Source: Antedon mediterranea
Taxonomy: Eukaryota > Echinodermata > Crinoidea > Comatulida > Antedonidae
Length of the DNA stretch: 64,000 nucleotides
Reading direction: 5' to 3'
Assembly: GCF_964355755.1 (NCBI RefSeq)
Contig: NC_092671.1
Location: forward strand, 4,661,001-4,725,000
The notes under the pieces are model-generated. The model had not been told where the DNA came from. It saw only the letters and a program-made list of their open reading frames with translations, and did no database searches. Shown in pieces: positions 1 to 64,000 of this stretch. The position numbers were made by a program, and so were the translations under genes. Numbering within the stretch: position 1 is the stretch's first letter; every line of letters begins with the position of its first letter.

Positions 1-470
1 CCTCTAAGCCTAGCTCTATAAAATATTAATTTCCTTTGGTGGCTGTTTGTCGCAATGCTTATGAGTAAAGCGAAGTTGGTAAAGTATATGCCAAGATTGC
101 CTGACAAACGGTTGTGTCTATTTAAAACGTGGGCGTGGCCCGTGCGAACATTCAGGCTACCAACCTCCGTCGGTTAAATCTTTATATATATTGAGTCTTG
201 ATGAGGCGTGATCATTGTACATGATATTATACAGTTGTAGCCAATCACTGATTCTGGTTTGTGAGCATTCAACATAGTGCATTGTACGACAAAGGTAAAC
301 ATCTAAATCGGGACAGTTTACCTAATCTACTTTCATTAAACTTAGAAGGTTTAGAAATTGACATGTTTTCTTGCACCTGTTTCTGCCTCCACCCATCTCC
401 TCAATTCTTTCCCGTTCAAAAGTTTGTCTACATATACCTGATCTGACTCTCTTTCTTTTCAACCCTGTTG
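1..470. other. Leading stretch without recognisable gene
   Basis: I see no protein domain, splice-consistent exon or RNA gene here. The short open frame around 261-446 has no recognisable similarity and runs into the minisatellite that follows. Confidence 0.5.
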
Positions 471-471
471 T

Positions 472-1578
472 ATTATGCCGGTTTTCTTAGCAAATATCAG
501 TTCAATCCTGTTGTCGTCTGCTGGTGTTCTTAGCACATGCCAGTTCAATCCTGCTGTCTTCTGCTGTTTTTTTAGCACATGTCAGTTCAATCCTGTTGTC
601 GCCTGCCGGTTTTCTTAGCACATGTCAGTTCAATCTTGTTGTTGTCTGATTGTTTCCTTAGCACATGTCAGTTCAATCCTGTTGTCCTCTGCCGGTTTTC
701 TTAGCACATGTCAGTTCAATCCTGTTTTCTGCTGGTTTTCTTAGCACATGTCAGTTCAATCCTGTTGTCGTATGCTGGTTTTCTCATCATATATCCGTTC
801 AATCCTGTTGTCGTCTGCTGGTTTTCTTAGCACATGTCAGTTCAATCCTGTTGTCGTCTGCTGGTTTTCTTAGCACATGTCAGTTCAATCCTGTTGTCGT
901 CTGCTGGTTTTCTTGGCACATGTCAGTTCAATCCTGTTGTTGTCTGCTTGTTTTCTTAGTACATGCCAGTGCAATCCTGTTGTCATCTGCTGGTTTTCTT
1001 AGCACATGTCAGTTCAATCCTGTTGTCGTCTGCTGGTTTTCTTGGCACATGTCAGTTCAATCCTGTTGTTGTCTGCTTTTTTTCTTAGTACATGCCAGTG
1101 CAATCCTGTTGTCATCTGCTGGTTTTCTTAGCACATGTCAGTTCAATCCTGTTGTCATCTGCTGGTTTTCTTAGCACATGTCAGTTCAATCCTGTTGTCT
1201 GCTTGTTTTCTTAACACATGTCAGTTCAATCCTGTTGTCATCTGCTTGTTTTCTTAGCACATGTCAGTTCAATCCTGTTATCTGCTGCTTTTCTTAGCAC
1301 ATGTCAGTTCAATCATGTTGTCGTCTGCTGGTTTTCTTGGCACATGTCAGTTCAATCCTGTTTGCCGTCTGCTGGTTTTCTTCTTAGCACATGTCAGTTC
1401 AATCCTGTTGTCGTCTGCTGGTTTTCTTGGCACATGTCAGTTCAATCCTGTTGTCGTCCCCTTTTTTCTTAGCACATCAGTTAAATCCTGTTGTTGTCTG
1501 CTGGTTTTCTTAGCACATGTCAGTTCAATCATGTTATCTGCTGGTTTTCTTATCATATCAGTTTAATCCTGTTGTCTT
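472..1578. repeat. 43-bp minisatellite, about 25 copies
   Basis: Head-to-tail units of about 43 bp read approximately TTAGCACATGTCAGTTCAAT followed by CCTGTTGTCGTCTGCTGGTT and TTC. Units vary by small indels and substitutions, which produces several overlapping open frames rich in the words FLAHVSSILL and STCQFNPVV. These frames are artefacts of the repeat, not genes. The array abuts a LINE fragment on its right. Confidence 0.9.
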
Positions 1579-1582
1579 GAAA

Positions 1583-3118
1583 ATATTGTATTTTCGGTAG
1601 AAGATGTTCAGAAAAAATTTAATCAACAGCAACCAAACAAAGCTCCTGGTCCAGATGGTGTCCATCCTATGGTTCTGAACCAATGTGCCAGTTCTCTAGC
1701 TCATCCACTTACTATCATTTTCAAGCTCTCACTTGAGACAGGTAAATTACCATAAGATTGGAAGACTGCAAATGTCACTCCAATTTTCAAGAAAGGATCC
1801 AAGAAGAAAGCTGAAAATTATCGGCCCATCAGCCTAACATCAATACCATGTAAAGTTTTTGAATCAATCATCAAAGACAATGTGCTTGGCTTTGTTAAAG
1901 GAAGTAGAATGCTGTCTAGGTGTCAACATGGATTCCTAAGTGGTAGGTCTTGTCTAACAAATTTGCTACAAACATTCGAAACAGTCACTGAAGCTCTAGA
2001 TAGTGGTGAAGATGTGGATATCGTATACCTTGATTATATGAAGGCGTTCGATAGCGTTCCACATCGAAAACTAATTCACAAGATGATAGGCTATGGAATA
2101 TCTGGTAAGACTATAAATTGGATAGCTGATTTTCTGGCAGGAAGAACACAGAAAGTAATTGTAAGAAATACAGCATCCAAGCCGGTAGATGTAGTGAGTG
2201 GAGTCCCACAAGGATCAGTCCTTGGCCCAATCCTATTCATCCTCTTCATAAACGGTCTTCCAGATAAAATTACCAGCGCAGACTTTAACATGTTTGCAGA
2301 TGATGCAAAGATTATAAAGACCATCAAAGAAAAATCGGATTCAAGAAAACTTCAAATTGATATCTTGATAGGGCTCAGGAATGGTCAGAGGACTGGCTGC
2401 TAAAATTAAATACCAAGAAATGCGAAGTGCTCCATGTTGGTAGAAAGACAGAGAAATCAGAATATTGTCTAAATGGAGAAACGTTATTGGCAGTAAACGA
2501 AGAAAAAGACCTTGGTGTTATCTTCACTGGCGACTGCAAGCCAAGCCGACAGTGTGCTGCAGCAGCAGCTAGAGCGACGAATAGTATGAGAACTGTCAAA
2601 AGAACATTAAAAAATATTGACAAAGAAAGTTTTTCAGGTCATGTACAAGGCATACATCCGTCCACATATGGAATACTGTATACAGTCCTGGTCTCCTTAC
2701 TATAACAAAGACAAAGAAATCTTGGAGAAGGTGCAGAGAAGAGCTACAAAGATGGTCAAGTCAATAAGTGATCTACCATATGAAAAAAGGTTAGAATATC
2801 TTGATCTTCAACCATTAGAGACAAGAAGACTACGAGGAGATTTGATTGAAGCTTTGGGGCTTTGAGGATATTGACCCAAAAGATTTATTTAAATTGTCTC
2901 ACAACATCAGAACCAGGGGACACAGCTTAAAACTATATCGTCCAAAACTTAGAGGAAATCTTATGTGCAGGGTCAACTTTTTTACCATCAGTCATACATC
3001 ACTGGAATTCTCTGCCTGAATATGTAATACAAGCCTCTTCAGTGAACACCTTTAAGTCTAGACTTGACAACTATTTTCGGCTAGAAATGGAATCTGATAG
3101 GCACTAGCCTAAACTATT
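1583..3118 (+). mobile_element. Non-LTR retrotransposon (LINE) reverse-transcriptase remnant, CR1/jockey-like
   Basis: The translated sequence carries reverse-transcriptase blocks in order: NKAPGPDGVHP, YRPISLTS, motif A (YLDYMKAFDSVPH), motif B (GVPQGSVLGPILF), motif C (FADDAK), then the thumb/C-terminal region with RPHMEYCIQSWSPYY, VQRRATKM and RTRGHSLKL. This arrangement is typical of CR1/jockey-group LINEs. It is dead: an in-frame TAA at 1753-1755, a frame change near 2370 (so the fingers/palm and thumb parts lie in different frames), further frame changes after 2860, and no endonuclease domain on the left, so it is 5'-truncated. Its 3' end is interrupted by an inverted-repeat element at 3134. 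Assignment to a particular clade is inference from motif style. Confidence 0.9.
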
Positions 3119-3133
3119 TCCATCAAACATTAA

Positions 3134-3989
3134 GGGCCTGTTTCTATAGAGCAGAGAATACGGTTTTGAATACCGTTCTTTTCAAGAACCGTTTTTTCTT
3201 GCCAGCAGAAATGGGTCCCCACAAAAAACCACAAAAAAGAACCGATCTTAAAAACGGTTTCAAAAACCCCAATTGATTGCGGTCTCGATCGCAAAGAACC
3301 GTTCTGAAACCGGTTTCCGCGGAGCAATTTTTAGCTGCAACACAATCGCGGTCTCAATTTGACCCCAAAAACTGAACTCTGCAGTCTGCTGCACTGGGAT
3401 GATTGCGGTCAACTCGCAGTCAAACTCGCGCGATAGGACCTAGGCCTAAGTCATTTTTATTTCTCTAGATAGTGAGTATTTTATTTAACTAAAAAATGTT
3501 GACCGATGCTATTACGAGGTTCGTAAAAAATATGTGAAGGAAAGAAGATGAGGGGACTTGTCGGGAGTCGGAAGAAAGACTCGCGTATAATAGGCCTACA
3601 TGTTTTTAAGAATATTGTAAAGCGTGTGAAAAATAGACGAGTTCAACTTGACAATATCAGAGGGTGCGACGTAGGCCTACCTATACTTTAACCAAGGACC
3701 ACAATAACGTTTCAGGTAATAATTCCCCCTTCTATGATGAAATGGATGCTATTTCTTGGGGATCGCGCTATGCGAAAAAAAGTAAACATGACCTCGATCA
3801 AATCGCGCTTCCGCCTAACGAACTGCATTGTGGTGTATATAATGACGTCATTCATAACGAACGCACATGGACGGAACCGGTTTTATTGGAGTAAAAATTG
3901 AGCTGCAACGCGATCTTTATTTATAAACAACAGCCGAAACCGGTTTCCAAAAAACCGTTCTTTTTTTTATTTTTCAATAGAAACAGGCC
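3134..3989. mobile_element. Inverted-repeat DNA element inserted in the LINE 3' end, flanked by TTAA
   Basis: The left end GGGCCTGTTTCTATAGAG matches the reverse complement of the right end (GGCCTGTTTCTATTG) apart from one G and a few bases. TTAA lies directly outside both ends (3130-3133 and 3990-3993). A second inverted pair lies further in: AAACCGGTTTCC...GAGCAATTTTTAGCTGCAAC near 3308-3340 and its complement near 3880-3945. TTAA flanks suggest a piggyBac- or Kolobok-like duplication; the GGGCCTGTTTC start is also reminiscent of PIF/Harbinger ends with TWA duplications. An internal open frame at 3664-3894 is unidentified. No transposase is visible, so it is non-autonomous. Confidence 0.7.
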
Positions 3990-3993
3990 TTAA

Positions 3994-4860
3994 GTGTAAG
4001 TGTAAGTGTATAATTAGATTATCTTTAGATAGATAACAAATATCACGTAATGTTGTTTGTCGTGTATAATATTACATTGACGCTTACTTAGCTTCATTGT
4101 ATTCATTTTGATTAATGTAATTTAATTATATCTAATAAACATAGGCCTAACCCTGGGAAATTACCTACCGGACAGCAAACACATGAACAATAACTATCTG
4201 GACAGTTACCTCTTTAGCCCAACTACCCTAACCACAAAGTCCCTTATATTGTATCTTTTTACGTTGCGCATTCATAATAGGAGTGTCTTCTGAATGAATA
4301 CGGGTTTGCTTGCTGGCCGTAGAAATGCATTGCCCTTCACGGGTGTCCAGTTAATACGAGTGTCCGAATAGGAGTGTTCCAAAGGATGGCACTACTGTAG
4401 ATCTACTATTATAAGTATGACACGGCATGTGCGCCAAATGTTTTCTGCTTGGTAATATATAGCCGAATCGCCGTGTGAAACCTATAGACTGTGACACTAC
4501 CCAGAAAGACAAAGTGATAATGTTGGTTGATAGTCAAGAACAGTTCTAATGTTATTTATGTCTATTTATTACTATTTAATCATCATCATCAAAATCACAG
4601 TCATCATCGTGCATCATCAGGCCTACTGACTACATTAAACATGTTTTTGAGCATTGCTTCTTTTATTAATGTACCCACATACAATATACCACAAAATTGA
4701 TTAATACACTATTTGTCTTCATTCAAACTATTGAATATTAATTAATTAAAAAGTAAACGTAATATTGATAGACCAGTCGTATTTGAGGTGTAGGTGTCAC
4801 TTTTTGCAGAATTTACTTCATGTACTTTTTCTGGGGTAATTTTGGCTGTAGAATACGAAT
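3994..4860. other. Unassigned AT-rich sequence
   Basis: It begins with a short TAAGTG microsatellite that probably belongs to the interrupted LINE 3' tail. A stretch near 4260-4400 has the 'aggagtgtc...ggatggcactactgta' style of a low-copy repeat seen again at 43440 and 55680. No gene is recognisable. Confidence 0.4.
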
Positions 4861-5560
4861 ATGAATGTTGATCGCGACGGGGAGGGGGAGTTTTTGAGAT
4901 ATGAAGGGTCAAAGGTCAAATTAGGTCAAATAAGTCCTTTTATGAAGAGGAAATCGTTTAGATATGTTAAATGCAACAGAAATGTGTTGTCTAGTTGATA
5001 TAGTCCAAATAAACATCATATCCAAAATTTATCGAAATCGGACACCGGAAAGTGGGTTAATTGGCATAAATTCAAAATGGCCGCCATTTACCATTTGAAG
5101 TTCCCATATCTCCTCAACGATTGGTTTTAGACCACCTAAGTGCATTACGAGTAAATATAAATGTGACATTAAACTTTCAAACTAGCATATTTAAATTACC
5201 ATATGACGTAACTATGACGTCATAAGGTAGTTGTGACGTCATATATTATGTTATAACTGCTTAAATGACATTATCCTATGCTAAAAAAAATGTAGAAACC
5301 GCAGGAAAACAATTTTCTAACATTTTCCTGTTGAAATGAACATGATACGGTCAGACATCAAAAAGGTTAATTAGCATAAATTCAGAATAGCCGCTATATA
5401 AATGTGGTATTAAACTTTCCAATTAATATTTAAATTACCATATAACGTACCTATGACGTCATAAGTTAGTAAAGTATGATGTCAAAAGAATGCGCAATTG
5501 GCATATTCTAAGAAAAAATATGTTTTAAATCTCATGAAAATAGTAAAACATCCAGGTTAA
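4860..5560. repeat. Interspersed repeat with internal duplication and CRE-like words
   Basis: The motif 'ggttaattggcataaattcaaaatggccgcc' style block occurs around 5055-5095 and, diverged, around 5362-5397, each followed about 100 bp later by 'accatatgacgtaactatgacgtcataagg'-like sequence (about 5200-5230 and 5436-5465). So a segment of about 250-300 bp is repeated twice. A related 'aaaatggccnccat' segment occurs near 40040-40220. No coding capacity is seen. Confidence 0.5.
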
Positions 5561-6609
5561 GATCATCAACTGTGTATCCGCATGGGCTCTTATCCCCTCG
5601 TCGGGGAGCCTATCCCATATCTGGGAACACAGGTACTTTTTGTCGAGTCGGGGAATACTGTAAAAATCGTTGGCGTTCACTTCGTAGCCTCAGCGCCTAG
5701 AAAACCGCGACGTTCCATTGACCGCGAGTACGTCGGAGGGCTATTATGCATTCATTATTGCCAGCTATCCAACTATTAAACAATAGGTACGCACTTGTCT
5801 GGCGGTATCCCTTTGTACGAATCGTTCAACGTTGTGTCCAAACGCGTGATATCATATTCCATCCAGGGACCAAAATGTGTCGTAGTATTACTTTCCAGGC
5901 GAAGTTTACTGACGGTTACGTTATGTACTGTGTATCGACGTATGCTACAGCAAAAACGAATTATGTTAATCTGATACGTTTGTAATGAGTTTAATGTCGT
6001 TTAATTCCACCCTTACCTAAAAGCCATCCTAAATCTGGAGGGGCGAAGCAAATTTGGTTAAATGACACCTCTAGATGGCCGGAAATGGTATACTCTCGCA
6101 CATAACATTCATGATAAATAGCACCTCTAATTAGTCGGAAAAGACACTCTCATGCAGCATGCTACCAATGAGCAAAACGATCGTATTCGTACCTTTTTTG
6201 ATCATTCACTTGCGTTCAAGTTCAATGTGAACGTACGTACGTCTAGGGGAATCCCCAAAAAAAGCACTTTGTGTGAGAAGGCAAATTCAATGCTTATTAT
6301 AGCTCTACCTATATTTATTTACAGCAATTTGAAGAAATTAAATATTAATCAATCTTCTAATAGTAACCCACACTCTAATAATAGTAACCCTCCTTTTAAT
6401 AGTAATAGTGTAACCCAGTCAATAGTCAATCTATAATAATAACAACCCACTACTCTGATAGTAATAAGGAGATAATGCATGTTGATCTCGGGTGTGGGGA
6501 AGGATTGAGTGTTTTTGAGTTTATAAGTTAGTTAGATAGTTAGTTCTGTTCAAACAAATGTGTTTATCCGTACTGTTTTATTATTTTGCTATGAGCTGCT
6601 TTGAAATAT
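5561..6609. other. Non-coding; diverged segment duplicated at 7095, and AATAGTAACCC tract
   Basis: The block near 5785-5830 (ttgtctggcggtatccctt, tgtacgaatcgttc) recurs diverged near 7098-7142, so the two flank the SINE as an old duplication. A run of 'taatagtaaccc'-type words occupies about 6345-6440 and returns at 6940-6990. The short open frames here show no recognisable domain. Confidence 0.4.
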
Positions 6610-6912
6610 ATATTTATACTGGGTAACCTCTTCAGTCAAAGACTGGTCTCCCAGAGGGCCCAGTTGGTGATCAGTGGCTGTTATGTACTAATACACCGGG
6701 GTAACCCCCTACTCGTCTCGAAAGATGTACTAGGTTCTTTAAAGTGCACACGAGCAAGTTGTGTACACTGGACCTACGGTTTATAGTCCTTATCCGAGAA
6801 GACTCGTTCTACCACCAGAACCATGGAGTGAGTGAGCCTCGAACCCCTGCCGATGTTATGGCTACGTGATTACGGTTCCACTGTCTTAACCGCTCGGCCA
6901 CTCACCCACCGG
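6610..6912 (-). mobile_element. tRNA-derived SINE with a Ser/Leu-tRNA-like head
   Basis: On the minus strand the element starts with a tRNA-like head (6821-6912). Its box A reads GTGGCCGAGCGGTTAAG and its box B reads GGGGTTCGAGGCTC, typical of class II tRNAs. The body (6610-6820) contains GCACTTTAAAGAACCTAG and GGGGGTTACCCCGGTGTA, which recur without the head at 17850, 29373 and 32435. The head alone recurs at 51332. The RNA polymerase III promoter plus repeated body is the basis for calling a SINE and not a functional tRNA. Confidence 0.8.
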
Positions 6913-7039
6913 AACCGGAATAGTTGGGGTGGGTTACTATTTTCAAGTAATAGTAACCCACTACTCTAATAGTAATCCCCTTCTAGTAGTAACCCACCCT
7001 AAAAAACAATCAAAGAATAATATAATAACCCAGGGTTAC

Positions 7040-8870
7040 AATTAGAAGATTTACGGTATACTTTATGCATGCTGACTGCCGTGATCTAAACAATATAGGT
7101 ACGTACGCTATTGTCTGGCGGTGTCCTTTGTACGAATCGTTCGTGCCCCAGCTCACTTTATGAGTACGATACACGCATCAATATCATGTTACATCCAGGG
7201 ATTTCAGGTGAAAATCGGCAATTCATTTGCAACTCGTAAATTTACAGACACGTATCGCTCGACATACGCTCATACAGTGAAGAAGGTATCGAGTTATTCA
7301 CGAACGAATTTTTCAAATTAACCTTTTGTACTGTGTGGGGCACGTATTTGGAGGATTTTCAGAGATGAGGGTGAGGTATTGGGCATGTCGGGAATGGGGG
7401 TTCGCCCGAACCATAAAAACCCCTCTGGCTACGCGCCTGTACATATACATAGAAAATGCAATAGTTCATCATCAAAATACAGTATTACTATTATGGAATC
7501 AAACCACCATACACGCAAATTCCACATTTATCAGTTGGTCTTTGACATTTTAAACCATAATTATTATATGATGCTGGCTGTTTATTTTGTAGAATACATT
7601 TGGTATGATATAGCCATGTTTATTGGAATTATGTTGGTTCAGGGACAGAGAAACATTGTTTTATGTGATTTTCTACAGCTAGTTCTTTAGGGCAACCTTA
7701 TTTTCTTTTATTGTTTAAAACATGATCTCAGTCAGAGAGGAAATATGTTCATGCTAGATGCAGCTTTCGTAATAAATAATACATTCAATATCGTTGTAGT
7801 ATTTTCACAATGTTTCCACCTGAACAATGATGTCACCTGTGAGAAATCGTTGGTTGATAGGGTTGCTGAATGTATTGTTATAATCAGCTGAATATACGGG
7901 TAGTAGTACACAGCATTTATTAGATTTATGTATACAAAAATAAATGTTTTAGCTGTAAGACTACACACACGACACCATAATACATCTACACCTACGCTAT
8001 TATTATGCCAGCTAGTTACTACACCAGTACTAGGCCTAGTAGTATAGTAGTAGCCTACTCTAGAAGCCTGTCAGTAATAATAATATAAGTTCTAGGCCCT
8101 TACACCACCTAAAAATCGGGGGAAAAAAATTTAAAAACAGTAGTACACATGTTTATGTAAAGCTAGCGCTGCATGCAAAATAAGCTAGAGAAAGATGTTT
8201 CATGCATACGGTCACAATACGCTAGGCTAGTAAAAGCCTACCCACTATTCACTTGAGCGAACTTTATATGCGGTCATCGCGGTTTAAACGTCCTTTGTTT
8301 ACATACGTCGTACGCTGGAAGCATTCATATTCGGGCCTAGACAATATCATTTTTGATCACTGAAAACGCGAAAATGAAAAGTTCTAACTAACTTCATACT
8401 ACACAGTGTATTACTAAAACAATTTCAGCATATAAAACCGATCAGATTTATAAATTATTTTCACATTTACGTGAATAAAATTAACAGCAACGAAGTCTTT
8501 TTTAATCCAATTTACTCATAATTATGTAGAAAGTGCGCCCTCTATTGTCTAAATTTGTTTTATTTTGATTAATTTCGGCTCTCAAAAATCAAGATTTTAA
8601 ACGTTTATATCTTTAAAAAGCCCCCACGTTAGTCCGATCAACAACCAGATTCGTAATCTACGTCAAAAAATGCACTAGAAAAAGTTGGTTTGGAAAATTC
8701 TGCAGAAAAGTGACACCTGCCTCCAGATCCGACTGGTCTATGAATGAATAGAGCCGTATTGTTAAAGTGGTCACGTGGTGAATTTCAGTGTTTTTCTCTG
8801 GTGTTTTAGGGCAGATCATGTAAACCATCCTATTTTCTGATTTATGTTTTTTAACCGAAAAACAAAGCTT
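7040..8870. other. Unassigned non-coding sequence
   Basis: It contains the diverged duplicate of the 5785 block, TAGGCCTA-rich low-complexity stretches (8020-8100) and no recognisable exon, RNA gene or transposase. Short open frames at 7121, 7326 and 7732 lack known motifs. Confidence 0.4.
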
Positions 8871-8873
8871 GAA

Positions 8874-9000
8874 TTTGGTTCCACTCGGATGCAATGCCAC
8901 GACGTATGCGCAACAATTGAATTAACCAATGACAACAGTTCAGGTGATTGGTCAATTCAATTGTTCGGTCTACGTCGTGGCATTGCATTCGAGTGGAACC
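8874..9000. mobile_element. Foldback MITE, near-perfect 55-bp inverted repeat
   Basis: The left arm, GGTTCCACTCGGATGCAATG then CCACGACGTA, is answered by the right arm TACGTCGTGGCATTGCAT then TCGAGTGGAACC, with a spacer of about 20-30 bp. The inner part (ATTGGTCAATTCAATTG) resembles the larger element at 32644. It has no coding capacity. The sequence just right of it (9010-9065) is another partial copy of the same 'gattggtcaa...cttgcgttgcg' theme. Confidence 0.8.
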
Positions 9001-9009
9001 AAACTCAAA

Positions 9010-9489
9010 CGTTGTGATTGGTCAAATGACTTGCGTTGCGCTTACTTCCTTGTATTGCATAAACCCTATTTTCCACTTGGTGAACTAAACTTTCTTCAGT
9101 TCTGATTTGTTGCGCATTTTTTAATGAAATTATAAATGATTTGTTTCGTGTTCCCAAAATTAATTTCGTTATAATGTACGGTAATTATGTAAAAGGTTAA
9201 TCATTATAATAATGTGCATAAGTAAACAGATAATCTTTGCAAACATTATTTTATTACTAAATTTAATACTATGCTTTGCTTGACCAAACAATAATAATGT
9301 TTCCTTGTCTGCAAATTGTGTTAACCGTTTACTTCGTAATCAGCGTCCTCCGTAATCAGCTATTACTGTAATATTGAATGATTAACTAACAAATACAATA
9401 TTTGTTGACGGAGAGACCAGAATGTAAGTCATTATAGCCTATGATTCTAATGGTTAATGATAAGTATACATTTTTATGGATAGGCAGTA
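9010..9489. other. No gene recognised
   Basis: AT-rich sequence with a partial foldback-element copy at its left. Nothing else is identifiable. Confidence 0.4.
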
Positions 9490-9640
9490 GGATATATGTT
9501 GATATAAAGTTTGCGGTACACCATTATTATTAGTTCTGAAAAAGAACTGTTGAGTTTCTCGACGTTTCGATCAATATGCTTTGAGCGTCATTAGGAGTGA
9601 GAATGCAGAAAGTCCTGGAAACTGGAGATATAAGTGGAAT
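9490..9640 (-). mobile_element. Penelope-like element terminal segment (partial)
   Basis: The minus strand reads CGAAACGTCGAGAAACTC followed by AACAGTTCTTTTTCAGAAC and then TGTACCGCAAACTTTATATC. The same terminal words recur as an inverted pair at 42383-42500. Sequences of this style (CGAAACGTCGAG...AACAGTTC) are common at ends of Penelope-like retroelements. No reverse transcriptase or GIY-YIG endonuclease is present, so this is a terminal remnant and the assignment is moderate. Confidence 0.45.
9561..9594 (-). ncRNA. Degenerate hammerhead-ribozyme-like core
   Basis: Read on the minus strand: CTAATGA, then a possible stem II (CGCTCAA pairing with TTGATCG with one C/T mismatch, loop AGCATA), then GAAA, then CGTC. 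The GAAA-CG-UC end and the GAG/CTC pairing flanking the core agree with a hammerhead with a very short stem III. The invariant G of CUGAUGA is an A here, so cleavage activity is doubtful. Compare the better copy at 49483-49513. Confidence 0.4.
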
Positions 9641-9694
9641 AGGGTGGGACTGGTGTGAAAGCTAAAACGATAGCAAGTTCACATTGGGAGAGAT

Positions 9695-10747
9695 GTTAAG
9701 CCTTGAAATGTGCAAAAAGTCACATTTGTGCAAACTACCACATTTGTGCAAAAGAATGTTGCCTTCAAATGTGCAAACAACCCGTGACTATAGGAATTAG
9801 GTTATCATTTTTAATAAACGATTTTGGTTGAAAAAACGATTTTCACTTTTGTAAGATTTCAAGTCAAGTCAAGTCAAGTATCATTTATTATCATTTGTTT
9901 TAGGAAAAACATAGAAATTCTGTTTGCTCTGTTGGCGGAGCACAATATCCAACGGACACAACACAAACTCAAAAACAAAAACATTACAAAAAAAAGTGTC
10001 TACATCATATTTAAGGCTCTAATAGATCCTGGAAAAAACTATTTGTAAATCGTGCCTTATTGGCCTTAATAGAACGAAATCGCCGACCGCTGCGCATCAG
10101 CTGGAACATACTAGAGGCCGGATGAAATTGATCATCTTTGATAGCCACTGCCTTTTTCAGAAGACGATCCGAAAATATGTTCTCCAAAGGCAGTTGTGTA
10201 GATCAAATTATACGCGATGCGGTCTTGACTATTCTATTTAGGTCACGCTCTTCATTTTCGGTAGCGCTACCGAACCATACCGTTAAAGAATACGTTATTA
10301 CACTCTCTATAACTGACCTATAGAAGGACGACATTATTTCAGAGTTTATACCAAATGATTTAAGTCTACGTAGGAAGTAGATTCTTCTTTGGGCCTTTCT
10401 AATAATGTTACGTGTGTTAATATGCCACTTCAGATCATTTGAAATATAAATACCCAAGAATTTAAATTCTTCAACAAACTCAACTGATATACCATTAATA
10501 AATATTGGATATTTGACATTAAGTGATTTACGGAAGTCAACAACCATTTCTTTCATCGCACATTTAACGTTTTTACATTTGACGGCGTGATGTTTGCACA
10601 TTAGTGGATTATACATTTTTACAGATTTGCACATTTGAAGGTGCCATGTTTGCACAAATGTGGTTGTTTGCACATTTGAAGGCAACATGTTTGCACAAAT
10701 GTGGTTGTTTGCACAAATGTGACTTTTTGCACATTTCACGGCTCAAC
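9695..10747. mobile_element. Inverted-repeat element with TTGCACAAATGTG subterminal repeats, carrying a LINE fragment
   Basis: The left end (GTTAAGCCTTGAAATGTGC) and right end (reverse complement GTTGAGCCGTGAAATGTGC) are inverted copies over about 90 bp, each made of repeated CACATTTGTGCAAA and CTTCAAATGTGCAAAC words. The right side is longer, with extra units at 10580-10680. Between them lies a minus-strand LINE fragment. The ends, not the LINE, define this element; its superfamily is unknown. Confidence 0.65.
10011..10560 (-). pseudogene. LINE reverse-transcriptase C-terminal fragment
   Basis: One frame runs from KEMVVDFRKS through FKFLGIYISNDLKW, NIIRKAQRRIYFLRRLKSFG, FYRSVIESVITY and WFGSATENEERDLNRIVKTASRII to a C-terminus ending FFQDLLEP and TAA at 10011. 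It is interrupted by one TGA near 10203, where relatives have a glycine codon. These are thumb/C-terminal motifs of CR1/L2-type LINEs. An ACTTG microsatellite on the minus strand (9859-9882) is the expected type of 3' tail. The upstream RT palm and endonuclease are absent. Confidence 0.8.
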
Positions 10748-13327
10748 ACGGACACCCGTCATGGTTTAAAAAAATCTACAGTTCACCGACAAACTGAAAA
10801 TCTATATAATTGCAGACTTTTACAGATCTTGAGAAAGTACCAAATTTACTTTATTGTACTTTGTCTATCGAAATGATGTGTGACAACATTGTAAACAGTG
10901 TTAAGCACAGCACCACACATTCTGTCAATTTTTATTGTAATGTTAATCCGTAGCGTGAAACACACATTTCTAATAAATAATGTCAGCAAACAACAAAGAG
11001 CGGTGCAAAACAGGCATTGGAAAGCAGAGCAGGATGTTGTAATGATTTCACGGGTAACTAATGCACCTCTCTAAACGGTGGTGTTACATGATCAATATTT
11101 TGACGCACACTTCACCAAGCGAGCTGCCTAATTTTGCAGTAACTGCAGATGCCGTATAAACTGCTTCTTTGGAAGACCATGCAAGATTGATATCAAGACA
11201 ACTAGTAAAGAATGCGTGAACAATAAGTCCATCTGACCCTCGAAACATGAAGAAAGTGGAACACAATGCGTTCAATTATCGTCCTTCCGAAATTTAATTA
11301 AAAACGTACTTTATCAATTCTCGGTATAGCCTAATTATTATTTATTGAAAACAGCATTTTGATATTAATTGCTTTTTTTAACTTTAAATTATTCATTATC
11401 TTAGATGGTACAGTTAATAATATCAATGGACAAGTTTCATGTTTTGGAATTGAAAATCGTATGGTAACTGTATAATCTATACATAAATTTACGTAAGGGC
11501 AAAATTCGGTAAATCGCGCGTTACTTCTAGAATGTTTACTCGATGGTATATAAAGTTGGTTCGTATTTTCGGTACTGATTTTAACCACCTGATGTAACCC
11601 TGTTTACTAAGTAAATTGAGTTAGATAATTAGTTATTGATAATTAAAAAAAATTTAGGTTCAAGGATTTGCCCCAAATAGGGGTGTTTTCCGATCGTGGT
11701 ATACACTGTCTAATTGATAAATACCCGCACACAATATTACGAGGATGTTTCGCATTTTCCTATCTCTTCCTACGATAATTGATTTTAATAGCTGAAAACC
11801 GGTTGAACAGTTCGAGTACAGCATCATAATGTTGAAGACAGGCCGATTTTCTTTAAAAAATACTATTTGATAGATTTAATAAACGTTTATACAAAAGGAT
11901 TGCTTGGCGATGAATGGAACATTCCAATCTCTCCCCACATTTGGTATAACACAAGTAGGTAAATGTATGTGCCCTTCGGGGATAAATCAAAAACCTTTGA
12001 CATTAAATACATAAACCATTTTTGTCCCATTTGAAGCACAATTGTTTTTCCTGTGAGTGTCACGGTGGTGGTACTGTTTAAACACATAATTAAACTTTAA
12101 TACTGACAGTTGCTTCTTAATAGTATTTGTTAATAATTACAAAAAAATATAAAAGTCGTAGTGGTGTATCGTTACATGTACTTTACTATTTCAGTCTACT
12201 ATGACAGTGACAGCTTCAATAAAGTATTAAATCGCAAATGTTTAGTGGTTTATTATTTATAAAACATAAAAACAAATATGTCGTTAAGGATACATAATAT
12301 ATTTAAAAATAGTTCCTCTTTGCACCCATCCTCTTACCATCCCTCAACCCTAATGTTACATACAAAACACAAATTGGGTTTGTTTACTCAAGTAATTCCC
12401 AGGGTACTAATTTTAGTTGGCTACATAAATCACCGTGTCTGTTTATTACGTAAATTTGAAATCGCCAGTTTTCGCGCCGCGGCTCTAGCCAGCTATGTCC
12501 CAGGAGGACACATTCATTAATAAGCTGTTTCATAGCGGTAGCTTTAGTATCTAAGGCTGACAGTTTTGTGAATTTGGAAACTCGACTATAATTTATAGGT
12601 AGCTGCTGGACCCAAAAAACGTCTGGGAGAAGAGAGTCTATATGAAAGCCTTTGCTGATAATACAGTATTATTGAGATGTAGACGGAAATCTGTAAAATC
12701 TTGTTTAATAAATAATAACTTCGTTTTTGCTGTCAACCAGGCCGGTATTATAATAAGTCACTGTCAAATAATCATTCGATAATGGTCAAAACTTTATTTT
12801 GGCTCTGTCAACATAAAGGGAAGTATTTACAATGACTTTCTTTTTTATGACTGTCAATCTAGGCCAATGTTATAATAATACGCCGTCAGATATTAAATCA
12901 TTGAAACAGTCCTGGGTCCAATCAATTATCGTCAGAAGGTGAACAATCAGTCTAGGTAGCAGCAGCAGATTATTAGGAACGCCTGCTCCATTAATTAATC
13001 CAGAAAAAGGTTTGTACATTATCTATTTGTTTATTAGCCTTCTCCTAGCACAATTATATTTTCTTTAAAAAAAGGTTTTATAAGTGGTTTCAACATTTAT
13101 GATAGTAATGTTACAGTTCTGTGTCTGGACGCAAGTTCATAGACCTACTAGTTATATTATTCATATTAACTGATACTTACTCTTCATTTACCGTAAAGTT
13201 CAGTTTTAATGAAATATATAATATAAATTGGCTTCGTAACAATTAATTAGTGTTGAAAAGGTTAGTTTTTTGGTGATAGGTGAAAATGGCATGTAACTTC
13301 GTAATCAATTTATTTTTTTTTTGTATA
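10748..13327. other. Long stretch without recognisable feature
   Basis: About 2.6 kb of AT-rich DNA. Open frames at 11084, 11331, 11887 and 12278 show no known domain, no paralogue in the window and no convincing splice context. I see no RNA gene. Confidence 0.4.
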
Positions 13328-13687
13328 AAGGCCCAATTACACTATGACGATAACGACGGACGATATATAAGCATGCATTTCTTTTACATAAACCAAAAGA
13401 AATTAGAAAGGTTTTCGTTCTAGACCTATAGGATAATCATTTATGCTGTCTTTGATAAAAATAATGTTTTTCAAATTCCAATCAAATGACGTCATGATAA
13501 ATAAAAACAATAAAATCGCTGTATTGTCACGATATTATTGGTCTTACTAATCATGACGTCATTTGATTGGACGTGTGAAAATATAATTTTCATCAAAGGA
13601 ATTGTTTATATTTCTTTTGGTTTATGTATTAAAAATGCACATTTGTCTATTTATCGTCGATTGTTATTGTCCTAGTGTATGGGCCTT
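13328..13687. mobile_element. MITE with AAGGCCCAATTACACTATGA ends and paired CRE sites
   Basis: The left end AAGGCCCAATTACACTATGA is mirrored at the right by TCCTAGTGTATGGGCCTT. Inside, inverted blocks include AATCAAATGACGTCATGA (left) and TCATGACGTCATTTGATTGG (right). Each contains the palindromic CREB/ATF site TGACGTCA. A second, end-trimmed copy lies at 20265-20500. It is non-coding. Confidence 0.75.
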
Positions 13688-13904
13688 ATGCTGTAAATGT
13701 TCAATTAATTGATCATTCCGATTTTATTAGTTGGACTCTTGCACAGTTGCTGTGTAATTGTTGTTGTGTAATATCATTTCGAACCATATTAAAATCATAA
13801 AGAGATTCATATTCCTTAACATGTGGCTGTGCATGGAAGTCTGGTCTACACAAACTCGGGCCCGGGCCTGAAAGTGTTGGTGAATTCATAATTATACTTA
13901 ATAT

Positions 13905-13906
13905 TA

Positions 13907-13962
<56 letters not shown>
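13905..13962. repeat. (TA)n microsatellite
   Basis: About 58 bp of uninterrupted or near-uninterrupted TA dinucleotides. The frame across it reading YIYIYI is an artefact. Confidence 0.95.
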
Positions 13963-13964
<2 letters not shown>

Positions 13965-14250
13965 TATTATTATACAATTGAAAGCAAAACCCGTTGAATC
14001 TCAAATCATTAGGACTAGAAATTTGGCTTATCAATCAAATAAATACTTTCGTTCAAAATGAAACTCCAACCTCTCTAATCAAAAGATTGAACTCGAAAAC
14101 GGACCGTTTTTTTGAATTGGGTATGTTGAAACATTTCAATATTCATTTAAAAAAGTACATTAATTATGGTATTGATCAGTGGCTATAGAGGCGTAAAAAC
14201 CCTCGGTCAATATCATGTAAAATGCACTGTGGAAGGGTCATTATTAAGAC

Positions 14251-14752
14251 TGCAAAATTGGGCTTATCAACAAATAAATACTTTCGTTCAAAATGTAAAA
14301 TCAAGGCTGAAAAATTGGGCTTATCAACAACAAAATATTTTATTATTAGACGCGATAACATCAAGGATAATCAGTATAATTATTAATATAGCCACTGTTA
14401 ATAGTTTTATTCTACATGCTAAAGTAAATAAAAATCCACTAGAAAACAAGCAAGTCTGAATGTTATGCTTATTAGCCATTCTATGTTTGTTACTGTAGGC
14501 CTGCAAAATTGGGCTTATCAACAAATAAATACTTTCGTTCAAAATGTAAAATCAAGGCTGAAAAATTGGGCTTATCAACAACAAAATATTTTATTATTAG
14601 ACGCGATAACATCAAGGATAATCAGTATAATTATTAATATAGCCACTGTTAATAGTTTTATTCTACATGCTAAAGTAAATAAAAATCCACTAGAAAACAA
14701 GCAAGTCTGAATGTTATGCTTATTAGCCATTCTATGTTTGTTACTGTAGGCC
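14251..14752. repeat. 251-bp tandem duplication, two apparently identical copies
   Basis: The block beginning TGCAAAATTGGGCTTATC and ending TTACTGTAGGCC occurs at 14251-14501 and again at 14502-14752 with no difference that I can see. It includes two of the smaller 'TTGGGCTTATCAACAAATAA' units that are amplified at 15145-15420. The identical peptides predicted from both copies are not evidence of coding. Confidence 0.9.
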
Positions 14753-15144
14753 TATGATTGTTTGCAATGTCCACATATTATTTCCGTGGGCATATCCATA
14801 GTGTATCACTCACAAAAAAGACGTGTGAGGTTCTTTCTTTAGATTTTGAAGAATGATTTGTGTTACTGGTTCACACAAGAGTCAAATGCTCAAGATATCA
14901 GCTAACGCCATGGGACCCTTGGCTTATCAATGAATAATAAATACAGTACTACTTTCGTTCAATTGAAATCGGAATCTGACCGTTTCATTAAATTGGGTGT
15001 GATTAGGCCTAAACATATAATAATTTATTAAAAAGGTACAATAAAAACAAATGCATCAGAGGCGTAAAGAACCCACGGTCAATATCATGTAAAATGTATA
15101 TGGTATAAGCACTGTGGAAGGGGTCATTATTATTAAACTGGAAA

Positions 15145-15420
15145 ATTCGGCTTATCAACAAATAAATACTTTCATTTAAAATGTAAAATAAGAATGCAAA
15201 ATTGGGCTTATCAACAAATAAATACTTTCGTTCAAAATGTAAAATAAGACTGCACAATTGGGCTTATCAACAAATAAAATACTTTTTTTTCAAAATGTAA
15301 AATTAAGACTGGAAAATTGGGCTTATAAACAAATAAATATTTTTTTTCAAAATGTAAAATTAAGACTGGAAAATTGGGCTTATAAACAAATAAATACTTC
15401 CGTTCAAAATGTAAGAAAAC
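15145..15420. repeat. Tandem repeat of about 55 bp, five units
   Basis: Units read approximately TTGGGCTTATCAACAAATAA then ATACTTTCGTTCAAAATGTA then AAATAAGACTGCAAA. Single units also occur at about 14020, 14255 and 14310, so the family has spread locally by duplication. Confidence 0.85.
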
Positions 15421-15441
15421 ATTTTTTAAATATAATCCTTA

Positions 15442-15591
15442 AGCTCTGTCTATACTATCAAACTAAATATGATGTGCCCATATTATATAGACATGACGAT
15501 GTCATAACACTACGATATTCGGGCATATCACTACCATATTTGGGCACATCACACTTTTTTTGTTAAACTAGTTGGGACAGTGTAGACAGAG
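15442..15591. mobile_element. MITE family 'CTCTGTCTACACTATCAAAC', full copy
   Basis: Ends AGCTCTGTCTATACTATCAA and GACAGTGTAGACAGAG form terminal inverted repeats. The interior has GATGTGCCCATAT, GATGTCAT and ATGGGCACATCACA-type words. Five more copies lie at 38361, 51846, 56323, 60405 and 63344. No coding capacity. Confidence 0.85.
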
Positions 15592-16477
15592 AACTATGTG
15601 ATCGAAACATAAGTCGGAATTGGACTGACGCGATTGATTTAATTGGGTATTTTTATTAATGTAATGATTCATTAAAAACTATAATACCGATACGCGTTTG
15701 GTATTGATCAATGGTGCAAAAAACCCTGAGAAATAATGTTATAACGCGATTTGGTGATAGCTTAGCAATAATACAACCCATATACTATTATTATAAATAC
15801 CTATTACAAATCCATTCATATAACTTTTCATCGCGAACCGAAAATGTATAAATGTTATTCTACAGACAGTAATTATATATTCAAAAGCCATATTATTATT
15901 ATTATCAATACCTAAATGCGATAGTAATAACCACATACATTATTCCCAATACAAGTTTGTGCGTTTAATTCTAGAAAGAAACGACTGTGCTGACAGGCCA
16001 ATGACATAAATCACAATTAGTAAAGTCCCAATTGTTCACTTGCGTTTTGATTGGCCGACCTATTATATTAGATTAATGAAGACTGTTCTTACAACTGTCC
16101 AGTCAAAAAGTTACGCGGCGTTTTTTGTAAGAAATATTTCTTGTTTACACTGAAATTACTGTGTATTCGAGAACCATCTGAGGGTACGACCTAGATGGTA
16201 CACGAGCGACACGAGCGTACCATCTAGTTTTGATAATTTTAGTATTAAACTTTTATGCGGAGCAGCAGACAATACACGCGATCGAAATGAAAATCCAGCT
16301 ATTTATATTGGAAAATAATAGCTTACATTGTTTTCTTTGCGATTCACGCGAATACATTCATCCGGTGAATTTACACATTTACTTAATTTCTGGTTCTTCA
16401 AACATGATTTGCTTAATGGATGTTTAATTAAATAATAACTGATTACAACTATTGTTTTAGCTTATAAATAATCGTTA
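15592..16477. other. No gene recognised
   Basis: AT-rich sequence between a MITE and the GPCR cluster. A short direct/inverted motif (tacgacctagatggtacacgagcg, 16183-16230) is the only local structure that I noticed. Confidence 0.4.
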
Positions 16478-16640
16478 CATTTTCTTCCGGATCCTGCAGA
16501 AAAAGACGTCAACAAATTCTTGTTTAAAACGTTCATTTATCACATTGTATAATAAAGGATTTAAAGATGAATTTATATAAATTCCTAAACGAAGATACAT
16601 CCGATCCAATGATATTATAATAATATTCTTAACAATAACC
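16478..16640 (-). pseudogene. GPCR fragment, TM7 and C-tail only
   Basis: The minus strand translates to YLRLGIYINSSLNPLLYNV followed by INERFKQEFVDVFFCR, which aligns with the TM7 (NPLIY) and helix-8 region of the intact receptor at 18334-19416. No TM1-TM6 precedes it, so this is a truncated relic of the same family. Confidence 0.75.
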
Positions 16641-16784
16641 ACAATGTCACTTACTACGGTATCCCTGCTACTAAATCATGCTACGGTTAGTATGATCTAT
16701 GTGATGCATAATTAATTACTTAATAATAATCATTTCATTCAAAATTGTAAATGTTTTTTAAAGAATCTAGATTTGATGTTAGGC

Positions 16785-16976
16785 TTAAAGATATATTGTC
16801 TCCCTAAACATTTTTATTTTTCAAATTTGTTGTTGAATATGCCATGAAATAATTATTTATTTTGGTTTTTCTTTACAGAAGTGAATAACTTTATTAAAAC
16901 TGCAAAATGGCCTAATTTAAAGTCTGATTTTATTAATCTTCATTTTTCATGTTTTTGGGGAACAATATATCTTTAA
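16785..16976. mobile_element. MITE family 'TTAAAGATGTATTGTCCCCC', short copy
   Basis: Left end TTAAAGATATATTGTCTCCC and right end GGGGAACAATATATCTTTAA are inverted copies. Longer relatives occur at 43773-44124 and 50264-50799, sharing interior words such as AAAATCAGATTTT and the AAGTTATTCACTTCTGTA type (inverted between copies). Non-coding. Confidence 0.8.
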
Positions 16977-17049
16977 GAATAATTTAACATTAGAAAATAA
17001 ATGTTATTCTTAACGTAGCAACATGTTAGTACCTATACTATTCCATAGT

Positions 17050-17640
17050 TAAATACATCATATAACAACAACATAACATCAACAAATGCTCGTCTTAAAC
17101 GTTCATTTACTACAGTATAATATATCAAAGGATTTATTTACAGAAGAATTCAAATATACTCCCAAACGACGACATGCAAAAGCAAAACAAAGTCTGATGC
17201 AACAATCTTTAAGAAATACAGTACATCGAACACTTTAAATGGCGTCATGCAGAAAAAATCAACCGTCACTGTTAAAAAAGCAGTCCAGAATATTTTCCAC
17301 TCAGATTTAGAACAACTTGAGTCAGTCTAGCAAGAATTTGGCACGGTATATCTGGATTTTCTTAAAGAATAGAGCATAAGTAAATACAAAATTAAAATAA
17401 TTGTAATTAACACCATAGTGATAGTAAGGTTCAGCATCCACAAAACTTCATATAGTTTATAATAGTCTTGTTTAAAACGACATAGTTGCACGGGTTGAGA
17501 TACCTCTATACATATCAGGCCAAGGGATATGATCAGTGATAATTGTTTGTAAATAGAAAAATGTGCCATATTGACCGACAAACTGAAAATTCATAGAATT
17601 GCACATACTTTTACGCAAGTCTACTTATTTTGAACTGATG
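17050..17640 (-). pseudogene. Decayed GPCR pseudogene (TM4/5 to C-tail)
   Basis: From right to left on the minus strand I can read a TM5 segment (DYYKLYEVLWMLNLTITMVL), an intracellular-loop/TM6 segment (SKSEWKIFWTAFLTVTV) and a TM7 region (YLNSSVN then a shifted LIYYTVVNER). These parallel the intact neighbour. The segments are in different frames and the 5' half is missing beyond about 17640. A non-functional relic. Confidence 0.8.
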
Positions 17641-17849
17641 CAAACGTCGGTATAACATTCGACGTTAATGTTAAAGTATCTAAATTGAAATGACTATCAA
17701 AGTGCGTTATTGTTATTCTTTAAAATTCAATACATTCAAAGAGAACGATATCGAACGGTAAAGTAGGGACGCCGGAAACAATAGTCCAACAATCGGTGCA
17801 GGATCTAAAGATATACATTCTCTTCTTGAATAAGGAATTAAACCTGGAG

Positions 17850-17945
17850 GTTCACTGTAGGCCTGCACATGTGGCTCATATGCACTTTAAAGAACCCAGT
17901 GCATCTTCTGGGGGTTAATTACCCCAATGTACTTGTAAATATCGG
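17850..17945 (+). mobile_element. SINE body fragment
   Basis: ATATGCACTTTAAAGAACCC and GGGGGTTAATTACCCCAATG match the body of the tRNA-derived SINE at 6610-6912, in the opposite orientation. The tRNA-like head is absent. Confidence 0.6.
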
Positions 17946-18333
17946 CACCTCGTTGTGGTCAAACAAATGAACGCCGCTGTATGGAACTTGGCAGTTTATT
18001 TCCACTCATTTATATTAAGTAATACACTTACAATCCGGATGAATGTCTCTTCTTACAGAAATCCCTGTTCGTCTGTGCTGCATCGATCGGTGACAGTGGT
18101 AGCCATAGAGCTCAAAGTTCATCTGCCAAATGTTTATCTGGTATTGCGTTGTACGGTACCAACATCAGCAACGTTTGTTTTAAGATGATGTGTATATATT
18201 TCTGCCAAATCCGGATGTAGTCAAGCAAAGTATATATTTCCATAATAATTATTACCAACACAGAATACATGAAAGAATCAGAGAAAGTTATCGCCACAAT
18301 GCAATAAATCTCATATAACTTACAACTTAACAC

Positions 18334-19416
18334 TCAATGGGGAAACATATCATTTATTTTCCTGCGAATTCTGGTATAGAAAACGACAAAAAATGCTTGC
18401 CTAAATTTCTCATTTACTACATTATAAATCAAGGGATTTATAGATGAGTTTAAATATAATTTCAGTGGACAAGTAACTATAAACATTACCCAAATTTTCT
18501 CTATTTCAATAATATAAAGGTAGTATAATGTTCCAAAAATATAAAACGGTAGCATGAGAAGAACATAAACCGTGACTGTCACAAAAACTGTCCAGAATAT
18601 TTTCATCTCAGATTTAGAGCGTGGGTCGGTCTCGCTTGAAATTAGCATCATTTTTCGGGAATTTCTTACAGAATAGAACATAAGTGAATTTAAAATTAGC
18701 ATTGTTACAATTGCAATCATAGTGAAAGCAACGTTTAGTGTCCACATAATTTCATATAGTTTATAATAATTTGGATTAATAACACATATAGTTATACGTT
18801 TTGATATACCTCTATACATATCTGGCCAAGGAAAAATGGCGGATACACGTATGGAATAAGAAAATATTATTATATCCACCAACAAACTGGAAATCCATAT
18901 AATTGCGCAGACTTTCACAGCTCTTGAGAGAGTACCAAATCCACTTGCTTGAAACTGAAAAGGTCTACAAACTGCCATATAACGTTCAACAGAAAGCGAA
19001 CACAGCGTTAATATGGCTACATGAGTGGCATTAACGCTAAAATAAGACCAAAATTCACATGTCCAGTTCTTTTCTACTTCTTCAACATAAATACAAGCTG
19101 CATCATAATAATATAGGTTCCAACTATTGTGCCATACAGCATATGGTGCCGTAGTAAGAAGCAACGCATCAGCTAATGCCAAGTTAGCTAGATACACGTA
19201 GACTGAGGTGTGTAATTTACTCACTATAACGATAAACGTCATTATGTTACTGACAATGCCAAAAGCAACAAGAACAGAAACAATAATACCTACAATCTTT
19301 TGCCAGTCACTAGAGAGGAACATATCAATAAACGTATCATAGAAACTCTTATCCAATATTAGGTCTAAAAGCCTATGTTCCGATGAATTATAGGATAAGA
19401 CACATGAAAAATTCAT
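18334..19416 (-). CDS. Rhodopsin-family (class A) peptide-type GPCR, intact and intronless
   Basis: A 360-residue plasma-membrane receptor predicted to couple an extracellular, probably peptide, ligand to G proteins. Visible landmarks: N-glycosylation sites at N2 and N10; TM1 about 40-65 with N57 (1.50); TM2 with LALAD, D83 (2.50); C120 before TM3 and C211 in loop 2, the usual disulfide pair; ERY at 144-146 ending TM3; W174 (4.50); P290 (6.50); NPLIY at 327-331; a basic, helix-8-like tail. The TM6 CWxP motif is reduced to LMLP and TM5 lacks the usual proline. The ATG at 19416 starts a frame of normal family length, and TATATA lies about 35 bp upstream. Similar broken copies sit on both sides in the same orientation. 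The ligand cannot be told from sequence; neuromedin/TRH-like peptide receptors are a reasonable comparison only. Confidence 0.9.
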   Translation of the reverse strand: MNFSCVLSYNSSEHRLLDLILDKSFYDTFIDMFLSSDWQKIVGIIVSVLVAFGIVSNIMTFIVIVSKLHTSVYVYLANLALADALLLTTAPYAVWHNSWNLYYYDAACIYVEEVEKNWTCEFWSYFSVNATHVAILTLCSLSVERYMAVCRPFQFQASGFGTLSRAVKVCAIIWISSLLVDIIIFSYSIRVSAIFPWPDMYRGISKRITICVINPNYYKLYEIMWTLNVAFTMIAIVTMLILNSLMFYSVRNSRKMMLISSETDPRSKSEMKIFWTVFVTVTVYVLLMLPFYIFGTLYYLYIIEIEKIWVMFIVTCPLKLYLNSSINPLIYNVVNEKFRQAFFVVFYTRIRRKINDMFPH

Positions 19417-19705
19417 ACTGCGCCTCGCAATTATAAGAAGTATGCCTATATATGCGATGACTGTATTCTTGCTTTAAAAAATAAGATGTCTTAGTTTCCT
19501 TTTCTTTCGTGGTGATTCGCAAAACTAATGGTGTGTTCAAATAAACTGTGCTATTATACCAATTTCATCTGGCAGACAATTTGTCTATTAAAAAGCGGGC
19601 GTGACCATTTGCGAAAAAAAATTATTCAAAGACGTAATTTACAACCATTTTATCTTGTAAACAGCGTACTAACGCCTACCACACACCAGAACGATAACGA
19701 TCGAG

Positions 19706-20245
19706 ATCTACTATAAATACGGTAATTATAATATTTATATAGAAGCTAATACCATATTATTTTAGAGGGTGCTAATATTTTACTAAAACTTTAGGAAGTT
19801 TGTAATAGCCTTGTTTAAAGATATAGTTGCAAGATTTGAGATATACCTATAAATATCAGGCCAGAAAGAAGACGGATGCTCGTTCGTAAATTACAAAATA
19901 TACCGTATTACCCAGACACAGACTTTAACGGATCTTCAGAAAGTTCAAGATCTACTTGTTTTTAACTGGTAAGTTCTAAAAACTGCCATATAACGTTCAA
20001 TTGACATTTTTCTATTTTTGAAAACACAAGAAGATTTGATGCACGTTTTAACGAATCAAAATTCAGTGAAACCAGTTCATACCCGGATTCTAGAATTGGT
20101 ATTCTTGTAACCTAAACTCTTCTTAAAGCCTACGCCTCCTACACTGTGAGCCTACTAGTAGAGGCAGAGGAGTCCTTCTAGCCTAGGCCTACATCAGGAA
20201 ATTGTTATGTATAATGTATGATGTTGGCCTAGAATTGGTAAGTAA
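19706..20245 (-). pseudogene. Local duplication copy 1, containing a GPCR relic
   Basis: The region around 19790-20000 is a degenerate minus-strand match to the TM3-TM5 part of the neighbouring receptors, for example TTGCAAGATTTGAGATA, AATATCAGGCCAG, ATGCTCGTTCGTAAATTAC and AAAAACTGCCATATAACGTTCAA. The whole block recurs at 20537-21302 and preserves the uninterrupted (empty) sites for two insertions found in that second copy: TACCCGGAT at 20080-20088 and GTATAAT near 20215-20221. Confidence 0.75.
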
Positions 20246-20264
20246 AATAACGGTACATTTGTTT

Positions 20265-20500
20265 CTTACACAAAACAAAAGAAATTTGAGAAATTTTCTT
20301 CTTCGAACTATAGGATTTATGCGGTCATTGATAAAACTAATATTTGTTAAAAAAATCAAATGACGTCATGATCATAAAATCGTTTTTATCGTTACGATAA
20401 TAATGCTCTAATTGTGACGTCATTTGATTAGACGAGTGACAATATTATTTTCATCAAAAGCAGCATAATGATTATCCTATGAACAATTTAATTACCTTCC
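20265..20500. mobile_element. Trimmed copy of the CRE-bearing MITE
   Basis: It shares ACAAAACAAAAGAAATT, ATCAAATGACGTCATGATC and GTGACGTCATTTGATTAGAC with the element at 13328-13687 and keeps the internal inverted layout, but the outermost GGCCCAATTACACTATGA ends are gone. It lies between the two copies of the local duplication. Confidence 0.7.
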
Positions 20501-20927
20501 TTCCGAATTATAATTTAAGATTAGTACATTTAATCAAGAACTACTATAAATAATGATTATATTTATATAGAAGCTAATGTTAACCATATTATTTTAGAGG
20601 CTGCTAATATTTTACTAAAACTTTACGCAGTTTGTAATAGCCTTGTTTAAAGACATAGTTGCAAGATTTGAGATACATCTATAGATATCAGGTCAGGAAG
20701 AAGACGGATGCTCGTTCGTAAATTACAAAATATACCGTATTACCTAGACACAGACTTTAACGGATCTTGAGAAAGTTCAAAATCTACTTGTTTTTAAAAA
20801 ACTGGTAAGTTCTAAAAACTGCCATATAACGTTCAATTGACATTTTTCTATTTTTGAAAACATTTAAAGCACGTTTTAACGATTTCAAGATTCTGTCAAA
20901 CCAGTTTATATTTTTAAGTACCCGGAT

Positions 20928-21104
20928 GCATTATTTTTTCCTATCTAATTAAGCCAGAAATCATGAATAATTCATTACCTTAATTATTTAATCTCTATGC
21001 ATGTTTATATAGCGCCCTCTATAATGTTCCATATTATGTCATAATTATTCTAATGAATTATTCATGATTCCTGGCTTAAGGATAGGAAAAAATAAAAATA
21101 ATGC
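20928..21104. mobile_element. 177-bp MITE with 9-bp TACCCGGAT duplication
   Basis: Terminal inverted repeats of about 50 bp start GCATTATTTTT and continue TTTTCCTATC...TTAAGCCAG.AATCATGAAT. TACCCGGAT flanks both sides (20919-20927, 21105-21113), and the paralogous block at 20080-20088 has a single copy. A 9-bp duplication suggests a Mutator-like or hAT-like (8-bp) donor. Non-coding. Confidence 0.85.
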
Positions 21105-21233
21105 TACCCGGATTCTAGAATTGCTATTCTTGTAACCTAAACTCTTCTTAAAGCCTACGCTTCCTACACTGTGAGCCTACTAGTAGAGGCAGGATAGTCC
21201 TTCTAGCCTAGGCCTACATCAGGAAATTGTTAT

Positions 21234-21272
21234 GTATAATCATGGAGTAAAGTCTTTACTCCATGGTATAAT
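21234..21272. mobile_element. Micro-palindrome insertion, copy 1 (25 bp, 7-bp TSD)
   Basis: The insert is CATGGAGTAAAG, a single T, and CTTTACTCCATG (21241-21265), flanked by GTATAAT on both sides (21234-21240 and 21266-21272). The paralogous block near 20215-20221 has one GTATAAT and no insert. Same termini as the copies at 28781 and 30328. Confidence 0.85.
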
Positions 21273-21302
21273 GTATGATGTTGGCCTAGAATTGGTAGGT
21301 AC

Positions 21303-22173
21303 CTCTCTCAAATAGTTTGTTTAACAAGTTTCAATGTGTATCTTCTTCAAACTGTTTCAATTGTTTGCGTTACTACGACGATGTCGATGAAAAGAGACCC
21401 AAAACGTTCAACGCTAGTAATAAAAATGTTCGCGCTATCGTTATCATTTCAAATTGACCGTTTTCAAATGATCGTCGTTGAACTAGCTTCGAATAACATC
21501 TACTGGAAAACAGGCTTTAAGGAGGAACATATTAATGAAAGCACCATATAGTCCCATCAATTGGGTTCAAAAATTCTTCAATCTCATTGGTGCAAATGAG
21601 GCTGAAGGCCACCTGCTGGGTTATTAATTGGATTACCCTCATAAAATAACTGGCTATCGGCAGCAATAATTGTCCAGAAAAAATCATCATCCGGACATAA
21701 TTGAGCGTTCAAAACCAAATTATGGCGAGATCATATAGATAATCTAGTTAAATTAACTAGCCATAGTTCGATGTGAACGCCACTATTGGATGTTGAATTT
21801 CCGTGTTCAGATATATCAGAGGCTGCCTTGGTCAGTGACATATTTCCTGTTTTACAATTTAAATATATGTACTTGAAAACAATAAAAGTACGGCAACGGC
21901 AAGTATTGGCAACAACAAATGTGATACCACGTGGTAGTCAGCGGTTACACTTTAAAAAATGTCAATTCTTTAATTAAACATAAACTTTAAGTTCAAATAC
22001 TTTATACCAAATAAAGCTAGGACCTACTTTATCTCAAAGCGAGGTGTTAAGAAGAAACTTCAGCAACAAAAGTTATGGCGATGATGATGAATAATGTATT
22101 CTTCTATGGATGTGAATTCCCGAAAAAAAAAGCGAGAAATAATTGTGAGTAATTTTTTGATAGACAAATGGTG
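21303..22173. other. No gene recognised
   Basis: Open frames at 21336 and 21786 have no recognisable domain. The stretch is the 3' side of the GPCR pseudogene on the minus strand and may include its untranslated or intergenic sequence. Confidence 0.4.
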
Positions 22174-23238
22174 TCAACGATGAAACATATCAATTAATTT
22201 CTGTCGTATAATGTTATAGAAAACATCAACGAATGCTTGTCTGAAATCTTTATTTACTAAATTATATATTAACGGATTTACTGAAGAATTTAAATATGTT
22301 CCTAAACGACAAATATTAAAAAGCCAGGACACATTACATCCAAGAATATCAAACAAGTACAATACTCCAAATAAATATAACGGTGTCATACAGAAAACAT
22401 AAACTGTAACTGTCACAACAACTGTCCAGAATATTTTCCTCTCAGATTTAAAACGCGGGTCGTTCTCGCTTGAATTTGGCATCATTTTTCGGGATTTCCT
22501 TAAAGAATAGAGCATACGCGAAAATAAAACAACTATAATAACATTTAACAGCATAGTTATTGTAAATTGCAGTGTCCACAAAATTCTACAAAGTTTAATG
22601 TAGCTTGCATTAAAACAACATACAGTTGCACGATTTGAGATACCTCTATACATATCAGGCCAGGGAAGAATGATGGACACTCGTTCGTAAATAACAAATA
22701 ATATAGTATGTACTGACAAACTAAAAATTCACATAATTGTGCAGATTTTTACAGATCTTGAAAGAGTGCCAAATCCACTTGTTTGAAACTGATATGGTCT
22801 ACAAACTGCCATATAACGTTCAATGGAAAGCCAAAATATGGTTAAACTTGCTGCAACTACAGCACTATTAGGAAAATAATCCAACAGTCCACATACCCAA
22901 CCGTCCCTTCTTGCTTCAATAGTATATGGTATCGCAATGAACTCGATTCTATATACTGGCATGGGTGCCATAATTAAATGCAACGTATCAGCTATAGCTA
23001 AATTGGCTAGATACAGATACACTGATTTGTGTAATTTACTCACTATAATGATAAATGTCATGGTGTTTCCGACAATTCCTAAAGCGACAACAACAGGAAT
23101 GATATTGTAACGTAAAATCGTCTCCCAGTCACTAAAGAGGAACTTATCAATGAGATCGTCGTATTGTTGACTCGTGTTAGACGATGAAGTTTCATATCTC
23201 GGTGCGTCACTGGATGTATTATCGATTGATAATGCCAT
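22174..23238 (-). pseudogene. Rhodopsin-family GPCR with a single TGA at the TM4 tryptophan
   Basis: A full-length receptor frame from ATG at 23238 to the C-terminus ending LIDMFHR, parallel to the intact receptor at 18334-19416. It has N-glycosylation sites (NTSS), GIVGN in TM1, LAIAD in TM2, a cysteine before TM3, ERYMAVC, PWPDMYRGIS, CMTP in TM6 and NPLIY in TM7. One in-frame TGA (22729-22731, codon 170) falls exactly where the paralogue has TGG, the conserved W4.50, splitting it into a 169-residue and a 181-codon part in the same frame. There is no other lesion, so the inactivation is very recent, polymorphic or a sequencing error. It is not spliced around: no intron signals flank the stop. 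Confidence 0.85.
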
Positions 23239-24258
23239 TTTTGTTCATAAAATTTCTTTTTCTACCAGTTGAACTGTGCTTCAAAATTAATTATAAGTAG
23301 GTCTACGACGAAGACCAGTGTTTGTAGATTCGGTTGGTTGGTTGATAAATATTCGTGAAGAATGTCGTACGACAGCTTCACTTCTTAACTTAACTGGCGG
23401 GTTGTCGCAATACTATTCCGTGTAAAAGATGTGTTTAAAACTAATATACTGTACGACATTATCTGGTAAATAATTCAGATGCTGTATTCAAATCCGGAGA
23501 CTCTCCAATTGTTTTAATGCACTGCCATTTCATCTGGTAAACGATTTATTTATTCAATGAAAGAGGATTCTAGGAAGTTTCTATAATTTAAAAAACACAT
23601 AAAGTGGAGATGTACACATTTTTAATTAAACGATTTGATTCTGTATTACCTCTTTTTAAATAAAGCACAGCTTTCAATGTTGACATTTAAAAGTGTATCC
23701 AATATTATATATATACACAGTCGATCGTTTATAATTTTGAATTTCCGAGCAAATTGTATTTGTTTTGCTATTTTTCTGTTCAATATTAATTATAGAAATT
23801 ATTAAAATTCAAATATTATTATATTTCAATATATAGTTAGATTCTGTATTATATTCTGTTCCAATGCCAATAAATTTCAAATCGATATATTTAAATTTCG
23901 GTAAACTTCAATGTCAATAAATTTAGATTTGATATATTTAAATGTCGGTAAATTTCAATGTCAATAAATGTTGATATCGGTATATTCAACTATTCTCACT
24001 GTATCTAGATTTCCCCCGTATCATAATGTGATACATATGCAATTTTGTATTACGGAATTTTCCTGAGATACTGAAAAAATATTTTCGTATGTGGAGATAC
24101 AGTAGGGGCTATTGAGAATCGGGTAAAATGTTGGAAGAAAGCGATATCTTTAACGTTAATTTAGTTTAGGAATCAATTTGTGGATTTTAAAAAAAGTATA
24201 CATTTCCATTCACTATCAATCGACGGTTATAAAAATGTACACAATAAATTGTCAGCTA
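23239..24258. other. Intergenic, AT-rich
   Basis: It contains a diverged run of 'tcaatgtcaataaattt...gatatatttaaa' repeats (about 23860-23990) and a small stem at 24020-24105 (GTATCATAATGTGATAC). No exon found. Confidence 0.4.
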
Positions 24259-24379
24259 CAATATCAAAGGGTAAATAATGGAATAAAGATAACGACTTGA
24301 TAAAAATAGCCATATCATTACAACGTAATTAGCCAGGCCTACTAACACTTCTTCAAACAAACCGTGAATTACTTTCGTC
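24259..24379 (+). promoter_or_regulatory. Upstream region shared by all four CUB units
   Basis: About 120 bp before the unit A ATG (AATATCAAAGGGTAAATAATG, AATAAAGATAA, AGCC..., CCGTGAATTACTTTCGTC) aligns with the regions before the ATGs of units B (26975-27099), C (30736-30862) and D (33990-34116). Units B-D also share AATAAATACCGCAC and CTATT.TACTTCGAC; unit B has TATAAATA near 27050, a possible TATA box. Conservation of this block with each first exon suggests each unit carries its own promoter. Confidence 0.5.
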
Positions 24380-26487
24380 ATGGATCATCATCTGTTTAAG
24401 CTTGTTTTCCTCTTTGGTAAGTCTATATTATGAATTTTATAACGTGTTGATCATCATTATTCCGTCTTCGATACGAAGGTTTGTCACCTTGACTCTACCT
24501 CTAATACAATTTCTTGTCACTCTCTTTGCCTTTACGTAAGAAGTTGTTAAGCTCCATTTCTCGATGTCATCAATCCATTTGATTCTCCCTCTCTCCACTT
24601 CCTCGCTGCTCTCGTTCCTTCAAATGTGTTCCCTAGATGTATTATTACTTTCTAACAACCAATGTTGATAATACAATGCTATCCCATCTAAAGAACAACT
24701 ACACATAGTACAGTATGATATATTTTATACATACATAGTATAGACCTACAGTTAGACATAGTAAGCCGATATGGAGTACGGTATAACAGGAAACGATACA
24801 GTACAGTTACATAGTGTGGCACCACCAAAGATACCTACACACAAACTGTCTCAGTTATACGCAACAAAAGGGAAAGCTGAACAATCTGGAAGATAGGATT
24901 TAAAGTTACACGTCAAAGTAAACAATTACTGTATCTCAGCCAAATTCATTCAGTGTACATTGAGAAAAGACTGACATGGTAGGGTGTGGGGCGAGATATG
25001 TTTCTCCAAACAAGACTTATAAGTGTCGCCTGTTAGATGCACTTGTGGCAATACTCAATCTTCATCTTTTATCAGTTCCATATTTTCTATTTTATTTAGA
25101 AATAAATTGTATATTTCCGATCCTTTACTTGATCATGTGGCTTACTTGTTGTTAAGTGTGTGATGAAATAAAATAGTGAATCTTCCATACAATCCATGGA
25201 ACAAGAAGATACTTAAGATACTTGTAGATCTCGTCTCTCTTCCCATTATATGTAAACTGTCCATTCAAAACTCAACTCATTCAAATACTTCGTTCGTATA
25301 CATAATTAAATAGCTCATTACCCTTTATTGTACAGTTTTGCAGATTCATTATTCCGCAGCAGATTTTGCAGAATGCGGCGGGCCACACAATGTTACTGAT
25401 CCGTTTGGAACTATAACATCTACGAATTTTGGAGATCCATCTTGGCCTTTTTATGACCCGAATTCTTCTTGTGTTTGGAACATATTTGCACCACTTGGAT
25501 ATGTAAGTTAAAGCAATGCTTTCTTGACATACATGTTACGCGCAAGCTTTAATTCGATGCGGTGTCATTCTTGCACAATGTTCTTATTTTTACATTAAAT
25601 GATTGTCGTATCCAATCATTTCAAGTATTAGATTGAAACCAATCGTTCCAATTTCTAATGTGTTACTATGTACATCATCAGATAAATAAGTTCTTGGTAA
25701 ATTATAACAATACGCCGCACTTATACTTTGTTTAAAACATTTTTAAAATACACAATAAACTTTAAATCTTCAGGCAAGTTATATAAATAATGTATAGGGC
25801 CTATAGGTCTACAAATCGAACAACCGAAACGTTTTAAATTTTCCTGTTTTAAACTTTAATTTTAACTTTGATTTAGCTCATTGAAATAAAGTTCAGTTTT
25901 GTTGACTTCGGGAAAACATGTCGTCAAGATTACATCTACCTCTATAACAGCAAAGCAGCAGTTGGAGCAGTAGCTGCAGAGGTTTGCGGACAGATTATAC
26001 CACCACCATTCCTGTCAGACTACAATTACGCAACCATTCTATTTTCGTCAGATTTTAGTGATGAAGCATTGGGATTCAAAGCAACCTATCGTCGCATTGT
26101 TAAAGCGCCAGGTAAGCATAAACCCTGTTGTTGTCCACTTGGTGAACTAATTCTGATTGGTTGCGCATTTATGAAATTATGATAGCTGTATACAGCTTTT
26201 TATATACGTGGAATTCGCCTATAGTAGAAAACTAAACAAGCCGCCCAAAGACTTTTTTCGTGGACATGGGCCTATATAAAACATTTTGGAAATTGCAGTT
26301 ATAGATACATATGTTGTAATTACAGTTACATTTGAATTTAAGACCAGATGCCATAACATTATATAATAATTCTTATTATTATTATATTAACTATTATAAC
26401 ATGTTACATCAGCTTCTGGCTATTCCATGGTATTCTATGTCTTTCATTAAATTGGTATTTCTTATTTTTATAGATTCATTACCTTAA
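24380..26487 (+). CDS. Unit A: short secreted single-CUB protein
   Basis: Four exons join in frame with GT-AG introns: 24380-24416 (signal peptide start MDHHLFKLVFLF), 25336-25502, 25877-26111 and 26474-26487 (ending DSLP and TAA). The product has about 150 residues: a hydrophobic leader and one CUB domain split over two exons, beginning ECGGPHNVTDPFGTI, with the signature PSWPFYDP, C.WNI and, in the second half, [17 protein letters not shown] and [12 protein letters not shown] domains are extracellular binding modules. All boundaries around the CUB pair are phase 1. AATAAA occurs at about 26596 and 26614. It is paralogous to units B and C and to the first CUB of the protease gene downstream. 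It could also be an alternative 5' end of that gene, because its phase-1 donor is compatible. Confidence 0.8.
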
Positions 26488-26595
26488 CCAAAAGAAGAAA
26501 TGAACGCAAAGAGAATGGAAGCTAACGACATTTAATGTTAAAACCAATTTCTACATAATATGTTTTTGCAGTTCCAAGCCATTAAAAATGTACGA

Positions 26596-26619
26596 AATAA
26601 AACAATTGAATTGAATAAA
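26596..26619 (+). terminator. Candidate poly(A) signals for unit A
   Basis: Two AATAAA hexamers lie about 110-130 bp after the unit A stop codon, a normal position for 3'-end formation. Confidence 0.4.
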
Positions 26620-27869
26620 AATCTATTGAAAATATTATGTTAAATGCTATTTTTATGTGGCGGGTTTTATTTCTTTAATAAAATGGGCTCTCAACTTGAA
26701 AAGATTAGGTATTGTCCATATAACTCTAAACAACCATCAAGTTTTGTATGAAAATAATATAAAATTACATATTCTTACCTGGTTAAACATAGGAAGTTAT
26801 ACAAAAATTACCAACATTTCAAATTAGGTTAGTAACTAATTTGCACAATTTTAATCGTATCAAACACACAAAATAATGGTGAATTTAATTCAACCTACCA
26901 ATGTTTAAATTAAACTCAAATGTCAACATTTTTCGAGTGAAATATTAACAGATTAACACATGCTTCAGTAAAGCTATCAAAGAATAAACAATGAAATAAA
27001 GATAAAACGATGCTAACAAAACAGATGTAAGCATATCATTTATTATAAATAAATACCGCACACTATTCTACTTCGACCCAACTATGAATTACATTTGTCA
27101 TGGACTTTCTGTTTAAGTTTGTTTTCCTATTAGGTAAGTCTATCATTTTAAATTATTTTAAGATTATACCGGTACTAAATTAGAGGAAGTTATTTTTTAC
27201 AATAATCTATTAATATATAATATTAACATATGCTGTAATGGTGAATACTCTCCTCCCCATATGTAGATATGAAAATATTGTATACCTATCAAAGACAACA
27301 CAGGCGTGTAAACAAGTAGACCTGGATTAAACAATAAATATCTGTAGGGCCTACAATACAATTTCACTGTATGATATTAACAAGGAGGCCTACAAAAGCA
27401 AACAAGTTTTCTTAAGTTTACGCAATAGGCCTATACATAAAAACAGAAGCAGTTATGCAATTTCGTGAACTCGTTAAAAAGAGTAGAAAACCAAGATCAA
27501 CGACCATGGCATGCATACATACACTGATCCACCGATACTAGTATGAAAACTAACGCTGAATTCATGGACATAGTCAATTGTGTCTCTGGTTATAATAACT
27601 TAATTGGTATATAGAACCGTTTATACTTGTACTTTATTTTTACAGCTTCATGTCTACAGAGTTGTTCTACAGAACATGTGTTTTGTGGTGGTCCTCATAA
27701 TGTCACTGATCCATTTGGAACGATAACTTCTACGAATTTTGGAGATCCATCTTGGCCTTTCTATGACCCGGAGTCTCGTTGTACTTGGAACATATATGCA
27801 CCAGTTGGATATGCAAGTATATCAATCTTTCTAACTAACATGCGCAATACTTATTTTCGCGTCAATGTT

Positions 27870-28490
27870 TTCTCTTTCACATGTTTGTTGTTTTCAATCT
27901 CATGTTTGTTGTTTTTAATCTCATGTTTGTTGTTTTCAATCACATGTTTGTTGTTTTCAATCACACGTTTGTTGTTCTTAATCTCATGTTTGTTGTTTTC
28001 AATCTCATATTTGTTGTTTTCAATCTCATGTTTGTTGTTTTCAATCACATGTTTGTTGTTTTCAATAACACGTTTGTTGTTCTTAATCTCATGTTTGTTG
28101 TTTTCAATCTCATATTTGTTGTTTTCAATCTCATGTTTGTTGTTTTTAATCTCATGTTTGTTGTTTTCAATCACATGTTTGTTGTTTTTAATCTCATGTT
28201 TGTTGTTTTCAATCACATGTTTGTTGTTTTCAATCACACGTTTGTTGTTTTCAATCACACGTTTGTTGTTTTCAATCTCATATTTGTTGTTTTCAATCTC
28301 ATGTTTGTTGTTTTCAATCACATTTTTGTTGTTTTTAATCACATGTTTGTTGTTTCCAATCGCATGTTTTTTTGTTTTCAATCATATTTGTTGTTTCCAA
28401 TCACATGTTTGTTGTTTACGTTTCTAATCACATGTTTTTTGTTGTCAATCATATTTGTTGTTTCCAATCACATGTTTGTACAATTAAAGC
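27870..28490. repeat. 21-bp minisatellite in intron 2 of unit B
   Basis: Units read about TTTGTTGTTTTCAATCTCATG, with variants ending CACATG or CACACG, in roughly 28 copies. Because 21 is a multiple of 3, long frames open on both strands (LLFSISC..., and ENNKHEI... on minus). These are not genes. The same array, shorter, sits at the same place in unit C. Confidence 0.95.
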
Positions 28491-28773
28491 TGTCTTATTT
28501 ACTTACTATGTAAATCCTGCGACAAAATAGGCATATTATGTGATTTTACAAATAATTATTTGATGCTCGTAAAACAAAATTTAATAAGCCATTAAAATCA
28601 CCAGAAAACTGAAGAACATAAAAGCAAATGTTTAAGTAGTGTGTTTTAGTGTTTTGTTATACATTTTAATTTGTTCTTACTTCATTTAGATCATTTAAAT
28701 TAACTTCAGTTTCGGTGACTTTGGCGAAACATGTGGAGAGGATAAGATACTCATTTTTAACAACTATAAACCA

Positions 28774-28813
28774 GTAGGAGCATGGAGTCTTATTCTTTAC
28801 TCCATGGTAGGAG
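28774..28813. mobile_element. Micro-palindrome insertion, copy 2 (26 bp, 7-bp TSD), inside a CUB exon
   Basis: The insert runs from CATGGAGTCTTAT to TCTTTACTCCATG (28781-28806) between two GTAGGAG copies (28774-28780 and 28807-28813). Unit C has one GTAGGAG at the same codons and no insert. It adds 33 bp in frame, coding AWSLILYSMVG-type residues. Confidence 0.85.
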
Positions 28814-29372
28814 CAATAGCTCAGAAGATTTGTGGACAGACTATACCGTCACCACCGTTTGTGTCAGAACATAATTACGCTTCCATGATATTTGTATCAT
28901 ATACGAGTGGTCCTCAAGCTTTAGGATTTAAAGCGACATACCGTCGCATTCCTAAAACGCCAGGTAGGCTTAAAACATATGTTCCATTAGCAAATTGACC
29001 ATAACTGAGTTCTGATTGGTTGAGTAATTCCTTCACGTCACAAAAAGTAGGTGTAAAAATACGCATGCGTCAATATTTTTTGCTCGGGCTAACAAATTCG
29101 CGTAATGGAGAACAGAATTATAACCTTATAGTCCACTAGGCGAAACAGGAATCAAAAATTAAAATACGCATGTGAATAAAATAACGCATTTGATTCACAT
29201 GGAACCGACTTTAAGATGTATTTATTTCCCAATTTACTAGTCAATGTCTTTTCTTTTTCCTCTGTTCAATTTAAGACGAGATACCATTCAAATATTATCC
29301 TGTAACATGATATACTGTTTCATTTTCGACAAACAAAGGCTTTCTTTATTATTATTATTTATTCTTAATACT

Positions 29373-29575
29373 GGGTAGCCTCTTCAGACTGATTTCCCAG
29401 AGGGCCCAGTGTATATTATGAGTACGTGACAGTGGCTGTGTGTGAAATAGTACACCGGGGTAACCCCTTATTCGTCTAGAAAGATGTACTAGGTTTACAG
29501 GAGCCAGATGTGTGCACAGGAGCCAGATGTGTACACTGGACCTACGGTTTATAGTCCTTATCCTATAATGTCAAC
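29373..29575 (-). mobile_element. SINE body copy in unit B flank
   Basis: Contains ACTGGGTAGCCTCTTCAG, CCCAGAGGGCCCAGTG and ACACCGGGGTAACCCC, matching the SINE body at 6610-6820. The tRNA-like head is absent. The same copy lies at 32435-32640 because the host block was duplicated. Confidence 0.65.
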
Positions 29576-30320
29576 CTAAATATTCATTATCAAATTGGTA
29601 TTCTTCTTATTAGATGTATTACATTAACCACTAGAACGAGGTGGAAGACATGCTGACGATGTATACATTGTTAATGAACAATATAATCCAATTAAATACA
29701 ACGCGCCATTGACGCTGCGAAGTGACACTAACGTCACAATAGATACAAGACACTACGCAAGTGAAATGAATTTTGTGTTTTCATGAAGATACACTAATGT
29801 TAGCCTTAAAGCTCAGGTACAGGCATGAATTTTATATATAATATCTGGTTAATTGTACATAAATCAAATATTTGTAATAGAAAAAACATGAATTTCCTTA
29901 AAAACGGTCAAATACAATATTATGTAATAACATGGTGACTCCCTAGAAGGTGAAAGAAGATGGTGGAAAAAATCTTAAAAATAGCATGAAAATAAAACTC
30001 CGAGGTTGAATAAAAATACTAGAAATGTAAAATTAAAGTTATATTACCTATATTTGGTCATTAGATAACATTTTTTTACAACACCGTTTATTTTTCATAC
30101 TTTTTTTTTAAATACCTCTCTATTTACAACATTTGTGTACAAAAGAATACAGATTTTACTGTGTAATTTCAACTATTCCCCCACTGAATTGTCAACAAGC
30201 TGATGTAACACAAATAAAACGCCAACAATTATGAAACATAGGGGAAACTATAGATCGATAATTATTGGAAAGTATGATCAATAGAAATTTTTTGCCCGCA
30301 CCTGGCCTTTAACATACTAT

Positions 30321-30356
30321 CATTAACCATGGACCTATATAGGTCCATGCATTAAC
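30321..30356. mobile_element. Micro-palindrome insertion, copy 3 (22 bp, 7-bp TSD)
   Basis: A perfect 22-bp palindrome, CATGGACCTAT joined to ATAGGTCCATG (30328-30349), lies between CATTAAC copies (30321-30327 and 30350-30356). The duplicated block at about 33590 has a single CATTAAC and no insert. Confidence 0.85.
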
Positions 30357-30862
30357 TAACAAGATAACAATCAAACTACACCTTCTATAATAGTTTAATT
30401 GTCTAGCTTTACAGGCGTGTAAATAAAAAATGATAATTGTAATTTCTTATTTTCCAAGTCAAGTGTCACTTCTTTTACCCCTTTTTTCAATTTAAGAGTA
30501 GCCTACAGCATATAATAGGTCATGTTCAGATCATAGAAATAAACCAATATATCAAGACAGTTTAGACTACCGTAAAACCTTGCAAAGAAGCTTCTTATTT
30601 TTGTGGTTCTATGGTAGCTAAATAACAGCTACACTATGTCAGTTGTTGAGGAAGTCTCACTGTTAGCTGTAATATTGGGGTTATTTTCTATGAACATATG
30701 AATAGGCCTAACTGATAAACACATGTCTCAGTTACAATATCAAACCGTAAACAATGAAATCAAGATAAAACGACGCTAACAAAACAGAATAAGCATAATT
30801 ATCATTTGTGAATAAATACCGCACGCTATTTTACTTCGACTACACTGTGAATTACATTGGTA

Positions 30863-32869
30863 ATGGACTTTCTTCTTAAGTTTGTTTTCCTACTAGGTAA
30901 GTATATTGAATTATTTAAAATACTAGTATGTAAATATTTTGTACTTAACATGATAGAGGCATAGAGTTTAAAAAAAATATGAGTAGGCCTAAACAAAGAT
31001 TATGAAAGACAAAATAGTATGTACATTGTAATTCCACTTATGGTATAATAGAAGAGGCCAATACAGAACAAACCATTTGTCATGGTTTTATCCCATCCAT
31101 GACGACGTATATTACACTCTTTATTTTACAGTTTTAGGCCTACATAGGTGTTCCTCTACAGAATATGAGTATTGTGGTGGTCCTCATAATGTCACTGATC
31201 CATTTGGAACGATAACGTCTACGAATTTTGGAGATCCATCTTGGCCTTTCTATGACCCGGAGTCGCGCTGTACTTGGAACATATATGCACCAGTTGGATA
31301 TGCAAGTAGATCAATCTTTCTAACTAACATGCGCAATGTTTTCTCTTTCTAATTTTTGTTGTTTTCAATCTTATGTTTGTTGTTTCCAATCACATTTGGT
31401 TGTTTTCAATCACATGTTTGTTGTTTCCAATCATATGTTTGTTGTTTCCAATCACAGGTGTGTTGTTTCCAATCACGTTGTTTTCAATATCATGTTTGTT
31501 GTTGTTTCCAATCACATGTTTATTGTTTTCAATCATATGTTTATTGTTTCCAATCAAATGTTTGTTGTTTCCAATCACATGTTTGTTGTTTCCAATCACA
31601 TGTTTTTTTTTTAATCAAGTTTGTTAAAATCATTATTTGAACAATTTACTATGTAAATCCTGGGACAAAATAGTCTTATTATGTGGTCTTACAAATAATT
31701 ATTTAATGCTCGTTAACTGAAGAACATAAAAGCAAATGTTTAAGTAATGTGTTTTAGTGTTTTGTTCTAACTTCATTTAGGTCATTGAAATTAAGTTCAG
31801 TTTCGTTGACTTTGGCGAAACATGTGGAGAGGATTCGATACTCATTCTTAACAACTATGAACCAGTAGGAGTAATAGTTCAGACGATTTGTGGACAGACT
31901 ATACCGTCACCACCGTTTGTGTCAGAACATAATTACGCTTCCATGATATTTATATCATATACGACTGGTCCTCAAGCTTTAGGATTTAAAGCGACATACC
32001 GTCGCATTCCTAAAACGCCAGGTAGGCTTAAAACCTATGTTCCATTAGCAAATTGACCATAACTGAGTTCTGATTGGTTGAGTAATTCCTTCACGTCACA
32101 AAAAGTAGGTGGAAAAATACGCATGCGTCAATATTTCGTAATCGGGCGAATAAATTCGCGTAATGGAGAACAGAATTATAACCTTATAGTCCACTAGGCG
32201 AAACAGGAATCAAAAATTAAAATACGCATGTGAATAAAATAACGCATTTGATTCACATGGAACCGATTTTAAGATGTATTTATTTCCCAATTTGCTAGTC
32301 AATGTCTTTTCTTTTTACTCTGTTCAATTTAAGACGAGATACCATTCAAATTTAATGTATTATTATCCTGTAACATGATATACTGTTTCATTTTCGACAA
32401 AAAAAGGCTTTCTTTATTATTATTATTTATTCTTTATACTGGGTAGCCTCTTCAGTCTAAGACTGATTTCCCAGAGGGCCAAGTGTATATTATGAGTACG
32501 TGACAGTGGCTGTGTGTGAAATAGTACACCGGGGTAACCCCTTATTCGTCTAGAAAGATGTACTAGGTTTACAGGAACCAGATGTGTGCACAGGAGCCAG
32601 ATGTGTACACTGGACCTACGGTCCTTATCCTATGTCAACCTAAAGCTTGGTTCCCACTAGAACGTAACGCAAGGACGTAAACGCAACGCAAGCGTTTTAA
32701 CCAATGACAAGCGAAGTTATAGACAGCATTCACAAGCGAATAAGCCATCGCTTGTGATTGGTCAATTCACTTGCGTTGCGTTACGTCCTTGCGTTGCGTC
32801 GCTAGTGGGAACCACGCTTAAATATTCATTATCAAATTGGTATTTTTCTTATTAGATGTATTACATTAA
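30863..32869 (+). CDS. Unit C: short secreted single-CUB protein
   Basis: Exons 30863-30896 ([11 protein letters not shown]), 31132-31301, 31781-32021 and 32856-32869 (DVLH and TAA) join in frame to 459 nt, 152 residues. After the leader comes one CUB domain: CGGPHNVTDPFGTI, PSWPFYDPESRC.WN, then [43 protein letters not shown]. The intron after exon 2 uses a GC donor (GCAAGT). Intron 2 holds a 21-bp minisatellite, and the last intron holds SINE and MITE insertions. No lesion is visible, unlike unit B. It may act as an independent secreted CUB protein or as an alternative start for the protease gene, since its exon 3 ends in the same phase. Confidence 0.8.
31355..31612. repeat. 21-bp minisatellite in intron 2 of unit C
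   Basis: Units near TTTGTTGTTTCCAATCACATG, about 12 copies, shorter and more uniform at the third codon-like block than the array in unit B. It lies at the same intron position, so it pre-dates the duplication. Confidence 0.9.
32435..32640 (-). mobile_element. SINE body copy in unit C flank
   Basis: Duplicate of the 29373-29575 copy, with the same internal duplication of the AGGAACCAGATGTGTGCAC-type words. Confidence 0.65.
32644..32818. mobile_element. 175-bp foldback MITE with TAA duplication
   Basis: The left end AGCTTGGTTCCCACTAG and the reverse complement of the right end AGCGTGGTTCCCACTAG are inverted copies, continuing into AACGCAAGGACGTAA words. The centre carries AACCAATGACAAGCG / CGCTTGTGATTGGTC. 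TAA flanks both sides, and unit B has the empty site CAACCTAAATATTC at about 29572. Partial relatives lie at 40573 and 52110. Confidence 0.85.
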
Positions 32870-34116
32870 CCACTAGAAGGAGGTGGAAGACATGCTGACG
32901 ATGTATACATTGTTAATGAACAATATAATCCAATTCAATACAACGCGCCATTGACGCTGCGAGGTGACACTAACGTGACAATAGATACAAGGCACTACGC
33001 AAGTGAAATGAATTTTGTGTTTTCATGAAGATACACTAATGTTAGCCTTAAAGCTCGGGTACAGGCATGAATTTTATATATAATATCTGGTTAATTGTAC
33101 ATAAATCAAATATTTTCAATAGAAAAAACATGAATTTCCTTAAAAACGGTCAAATACAATAATAATACAATGTAATAATATGTCTGGTGAACCCCCAGAA
33201 GGTGAAAGAAGATGGTGGATATACGGTGGATAATTTTTGCTACCGTATAGCATGAAAATAAAACTCCGAGGTTGAATAAAATTACTAGAAATGTAAAATT
33301 AAAGTTATATTACCTATATTTGGTCATCTGATAACATTTTTTACCACACGGTTTATTTTTCATAGTTTTTTTAAAAATACCTCTCTATTTACAACATTTG
33401 TGTACAAAAGAATACAGATTTTACTGTGTAATTTCAACTATTCCCCCACTGATAATAAATTGTCAACAAGCTGATGTAACACAAATAAAACCCCAAAAAT
33501 TATGAAACATATGGGAAACTATAGATCGATAATTATTGGAAAGTATGATCAATAGAAATTTTTTGCCCGCACCTGACCTTTAACATACTATCATTAACTA
33601 ACAAGATAACAATCAAACCACACCTTCTATAATAGTTTAATTGTCTAGCTTTACAGGCGCGTAAATAAAAAATGATAATCATAATTGTTTAGTTGTAATT
33701 TTTATTTTCCAAGTCAAATGTCACTTCGTTTACCCTTTTTTCAATTTAAGAGTAGCCTACAGCATATAATAGGTCATGTTCAGATCATAGAAATAAACCA
33801 ATATATCAAGACAGTTTCGACTACCGTAAAACCTTGCAAAGAAGCTTCTTCTTTTTGAGGTTCTATGGTAGCTAAATAACAGCTACACTATGTCAGTTGT
33901 TGAGGAAGTCTCACTGTTAGCTGTAATATTGGGGTTATTTTCTATGAACATATGAATAGGCCTTACTGATAAACACATGTCTCAGTTACAATATCAAACC
34001 GTAAACAATGAAATCAAGATAAAACGACGCTAACAAAACAGAATAAGCATAATTATCATTTGTGAATAAATACCGCACGCTATTTTACTTCGACTACACT
34101 GTGAATTACATTGGTA

Positions 34117-37100
34117 ATGGACTTTCTTCTTAAGTTTGTTTTCCTACTAGGTAAGTATATTGAATTATTTAAAATACTAGTATGTAAATATTTTGTACTT
34201 AACATGATAGAGGCATAGAGTTTAAAAAAAATATGAGTAGGCCTAAACAAAGATTATGAAAGACAAAATAGTATGATGTACATTAATTGTAATTACACTT
34301 ATGGTGTAATAGAAGGGGCCAATACAGAACAAACCATTTGTCATGGTTTTATCCCATCCATTACGACGTATATTACACTCTTTATTTTACAGTTTTAGGC
34401 CTACATAGGTGTTCCTCTACAGAATATGAGTATTGTGGTGGGCCATATAATCTTACTGAACCATTTGGAACAATAACATCTACAAATTATGGAGATCCCT
34501 CCTGGCCGTTTTATAACCCGAATTCTCGCTGTGTTTGGAACATAATAGCACCAATTGGATATGTAAGTAGACAATGCTTTCTTGACATGCATGTTATAGG
34601 CAACACAAAATTCAATTAATTTATAACTGCGCAATGACAACTTATTTTATATTAACTTTAAATCTGTTTTTTCTTTAATGTAGCTCGTTGAAGTTAAGTT
34701 CAGTTTCGTTGACTTTGGGAAAACGTGTGGACAGGATTATATATACATTATTAACAACTATAAACCAGTAGGAGGACCAGCTCAGAAGATTTGTGGACAG
34801 ACTATACCGTCACCGCCATTCGTGTCAGACTATAATTACGCTTCCATTCTATTTTTATCCGATTCCAATCAGAATCAAGCATTAGGATTTAAAGCAACAT
34901 ATCGTCACGTGATTGTTAAAGCGCGAGGTAGGCAATAAACTTGTTTTTCCTCAATTTATTCAAGCAAACCAAACCATTCTGGTTGTTTGGGAATTTGTTT
35001 ACATCATAAAAAGTAGATGGCATTATGCGCATGCACATAAACCATCGCTTTTATTTCACGTGGAATTAATTCACCACAGTGGAAATAAACTCATCTCACA
35101 TTATTAAGACGTTTACTGAATTAACAACACTACAAATACTGCAGTTCTATTTTCTTTCAATATAGCCTATTTTCTGTTTAAAGGCTTGCATGGTATAGAA
35201 ATAATAAATCTGCCAAAACACTTTCTAATCAACATAAAAACTGAGGTTAGAAACTGAATATATTTCTTATTTTATCTAGCCTTAGGCCTACAAAACGTAT
35301 ATTCTTCGACACCGTCAGGATGTGGTGGACCACAGCATCTTACCGATTCATTTGGAACCGTATCAACTATGAATTTCGCTGACCCTTCCTGGCCGTTCTA
35401 TGATGCTGATTCTATGTGCACGTGGTTGATAGAAGCGCCGATTGATTATGTAGGTAAAACAATCCCGTGAGAAACGACCAGTTACCTTTCTGTAATTTCT
35501 TCAAGACTCTAGAACTTATATTATTGACAATTTTTGTTTATTTGAATTTGTCAAATGTCTTCTTCAAGACTCTACATATAATGTTTGTTTATTGTTTACT
35601 ACGCACAATATTAATTTAAATAATATGCAAAATAATCTCATATGCTGCGTTTAAAGGTAGGTTCCAAGTTTAGGGTTGAACTGGGCGTTGTTATCAAATT
35701 AAGAGTATTTGAATTCGTAACAATTCTTCTAGTTCATCGAAGTGGAGTTCCAATTCCTAGAAGTCGGGGATTCTAAAACAGGAAAATGTGGATACGATGC
35801 TGTGTACATCTTTGACAGCAAAGAACCAATGGGGGCTCCGAAAGAGTTTATTTGTGGGAAGACATTGCCGTCATCACCTTTCCTGTCCACTGGCAATCAC
35901 GTGTTCATTGGATTTGTTTCAGACGATAGTGGTCATGAGTTAGGATTCCAAGCAACGTATCGTTTCATTATTAAACCAGGTAGGTATGCAAAAATATACA
36001 AGAGAACTGGTCTTTACCTGCAAGTCGAGAAGCTGTAAAATCGAAGTATCAAATACAGGAACTGTGGAGTTGGCATTCGCATGGGTATGGGTGGGGCTTT
36101 GCAAGAATTACTGATTGACAGGGAATAGGCCTACTGCATGTCAATGGGTGGTGCTCCAATGATAAAACGATGGTCTTGCAGCTTCTTCAAAAAAACGGAT
36201 AATGACGATGAAATGAGTCATTTTTGATAAATGAAAAACTGAGCGGTTATGGAACCAAAACCTGCATGGCAACAATTAAGTGTGTTTACTACAATATGAT
36301 CTTTGTTTCGTTTTTAAAATATCAATAGATTATTATACACACGACAGCTCCTATACTAAAATGACACAGGTTTGATGATTCTTGTTTACAGACCCAACGC
36401 CTCCAGCAACCGCCTCATCGGGATGTGGTGATCTAAAATACCGCACGGATAATCATGGTACAATAACGTCAATGGACTTCGATGGATCAACGCACTATAA
36501 GCCGGATGCTGAATGTACATGGATTATTACAACAGATCCAGAAAAGGTATATGTGCCCATTCTATCAACATTTTCTTTTAAACAAACTCACTCTCGTATT
36601 TAACCATTAATAAAAGAATATAGCATAGACATTTTTTTCTCCTTCTGGTAACATTGGTAACATCTGTCGGAAGAATAAAAAAAGAGTAAAGCTTTAAAGA
36701 AAATGTGCTGAGAATATTCTTTTCTCAAAGAAATTTTACTATCTGAATAAAATACTTCAGCCACCAGCAGGTAGGCTAGATCCACAGGACTCCAAACGTT
36801 AGGACCAGCAACGTCTAAAATAGGTTCATGGAACAGTCACCACAATTGCTGGTTTGATGACATTTTTTCGAAATCAAATTTTGTAGAAATACTTTCTGGA
36901 CCATTATCTAGATAGTAACGTCTTACAACATTTAAAACATTTTCTTTTACAGCTCGTGACTCTGAAGTTCATACACTTCGACTTAGAAGATAACGATTGT
37001 ACTCGTGACGTCATCTTCGTCTATGACGGTTCTATCGAGGAAGAATCACCACCAATTATTGGTAAATTCTGCGGTTCCAAACTTCCGTATCCTCTCGTTT

Positions 37101-40100
37101 CGTCTTCTAATTCGATGACAGTGATGTTCCTCAGTAGTTCATCTGTTCAGAAAACTGGGTTCAAGATAGAATATAACGCCACCGAAAAAGGTATATCCCC
37201 CTAAATATCAAACAGCATTACTGTCTAAATGTTTTGAGTTTAAGAATTGAGAAGAAAGGAAGAGGGCAGTGAGAATGAAGAAGAAAGGAAGGGAGAAGGA
37301 GAAAGAAGACATGGAGAAGGAAGGAAGAAGGAAAAGAAGTATTTTCCGACAATCGGCAGTAAACTCTGCACTAAAAAAGACCAACCATTATTTTTTTTAG
37401 TATGCCACAAATAAATAATGTTTTTTCTTCAAGTCACTTGTCCTCAAGGAAGTTTCAAATGTCTTGATGACTCTTGTATTGATGGTATAAAGCTTTGTGA
37501 TGGAAAATTTGACTGCAAGGACGAGAGTGACGAGTCTGGATGTCCAGGTAAAATATTCATTTATTCATAAACAAAAATAAACTTCTCCAAAACATCCTCA
37601 ACCTAAATGGTTTCTGTTGGGAATGGTTTACCGCAAACATTACTCCTAATATTGTATTAGGCACACAACACGTTTAGTGGATGCAGAAGACCCTGGTATC
37701 CTTCAATGTGAAGTGGTGAGCTACGATGCAAACGTAGCGCCATAATAACTTGTTATTTCTCAGATACCACCATTCATTTTTTTAAGTAGTGGCACAATCT
37801 ATATTATAGAAAAAGTTATCGTTTTTGTTTTTTAAGGAAATCGGTTGGGCTGTGGGAAGCCAGTGGTAACCAAAGGGTTGATTGTTGGTGGCACCGCGGC
37901 AGAACCAGGCGCATGGCCTTGGCAGGTAAGTTACAATACATCGTACTACACGTTTAAATCCGATATATTTTCAGTACTCTGCCATCTAGTAACGACGTAC
38001 GCATATATTATATACATTATAATACAAGTTATGAAAGTTAAACCATCCATGGTCAAACTAAAATCTTCAAAAAGTTGTAGTAATAAATATATTAATTTAT
38101 ATATAGAGCGAAACGATATCTCTGTTTCTACAGGTTACATAATGCATATAAATGTTTTGTAAACAGTATATTGAAGCATTTATTTATACTTCATATATAA
38201 GGTACAAATCACGAAGGTATCCTCCGGTAGTCATAACTGTGGCGGGACGCTGATAAACAGACGATGGATTGTTTCAGCCGCCCATTGCTTTGTATAGTAA
38301 GATATAGTCAACTTGGTTAAATAGGTTTAGAGAAATATTGTACGAATTATTGTACGAATTACTGCACTATCAAGCTAGTGTGGTGTGCCCAAATATGGTA
38401 GTCATATGACGTCATCGTATACATATATGGGCACATCACATTTTAATAGTGTAGACACGGCTTTACAAACTGGTCGACTTAATGTTGGGGTTCAAATTGT
38501 AGGCTACTGAAGTCGGACATTAAGTAGTATGGCTACTGAAGTCGGACATTAAGTAGTATGTCTACTTCTTTTCATAAGCGCTAGCTTACACTTGCCATGG
38601 GGCTCACTGGGATAGCAAATGCTTTTTCATAACATGCTTGGAAGAGGACATTATTTACGTGTGTTTGTGAGGATGCACTCACATTTTAAGTAGTGTCATA
38701 ATGATACGGTGTAAGGCTCTGAGGGGGTGGGGTTTATATTTTGGCAAAATGATCAAAATGGTTATTTCACTAAAATCAAGAGAGCCGGAAATTACGTATA
38801 ATTGAAGCATTTTACAGGATATAATGCTTAATATTAAACACTCAGTTTCGTAGAAATAATTAATAAACGTAGCTAACGTCGCATAAATATTTCATTTAGA
38901 AAATATGTTATACACATTGTTGCTCTAAAGCAAGTATTAAATGATAAAGGGAAAGAGGTACATTAATTACATGTCAAAACCAATGTCATATCAATCTTTG
39001 CGTGTAAGGTTTAAACGTTTAAACAGCAATTGCCGTTTGCAATTCGTGCTTTAAGTTATACATAATGGATATTGTTTGTTTATACAAAACATATGCGATA
39101 CCGTATGGTACGCCAATAAATAGTATTATCAAGTAACGTAACGCAGAAACGCAAAAGTTACTGTATCCCTACTTATCTTGGCTATAACTGGGCCATTTGA
39201 AACACATTTGGTTAGTAAAATTATGAATCTCGATATTGTAAATGAATGCATTGTGTCAAAAGTGAGAACCACACATAAGGGTAGTAACATTATAACATAA
39301 CGGAATCATGCAAATTCTAGCCTAAATGTATGGTTTCAATTTTCTTTACCAGTGAACCTTATGCATCATCATACAAGTTACATTTAGGAAGCCACAACAA
39401 ACAGTTCACAGATAGCATGAACAGGTTTATCAAGTGGAGACGATAATCATGCACAAACAGTACAACGAGGGTTTTTACAATGACTATGATATCGCAATGG
39501 TCAAACTACAAGAACAAGCCACCATCACAGACTATGTTCGACCTGTTTGTTTACCAGAGGCTATGGATGTTTACCCAAATGGCAACGAGTGTATCGTCAC
39601 AGGGTGGGGTGAAACAAAAGGTTACAACTTTGCATTATGTTTGCACTACGGATACCAATGAACACTCATATTATAATTCCCAGTTATCAAAATTGCGCCC
39701 TAAAGTCTTTAAAGTTACAAATGTATAGGGTCTGATAACGTGATGGCACTAGTTACTCTTCGTCATGCATGATTAATTTACAAAAATGGTTATTATTATG
39801 TAATGTATAACCGTAAATGATGCCGTAGTTGTAAATAAAGTACGAATTTTTGTTGTGTTATACGTGAGATTTGAACGGCATACTCGAATCAGTAGGACAC
39901 TATATTGATAAAATAATCGCAGCTTGTATACAAGATATAGTGGAGAACCTACTGTAATTCCGTGAGATTTTAATGCTCAACCAGCAGAATTTATTGCAAC
40001 TGGGGGCCAATTTTTCCCGACCCTATTTTGGCCGCTATCTTGGATTTCAAAATGGCCCCCATTTTTTACTCAAAACTGATAGTAGCTTCTATTTTAAACC

Positions 40101-41249
40101 ACGTACGAACGTAATTTGTGTGATAAATCTTACAATGTTATGATAAATCAGTCTAATGGTACAATTTATAATAAAAGCATATGGCAGCCATATTGAATTC
40201 CAAGATGGCCACCATTAAAAACGTATATCATGTATGCATTTTACAGTCAAGGTCCTCGTGTATTTCCGTTGGATTTTAATGCCCAAAGTGAGATTTCACT
40301 TCTTTAATATGGTGCTAGGAACTGATTTTTGGAACATTAGGTTCCCCACTAATAGGCCTATGGTTATATTTTAACAGGAACCGGATTTGAAACAGTGTTG
40401 AAAGAAGCGGCAGTGCCAATAATCGAGACCACCATCTGTAATAGCACCAATTACTACAATGGAGACATATCAATTCGTATGATGTGTGCTGGAGACGGTG
40501 GGGAAGATACTTGTACGGTAAATATACCAAATCATTGGTTGTTTTAACCCGCTAAAGCTTGGCTTTTCACTTATGCTTGGTTCCCACTAGAGCAGCAACG
40601 CAAAGACAAACATTTTTGTTAGATTGCTACGTAATCTTGGTAAGCTACGTCGAAATTGTCAAAAGCAGTTAGCAGGCCTAACGTATAGTGTAATTGTTCA
40701 ATTGACGTAATACTGTATATGAGAGTGGCAAAAACAACACCTATAGTATACAGTACCATGTTTTTATTGTGTGTTATAAAAAGGGTTAGAATAGAAAAGA
40801 CAAGGAGGGTTAGAACAGAAAAGACAAGGAGGGTACCAAAGAAAACAAAATAGCTGTTTAAATAGATTTTAATGAAAACAACTCGATCTATTTTACATTT
40901 ACTACCAATGATTCTTAGGTTTACTTGTATTATTTATTCATTTACTACTTATGTATTACCTGTGTTTTCTAAACATGTGCACATCCATCTTTGGTGCATA
41001 GTGATATTATTACTTGTATCTTAAATACTGACGATATTATATGTACTTGTTTTAGTAAACAAATATTATGCTCTTTTCAAGGGGGACAGCGGAGGTCCAT
41101 TAGTTCGTCAGACGGATACAGGAGCATGGAATTTAGTGGGTGTAACCAGTTGGGGTACTAATTGTGCAATCGCTACCAAACCAGGTGTCTACACAAAAAT
41201 ATCCTACTTTAACGACTGGATAACCCAGACTATCACCGAGAACCTATAA
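34117..41249 (+). CDS. Unit D: secreted CUB-CUB-CUB-LDLa-trypsin-like serine protease
   Basis: Thirteen exons: 34117-34150, 34393-34562, 34684-34927, 35280-35449, 35733-35979, 36392-36546, 36953-37190, 37434-37547, 37837-37925, 38202-38296, 39353-39620, 40378-40517, 41082-41249. All have GT-AG introns. About 710 residues: leader [14 protein letters not shown]1 (about 12-149), CUB2 (150-288), CUB3 (289-419), an LDLa repeat (about 420-457: [28 protein letters not shown]) and a trypsin domain (458 to the end). CUB and LDLa cassettes all have phase-1 borders. Exon phases agree throughout except exon 39353-39620, which is one base short (268, expected 269), shifting frame near 39418-39425. An AATAAA lies at about 41507. 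The architecture resembles extracellular zymogens such as enteropeptidase-like or complement-like proteases; the substrate is unknown. It is the most complete member of the four-unit array. Confidence 0.85.
38361..38464. mobile_element. MITE family 'CTCTGTCTACACTATCAAAC' copy
   Basis: ACTATCAAGCTAG, GATGTGCCC-type and ATATGGGCACATCACATTT words with an AATAGTGTAGACACGGCTTT end. It sits in the large intron between the His and Asp exons. The left terminus is eroded. Confidence 0.75.
38465..39352. other. Rest of the His-Asp exon intron
   Basis: Apart from a 28-bp direct repeat (GCTACTGAAGTCGGACATTA, twice, about 38502-38560), I see nothing recognisable in this intron segment. Confidence 0.4.
40000..40220. 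repeat. Interspersed repeat related to 4860-5560
   Basis: CTATTTTGGCCGCTATCTTG, CAAAATGGCC and CCAAGATGGCCACCATT words resemble the 'aaaatggccgcc' repeat near 5085. It lies in the intron before the exon at 40378. Confidence 0.4.
40573..40622. mobile_element. One-ended fragment of the foldback MITE
   Basis: TGCTTGGTTCCCACTAGAGC and GCAACGCAAAGAC match one terminus of the 32644-32818 element. The other arm is absent. Confidence 0.55.
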
Positions 41250-41992
41250 TTAATTTGGAGATAAATGACAACTAAAATTACAACTAACAAGTAAATAGTT
41301 ATTACTAACTTTCGAGTTATGGACCAAGATAAGTTTGTAAAATCTTTAAAAAATATAAAATGGAATATCTGTTTTGTTGATAGACTGATATTATTTGTAT
41401 GGTATTTAAAAAAAGAAATTCAACTGAAACCAAATATCGTAAATCATTCAGGAAAATGTAAAGTTGTACCCTTCTGTTTGGTTAAGCTTGTTATACTTCA
41501 ATATTAAATAAATCTGCTAAAAACCTTTAGTGAACTGTTATTCTTCTAACTTTTTTAAACTACAATACAAGCTAACAATAATTAAAAAACACATGTAATG
41601 CATGTAGTTGTACAGTTTATCTACTAAATAATTCAATAACTTTCTAAAAAATGAATGACTCCTCGCTTTTCTTGTTCATTTATAATTGGCCTCACTAACG
41701 TCGATCCGACTCGCATTGTAAAATATTTTTTTTTTTTAACCATCTTTAAAAGAGGTAACAATTTCAGTTTTTCCCAGTCTGTTAATTGTTATTCATGGTC
41801 TTCTATGGTAAGCTAACTATAAACAAAACAGTATTTTGAATGTCTCTAAAACACGTTACCAATATCAATTGTACACTGAATGTATGTGATTGTAAAATTT
41901 ATGTACTAAAAAATCCAATAAATTAATAATACATTCACATTTTTTCCTAAAAATTATCTAAAAAGTCTAAATCAAGAAATAGAAAAGTTGAT
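41250..41992. other. 3' flanks of two convergent genes
   Basis: This stretch of about 740 bp separates the protease stop codon from the receptor stop codon. On plus it holds the protease 3' region with AATAAA at about 41507-41512. No other coding signal is seen. Confidence 0.6.
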
Positions 41993-44900
41993 TTATAACG
42001 CAGCATCCACAGCGTCAGGTAAATTTTGAGGTAGACTATCACTCCCTGAAGGTACAGTAACACCGGACATCGATGTGTCCGGCACTGTGTCCGGTTGGAA
42101 GCCACCATTGTTTGCACCTTTGTTTGCACCTTTGGTTGCACCATTGGTTGTACCATTGGTTGCACCATTAGGTGACTCAAAGAAGATTTCTGATGTATGT
42201 TGACTTGATCGTCTATTGAAAATATTATAATATCGAATTTAATAATAATAACAATGAGGATGAGATGATGTTAAAAGAAGGATATTTGGTTTTATGATCA
42301 CTTGATTATTTGTTATAAATAGTATAGTATGATTTCAACAAATAGTATATTCATTGTTTGAAGGTTTGCATGGCGAAATCAAATGTTGATAAAGTTTGCG
42401 GTACACCACATATTAGTCTGAAAAGAACTGTTGAGTTTCTCAACTCAACAGTTCTTTTCAGAAATAATATACGTGGTGTATTGAAACTTTATATCAACAT
42501 AGTATATTCATGTTGATGATGACGTTTCAATGGATTCAATACTGAATGGTAATGTTGATGATAAAGACTTATTATTTTTTAATTGTCTGAACAATGATGA
42601 CAATGATAATAATGATTATGACTTTAAATAAAAGTTGTGTGTATTATTAATGTTTATACAGTTGACGATGACTACAACAACGAAGTCGACAATGATGATT
42701 CTAAATTAAAAATCCACAATACATAATTTAAAAAACTACAACAAATCAATCAAAATTGAATAGATATTATTATTTTTGGAAAAAGGGGTAAGAGAACCTA
42801 ACAAACTGCACATGATATCTCTCTTTTTTTTTAGCAAAAGCAAAACGTGATGCGGTGAAGATTACTCATGCATGAATGTTCAACTTAAACCTTCCTTTAC
42901 AACTAAAATGTTGAACCGATCCCGATCATGTGTTCGCCGCATGTTCACATGTAGTCACAATCATTTGCATACATTTTAGATATAAAATCAAATAATTTAC
43001 ATGTATCGACCATAATCGGGTGCATTTCAATTTGTTTGTAGAAAAATATGTCTCTCGATCGCTTGATTGGCCTCCCGCTTACAGGCCCATCGAGTAACAT
43101 GAGATATAATGTCATCTTGAATATTAACTATTAAACTGGTGCTTGCAGAAAAAAAGCCAGCTGACTTGATATGAATGCATGCTTACATAACAATAATTCA
43201 AAAAACAGAATTCAACAACAATAAAACAAATGACAGATTGATATGATAATGACAGAAGGAATTGATCAGGAAAATGACATATGCTAATGCAGTTGGGACT
43301 ATCTATAATAATGTGGAATGTGCTATATAAATGCATTAACATTAATACAGTAGAACTCTTATGAAGGGGACACTTACATGACCCAACAATGTCTGAAGAG
43401 GGTTGTTTGTAAATCATCATTTGTTTCAAAAGAAATATCCCCTGAATAAAGGTGCCCCTAAAAAGAGGTGTCCCTGAAGAGAGTTGTCCCTAAATAGGTG
43501 TCTCTTAAATAGGTGTCCCCTTAATAGAGGTGTACCATGAATAGGGGTGTCCCAAAGGAAGGGTCCTACTGTATTAAAAATAATAATTTGAAAAATATGT
43601 TTTCCTACCTTTGTGGAGTATCACTAATATTGCTATCTAAAAATATCAGAAAATAATGTGCTAAAATATCATACAACCACAGAGATGTTGTTTGAAACAA
43701 GTATGACTGATTTGCATCTCTGTACCTAGACAGATGCTAGTGTAAAACGTCATATGTGACACTACATTTACCTTAAAGATGTATTGTCCCCCAAAAACAT
43801 GAAAAAATTAAGATTAATAAAATCAGATTTTGAATAGGCAATTTCACAGTTTTAATAAAGTTATTCACTTCTGTAGAAAAAAAAACATCAAAAATAATTA
43901 TTTCACTTATACAAAGACAAAACAAATGGTTAATTTCAACCAAAAACCATTGTCTTCCAGTTTAGGTATATTTTGCTTTAAATTACATTTTTTTTGGTGG
44001 AAAATGTTTTTTTTTTTTGATCAAGTTTTTGGTCATAGTGAATAACTATTATGTGATATTAAAATGGCATATTCAAAAAAAAAAATTTAAATAATTATTT
44101 TTTAGGGGGACAATATATCTTTAACCATACAATAATTCCTAATATTTATTTCATTGTGGGATGTACAACAACAAAAAACGTTTCAGGATTTATAGAAATA
44201 ATTCTAAGTACTGTACTTACTCTCTGTTTCTTGCATTTCTTCAAGGTCAAACTTACTATTATTCAAGTCCTTTTTTGAGCTAAGTAAAAAAACAAAAAGC
44301 ATTTGTGTTAACGTTATTGTATATATAGCGGTTTTGTAGTATTTTTATATTAGGGAGCTTTTGATTCACGACAACCGAATGTTATGTTAATTTGATGTTA
44401 ATTCATTGTGGATGCGGAGAACAACGTATTTCTTTTTGTGACAGTCAAATCAATTGTGTTTTTCAAATCAAAAAGTATAGTCAAAAGTAATGATAAAGTT
44501 GACTGTATTATTACTGTATCACTTTGTTGACAGTAATAAGAGAGTTGACTGTATAGTTATAGTACTGTATCACCTTTTTGACAGTAATAAGAGAGTGGAC
44601 TGTATAGTTATAGTACTGTATCACCTTTTTGACAGTAATAAGAGAGTGGACTGTATAGTTATAGTACTGTATCACCTTTTTGACAGTAATAAGAGAGTTG
44701 ACTGTATAGTTACAGTACTGTATCACCTTTTTGACAGTAATAAGAGAGTTGACTGTATAGTTATAGTACTGTATCACCTTTTTGACAGTAATAAGAGTTG
44801 ACTGTATAATTACAGTACTGTATCACCTTTTTGACAGTAATAAGAGAGTGGACTGTATAATTACAGTACTGTATCACCTTTTTGACAATAATAAGAGAGT

Positions 44901-47900
44901 TGACTGTATAGTTACAGTACTGTATCACCTTTTTGACAATAATAAGAGAGTGGACTGTATAATTACAGTACTGTATCACCTTTTTGACAATAATAAGAGA
45001 GTGGACTGTATAATTACAGTACTGTATCACCTTTTTGACAATAATAAGAGAGTTGACTGTATAGTTACAGTACTGTATCACCTTTTTGACAATAATAAGA
45101 GAGTTGACTGTATAGTTACAGTACTGTATCACCTTTTTGACAATAATAAGAGAGTTGACTGTATAGTTACAGTACTGTATCACCTTTTTGACAGTAATAA
45201 GAGAGTTGACTGTATAATTACAGTACTGTATCACCTTTTTGACAATAATAAGAGAGTTGACTGTATAGTTACAGTACTGTATCACCTTTTTGACAATAAT
45301 AAGAGAGTGGACTGTATAATTACAGTACTGTATCACCTTTTTGACAATAATAAGAGAGTTGACTGTATAGTTACAGTACTGTATCACCTTTTTGACAGTA
45401 ATAAGAGAGTTGACTGTATAGTTACAGTACTGTATCACCTTTTTGACAGTAATAAGAGAGTGGACTGTATAGTTATAGTACTGTATCACCTTTTTGACAG
45501 TAATAAGAGAGTGGACTGTATAGTTATAGTACTGTATCACCTTTTTGACAATAATAAGAGAGTTGACTGTATAGTTACAGTACTGTATCACCTTTTTGAC
45601 AATAATAAGAGAGTTGACTGTATAGTTACAGTACTGTATCACCTTTTTGACAATAATAAGAGAGTTGACTGTATAATTACAGTACTGTATCACCTTTTTG
45701 ACAATAATAAGAGAGTTGACTGTATAGTTACAGTACTGTATCACCTTTTTGACAGTAATCACAGTTGAATAATATTGCTGTATCACCTTTTTTGACAGAA
45801 ATGACAGAGTTCATATCAATTTTTCGTTGTTGTATGTAGTTTTCTGTATAATACAGTACTGCACTGTATCACCATTTTGACATTAGTGACAGAATTGACT
45901 ATACTACTATATCACTTGACAGTAATGTTGATAGTATCAATTTTTTTAATTTACTATACTTTATTACCTTTTTCTGTCTTTAACTACAACAAAGATCATC
46001 ACCGCTAAACACACAGCAAGGAAACTGATCAGGGTGATAGCCCATGGTTGAAGACCGTTTGCGTCCACCGGTGTTGGATTCTCAACAGGCCCTATGATGT
46101 ACTCAAACTCGCTACCATCTTTGTTCTCAGAGAGCATAGCCTGTACTTGTTCAGTTGTCATTGCGGCTACTTTGTTGTTGGTAGGGTCACTTATCCAAAA
46201 TTTAACCTCCAAGTTTGAGTTGATCTGGACGAACGAGTAGTACTCAATATTATCTGATCTAAATATGAAATATTGAAAATTTGCATTTATTGTTTCTGAA
46301 TAATATGACAGTACATAGATACAACATCAATCTCTCTAATAGATATGATTATAATATAACATACAAGATAAACACTGTTTTTGTTGTCTTGGAGTAGAGT
46401 TGAAAAAGTTTTGAGTTAGAACCCTGGCACTCTTGGTCAAGATTGAACCCTGGCCCTATGAATTGAAAGGCACACACGTTTAACACCAAGCTTCAGCTTC
46501 ACTAAAAATACTAATTACTAGACAAATTTAAGTAGCTTTGCAAATGTAATACAGACAAAATTACAACATACTTGTAAACAGATTCACGAGGAGCTAAACA
46601 AGCTAGAATACTCTCGGAACAAAAGTCAGTTGCCTGTTCCGCCAAAGACTCGGCAAACGCCAATTGTTTCTCTTCATCAAACTGTAAGAACAAATGGTAT
46701 ATATATATATAATATATAAGGGCTAGTGAAGCACATCACACAATGACAGTTCTGTGCAACTTTTGTTTTTCCTCTACCTTCTTTCTTCCCCTTTAACTAT
46801 TTGGTAGGTTGTGAAAATGAATAAACTATAATACAACATTATTAATCAGTTATGAAAACTTCAAAACACATCTTTTCAATAAAAAAAAAACAAAAAACAT
46901 AAAAATACATTTGAAAAGAAAAACCAGTACAAAAAGTTAAAATTACTTTACAATTGATTCACATTCAATGGCGACATAATATGTTCCCTAACTTTGATTT
47001 TAAACAATTTCCATATATTTTAATTTTTTGGATCATCCAAAAGAAAATTTACTTAAAATACTATACAGTGATCCAGATGAACGTTTTTACTAATTTTAAT
47101 TTTTTATTGACATTAAATTTCTTCAGTAAAATAAATAGTACTTACAGACTCATATGATTCCTCAGTAAATGTTACCAAAGTACCTCCGACGTCTATTGGA
47201 TCTACAAAAGTGGACATACCAGGTTCCTTGGTGGTAAAACCAGGAACTGAAAAAAAGAGAAAAATATCTGTCATTGAACATAAAAAAAAGAGTAAAAACT
47301 GAATGTACTAAAAGCGGTTATGACTAACTAGAGTCAGCTAGAAGACAGCATAGCGAAGGAAACTGGACATAAAATACTTTAGTAGTTAAATGAATAACAT
47401 AAAATAAGATTAGTAGATGAAACCAAAGAAGCCCTTCTTTGGGAAACCTCTATTAAAGGATCCACTTTCCTGTGAACAAATATCAGGAAAATCATGCTAA
47501 ATGTTTTGGCAATTTCAAACTAATTTTCCACTAGGCAAATTGGTTCGCGCAAAGCAAAAGCGTTAGGTTATACACATGTGTAGAGAGTGATTTGGAAGAC
47601 TGAAACATGAATGCATGTAAGTTGGTGCTTTCAATTCGCGAGAACATATTCTCCTAGTAGAAAACAGGGTTTTCGTTAACACCACAGGCAACACCCCTAA
47701 TCAGGATACACCCCCATTAATGGGACACCTAATATTTACTTTAGGCTAGGTGTCTAATTTATAGGGGTTCTAAAAAGAACTTTTTGTGAGAAATTACCAG
47801 TTGCATATTGTAAATCAAATCCTCCTGCGGTTCCATACTCATCACTGAAGAAGCGAATCCACATCTTATTGTTTTTTATGACGACAGGAATAGGAAGTGC

Positions 47901-50900
47901 TTTGCCAGTATAATATTGCTCAATGTTATTATCTGCTATGTCACCAGGGCCCATTAAAAGAAAATCGTGCCTATAAACAACAAAAATATATTGGTTTTAA
48001 ATGCCAATGAAAATATATTTCTTTGAACTTTTGGTATATTACTTGCTATCAGAGTTTTTGTGCTACATTTTACTTAATAATGACTCACCCATCTTCAAGA
48101 TCAAAACTGTAAAACTCAACTTGGATATAACCATCAGTATCTGGTATGGATATTACATATACACAGTCTTGATTGTCAGGATAGACTTTAGGATAGTTAG
48201 GAGAGGTGATTTTTCCGGTAGCCTCATTTCTTTCGGTGTCACCGCAAACACCAACTGAAACACAAATGAGATAATAATTTAAGTTAAGAATTAGAAGCTT
48301 TCTCTACCAATCTTTTCAAATAAGCAAACCTGAAACATTTACGCCCGTATTCTTAAACCGGACTTTAGTCGTAGTTCGAAGTTCGACTTGGAAAAGTCGT
48401 AGTTCGAGCTATTACTTCAAATTCGATTCAAAAACGAAGTAGTCGAAGTTTGCAGTTCGACTTAATGAAGTCGAGCTTTTAGTCGAGTTGCACACGTCTG
48501 GGTAACAAAGGCTATACATTGGCCAATGACAAGAGAGTATTTGAGGAGCAGACGAAATTTTGCGCATTGATTGATATCACTTTCCATTTCTTACAACACT
48601 TTTTACGCATCAGGACTATATACATGAAAAATAATTTTAATCGTTAATTATTAGAACAATATCAGTATTAATTTAACAGTGAAGTATATTTGATTAACAA
48701 TAAATAAAATCTTAAAAATATATTTAGAAACCATGGCGGTACGGTAACTTTTATATTTTCTAGGCCCCCAACAAACTATGATCGCCACGAACCACGCACT
48801 TCATAGCGTGAAAGGAAAGAGCTAGGCGCCCTAAACATTCCATCGCGTGGTGAATTGCCGCATCTCCCATTGTCGCTATGGCGTGACGTAGCTCAAGTCG
48901 GACTTGCGCGAAGAAAATAATGTAATTTGTATACAGTTGTAAATAAAGATGATTTTCATTATTATAATTTATACCAATGTATATTTAATTAAGCTAATAT
49001 AAATATAGATATTTCATTCTTCAATATCTGGCCAATATAACAACTCAATGACTGTAACGTTTTTTATAAACATCGTTTAAAAACCATTTAGTCGACCATT
49101 TAGTCTGCCCCCTCCAGGACTAAAAAAATCGATCAAAATCCGTCTCGATTTAGTCGAGGTTGGCCTGATTTAGTCGGTGATTTAGTTGAAGTTCGGTTTA
49201 TGAATTAAAATGACGTCATTTTTTTAGTTTTAGCTCGAACTACGACTAAAGTCCGGTTTAAGAATACGGGCGTTAATCTTTTTTTTTTCCTTAGACCACT
49301 TTAGTCAATCACATGATTACTCAATCGTTTAAATGTTTTATTACTTGCTATATAAATCCAAAGGCAAATTACTGAAAAAATGATAATGCTGTGGGTATCA
49401 GTGGCTGGATCTCAATGAAGATACAAAATAAAAGCGAAAAGCTAAATCAAAACGAGAAGTAAAACAGCCAGAAAAGTTAGCAGAGCTTTCGGGCAACACT
49501 AGCCCTTCATCAGTGCAAGTGAAGGAATATGGATAACGTCATAGTATAAAGCTGGCAAGTGCTGCCTGGGTGGACAGGAATAAAAGAATATAAGAGTAGA
49601 AAACAAAGAAGGTAGCTTGGTAGAGATATAAACAAAATTGGAATGAGACTAAAAAAGTTTAAATGGCGGTTAATATTGAAACTTAAATTTTGGTAGTCAA
49701 TGGAATAATTTTACCGATCTGGGAGTATGTTCCTATTGAAAGGATAAAGATGAGGAAATATCTGTGAGAATGAGAAAAAGTCGCCCCAACCGAGACTCGA
49801 ACTCGGACCGCCTGCTTGATATGCAGATGTCCTAACCATTAGACCACTGTGGCTTTCATGGTATTGTTCAAACTCGATTGGATAGCGACTCTTTAACATT
49901 CTCGGCGTGGTACGGCGGAACAGCACTAGTCCTCAGTTGTACGCACGCGCACCAGAGATCAAATTGATACACCCTCATCTATTCAGTATTTTTATTCACG
50001 AAGCGGAATCTCCGAAGAGATACTTTTATATATATAAACACAAGAGGCAAAGAACATTAATTCTAAACCGCCCGGTGATATACTGAAATTTAATTAATTA
50101 ATTTGAAACGATTATTATATTATTATTATATATATGCTCTGTGTAGCAGATAATCTTACAATTTACCATTTCTCTGGGATTTCTTGTGATTTTTTGGTTT
50201 GTGTATAATAAAATCAGAATAACAGAAGTTTAATGCAGCGATTTCATTAAATTGTCTATTTTATTAAAGATGTATTATCCCTTTGACTAATTCCAAAAAA
50301 AAAAAAGATTTCAACAAAAAGTGGATCATTTTGAAGCATCATAATAGTTATTAACTTTCACCAAAAATTAGTTGAAAAAAAAATAATTTAACTGAAATAC
50401 AGACATTTTTTTGGTTAAAAAAATAACTTTGACTTCCAGTCAAAGTTTTCGATCAAAACATATCTCATAATGCAACGCGCTTGTTTGGCTACTCTGTATG
50501 CATAATCATACTTCCTCGCGACCTGTGTGAAAACACCTTCTCAACCGTGACGAGTTGTAAACAATCTTAATTAGCATCATGCATACTTGTGGTTTGAAAT
50601 CTTTGTTTACTTTCACTCGCAACGATTTTGCCAGACGAAATGTAATCAAATTAATTTACCTGTTAATTACGTAAACTTGTTTTTGGCTTGAATTTTCGAC
50701 ATAAAGTAAATAACTTTAATATTACTTTGGTATGGCCAATTTAAATTTAGAATATTTTGACCTTCATTTTTTGGGTTTCAAGGGACAATACATCTTTAAA
50801 TTAACTAATGACTACATATTACAGTTTAGAAGTGGTATTTTTGAATACATAAATCAGCTGTGTTGATGATGGAGAAGGGCATCATTATAAACTAAAAATA

Positions 50901-53900
50901 TAAATAATAATATTCACCTGATGGTGTTGTAACAGTTTCTATGTCCGATAACAATGGCTCTTTACCATCTATTGTGTAAGTTGCAATCGTGAAAACATAC
51001 TGCGTGCTTGCTGTTAGACCTTTCACCAGCAACTCGTCAGTTTTTCCACCCGTAACGTTTATGTAGGTCTGACTAATAAGAGCAGAGTTGATGAATACTT
51101 TGTACCCGCTGACTTCGCAGCTCTGAGGTGAAGGAGTCCAGGTTAATCTGACATCATTGGGTGAAAGAGCTTCACCCCTAAGCTTTGATGGATTCACGTC
51201 GCTGCGAGCTGATAAAATTAGATAAGAATAGTTTTACACTGGCCGCTATCTTTGTTAATAGCTATGTGAACAGATGTTAAGTGTAAGTATAAAGTTTAAA
51301 ATAATTCTTTAAAATCTAAATGTGTCAAACTTCACCATGGAGCGAGTGAGCCTCAAACCCTTGCCGATGTTATGGATACGTAATTACAGTTCCACTGTCT
51401 TAACCGTTCGGACACTCACTCGCTTATACCACACTCATTCGATACATTGCCTACAGAGTTAATTTTAATAAAAACAATTTTTTTAAATAATACAGACAGA
51501 AAATAACTTACTGTTATTGATAATTTCACAAATGTAGAACAAGTTCATGTCACATTCCAAGTCGTTAAATCGTCCGTTATTTCGCATTTCTACACAGTCC
51601 TGGTTACCGATCTGGTCATTTGGTTGGTTCGTTTGCCAATTACTCTCACCCCATGATCCAATGGAAGAACAATCAACCCATGTCCAATCATTCTCAACAG
51701 ACTGGTCATGAAGACCTAAAACATTATCATATCAGTAATATTAGTACTACTGTAGCAGTAGGCTGTTGACCAAATGTTTTTTGAAAATGTTGTAGATGTT
51801 AGTAGCACAGCAATATCGATTATTATTATAAAATTTATTTCCATTAAGCTATGTCTACACTGTCAAACTAGTTTGACAAAAACAGTGTGATGTACTTAAA
51901 TATGGTAGTGATATGCCCAGTTCCAAATATGGTAGTGATATGACATCATCATGTCCATAAATGAGCACATCTTCACATAAACATTGATACTGTAGTTGAC
52001 AGAGCTTTTGGATGTGAGCACAACTCAAGTAATTTGGATGTTACTAGCCTTCAAATAATTTTAAGCAATTGTATGTCAGCATGAATTTCCTTTTAGACAA
52101 ATAAAATGAACTATGGATCAACCAAATTGTTGCTTGTGATTGATCAATTAATTTGCGTTGCGCCTACGTCGATGCGTTGCGTCAAAGTGGCAATCAAGCT
52201 TAAATCTGCAGGCCTTGTCTTTTAAGGCGAGCGAGTGCGATCACCCACCTAACACACTCCTAAAATGCCCTTGAGCAGTGCGATATACAACATGCTTAAA
52301 TTTAGTAAACTTCTACACACCAACATACAAACAGCACACCTACAGCACCCCGGAATGTATTGAGGAGTGCATTTCTGACTTACCGACCCACCAGTCGCCT
52401 TGTGTTCTCTCCATCACATTCTGCAGCTCAGCCTCTGTGTCAATGATAGCCAGATCACCACCTGATGTGGCTTGGCAGTCGGCTCTTGCATCGTGCCAAC
52501 TCACAGAATTGTTGACAAATTTATAGCATGCATAGTCTATGAGTTCCCATCCACTTGGGCAATGGCCTAAGTTCAAAACAAATAAAAAATTACAGTACTT
52601 ATATTTGAGAAAATGTTATGTTTTCTTAATGACTAAACATACTTTTACAATATAGTAGGTTAAAAAAGACCTTGGGGCCCTTTGTAAAAAAAAATGATTC
52701 TGCTCGAGACACTTGCTTAACTGTATTCAGTAGTAAAATCTTATACAAGCTTTTGTTGATGGTCTTTTTCATGTTTTACTGTATTTATTCTGTTTTTATC
52801 TATCTTTTTCTTTGGATGAATAAATGAAATACAGAGAGTGAAAGTAAGTCATATTATTTGCCAAAAATAAAAACTACAAGATAGGAAGACTATTTAAAGT
52901 ATATTTTTAATTTTTCTAAAGAGTAAAGATGAAAACTATGTTCGTGCAAGTGCCAACATTACCTGAAAATGAAGGTGTTTTAACAGTTGTAGACGTGTCA
53001 AAGGTCAACAGTCGAAGTTCACTGTACGCTGCAATCGAGAACGTATACTGTCTGTTTTCCTTAAGTCCACTAATTCTCACTGAATTTGTTGAAGCCCCAG
53101 GTACATTGATGGTGGATTTTACGGGATCAGAGTATTCAATCTGGTAGCCGTCAACATCACAGATAACGTCAGATATTTGCCAGGTTAGCTCAACAGTGTT
53201 TGGGTTTATCACTGATCCTTTGAACATAGACGGATTGGCTGCATCAGGATCATATTCTGTCAGGGAAGGAAATGCCATAATATTTATAATAGTATTGATG
53301 CATCAGTAAATAAAGTTGCTTATTAATTGTGCAGGGTTAAGATGGTGAGAATCAATCCAGGAGCAGCATCACTAAAGAAGCTATCCTGGAGCAGTGGTCC
53401 CAGAAAAAGCAGCTCCATGAGAAACAGCTAAGACCAGTATCTCTAGAGAAGCATCCCAGAAGAAGCTACCTTGGGAGGAGAAGCAGTAGCAACAGAGAAG
53501 CAGCTCTTGAGCAGCATCAACAGAGCTAAGAGACTAAGCAGCCCCAGAGCGACTACCCCAGAGAACAGCTCCAAAGAAGCAACTAAGAGACACAGTCCAC
53601 TACAAAGGCCTGAGCAATGAGACTCTATTTTTTAATTAACATAATTTAAAAATATTTTTTTTTAAGAATCAAACATTAAGCAGTTTTTATCCAAAAAAAA
53701 GTCAAGACATGATAATACAACATACCTTCTGAGATTTCACAAATATACTGTGCATATTCAGAAGCACAGACATCATCTCCAAAACCCTCACGTAGGATAT
53801 TGCTAACATAGTACCCACAGTTCTCAGTATCTGTGTTATCTGGTTCGTTGTCAAGCCAGAAGCTGGATGCCCAGGAGGAGGGAGGGCTGCAGTCTAACCA

Positions 53901-56900
53901 ATGCCAATCACCTTCCACTGTTTCATCAGAATACCCTTTAAGGCAAATGTTATATAGTTACTTGTTATGTTAACATCAGGCTTACTGTTAGCTCAATTTT
54001 GAAATGTTCAACCAAGCGACTCGCTTTGTTGTGAGGTGGCAAATACTACCAAGCCTCAAGGAAAAATGAAAAAAGTGATGTTGTTTAATAATGCCTAGTG
54101 TAGCTTGCTTGCTTACAGACAATATTTTCAGATGAGACCAGAACAATTTAAGAAAGCAGTAACTCTTAGAGAACAGTATTTTTCAAAGTTACTAGTGCCA
54201 AAATAATTTTAAACTGTCCATCTTGTTAAGGAGTGTATGAAGGGACACAGTGATAAACTTTCTTCAAGGATCTCTAAATGTGACCAGGGAGATATGTGAC
54301 CTATAAAGATGATACATTTTGTGCACTAGAATATTTCCTTTTCATAATTATCTGAAAATATGATGTTATAAGGACTGTTAGAAAAAGGAGTACCAAAGAT
54401 TTAAAAAATGAGTGCCCTTATTTGTCAACAAAATTAGTTGCATACCTATCCAATAACTATTAGTATTCGTTTTATTGCGAATGTACTCGCTTTCCGTCTT
54501 GGTTTTAATCAGGACTAGGTCTCCATTTTCGGCTTTCATACACTCCTTCCTAGCTTCATTCCAAGATACGGGCGTGGCAGACGTGACAAATCGGTAGCAT
54601 GCGCCTCCAAAACCAGTCTCCCAACCATCAAATCTGCTACAAGGATCTGAAAAATGAATAATAATAATAATAATAACAACGTCGAGAGGAAAAAACAGTA
54701 CTGGGTTTGGTCTACTAGCGTTCCTGCTCCCAAAATTCATCCATTCATAGAAGCACTGATGAAGAAAGTCTATCGATGGTGACTAATAGAGTGGTCCCGG
54801 GACATGACAATACTTCGACTTTATATACAAGAATAAGAGCTATAAGATCTAATTTTATAGCTTCCTGGTAAAACAACATTTCATACCTCCAGCAGGTAAA
54901 GTTGTAGCGCTGGCGACTGCTTCGTATGCCAATGTACCGGTGGTAAGTACGGCAGCTAGCTCAAATTGGTATGTGGTTGATGGTTGCAGACCAGTGACAT
55001 TAGCGGCATTGGTAAGAGCACCTGGTACAAACATAGTTTTCTGGTAAAAAAAAAGAATTTTTTAATTTTCAGGACAACATTCCTTAAGTTTAAATTTTTA
55101 CCACATATTGTTTCAAATATAAATAACAAAATTACCATTGTGTTGTTAATGTTGTATCTAATACTGTAGCCTTCAATGTCACAATTTATATCAGTTGGTC
55201 TCCACGTCAAAATAGCATTGTCTGGAGAAAAACTAACGGCAGTAAACAAACGTGGGTTGAAGTCCTCTGGTACGAAATCTGTGAAATTAAAACAAAACAT
55301 TATTAGCATGCTAACATTTTTAATTCCTCATATCCAACGTAAAAAGATGGTATTTTTTTCATTTGGTATTGTATATTTATATATTTTGCTTGCTCTGTAC
55401 TTTTTGTGTTTTTAGTAGTGTGTCAAACAAAAAGTTTCCAATTTTTATATTTCCTTTCATTTCTCGACAACAAGCGGTCCAGGGGTTGCGACAGAAACAG
55501 AGCACCATAACACATTTGTGTCAGCAACCCCATTTATAAATATTGGACAATACATTTATTTTTATTCTTTTTTTTTTACAATACTAGCTCTATATAATAC
55601 TACATTAATATTCGTGAGACGAATATGTTCATGAGTTTTAATATAACAAAGATGATGTATGTTTCAATACTAAGGCTTAGCCTTATCCAGGGGACATCCC
55701 TATAAGGGGATACTTTGGTGACCCCTGAAGGTGTCCCTTTAATAGGGGTTCTACTGTATTGTTATATATTGATATAATGTCAGACAACATACAGACAATC
55801 ATTTGAACTCTGTTCCTTAATTTCATATAGTTTTAAACAGTACATATAGAAGTTGATCTCCCTTAGAACATACGGTAAAATAATGTAAAGTTGAGACTGT
55901 ATATTATGTGCAAGACTATACCATAATGAGAAATGAAATTAAAGAAAAACAAAAATAATAAAACAAGATATAACTGTCCATACTTTTGGGGATGACTTGA
56001 CAGATGTACTGGGAACGGCTTAAGCATTGTAGATCATGGTATTTGCCATTAGATCGTAGCTGGCCACAGTCTTGACTTCCAACAACATCATCAGGTTGTT
56101 CTACTCCCCAATTACTGAGTGTAAAGTTACTGGGAGCAGTACAATCAACCCACTGCCATTTGCCCTCAACAGCAACATCATAATAGCCTACAAACAATAG
56201 AGAAACATGACAATCTCTTTTTTCACAGGCAAATTACATATTTTTATAGGAATAAAAGTGTATTCTTTATATGTATGTTTTATCATATAGAACACATGCA
56301 TCCTATATTAAATAATTGATGTAAAGCTCTGTCTACACTATTAAACTAGTTTGACAAAAAAAGTGCCCAAATATTTTATTTGTCACATAAAGTTTCATAG
56401 TGTAGACAGAACTTAAGGTAAGACTTTAAACAACTTAAGTCGGATACAATTAAAATCTCAATTTTTTATGATTTTCATTTAAAGTCAATTTTAATTTTGA
56501 TAGCCTTATTTCTAAGTTTCCAGTAAATAAAGTAGTAGGCCTATTTAATTTCATTTCACATTAAACTCACCAATCCAGTAATCACTGGTAATATTCCTAA
56601 CGTTCATGACGTAATCTAATGCTTCTGGAGTATCAATTTTAGCAAGGTCAGAGTTCAAAGAAGATTGACAATCTGCTCGTGCATCATCCCAGGTACGACT
56701 TGTCAAAGAGAACTTGAAACAGTTGTAGTCGTAACCAATCTCATATCCAAACGGACATTGCACTAAAAACAAACAAAAACATAATACATTATATAGTATG
56801 TCCTAATTATGTTTTAAATAATGGAATATTTAAAAGATCAATTTGCTGTTCTGTTATTGAATTATTAGAGCAATATACATTGGATAGATCAAATGGCAAC

Positions 56901-59900
56901 AGCTCAATAATAGCAACGATGGAATTTCTCAAAATGATTAAAAATTAAAATATTTCCACACCTGATTCATTAAGTGTTCTGATTGGACGGAATTGGCCAT
57001 ATGACAAATCTCCGACCATTGTTGTTGCAGCAATGGAGAATATGTAAATGGTCCCTGGTATTAGATCACGGACAACCGCTGAACTAGTATCCGCACCGGC
57101 GACCTCCATGACCATGGTTTTAACGCCATCTTGGTAGTTGATTTTATAGCCAGTGACATCACAGTTCAATCTTGATGGCCGCCAGCTAAAGCTTGCTGAT
57201 ACAGGGTTAAGTGCTTGACCTCGGAAAAGAGTAGGATTTGCCTCATTTGGAGAAAATGCTAAAAACACAATAATTAAGCATTATTAAATTGAATACAAAT
57301 CAATAAAACACCAACAAATTATTAACCATTATATTATTAACTACCACTTACGTTTTTTGCGCTTTTCACAAATGTAATAATTTTTATTTGAACATGTCTC
57401 ATCTTCCCATTGTCCAGCATCATTCATCTGACCGCAATCACTCTGACCGTTACTATCATCAGGTTGGCCACGAGCCCATTGTGAACGTTGCCAGATGTTT
57501 GGTGAACTACAATCTACCCATCGCCAACTGTCTTCTGTAGCTTGGTCATAAAATCCTTCAAAAGTATCAATTTCCAATGTTATAAACTTTTTTGAAGATT
57601 GCATTTGTGAATATATATTCAAAACAACCTTTTTGATAAAACACCAACTATAACAAAATACTATATATGGTTTACAATTTATGTTGTTTACAAGGTTATT
57701 TAAAAATACACATTCGTCGTGTAGTACATGGCATATGATCTTGTATAATCTGCATCCTCTATTTTGCATACATTGAATTAGGCATTTTATAACATACCTG
57801 GAGTCACCAACCTAGCATACCAAGGTGAAACTTCGCATACTTATATTATTTTTCTACTTGCAGTAGGTGTATCCATTTTTCCATCTCAACTCATAAAAAT
57901 ATTCCCTCTTTTCACTCATTTTAGAATAATTTTAAAAACAAAAAAAATGGTCTTACCTATCCACCAATCATTTTTCATATTAGTCATGTTTTGTATGTAG
58001 GCATGCTCCGATTCGTCCTCGATAATTACAAGATCGCCATCTTCAACACTCATGCAGTCTTTTCTTGCATCTGACCATGTCCGAGAAACATCACTGAAGC
58101 GGTAACAGGTGAAAGAGGGTCCTACTACCCAACCATCTGGACACAACTCATCTATTGTTGTAATTTAAATATTATTTTAATAAAATTTAATTAAATGCAA
58201 TTATACAACTGTGAAAAGTGTGTATACTGTTAATACCTCCGCCAATGGAGGTTACATCTTGATTTATTTGTCTGTTTTTCTGGAAGATATTGTCAAAAGT
58301 ACTAAACAGATTTGTACCAAACTTTTACCATAGATAGACATTAGTTTATGGATGATTCCATTTAATTTTAGCTGTATGCAATTAAAAGTTATGTGATCTA
58401 TGCACGATTTGTTTCTTTGTTTTATCTTCACAAACAGAAATCATAAATACACCGACTCAGTGAGCTTGAACTTCAGATCATTATAGTTGTAACATAGCCT
58501 GATGGCGTAAGTGGAATACAAGTTTTGGTTTAAGAGGCAATACAGTGACCAATGTCGGTTTAGTAATATCATAATATATCATAAGTTTTGTTTAACATAC
58601 CTACTGGCTTGAATGTTTTTACTGTGGCAGATTGTTCATAAGGTAACAAGCCAAATGTCTGCAGAATCGATGCAACCTCAAATATGTAAGTAGTATCTGG
58701 CGCTAAGTTATAAACTAAAAGACTAGTAGTTTCAGATCCATTGATACGAAGTAAAACCTTTAAAACAATAAGGATAAGAATGTTGTGTGATTACACTATT
58801 ATAAATTGTATTTAACAAAAGGAGACTTAAATATGCAATCCCACTGAACTCGATTTCCACTTGGACACAACACAAGGTAAGTGTTTCGCAGAAAATTAGA
58901 AAAATCATACCAAAACCTTAAGAAAGAACATCATTACAACAGTGTGAAATCTGGGCTCAAACAAGACAACAAGACAAAAGTAACTAATTGAGGACATTAC
59001 ATTGTGATCTTAACTTTTGCTTTCTGCCAAAACTATGAATTACGAAATTAAGAAAGCCATTTTTCAAGGTGATAATGTAGTATGACTAAGAAAGTTCCAA
59101 GTCAAGTCATACCATTTGTACTGGATTTGTTGGCTAGCTGAAACCATCTTGATCAATTTATCTGGGCAAGTGCCACTAAGTAAAACTTACTATTCATTTG
59201 GTAAGTCTTGCCAAAAAAGTCAATAGCGATGTAAACAAGTATGATATAAAACAATTAACGATGTGAAAAAGAAAACAACTTACATCTCCATTTGTTCCAT
59301 TGAAACGTACACTATAACCAAGAACATCGCAATAGCGGACTGGTCTGCGCCATGTCAGGGTAACAACCGATTCTGTTGAAGCAACTGCTTGAAATCGAGT
59401 CGGAGTAGCATCGTCATCATTGTATACTTGAAAAAAAAAATAGATAATAAAAATAAATTCGAAATACATTGTTAAGAATATTTAAAAATCTTTAAAATAA
59501 CTTTATAAACAAATGATGGAATGAGCAAAATGATACACAATGGTACTGTAAAGATAAAATTCTTTAAAAAAGTGAGACTAAAAAAAAAAAACCGAAACTA
59601 CTGTAAAGCTTGTAAATATGCATTTCAATTAAACACAACTTATATATTAGATTCGCTGTGCTGAAAATAGTCACATTTTCAAAACTTTTCAAAACAGATT
59701 TCTTAAAATGACGTGGCTTTACTGGAGATGCTCTATACATTATCTCCATTTCATTAAACTGGTTTTTTTTTGCAAAGAATGAGAAAAAACATAATGTAAC
59801 ATAATAAATAAAATGTATTTGTAGACAAAATCTTTGGCTTGACTGCAACAAACATAAATCTGTCGTATTGGAAACAAACTACGCCTGCATTGATCATTGG

Positions 59901-62900
59901 AGTTCTTCAACATACTTACATCTTTCGTATTGTTCACACACGTATTTCATTGGTATTGTGCAATCTTTATCATCGTAAAGTCCTGTGGCGCTTGAAATCT
60001 GAGCACAATCGGCGCCATTGCCATTATCAGGTTGACCAGTTGCCCAATTGGACTCGGCCCAATCTGTGTTGGTCAAGCAATCAACCCAAAACCATTCTTC
60101 TTCTACAGATCCGTCATAAAAACCTAAACAAATTTAACAGAAATATACAGTTTATAAACTATGTCAAAATTAGGAAACCAGTTAATATAAACCTGTATTA
60201 TTTGTAATATTTTTAATTTTACACTAAAAAAAAATATTTGGATTTTCTTGAATTTTAGTTTCTTGTTTTACATTTAAATCAAATTTAACTCCAGCATGGT
60301 GTGCTTATTTCGATTTTTGCCTACAATTGCGGACTTTTAACTGCAAGCAAGGTAGAACAACTGCTAATGTCTTCCAGAACAATAACTGGCTTTGATATTG
60401 GTAAAAAATATGGTAGTGATATGCCCATATGGTAGTGATATTCACAAATATGGTAATGATATGACATCATCATGCCCAAAGTTGGGCACATCACATGTTT
60501 TTGTCACATAAAGTGTGATAGTGTAGACAGAGGTTTATGCTAAACTAATTTGAGTTAGGTCAGATCTAACTTGAATAGGAGCCCGTCCGTAGTCTTTAAG
60601 CACTTACCAATCCACGAGTCATCTCCTATAAGCTTATTAACATAATCATTTTCTGCCTTGTCATTGATAATAACAAGATCACCACCAGGAGTAGACAGAC
60701 AATCTAAGCGAGCATCAAACCAGGTCTTGGATTCCGAACTGAATTTATAGCACGTCACATTATCATTTCCAGCGCTGTAGCCTACTGGACATTTGTCTAA
60801 AAAAACAAAGATGGTCAATTACAGTTAAGTAATGCAAAAAGAAGAGAAAAAATTGTCTCCAAATCTATTCAAAAATTGTATTACTTAATACAAAAGTTAA
60901 AACTAAAATAAATCTACTTGTTTTAAATGCAGTATTATAAATGTTATACCGTACAATTATGGCAATAACATGATTAGAGAGATAGATATAAAGGAGTGGA
61001 ACAATTATTATCTCAATTATAATCAGTTTTCACAATCAGCCATTAATAGCCAGCTCCAGAGAAATAAAAATCTAACGTCTGTGAATGGCTATCAGAAGAA
61101 AGAAGTAGATAGGTTTGATAACCACAAATAGACGACATCTTGCCAAATTCTAACTACTTACATATAGCTTTCCAGGTGAGATCAAATCCTTTTGACGTTG
61201 TGGATAAATCTGAATTCAACTGTATGTTCAATCCATTGCTGGTACTAACAATGCTCTCAGGCAGTTCAGAGCCGGTTAGGACCTAAAGAAAACCAATAAC
61301 ATTTTTTTTTAAACACTAGAAAATCCCAAATCGCAATTTAACATCATGGCTATCTTCCAATTTACTCACAACTGTTTGGTCGTCCACTTGGTCTAGAGTG
61401 ACGCCGCCAACGACGAGGAAGTCTCGTCCGGTCTCCAAGTCAAATGATTTGAATGTAAGTTCAATATTGAACTCCCCTGAAACCTGGATAATCCAGATGC
61501 AGTCTGCATTGTTGGGATAATCCATCGGATAACTGGGGGATGATATCTGGCCACCTGATCCAAATAATGAATTGATTCCACATGAATCTGAAAATAAATA
61601 ATATTGATTGATTGGTTGATTGATTGTTTGATTGATTGATAACAATTGCATTCACTTCAGACATTATAATCCAAATGAAGGCCTTCCCAAGCTGAACTGA
61701 TGTATTGAATCTATGCTACAAACTGAATTTTTTTTAAAAGATAGGCTAAAGGCCAGAGGCGACATACCATCATAGACATCAATGATGTATCCATCACCAG
61801 TAGTGGTTGCATCAGAGGTAAACATGATCCACAATTGGTTAGACTTTGTGGAATAGGAATCCGACTGCTGGGACATAGATCCAGTTGCTATTAACATTTT
61901 AGAAGATAATTCCATAGGATCCTGCCCACTTCCAAATGATAAGAAATCATACCCTTCCTCTGCAAGAAGAAATATAAAATATTACTACCCATGAAATGAC
62001 GGGAAATTGTATTCTATATTTTCTATTTATATTATTAGTACTGTAGAACGTCCTTTACACTCTTTTTGAAAAACAATATTGTGTTATAAAACAAGTCAAA
62101 ACTAATCAAATATTAAAAGTAAATTGTACCATTATAGGATGAAAATTGAATAGCTACTTCGAAGTATCTTTGCATTAAACTTTCGACGTAATTAAAATCA
62201 GTCATTCTCGAGTGGACCTCGAACCCATGACCTCCGGATAACTGGAATTCATACCTTTAAACCACCGATGTTGCATCGATGATTTAGTTTTTATTGTTAT
62301 TATTCATGTTGGTGCAGTATCCGCTGCTTCTTTAGACTTGAATCTAACCCCTAGAAAATCTAACTTACTACATTTACATCAGAATTATGGCAAACATTTG
62401 ACCAATTATTATTGTATTATATGTTCAAAATGGGAATTAATCTTTCAAAACTTACCAACATCCAACATTCTAATTTGAAATCGTATAAAAGATCCTCGCC
62501 TGCTTGATATCTGATACAAACAGTACTCATTGTCGTCGTACGGACTTGGATTGTTCACAGATTTTAATTCGATATTGCCACCATCAGGAATTACTAACTT
62601 GTTCTGAACACAACCTGTTAAATACACATACATACATGTTTAATCTTACTGTACTGTTCTATTTTAATGTTGTGCCACAAAGGCATACAATCTATAACAA
62701 ATTCATTCAATTCTCAAGTGCTGACTGACATTTCCTATCATCCTAAACAATATTTAATTAGTTTCATATCATATGTGGTATCACATGTGGTGTCTGTATC
62801 ATGAAATGTTAGGTTAAGGGTTAGGCTAGGGTCTATGATACAAGGTACCAATGCTGTATCACACATTTTGCCTATGATACTGGACCCAACCAAGTTTCTT

Positions 62901-63739
62901 CTTAATAGAAGATACGATATAAGATATTTTCTATTCTAAGCAGCACAAAAACTCTAATAACACATTCAACGTTTTCAAGAATCTGATAAACACTAGGTCT
63001 ACTAACTGGGCTTGCTGTACACAGACAAATCAAATCCGCCAGCAGTAACCGAGTCATCAGAAATTAACTGTATCCAGGCATTATTGCCATCCACAACCAT
63101 TTTGGAGGGTAAATTTGGACCGCTGAATCTACCAACAATTGATGCGACATCCAACTCGTCATCTCCTACACCAACCAAAATATAATCATAACTGAAAGAA
63201 AAGAAAATTTAGAAAATATTGAGTGAATTTTGATATCATTTGTTTATTATTTTATGTGATGAATGCACATTAAAATCTGAAATCTTTATTTTCAAATTTA
63301 ATAAGAATAAATAATAATATAAACATAAAAATCTATTTGATTTTAAAGCCTTTTCTACACTATCAAACTTTATGTGACAAAAAATGTGATGTGCCCATAT
63401 ATGGACATGATGATGTCATATTACTACCATATTTGGGTACATCACACTTTTTTTGTCAAACTAATGTAGAGAACTTAAGATAAGTTCCCACACAAAAATG
63501 TTAACAATAGATATCTATTGCTTACCCATATTCTACATCAAATTTATTAAATTGTATAACGATTCCGTTGTTTTCAGATCCCATGATTTTCCAGACACAG
63601 TTTACATTGTTTTCATAATTGTTGGGATACAATGGACTAGTAATATCCTGAGAGCCAACAGTAACATTTACTGTGCTTCCACATGTTGCATGTGGCTTTT
63701 GTGAATCTAACATGGTTATAGTCTTGTCAGTAATAAGGT
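41993..63739 (-). CDS. Large membrane receptor: CUB3-(C-type lectin-FN3)5-CUB-SEA-like-TM (5' end outside window)
   Basis: Thirty-one minus-strand exons: 63739-63526, 63191-63007, 62614-62456, 61960-61768, 61587-61370, 61282-61162, 60796-60608, 60123-59920, 59426-59284, 58757-58601, 58151-57957, 57555-57352, 57258-56962, 56762-56571, 56187-55984, 55278-55136, 55040-54887, 54646-54446, 53935-53726, 53256-52963, 52566-52384, 51715-51512, 51208-50918, 48254-48089, 47970-47798, 47246-47146, 46681-46572, 46258-45968, 44279-44221, 43636-43609, 42212-41993. Each is bounded by AG and GT and the phases join for about 1,900 residues, except 61960-61768, which has one base too many. Every domain border is phase 1, typical of exon-shuffled extracellular proteins. 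The first visible exon opens in phase 1, so signal peptide and any further N-terminal domains lie beyond 64000. Predicted type I plasma-membrane protein that binds carbohydrate or other ligands; function unknown. Confidence 0.85.
42383..42500. mobile_element. Foldback of two Penelope-like end segments
   Basis: The left arm ATGTTGATAAAGTTTGCGGT ... GAAAAGAACTGTTGAGTTTC meets the inverted right arm AACTCAACAGTTCTTTTC ... GAAACTTTATATCAACAT at 42440. Each arm equals the end segment at 9497-9560. The hammerhead-like part is missing in both arms. Located in an intron of the receptor tail. Confidence 0.7.
43440..43575. repeat. Short tandem repeat of 'aggtgtcccctaaa' type
   Basis: About seven imperfect units of 17-20 bp (AAAGAGGTGTCCCTGAAGAG, AATAGGTGTCCCCTTAATAG), ending ...CCTACTGTA. 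Similar sequence occurs near 4330-4400, 47640-47770 and 55670-55760, so it is an interspersed family. Confidence 0.7.
43773..44124. mobile_element. MITE family 'TTAAAGATGTATTGTCCCCC', long copy
   Basis: Left end TTAAAGATGTATTGTCCCCC and right end AGGGGGACAATATATCTTTA form inverted repeats. The interior is AT-rich with AAAAATAATTATTT. It lies in a receptor-tail intron. Confidence 0.8.
44490..45770. repeat. 51-bp minisatellite, about 25 copies, in a receptor intron
   Basis: Units read GTTGACTGTATAGTTACAGT, ACTGTATCACCTTTTTGACA, GTAATAAGAGA, with a few variable sites (TTG/TGG, GTAA/ATAA, AG/AA). Each unit holds the palindrome TACAGTACTGTA. Because 51 is a multiple of 3, frames of more than 300 codons open on both strands. 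It lies between the membrane-helix exon and the next tail exon, so it is intronic. Confidence 0.95.
45968..47246 (-). other. Receptor juxtamembrane SEA-like region and membrane helix
   Basis: Three exons encode VGGTLVTFTEESYES, FDEEKQLAFAESLAEQ, then YYSFVQINSNLEVKFWI, a helix/strand pattern before the membrane that resembles SEA modules of receptors; this call is weak. The membrane helix PWAITLISFLAVCLAV then MIFVVV is followed by KDRKR, a stop-transfer signal, giving type I topology. Confidence 0.7.
47798..48254 (-). other. Receptor CUB domain 4
   Basis: Two exons: VCGDTERNEATGKITSPNYP, DNQDCVYVI, YIQVEFYSFDLEDG, then HDFLLMG and FSDEYGTAGGFDLQY. It is a canonical CUB with SPNYP. It follows FN3 5 after a 2.66-kb intron full of transposons. 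Confidence 0.85.
48342..49272. mobile_element. 930-bp inverted-repeat DNA element with TTA duplication
   Basis: The left end CGCCCGTATTCTTAAACCGG then ACTTTAGTCGTAGTTCGA is inverted at the right (TCGAACTACGACTAAAGTCC then GGTTTAAGAATACGGGCG). TTA flanks both sides. Internal AGTCGAACTTCG-type repeats form further inverted structure. A 3-bp TTA duplication fits PIF/Harbinger; no transposase is visible. It lies in the intron before CUB4. Confidence 0.85.
49483..49513 (-). ncRNA. Hammerhead-ribozyme-like motif (Penelope-type)
   Basis: Minus strand: CTGATGA, an A, stem II GGGC/GCCC with loop TAGTGTT, GAAA, then GCTC. The core CUGAUGA...GAAA is intact. The extra A before stem II is a small departure. 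Flanking TGC after the NUH-type triplet and GCA before CTGATGA pair to begin stem I. GAAA-GC-UC leaves only a two-base palindromic stem III, as in the copy at 9561 (GAAA-CG-UC), the layout reported for Penelope-linked hammerheads that work as dimers. Confidence 0.6.
49782..49853 (-). tRNA. tRNA-like 72-nt cloverleaf, apparent anticodon ATC; probably a SINE head
   Basis: The minus strand folds as acceptor GCCACAG/TTGGGGC (one A/G mismatch, one G-T), D arm GTCT/GGAC, anticodon arm TCTGC/GCAGG with loop ATATCAA, variable CGGT, and T arm CCGAG/CTCGG with loop TTCGAGT. Box A (TGGTCTAATGG) and box B (GAGTTCGAGTC) are good. Eukaryotic Asp tRNA normally has GTC, so anticodon ATC plus the acceptor mismatch argue for a tRNA-derived retroposon head. 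Confidence 0.5.
50264..50799. mobile_element. MITE family 'TTAAAGATGTATTGTCCCCC', longest copy
   Basis: Ends TTAAAGATGTATTATCCCTT and AAGGGACAATACATCTTTAA are inverted repeats. The interior has AGTTATTAACTTTCACCAAA and CTTTGACTTCCAGTCAAAG. About 536 bp, intronic. Confidence 0.8.
51332..51424 (-). mobile_element. SINE head fragment (Ser/Leu-tRNA-like)
   Basis: The minus strand, AGTGTCCGAACGGTTAAGAC ... AAGGGTTTGAGGCTCACTCG, matches the head of the SINE at 6821-6912 with box A and box B substitutions. No body follows. Intronic between lectin domain 5 and FN3 5. Confidence 0.75.
51846..52018. mobile_element. MITE family 'CTCTGTCTACACTATCAAAC' copy
   Basis: AGCTATGTCTACACTGTCAA at the left, TGTAGTTGACAGAGCTTTTG at the right, with doubled AAATATGGTAGTGATATG inside. 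Intronic. Confidence 0.8.
52110..52205. mobile_element. Half copy of the foldback MITE
   Basis: AACCAAATTGTTGCTTGTGA, TTTGCGTTGCGCCTACGTC and AAAGTGGCAATCAAGCTTA match the right arm of the 32644 element. The left arm is absent. Confidence 0.6.
52963..54646 (-). other. Receptor lectin domain 4 and FN3 4
   Basis: Lectin domain: CSRFDGWETGFGGACYRF, SWNEARKEC, SYWIG, WHWLDC, NEPDNTDTENCG, DDVC, QYICE. It has EPD instead of QPD, and no WND-like triplet. FN3 4 is in one exon (53256-52963): VELTWQISDVICDVDGYQI, LKENRQYTFSIAA. Confidence 0.85.
54887..56762 (-). other. Receptor lectin domain 3 and FN3 3
   Basis: Lectin domain: CPFGYEIGYDYNCFKF, TWDDARADC, DYWIG, WQWVDC, EQPDDVVGSQDCG, YHDLQC, QYICQ. 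It has QPD, and YHD where WND is expected. FN3 3 is split (55278-55136 and 55040-54887): AILTWRPTDINCDIEGYSI, LQPSTTYQFELAA. Confidence 0.85.
56323..56414. mobile_element. MITE family 'CTCTGTCTACACTATCAAAC', internally deleted copy
   Basis: AAAGCTCTGTCTACACTATT and AAAGTTTCATAGTGTAGACA flank only about 50 bp of interior. Intronic. Confidence 0.8.
56962..58151 (-). other. Receptor lectin domain 2 and FN3 2
   Basis: Lectin domain: CPDGWVVGPSFTCYRF, TWSDARKDC, DWWIG, WRWVDC, GQPDDSNGQSDCG, WEDETC, YYICE. It has QPD, and WED in the place of WND. FN3 2 is in one exon (57258-56962): ASFSWRPSRLNCDVTGYKI, DLIPGTIYIFSIAA. All the FN3 domains share a cysteine before the conserved GY, in the CDV.GY motif. 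Confidence 0.85.
58601..60796 (-). other. Receptor lectin domain 1 and FN3 1
   Basis: Lectin domain (exons 60796-60608 and 60123-59920): CPVGYSAGN, CYKFSSESKTWFDARLDC, DSWIG, WFWVDC, then GQPDNGNGADC and CTIPMKYVCE. QPD is the motif linked to galactose-type binding in vertebrate C-type lectins. FN3 1 is split over exons 59426-59284 and 58757-58601: VTLTWRRPVRYCDVLGYSV and YNLAPDTTYIFEVAS. Confidence 0.85.
60405..60532. mobile_element. MITE family 'CTCTGTCTACACTATCAAAC', left-truncated copy
   Basis: Repeated ATATGGTAGTGATATG words, then GGGCACATCACATGTTTTTG and AGTGTGATAGTGTAGACAGA. Intronic between CUB3-side exons and lectin domain 1. Confidence 0.75.
61162..63739 (-). other. Receptor N-terminal CUB domains 1-3
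   Basis: Residues about 1-363 of the visible part. Each CUB is two exons. CUB1: CGSTVNVTVGSQDITSPLYP, NNYENNVNCVWKI, then YDYILVG and GGFDLSVY. CUB2: lacks the usual SPNYP core (CVQNKLVIPDGG, NEYCLYQI), then EEGYDFLSFGSG, WIMFTSDATTTGDGY; its second exon has a 1-nt excess in GGAATCC near 61917-61923. CUB3: CGINSLFGSGGQISSPSYP, DCIWIIQV, FKSFDLETGRDFL, then SKGFDLTWKA. CUB3 ends directly before the first lectin domain. Confidence 0.85.
63344..63478. mobile_element. MITE family 'CTCTGTCTACACTATCAAAC' copy
   Basis: AAGCCTTTTCTACACTATCA, GTGATGTGCCCATATATGGA and GGGTACATCACACTTTTTTT, ending CTAATGTAGAGAACTTA. Intronic between the two CUB1 exons. Confidence 0.8.
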
Positions 63740-64000
63740 CTAAAATAGAAAAACAAACACGATTAATCACAATAATTGATTTGATCAACTTTGTTTTAGA
63801 AATATATGACATCTACAAAATAAAAAAAAGCAGAAAACATTATAGAGGTCACTAAAAATGAGATTTTCTCCAATTTAAGATATATATAAACATACGTTTT
63901 TATTTTAGATAATTGCAACTCCTTATGATAAATGCGTAAACAGATTTGCCGATATATATATATACTCTATTTTTTGGTAAAATCAAGAACCTGAATATTA
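63740..64000. other. Intron upstream of the first visible receptor exon
   Basis: No further exon is recognisable up to the window edge. The exon at 63739 needs a phase-1 donor located beyond 64000. Confidence 0.6.

Follow-up and report, generated by a model that had tools for sequence, protein, structure and literature searches.

CATGGA...TCCATG palindromes in the crinoid Antedon mediterranea as probable excision footprints of P-superfamily transposons

Three palindromes and their empty counterparts

Three short palindromes that begin with CATGGA and end with TCCATG are present in the window, the 64,000-nucleotide stretch of Antedon mediterranea DNA analyzed here, and each lies between exact 7-bp repeats, GTATAAT, GTAGGAG or CATTAAC, seen on both sides as an earlier sequence-only reading had described. 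The features are as follows, in positions of the window and without assignment to a strand:

21234..21240, site 1, left copy of the 7-bp target duplication GTATAAT
21241..21265, putative footprint 1, 25 bp, 12 nt from the left CATGGAGTAAAGAATAAG terminus and 13 nt from the right one
21266..21272, site 1, right copy of the 7-bp target duplication GTATAAT
20209..20215, site 1, single GTATAAT at the empty paralogous site
28774..28780, site 2, left copy of the 7-bp target duplication GTAGGAG
28781..28806, putative footprint 2, 26 bp, made up of 8 nt from one terminus and an 18-nt CATGGAGTAAAGAATAAG arm (minus strand) from the other
28807..28813, site 2, right copy of the 7-bp target duplication GTAGGAG
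31865..31871, site 2, single GTAGGAG at the empty paralogous site
30321..30327, site 3, left copy of the 7-bp target duplication CATTAAC
30328..30349, palindrome 3, 22 bp with ends of the CATGGACCTATA type, regarded as a footprint by analogy
30350..30356, site 3, right copy of the 7-bp target duplication CATTAAC
33592..33598, site 3, single CATTAAC at the empty paralogous site

The same reading had named an uninterrupted paralogous target in the window for each site, and the alignments bear this out with a single 7-bp copy in each paralogue; identity over the aligned stretches is 96.4% over 165 bp for site 1, 94.6% over 261 bp for site 2 and 90.6% over 320 bp for site 3. Site 2 has a further paralogue without insert, near 34768. 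Given the base composition of the window, the probability that 7 bp match by chance at a given fixed position is 1.2e-4. Palindromes 1 and 2 hold both target copies and the outer TIR parts of a parent family whose interior is gone, and their sequence assigns them to the family of the 12.7-kb element described below. Palindrome 3, for which target duplication and empty site are both present, can be regarded as a footprint by analogy.

Long elements with matching ends

Two complete long elements carry such ends. The element at C5:14656949-14669633 (12,685 bp) has identical 31-bp TIRs, CATGGAGTAAAGAATAAGAGGAGACACAACT, the target duplication CTACAAC and a 621-aa ORF that matches PF21787 at 88.2 bits (cut-off 24.6 bits) and PF12017 at 23.0 bits; the best solved relative of this ORF in a PDB comparison is the Drosophila P transposase 6p5a (E 1e-4). 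The element at C11:13871856-13878179 (6,324 bp) has identical 32-bp TIRs, CATGGAGGTATAAAAATAGAAGGAGAGAGCTC, beginning CATGGAGGTATAAAAATAG, the duplication GATACCG and a 582-aa ORF with 85.6 bits to PF21787. TIR identity stops at 31-32 bp in both. Shorter copies with exact 7-bp duplications are GTAAAG-ended (2,300 and 2,909 bp) or GGTATA-ended (884, 883 and 883 bp), and L067 contains a 111-bp deletion derivative flanked by GTCAAAT. All seven two-ended copies (C11, C5, L061, L062, L065, L066 and L068) show an exact 7-bp duplication, in an end search that itself demanded such a repeat.

The predicted P-type transposase with its TNP-like RNase H domain places the long CATGGA-ended elements in the P superfamily. 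The GTP-binding insertion domain and the C-terminal RNase H part did not show up in their ORFs, each of which covers a single exon of the predicted protein. Both were seen in a separate, CTGAGAC-ended P element, which matches PF21788 at 65.7 bits and PF21789 at 17.6 bits, the latter under the cut-off. Three CATGGA-type ORFs gave no THAP match at E 0.1; their N-terminus is zf-AD-like at 19.5-25.8 bits, under the cut-off of 28.

The sequence-only reading had offered two explanations, a tiny mobile hairpin or footprints of a larger transposon, and had held that a long element with a transposase would speak for footprints. Long elements of this kind, with 7-bp duplications and P-superfamily transposase exons, exist for the CATGGAGTAAAG and CATGGAGGTATA ends, so its guess at the P superfamily was right; for the CATGGACCTAT end that it also predicted, the searches run found no long element. 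A parent of the CCTATA or CATGGACCTATA type was sought in several ways. Facing pairs of a 13-mer, among the 100 listed of its 634 matches, yielded no such element, and a 20-mer gave no facing pair within a few kb among all its 62 matches; a similarity search with one candidate end matched only itself, and no CCTATA-ended long element was seen around eight further transposase loci. The one candidate pair, 8 kb apart (C1:15882713/15890761), was rejected as a CCTATA-ended element, since its flanks do not repeat and thus provide no target duplication.

Abundance, flanks and arms across the genome

A genome-wide search of the kind that the earlier reading had suggested revealed abundant further sites: CATGGAN{10,14}TCCATG occurs 1180 times, as compared to 148 times for the pattern read backwards as a control, and some of the 1180 are copies within larger repeats. 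Flanks were read for 38 of 50 palindromes listed from this set. Additional samples comprised 40 of the 43 CATGGAGTAAAGAAT sites listed on C1, 28 of which show an exact 7-bp repeat within about 60 bp, and the first 20 of 29 listed C1 sites of an 18-mer.

Flanks were clustered for 112 records from 111 places (L107 and L133 are the identical place), a sample drawn with several search patterns and containing some palindromes picked for recurring; L061-L068, L094 and L095 were left out, and L080, retrieved without its left flank, was not used. L112 is L110/L111 in inverted copy. The resulting 81 independent clusters include 49 with exact 7-bp repeats and nine with six of seven positions matching. 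The script counted the other 23 as neither: three (L037, L045 and L046, with inserts misparsed by one base) have 8-bp repeats, and 20 show no recognizable duplication. Among these 20 is one true element end; for some of the others, age or loss of a flank may be the reason. The 49 independent exact duplications define a symmetric target preference of approximately [A/G]T[T/A]N[A/T]A[C/T]; the earlier observation that all three targets in the window begin with GT forms part of this looser preference. The CTGAGAC family, with an exact 7-bp repeat in one of four flank clusters, a 6/7 match in another and none in two, lends weak support to a footprint origin.

Among the sites sampled on C1, there are many more scars than element ends. 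A surplus of scars this large, relative to surviving elements in the places sampled, is the surprise in these data, and it counts among the points against a footprint origin.

In both sampled families whose TIR is known, palindrome arms end at 18-20 nt of the 31-32-nt TIRs and are mostly unequal. Among 40 GTAAAG sites, the TIR was followed past 19 nt only in L057, a true element end, and among 20 GGTATA sites the longest arm covers no more than 20 of the 32 TIR nt; at some sites, such as L035, L041 and L047, a single end is kept. The 67 independent clusters that could be parsed contain 59 distinct inserts. Of 19 filler-free joins, 8 show microhomology, where 23% would be expected, a weak excess over the null from which we do not claim a joining rule.

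These data bear on the mobile hairpin, in which palindromes of 22-34 bp would be moved in trans by P transposase. In its favor are the 1180 palindromes, yet few long elements found, the CCTATA ends for which the searches run gave no long element, and seven inserts shared by independent targets (15 of 67 clusters together, for example a 23-mer at three targets and a 34-mer at two). Such recurrence could arise because the same ends were joined repeatedly; a mobile hairpin would do too, and this is the best remaining argument for one. Against it, the flanks of two recurrent palindromes are identical in all 15 copies fetched (10 of 15 listed for a 32-mer, five of eight listed for one with 35-bp spacing), so that a larger repeat was the carrier. 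Furthermore, inserts are unique in 52 of the 67 clusters, and 52 are not perfect palindromes (15 are, up to one position). The sites with one end alone and the arms that break off as TIR prefixes point the same way, and P transposase requires the full TIR plus internal sites. Shared flanks, arm lengths and insert diversity thus leave the hairpin as an unlikely explanation.

Origin of the palindromes and relation to known P elements

With a probability of about 0.91, we consider the palindromes to be excision footprints of P-superfamily cut-and-paste transposons. Four observations lead to this reading: long elements with these termini also have 7-bp duplications and encode a P-type transposase exon; there are sampled sites at which the 7-bp duplications enclose one terminus or both, reduced to the outer part; the arms halt at 18-20 nt in both families with a full TIR known; and empty paralogous sites exist in the window. 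The element would first insert and create the 7-bp duplication, and the transposase would later cut one strand at the 3' end of the element and the other within the terminal repeat, about 18 nt in. On departure, each chromosome end would retain an overhang of terminus sequence no longer than about 18 nt, to be trimmed, filled and ligated by end joining, at times with short repeated filler. The product would be a short, mostly lopsided CATGGA...TCCATG palindrome flanked by two target copies and itself immobile, and some scars would have been copied afterwards inside other repeats. The arm limit fits a deep cut within the terminus followed by end joining.

Small footprints are also left by other cut-and-paste elements; nevertheless, another superfamily (e.g. 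hAT) with CATGGA ends by coincidence is a very improbable source, since both complete long elements with these ends contain P-type RNase H transposase exons, and arms of up to 18 nt exceed the remnants of hAT elements, which leave just a few bases. Although short palindromes and filler DNA are general products of repair, an origin of insert-like DNA by double-strand break repair or replication slippage without a transposon is barely credible, being largely contradicted by long elements that have these ends and duplications and by inserts at unlinked places that match the ends and sit within 7-bp duplications of a preferred target.

The excision reading can be compared with known systems. In Ac/Ds, other hAT elements and MITEs, end joining leaves short remnants or filler between target duplications, whereas up to 18 nt of each terminus remains in the crinoid scars and, in the C1 sample, scars far exceed element ends, unlike such footprints in general. 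The ends of Drosophila P elements carry CATG, and their excision products keep parts of both TIRs. The review PMC7776569 gives 31-bp TIRs for Drosophila P and cleavage 17 nt inside the terminus; the TIR length is similar in the CATGGA elements, whose putative deep cut, indicated indirectly by the arm limit, would be closer to 18 nt. The RNase H domain of the P transposase (structures 6p5a and 6pe2) is common to both. In contrast, Drosophila P has an N-terminal THAP domain in place of the zf-AD-like N-terminus, which stays below the Pfam cut-off, and differs in size from the CATGGA elements, which measure 6.3 and 12.7 kb, and in its 8-bp duplication (here 7 bp in seven elements and 49 of 81 clusters, 8 bp in three of 81). 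The usual 8 bp had been raised as a doubt in the earlier reading; it is correct for canonical Drosophila P and falls as an objection, as Galileo belongs to the P superfamily and duplicates 7 bp. According to PMC4168063 and PMC2775673, this Drosophila transposon has 7-bp (rarely 8-bp) duplications and a palindromic target, GTANTAC, and so shares superfamily, duplication length and target symmetry with the CATGGA elements; the scar consensus is looser than this published one, and the TIRs of Galileo are long and internally repetitive, unlike the 31-32-bp TIRs here. The word footprint is absent from PMC2775673. Our literature search, with most subscription papers beyond its reach, noticed no genome-wide catalogue of P footprints, and absence is not claimed.

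The scars are best read as a record of cutting by P-like elements and of repair of the cut by the host, and a new kind of mobile element is not needed. We suggest tentatively, and with rather less than even confidence, that in the lineage of A. mediterranea P-superfamily elements are lost mainly by excision and end joining instead of being put back through template-copied gap repair, and that some families, the CATGGACCTATA type perhaps among them, may survive only as scars. If true, tens of permanent scars of 17-42 bp would be left per surviving copy of a family, and across the genome they would preserve, like fossils, a record of extinct transposons and of break repair in the germline. Scars of 20-40 bp are probably missed by ordinary repeat annotation. 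With many scars in the genome and parent elements of two families at hand for comparison, one can estimate without experiment where a non-canonical P transposase cuts (about 18 nt inside) and which targets it prefers, as well as the range of end-joining products that are inherited, and scars alone could serve to catalogue extinct element families.

Palindromes in the window and across the genome

Short palindromes running from CATGGA to TCCATG, with their flanking 7-bp repeats, were present at all three places reported in the sequence-only reading (window sites 1, 2 and 3: 21241-21265, 28781-28806 and 30328-30349), and for each a paralogous window stretch holds the single 7-bp target with no insert.

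Insert-free targets in the window
20209: GTATAAT, paralogue of site 1
31865: GTAGGAG, paralogue of site 2
33592: CATTAAC, paralogue of site 3

The strict pattern CATGGAN{10,14}TCCATG matched 1180 times in the 354-Mb genome, versus 148 times for the reversed control; at the genome-wide density about 0.2 palindromes are expected per 64 kb, versus three seen in the window. The 112 sampled records, representing 111 places, were grouped by flank similarity into 81 clusters, of which 49 had an exact 7-bp repeat, nine a match at 6 of 7 positions, three an 8-bp repeat and 20 none (a 7-bp match at any single given position would arise by chance with probability 1.2e-4). The 49 exact targets share a symmetric preference, approximately [A/G]T[T/A]N[A/T]A[C/T], resembling in kind the consensus GTANTAC given for Galileo in PMC4168063.

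Long elements and their transposases

PF21787, the RNase H domain of P-type transposases, had 35 matches across the genome, and the surroundings of some were read. Long elements with such inverted ends, 7-bp duplications and a transposase, proposed as a check on a larger parent transposon, were found twice.

Long CATGGA-ended elements, each surrounding a PF21787 match
C11:13871856-13878179: GGTATA end type, 6,324 bp, 32-bp perfect inverted ends CATGGAGGTATAAAAATAGAAGGAGAGAGCTC, duplication GATACCG
C5:14656949-14669633: GTAAAG end type, 12,685 bp, 31-bp ends CATGGAGTAAAGAATAAGAGGAGACACAACT, duplication CTACAAC

Shorter copies of the GTAAAG type (2,300 and 2,909 bp) and GGTATA type (884, 883 and 883 bp) each lie inside exact 7-bp duplications, and the three of these five that were compared all share the outer parts of the long elements. 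At some of the other PF21787 matches whose surroundings were read, a single CATGGA-type end is present (L122, L125, L019) without a complete CATGGA-ended element. A 407-bp element (L153:4938-5344, contig C7; ends CATGGAGGAAATATACA, TTATTAT on both sides) represents, at small size, a further CATGGA end type that also occurs among the palindromes.

Single-exon open reading frames of 582 and 621 aa score 85.6 and 88.2 bits against PF21787 (cut-off 24.6), with the Drosophila P transposase, at E 1e-4, as closest solved-structure relative of the latter. The ORF N-terminus is zf-AD-like with a score under cut-off, and no THAP domain matched the single-exon frames of the CATGGA-ended elements. The earlier guess of a P-superfamily parent is borne out by this relative and by the PF21787 matches in both long elements, whose transposases are predicted to belong to that superfamily. 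Repeated sequence at window 44761-45786 and 27627-28513 has long open frames on both strands and is unlikely to be coding.

A second P family (ends CTGAGACAACAATCAAAG, CTGAGAC type; 794-aa open frame) matches the Drosophila P transposase at E 1.5e-14. Its two copies read (L003, C1:2823415; L004, C3:37950354) have 7-bp duplications, CGGACAC and GCTAGCT, and their PF21787 scores equal that of a match at C8:6208861, which suggests recent activity. CTGAGAC-type palindromes number 87 versus 7 in the control; the four flank clusters read (one exact 7-bp repeat, one with 6 of 7, two without repeat) weakly back the footprint pattern. Elements with CAAAGATCTTATA ends and 7-bp repeats around PF21787 matches (L148:1857-5242, L151:2789-6208, L155:2410-6640; GTTTCAG in two records, ATAACGT in one) are possibly a third P family, and L148 and L151 may be copies of one place.

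Excision footprints or mobile hairpins

The palindromes are, judged by their sequence, the outer parts of CATGGA-type element ends: site 1 comprises 12 and 13 nt from the two element ends, and site 2 comprises 8 nt from one and 18 nt from the other. Among the matches listed in genome searches, no long parent was found for the CCTATA end type of palindrome 3, for which a footprint origin is proposed by analogy. The 15-mer CATGGAGTAAAGAAT had 474 genome-wide matches and none in the control, and 40 of the 43 C1 sites among the matches listed were read. An exact 7-bp repeat lay within about 60 bp at 28; the remaining 12 comprise a true element end (L057) and 11 single-armed sites, a few with a partial second arm, with no recognisable repeat. 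Arms, the terminal parts kept on each side, are mostly unequal; some sites, such as L035, L041 and L047, are one-ended, and some contain repeated filler (L051, L059). The terminal match extends beyond 19 nt at one of the 40 sites, namely L057, and GGTATA arms reach at most 20 of 32 nt (20 sites). This break point matches that expected from the deep cleavage stagger of P-type elements, 17 nt in Drosophila (review PMC7776569), and by analogy would be its product. Microhomology excess at joins is small. The C1 sample holds 27 distinct footprints versus one full element end, a ratio for that sample.

Of the two explanations offered by the sequence-only reading, that of palindromes as themselves mobile hairpins is disfavoured. 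Its best remaining argument comes from seven inserts that each occur at more than one independent target and together fill 15 of the 67 clusters parsed; these are also explained if one pair of ends was joined more than once. Two further repeated palindromes, a CTGAGAC-type 32-mer and a CCTATA-type 35-mer, have identical flanks in all copies fetched (10 of 15 listed, and five of eight listed at that spacing), so a larger repeat carried them. Inserts are unique in 52 of the 67 clusters and lack perfect palindromy in 52, as expected from repair products and not from a moving unit. The long elements, arm limits and insert diversity instead support excision of P-superfamily transposons with 7-bp duplications as the probable origin of the palindromes in window and genome; such footprints are of a known kind, and their number here is unusual.

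Three CATGGACC-type palindromes (L075-L077; C1:2479800, 2713569, 2785806) have flanking 7-mers that are inverted, not direct (GTTAAAC/GTTTAAC), apparently lie inside a longer palindromic repeat and are not simple footprints. Two footprints adjoin each other, sharing one 7-bp target, at L063:60-132 (C3:8958259-8958331; three copies of GTATAAT, with scars of two end types between them), L023 (C1:1861043-1861198; two copies of CTTATTC plus a third that differs at one position) and L136 (C1:11792000-11792157). A target copy made by an earlier insertion thus seems to be used again by P-type elements. The footprint seen in L081-L090, whose duplication is CCTACAT (altered in L090), is embedded in a dispersed repeat that copied it as it spread, so that the repeat moved after the scar had formed; such nesting offers a means of ordering scar and repeat in time.
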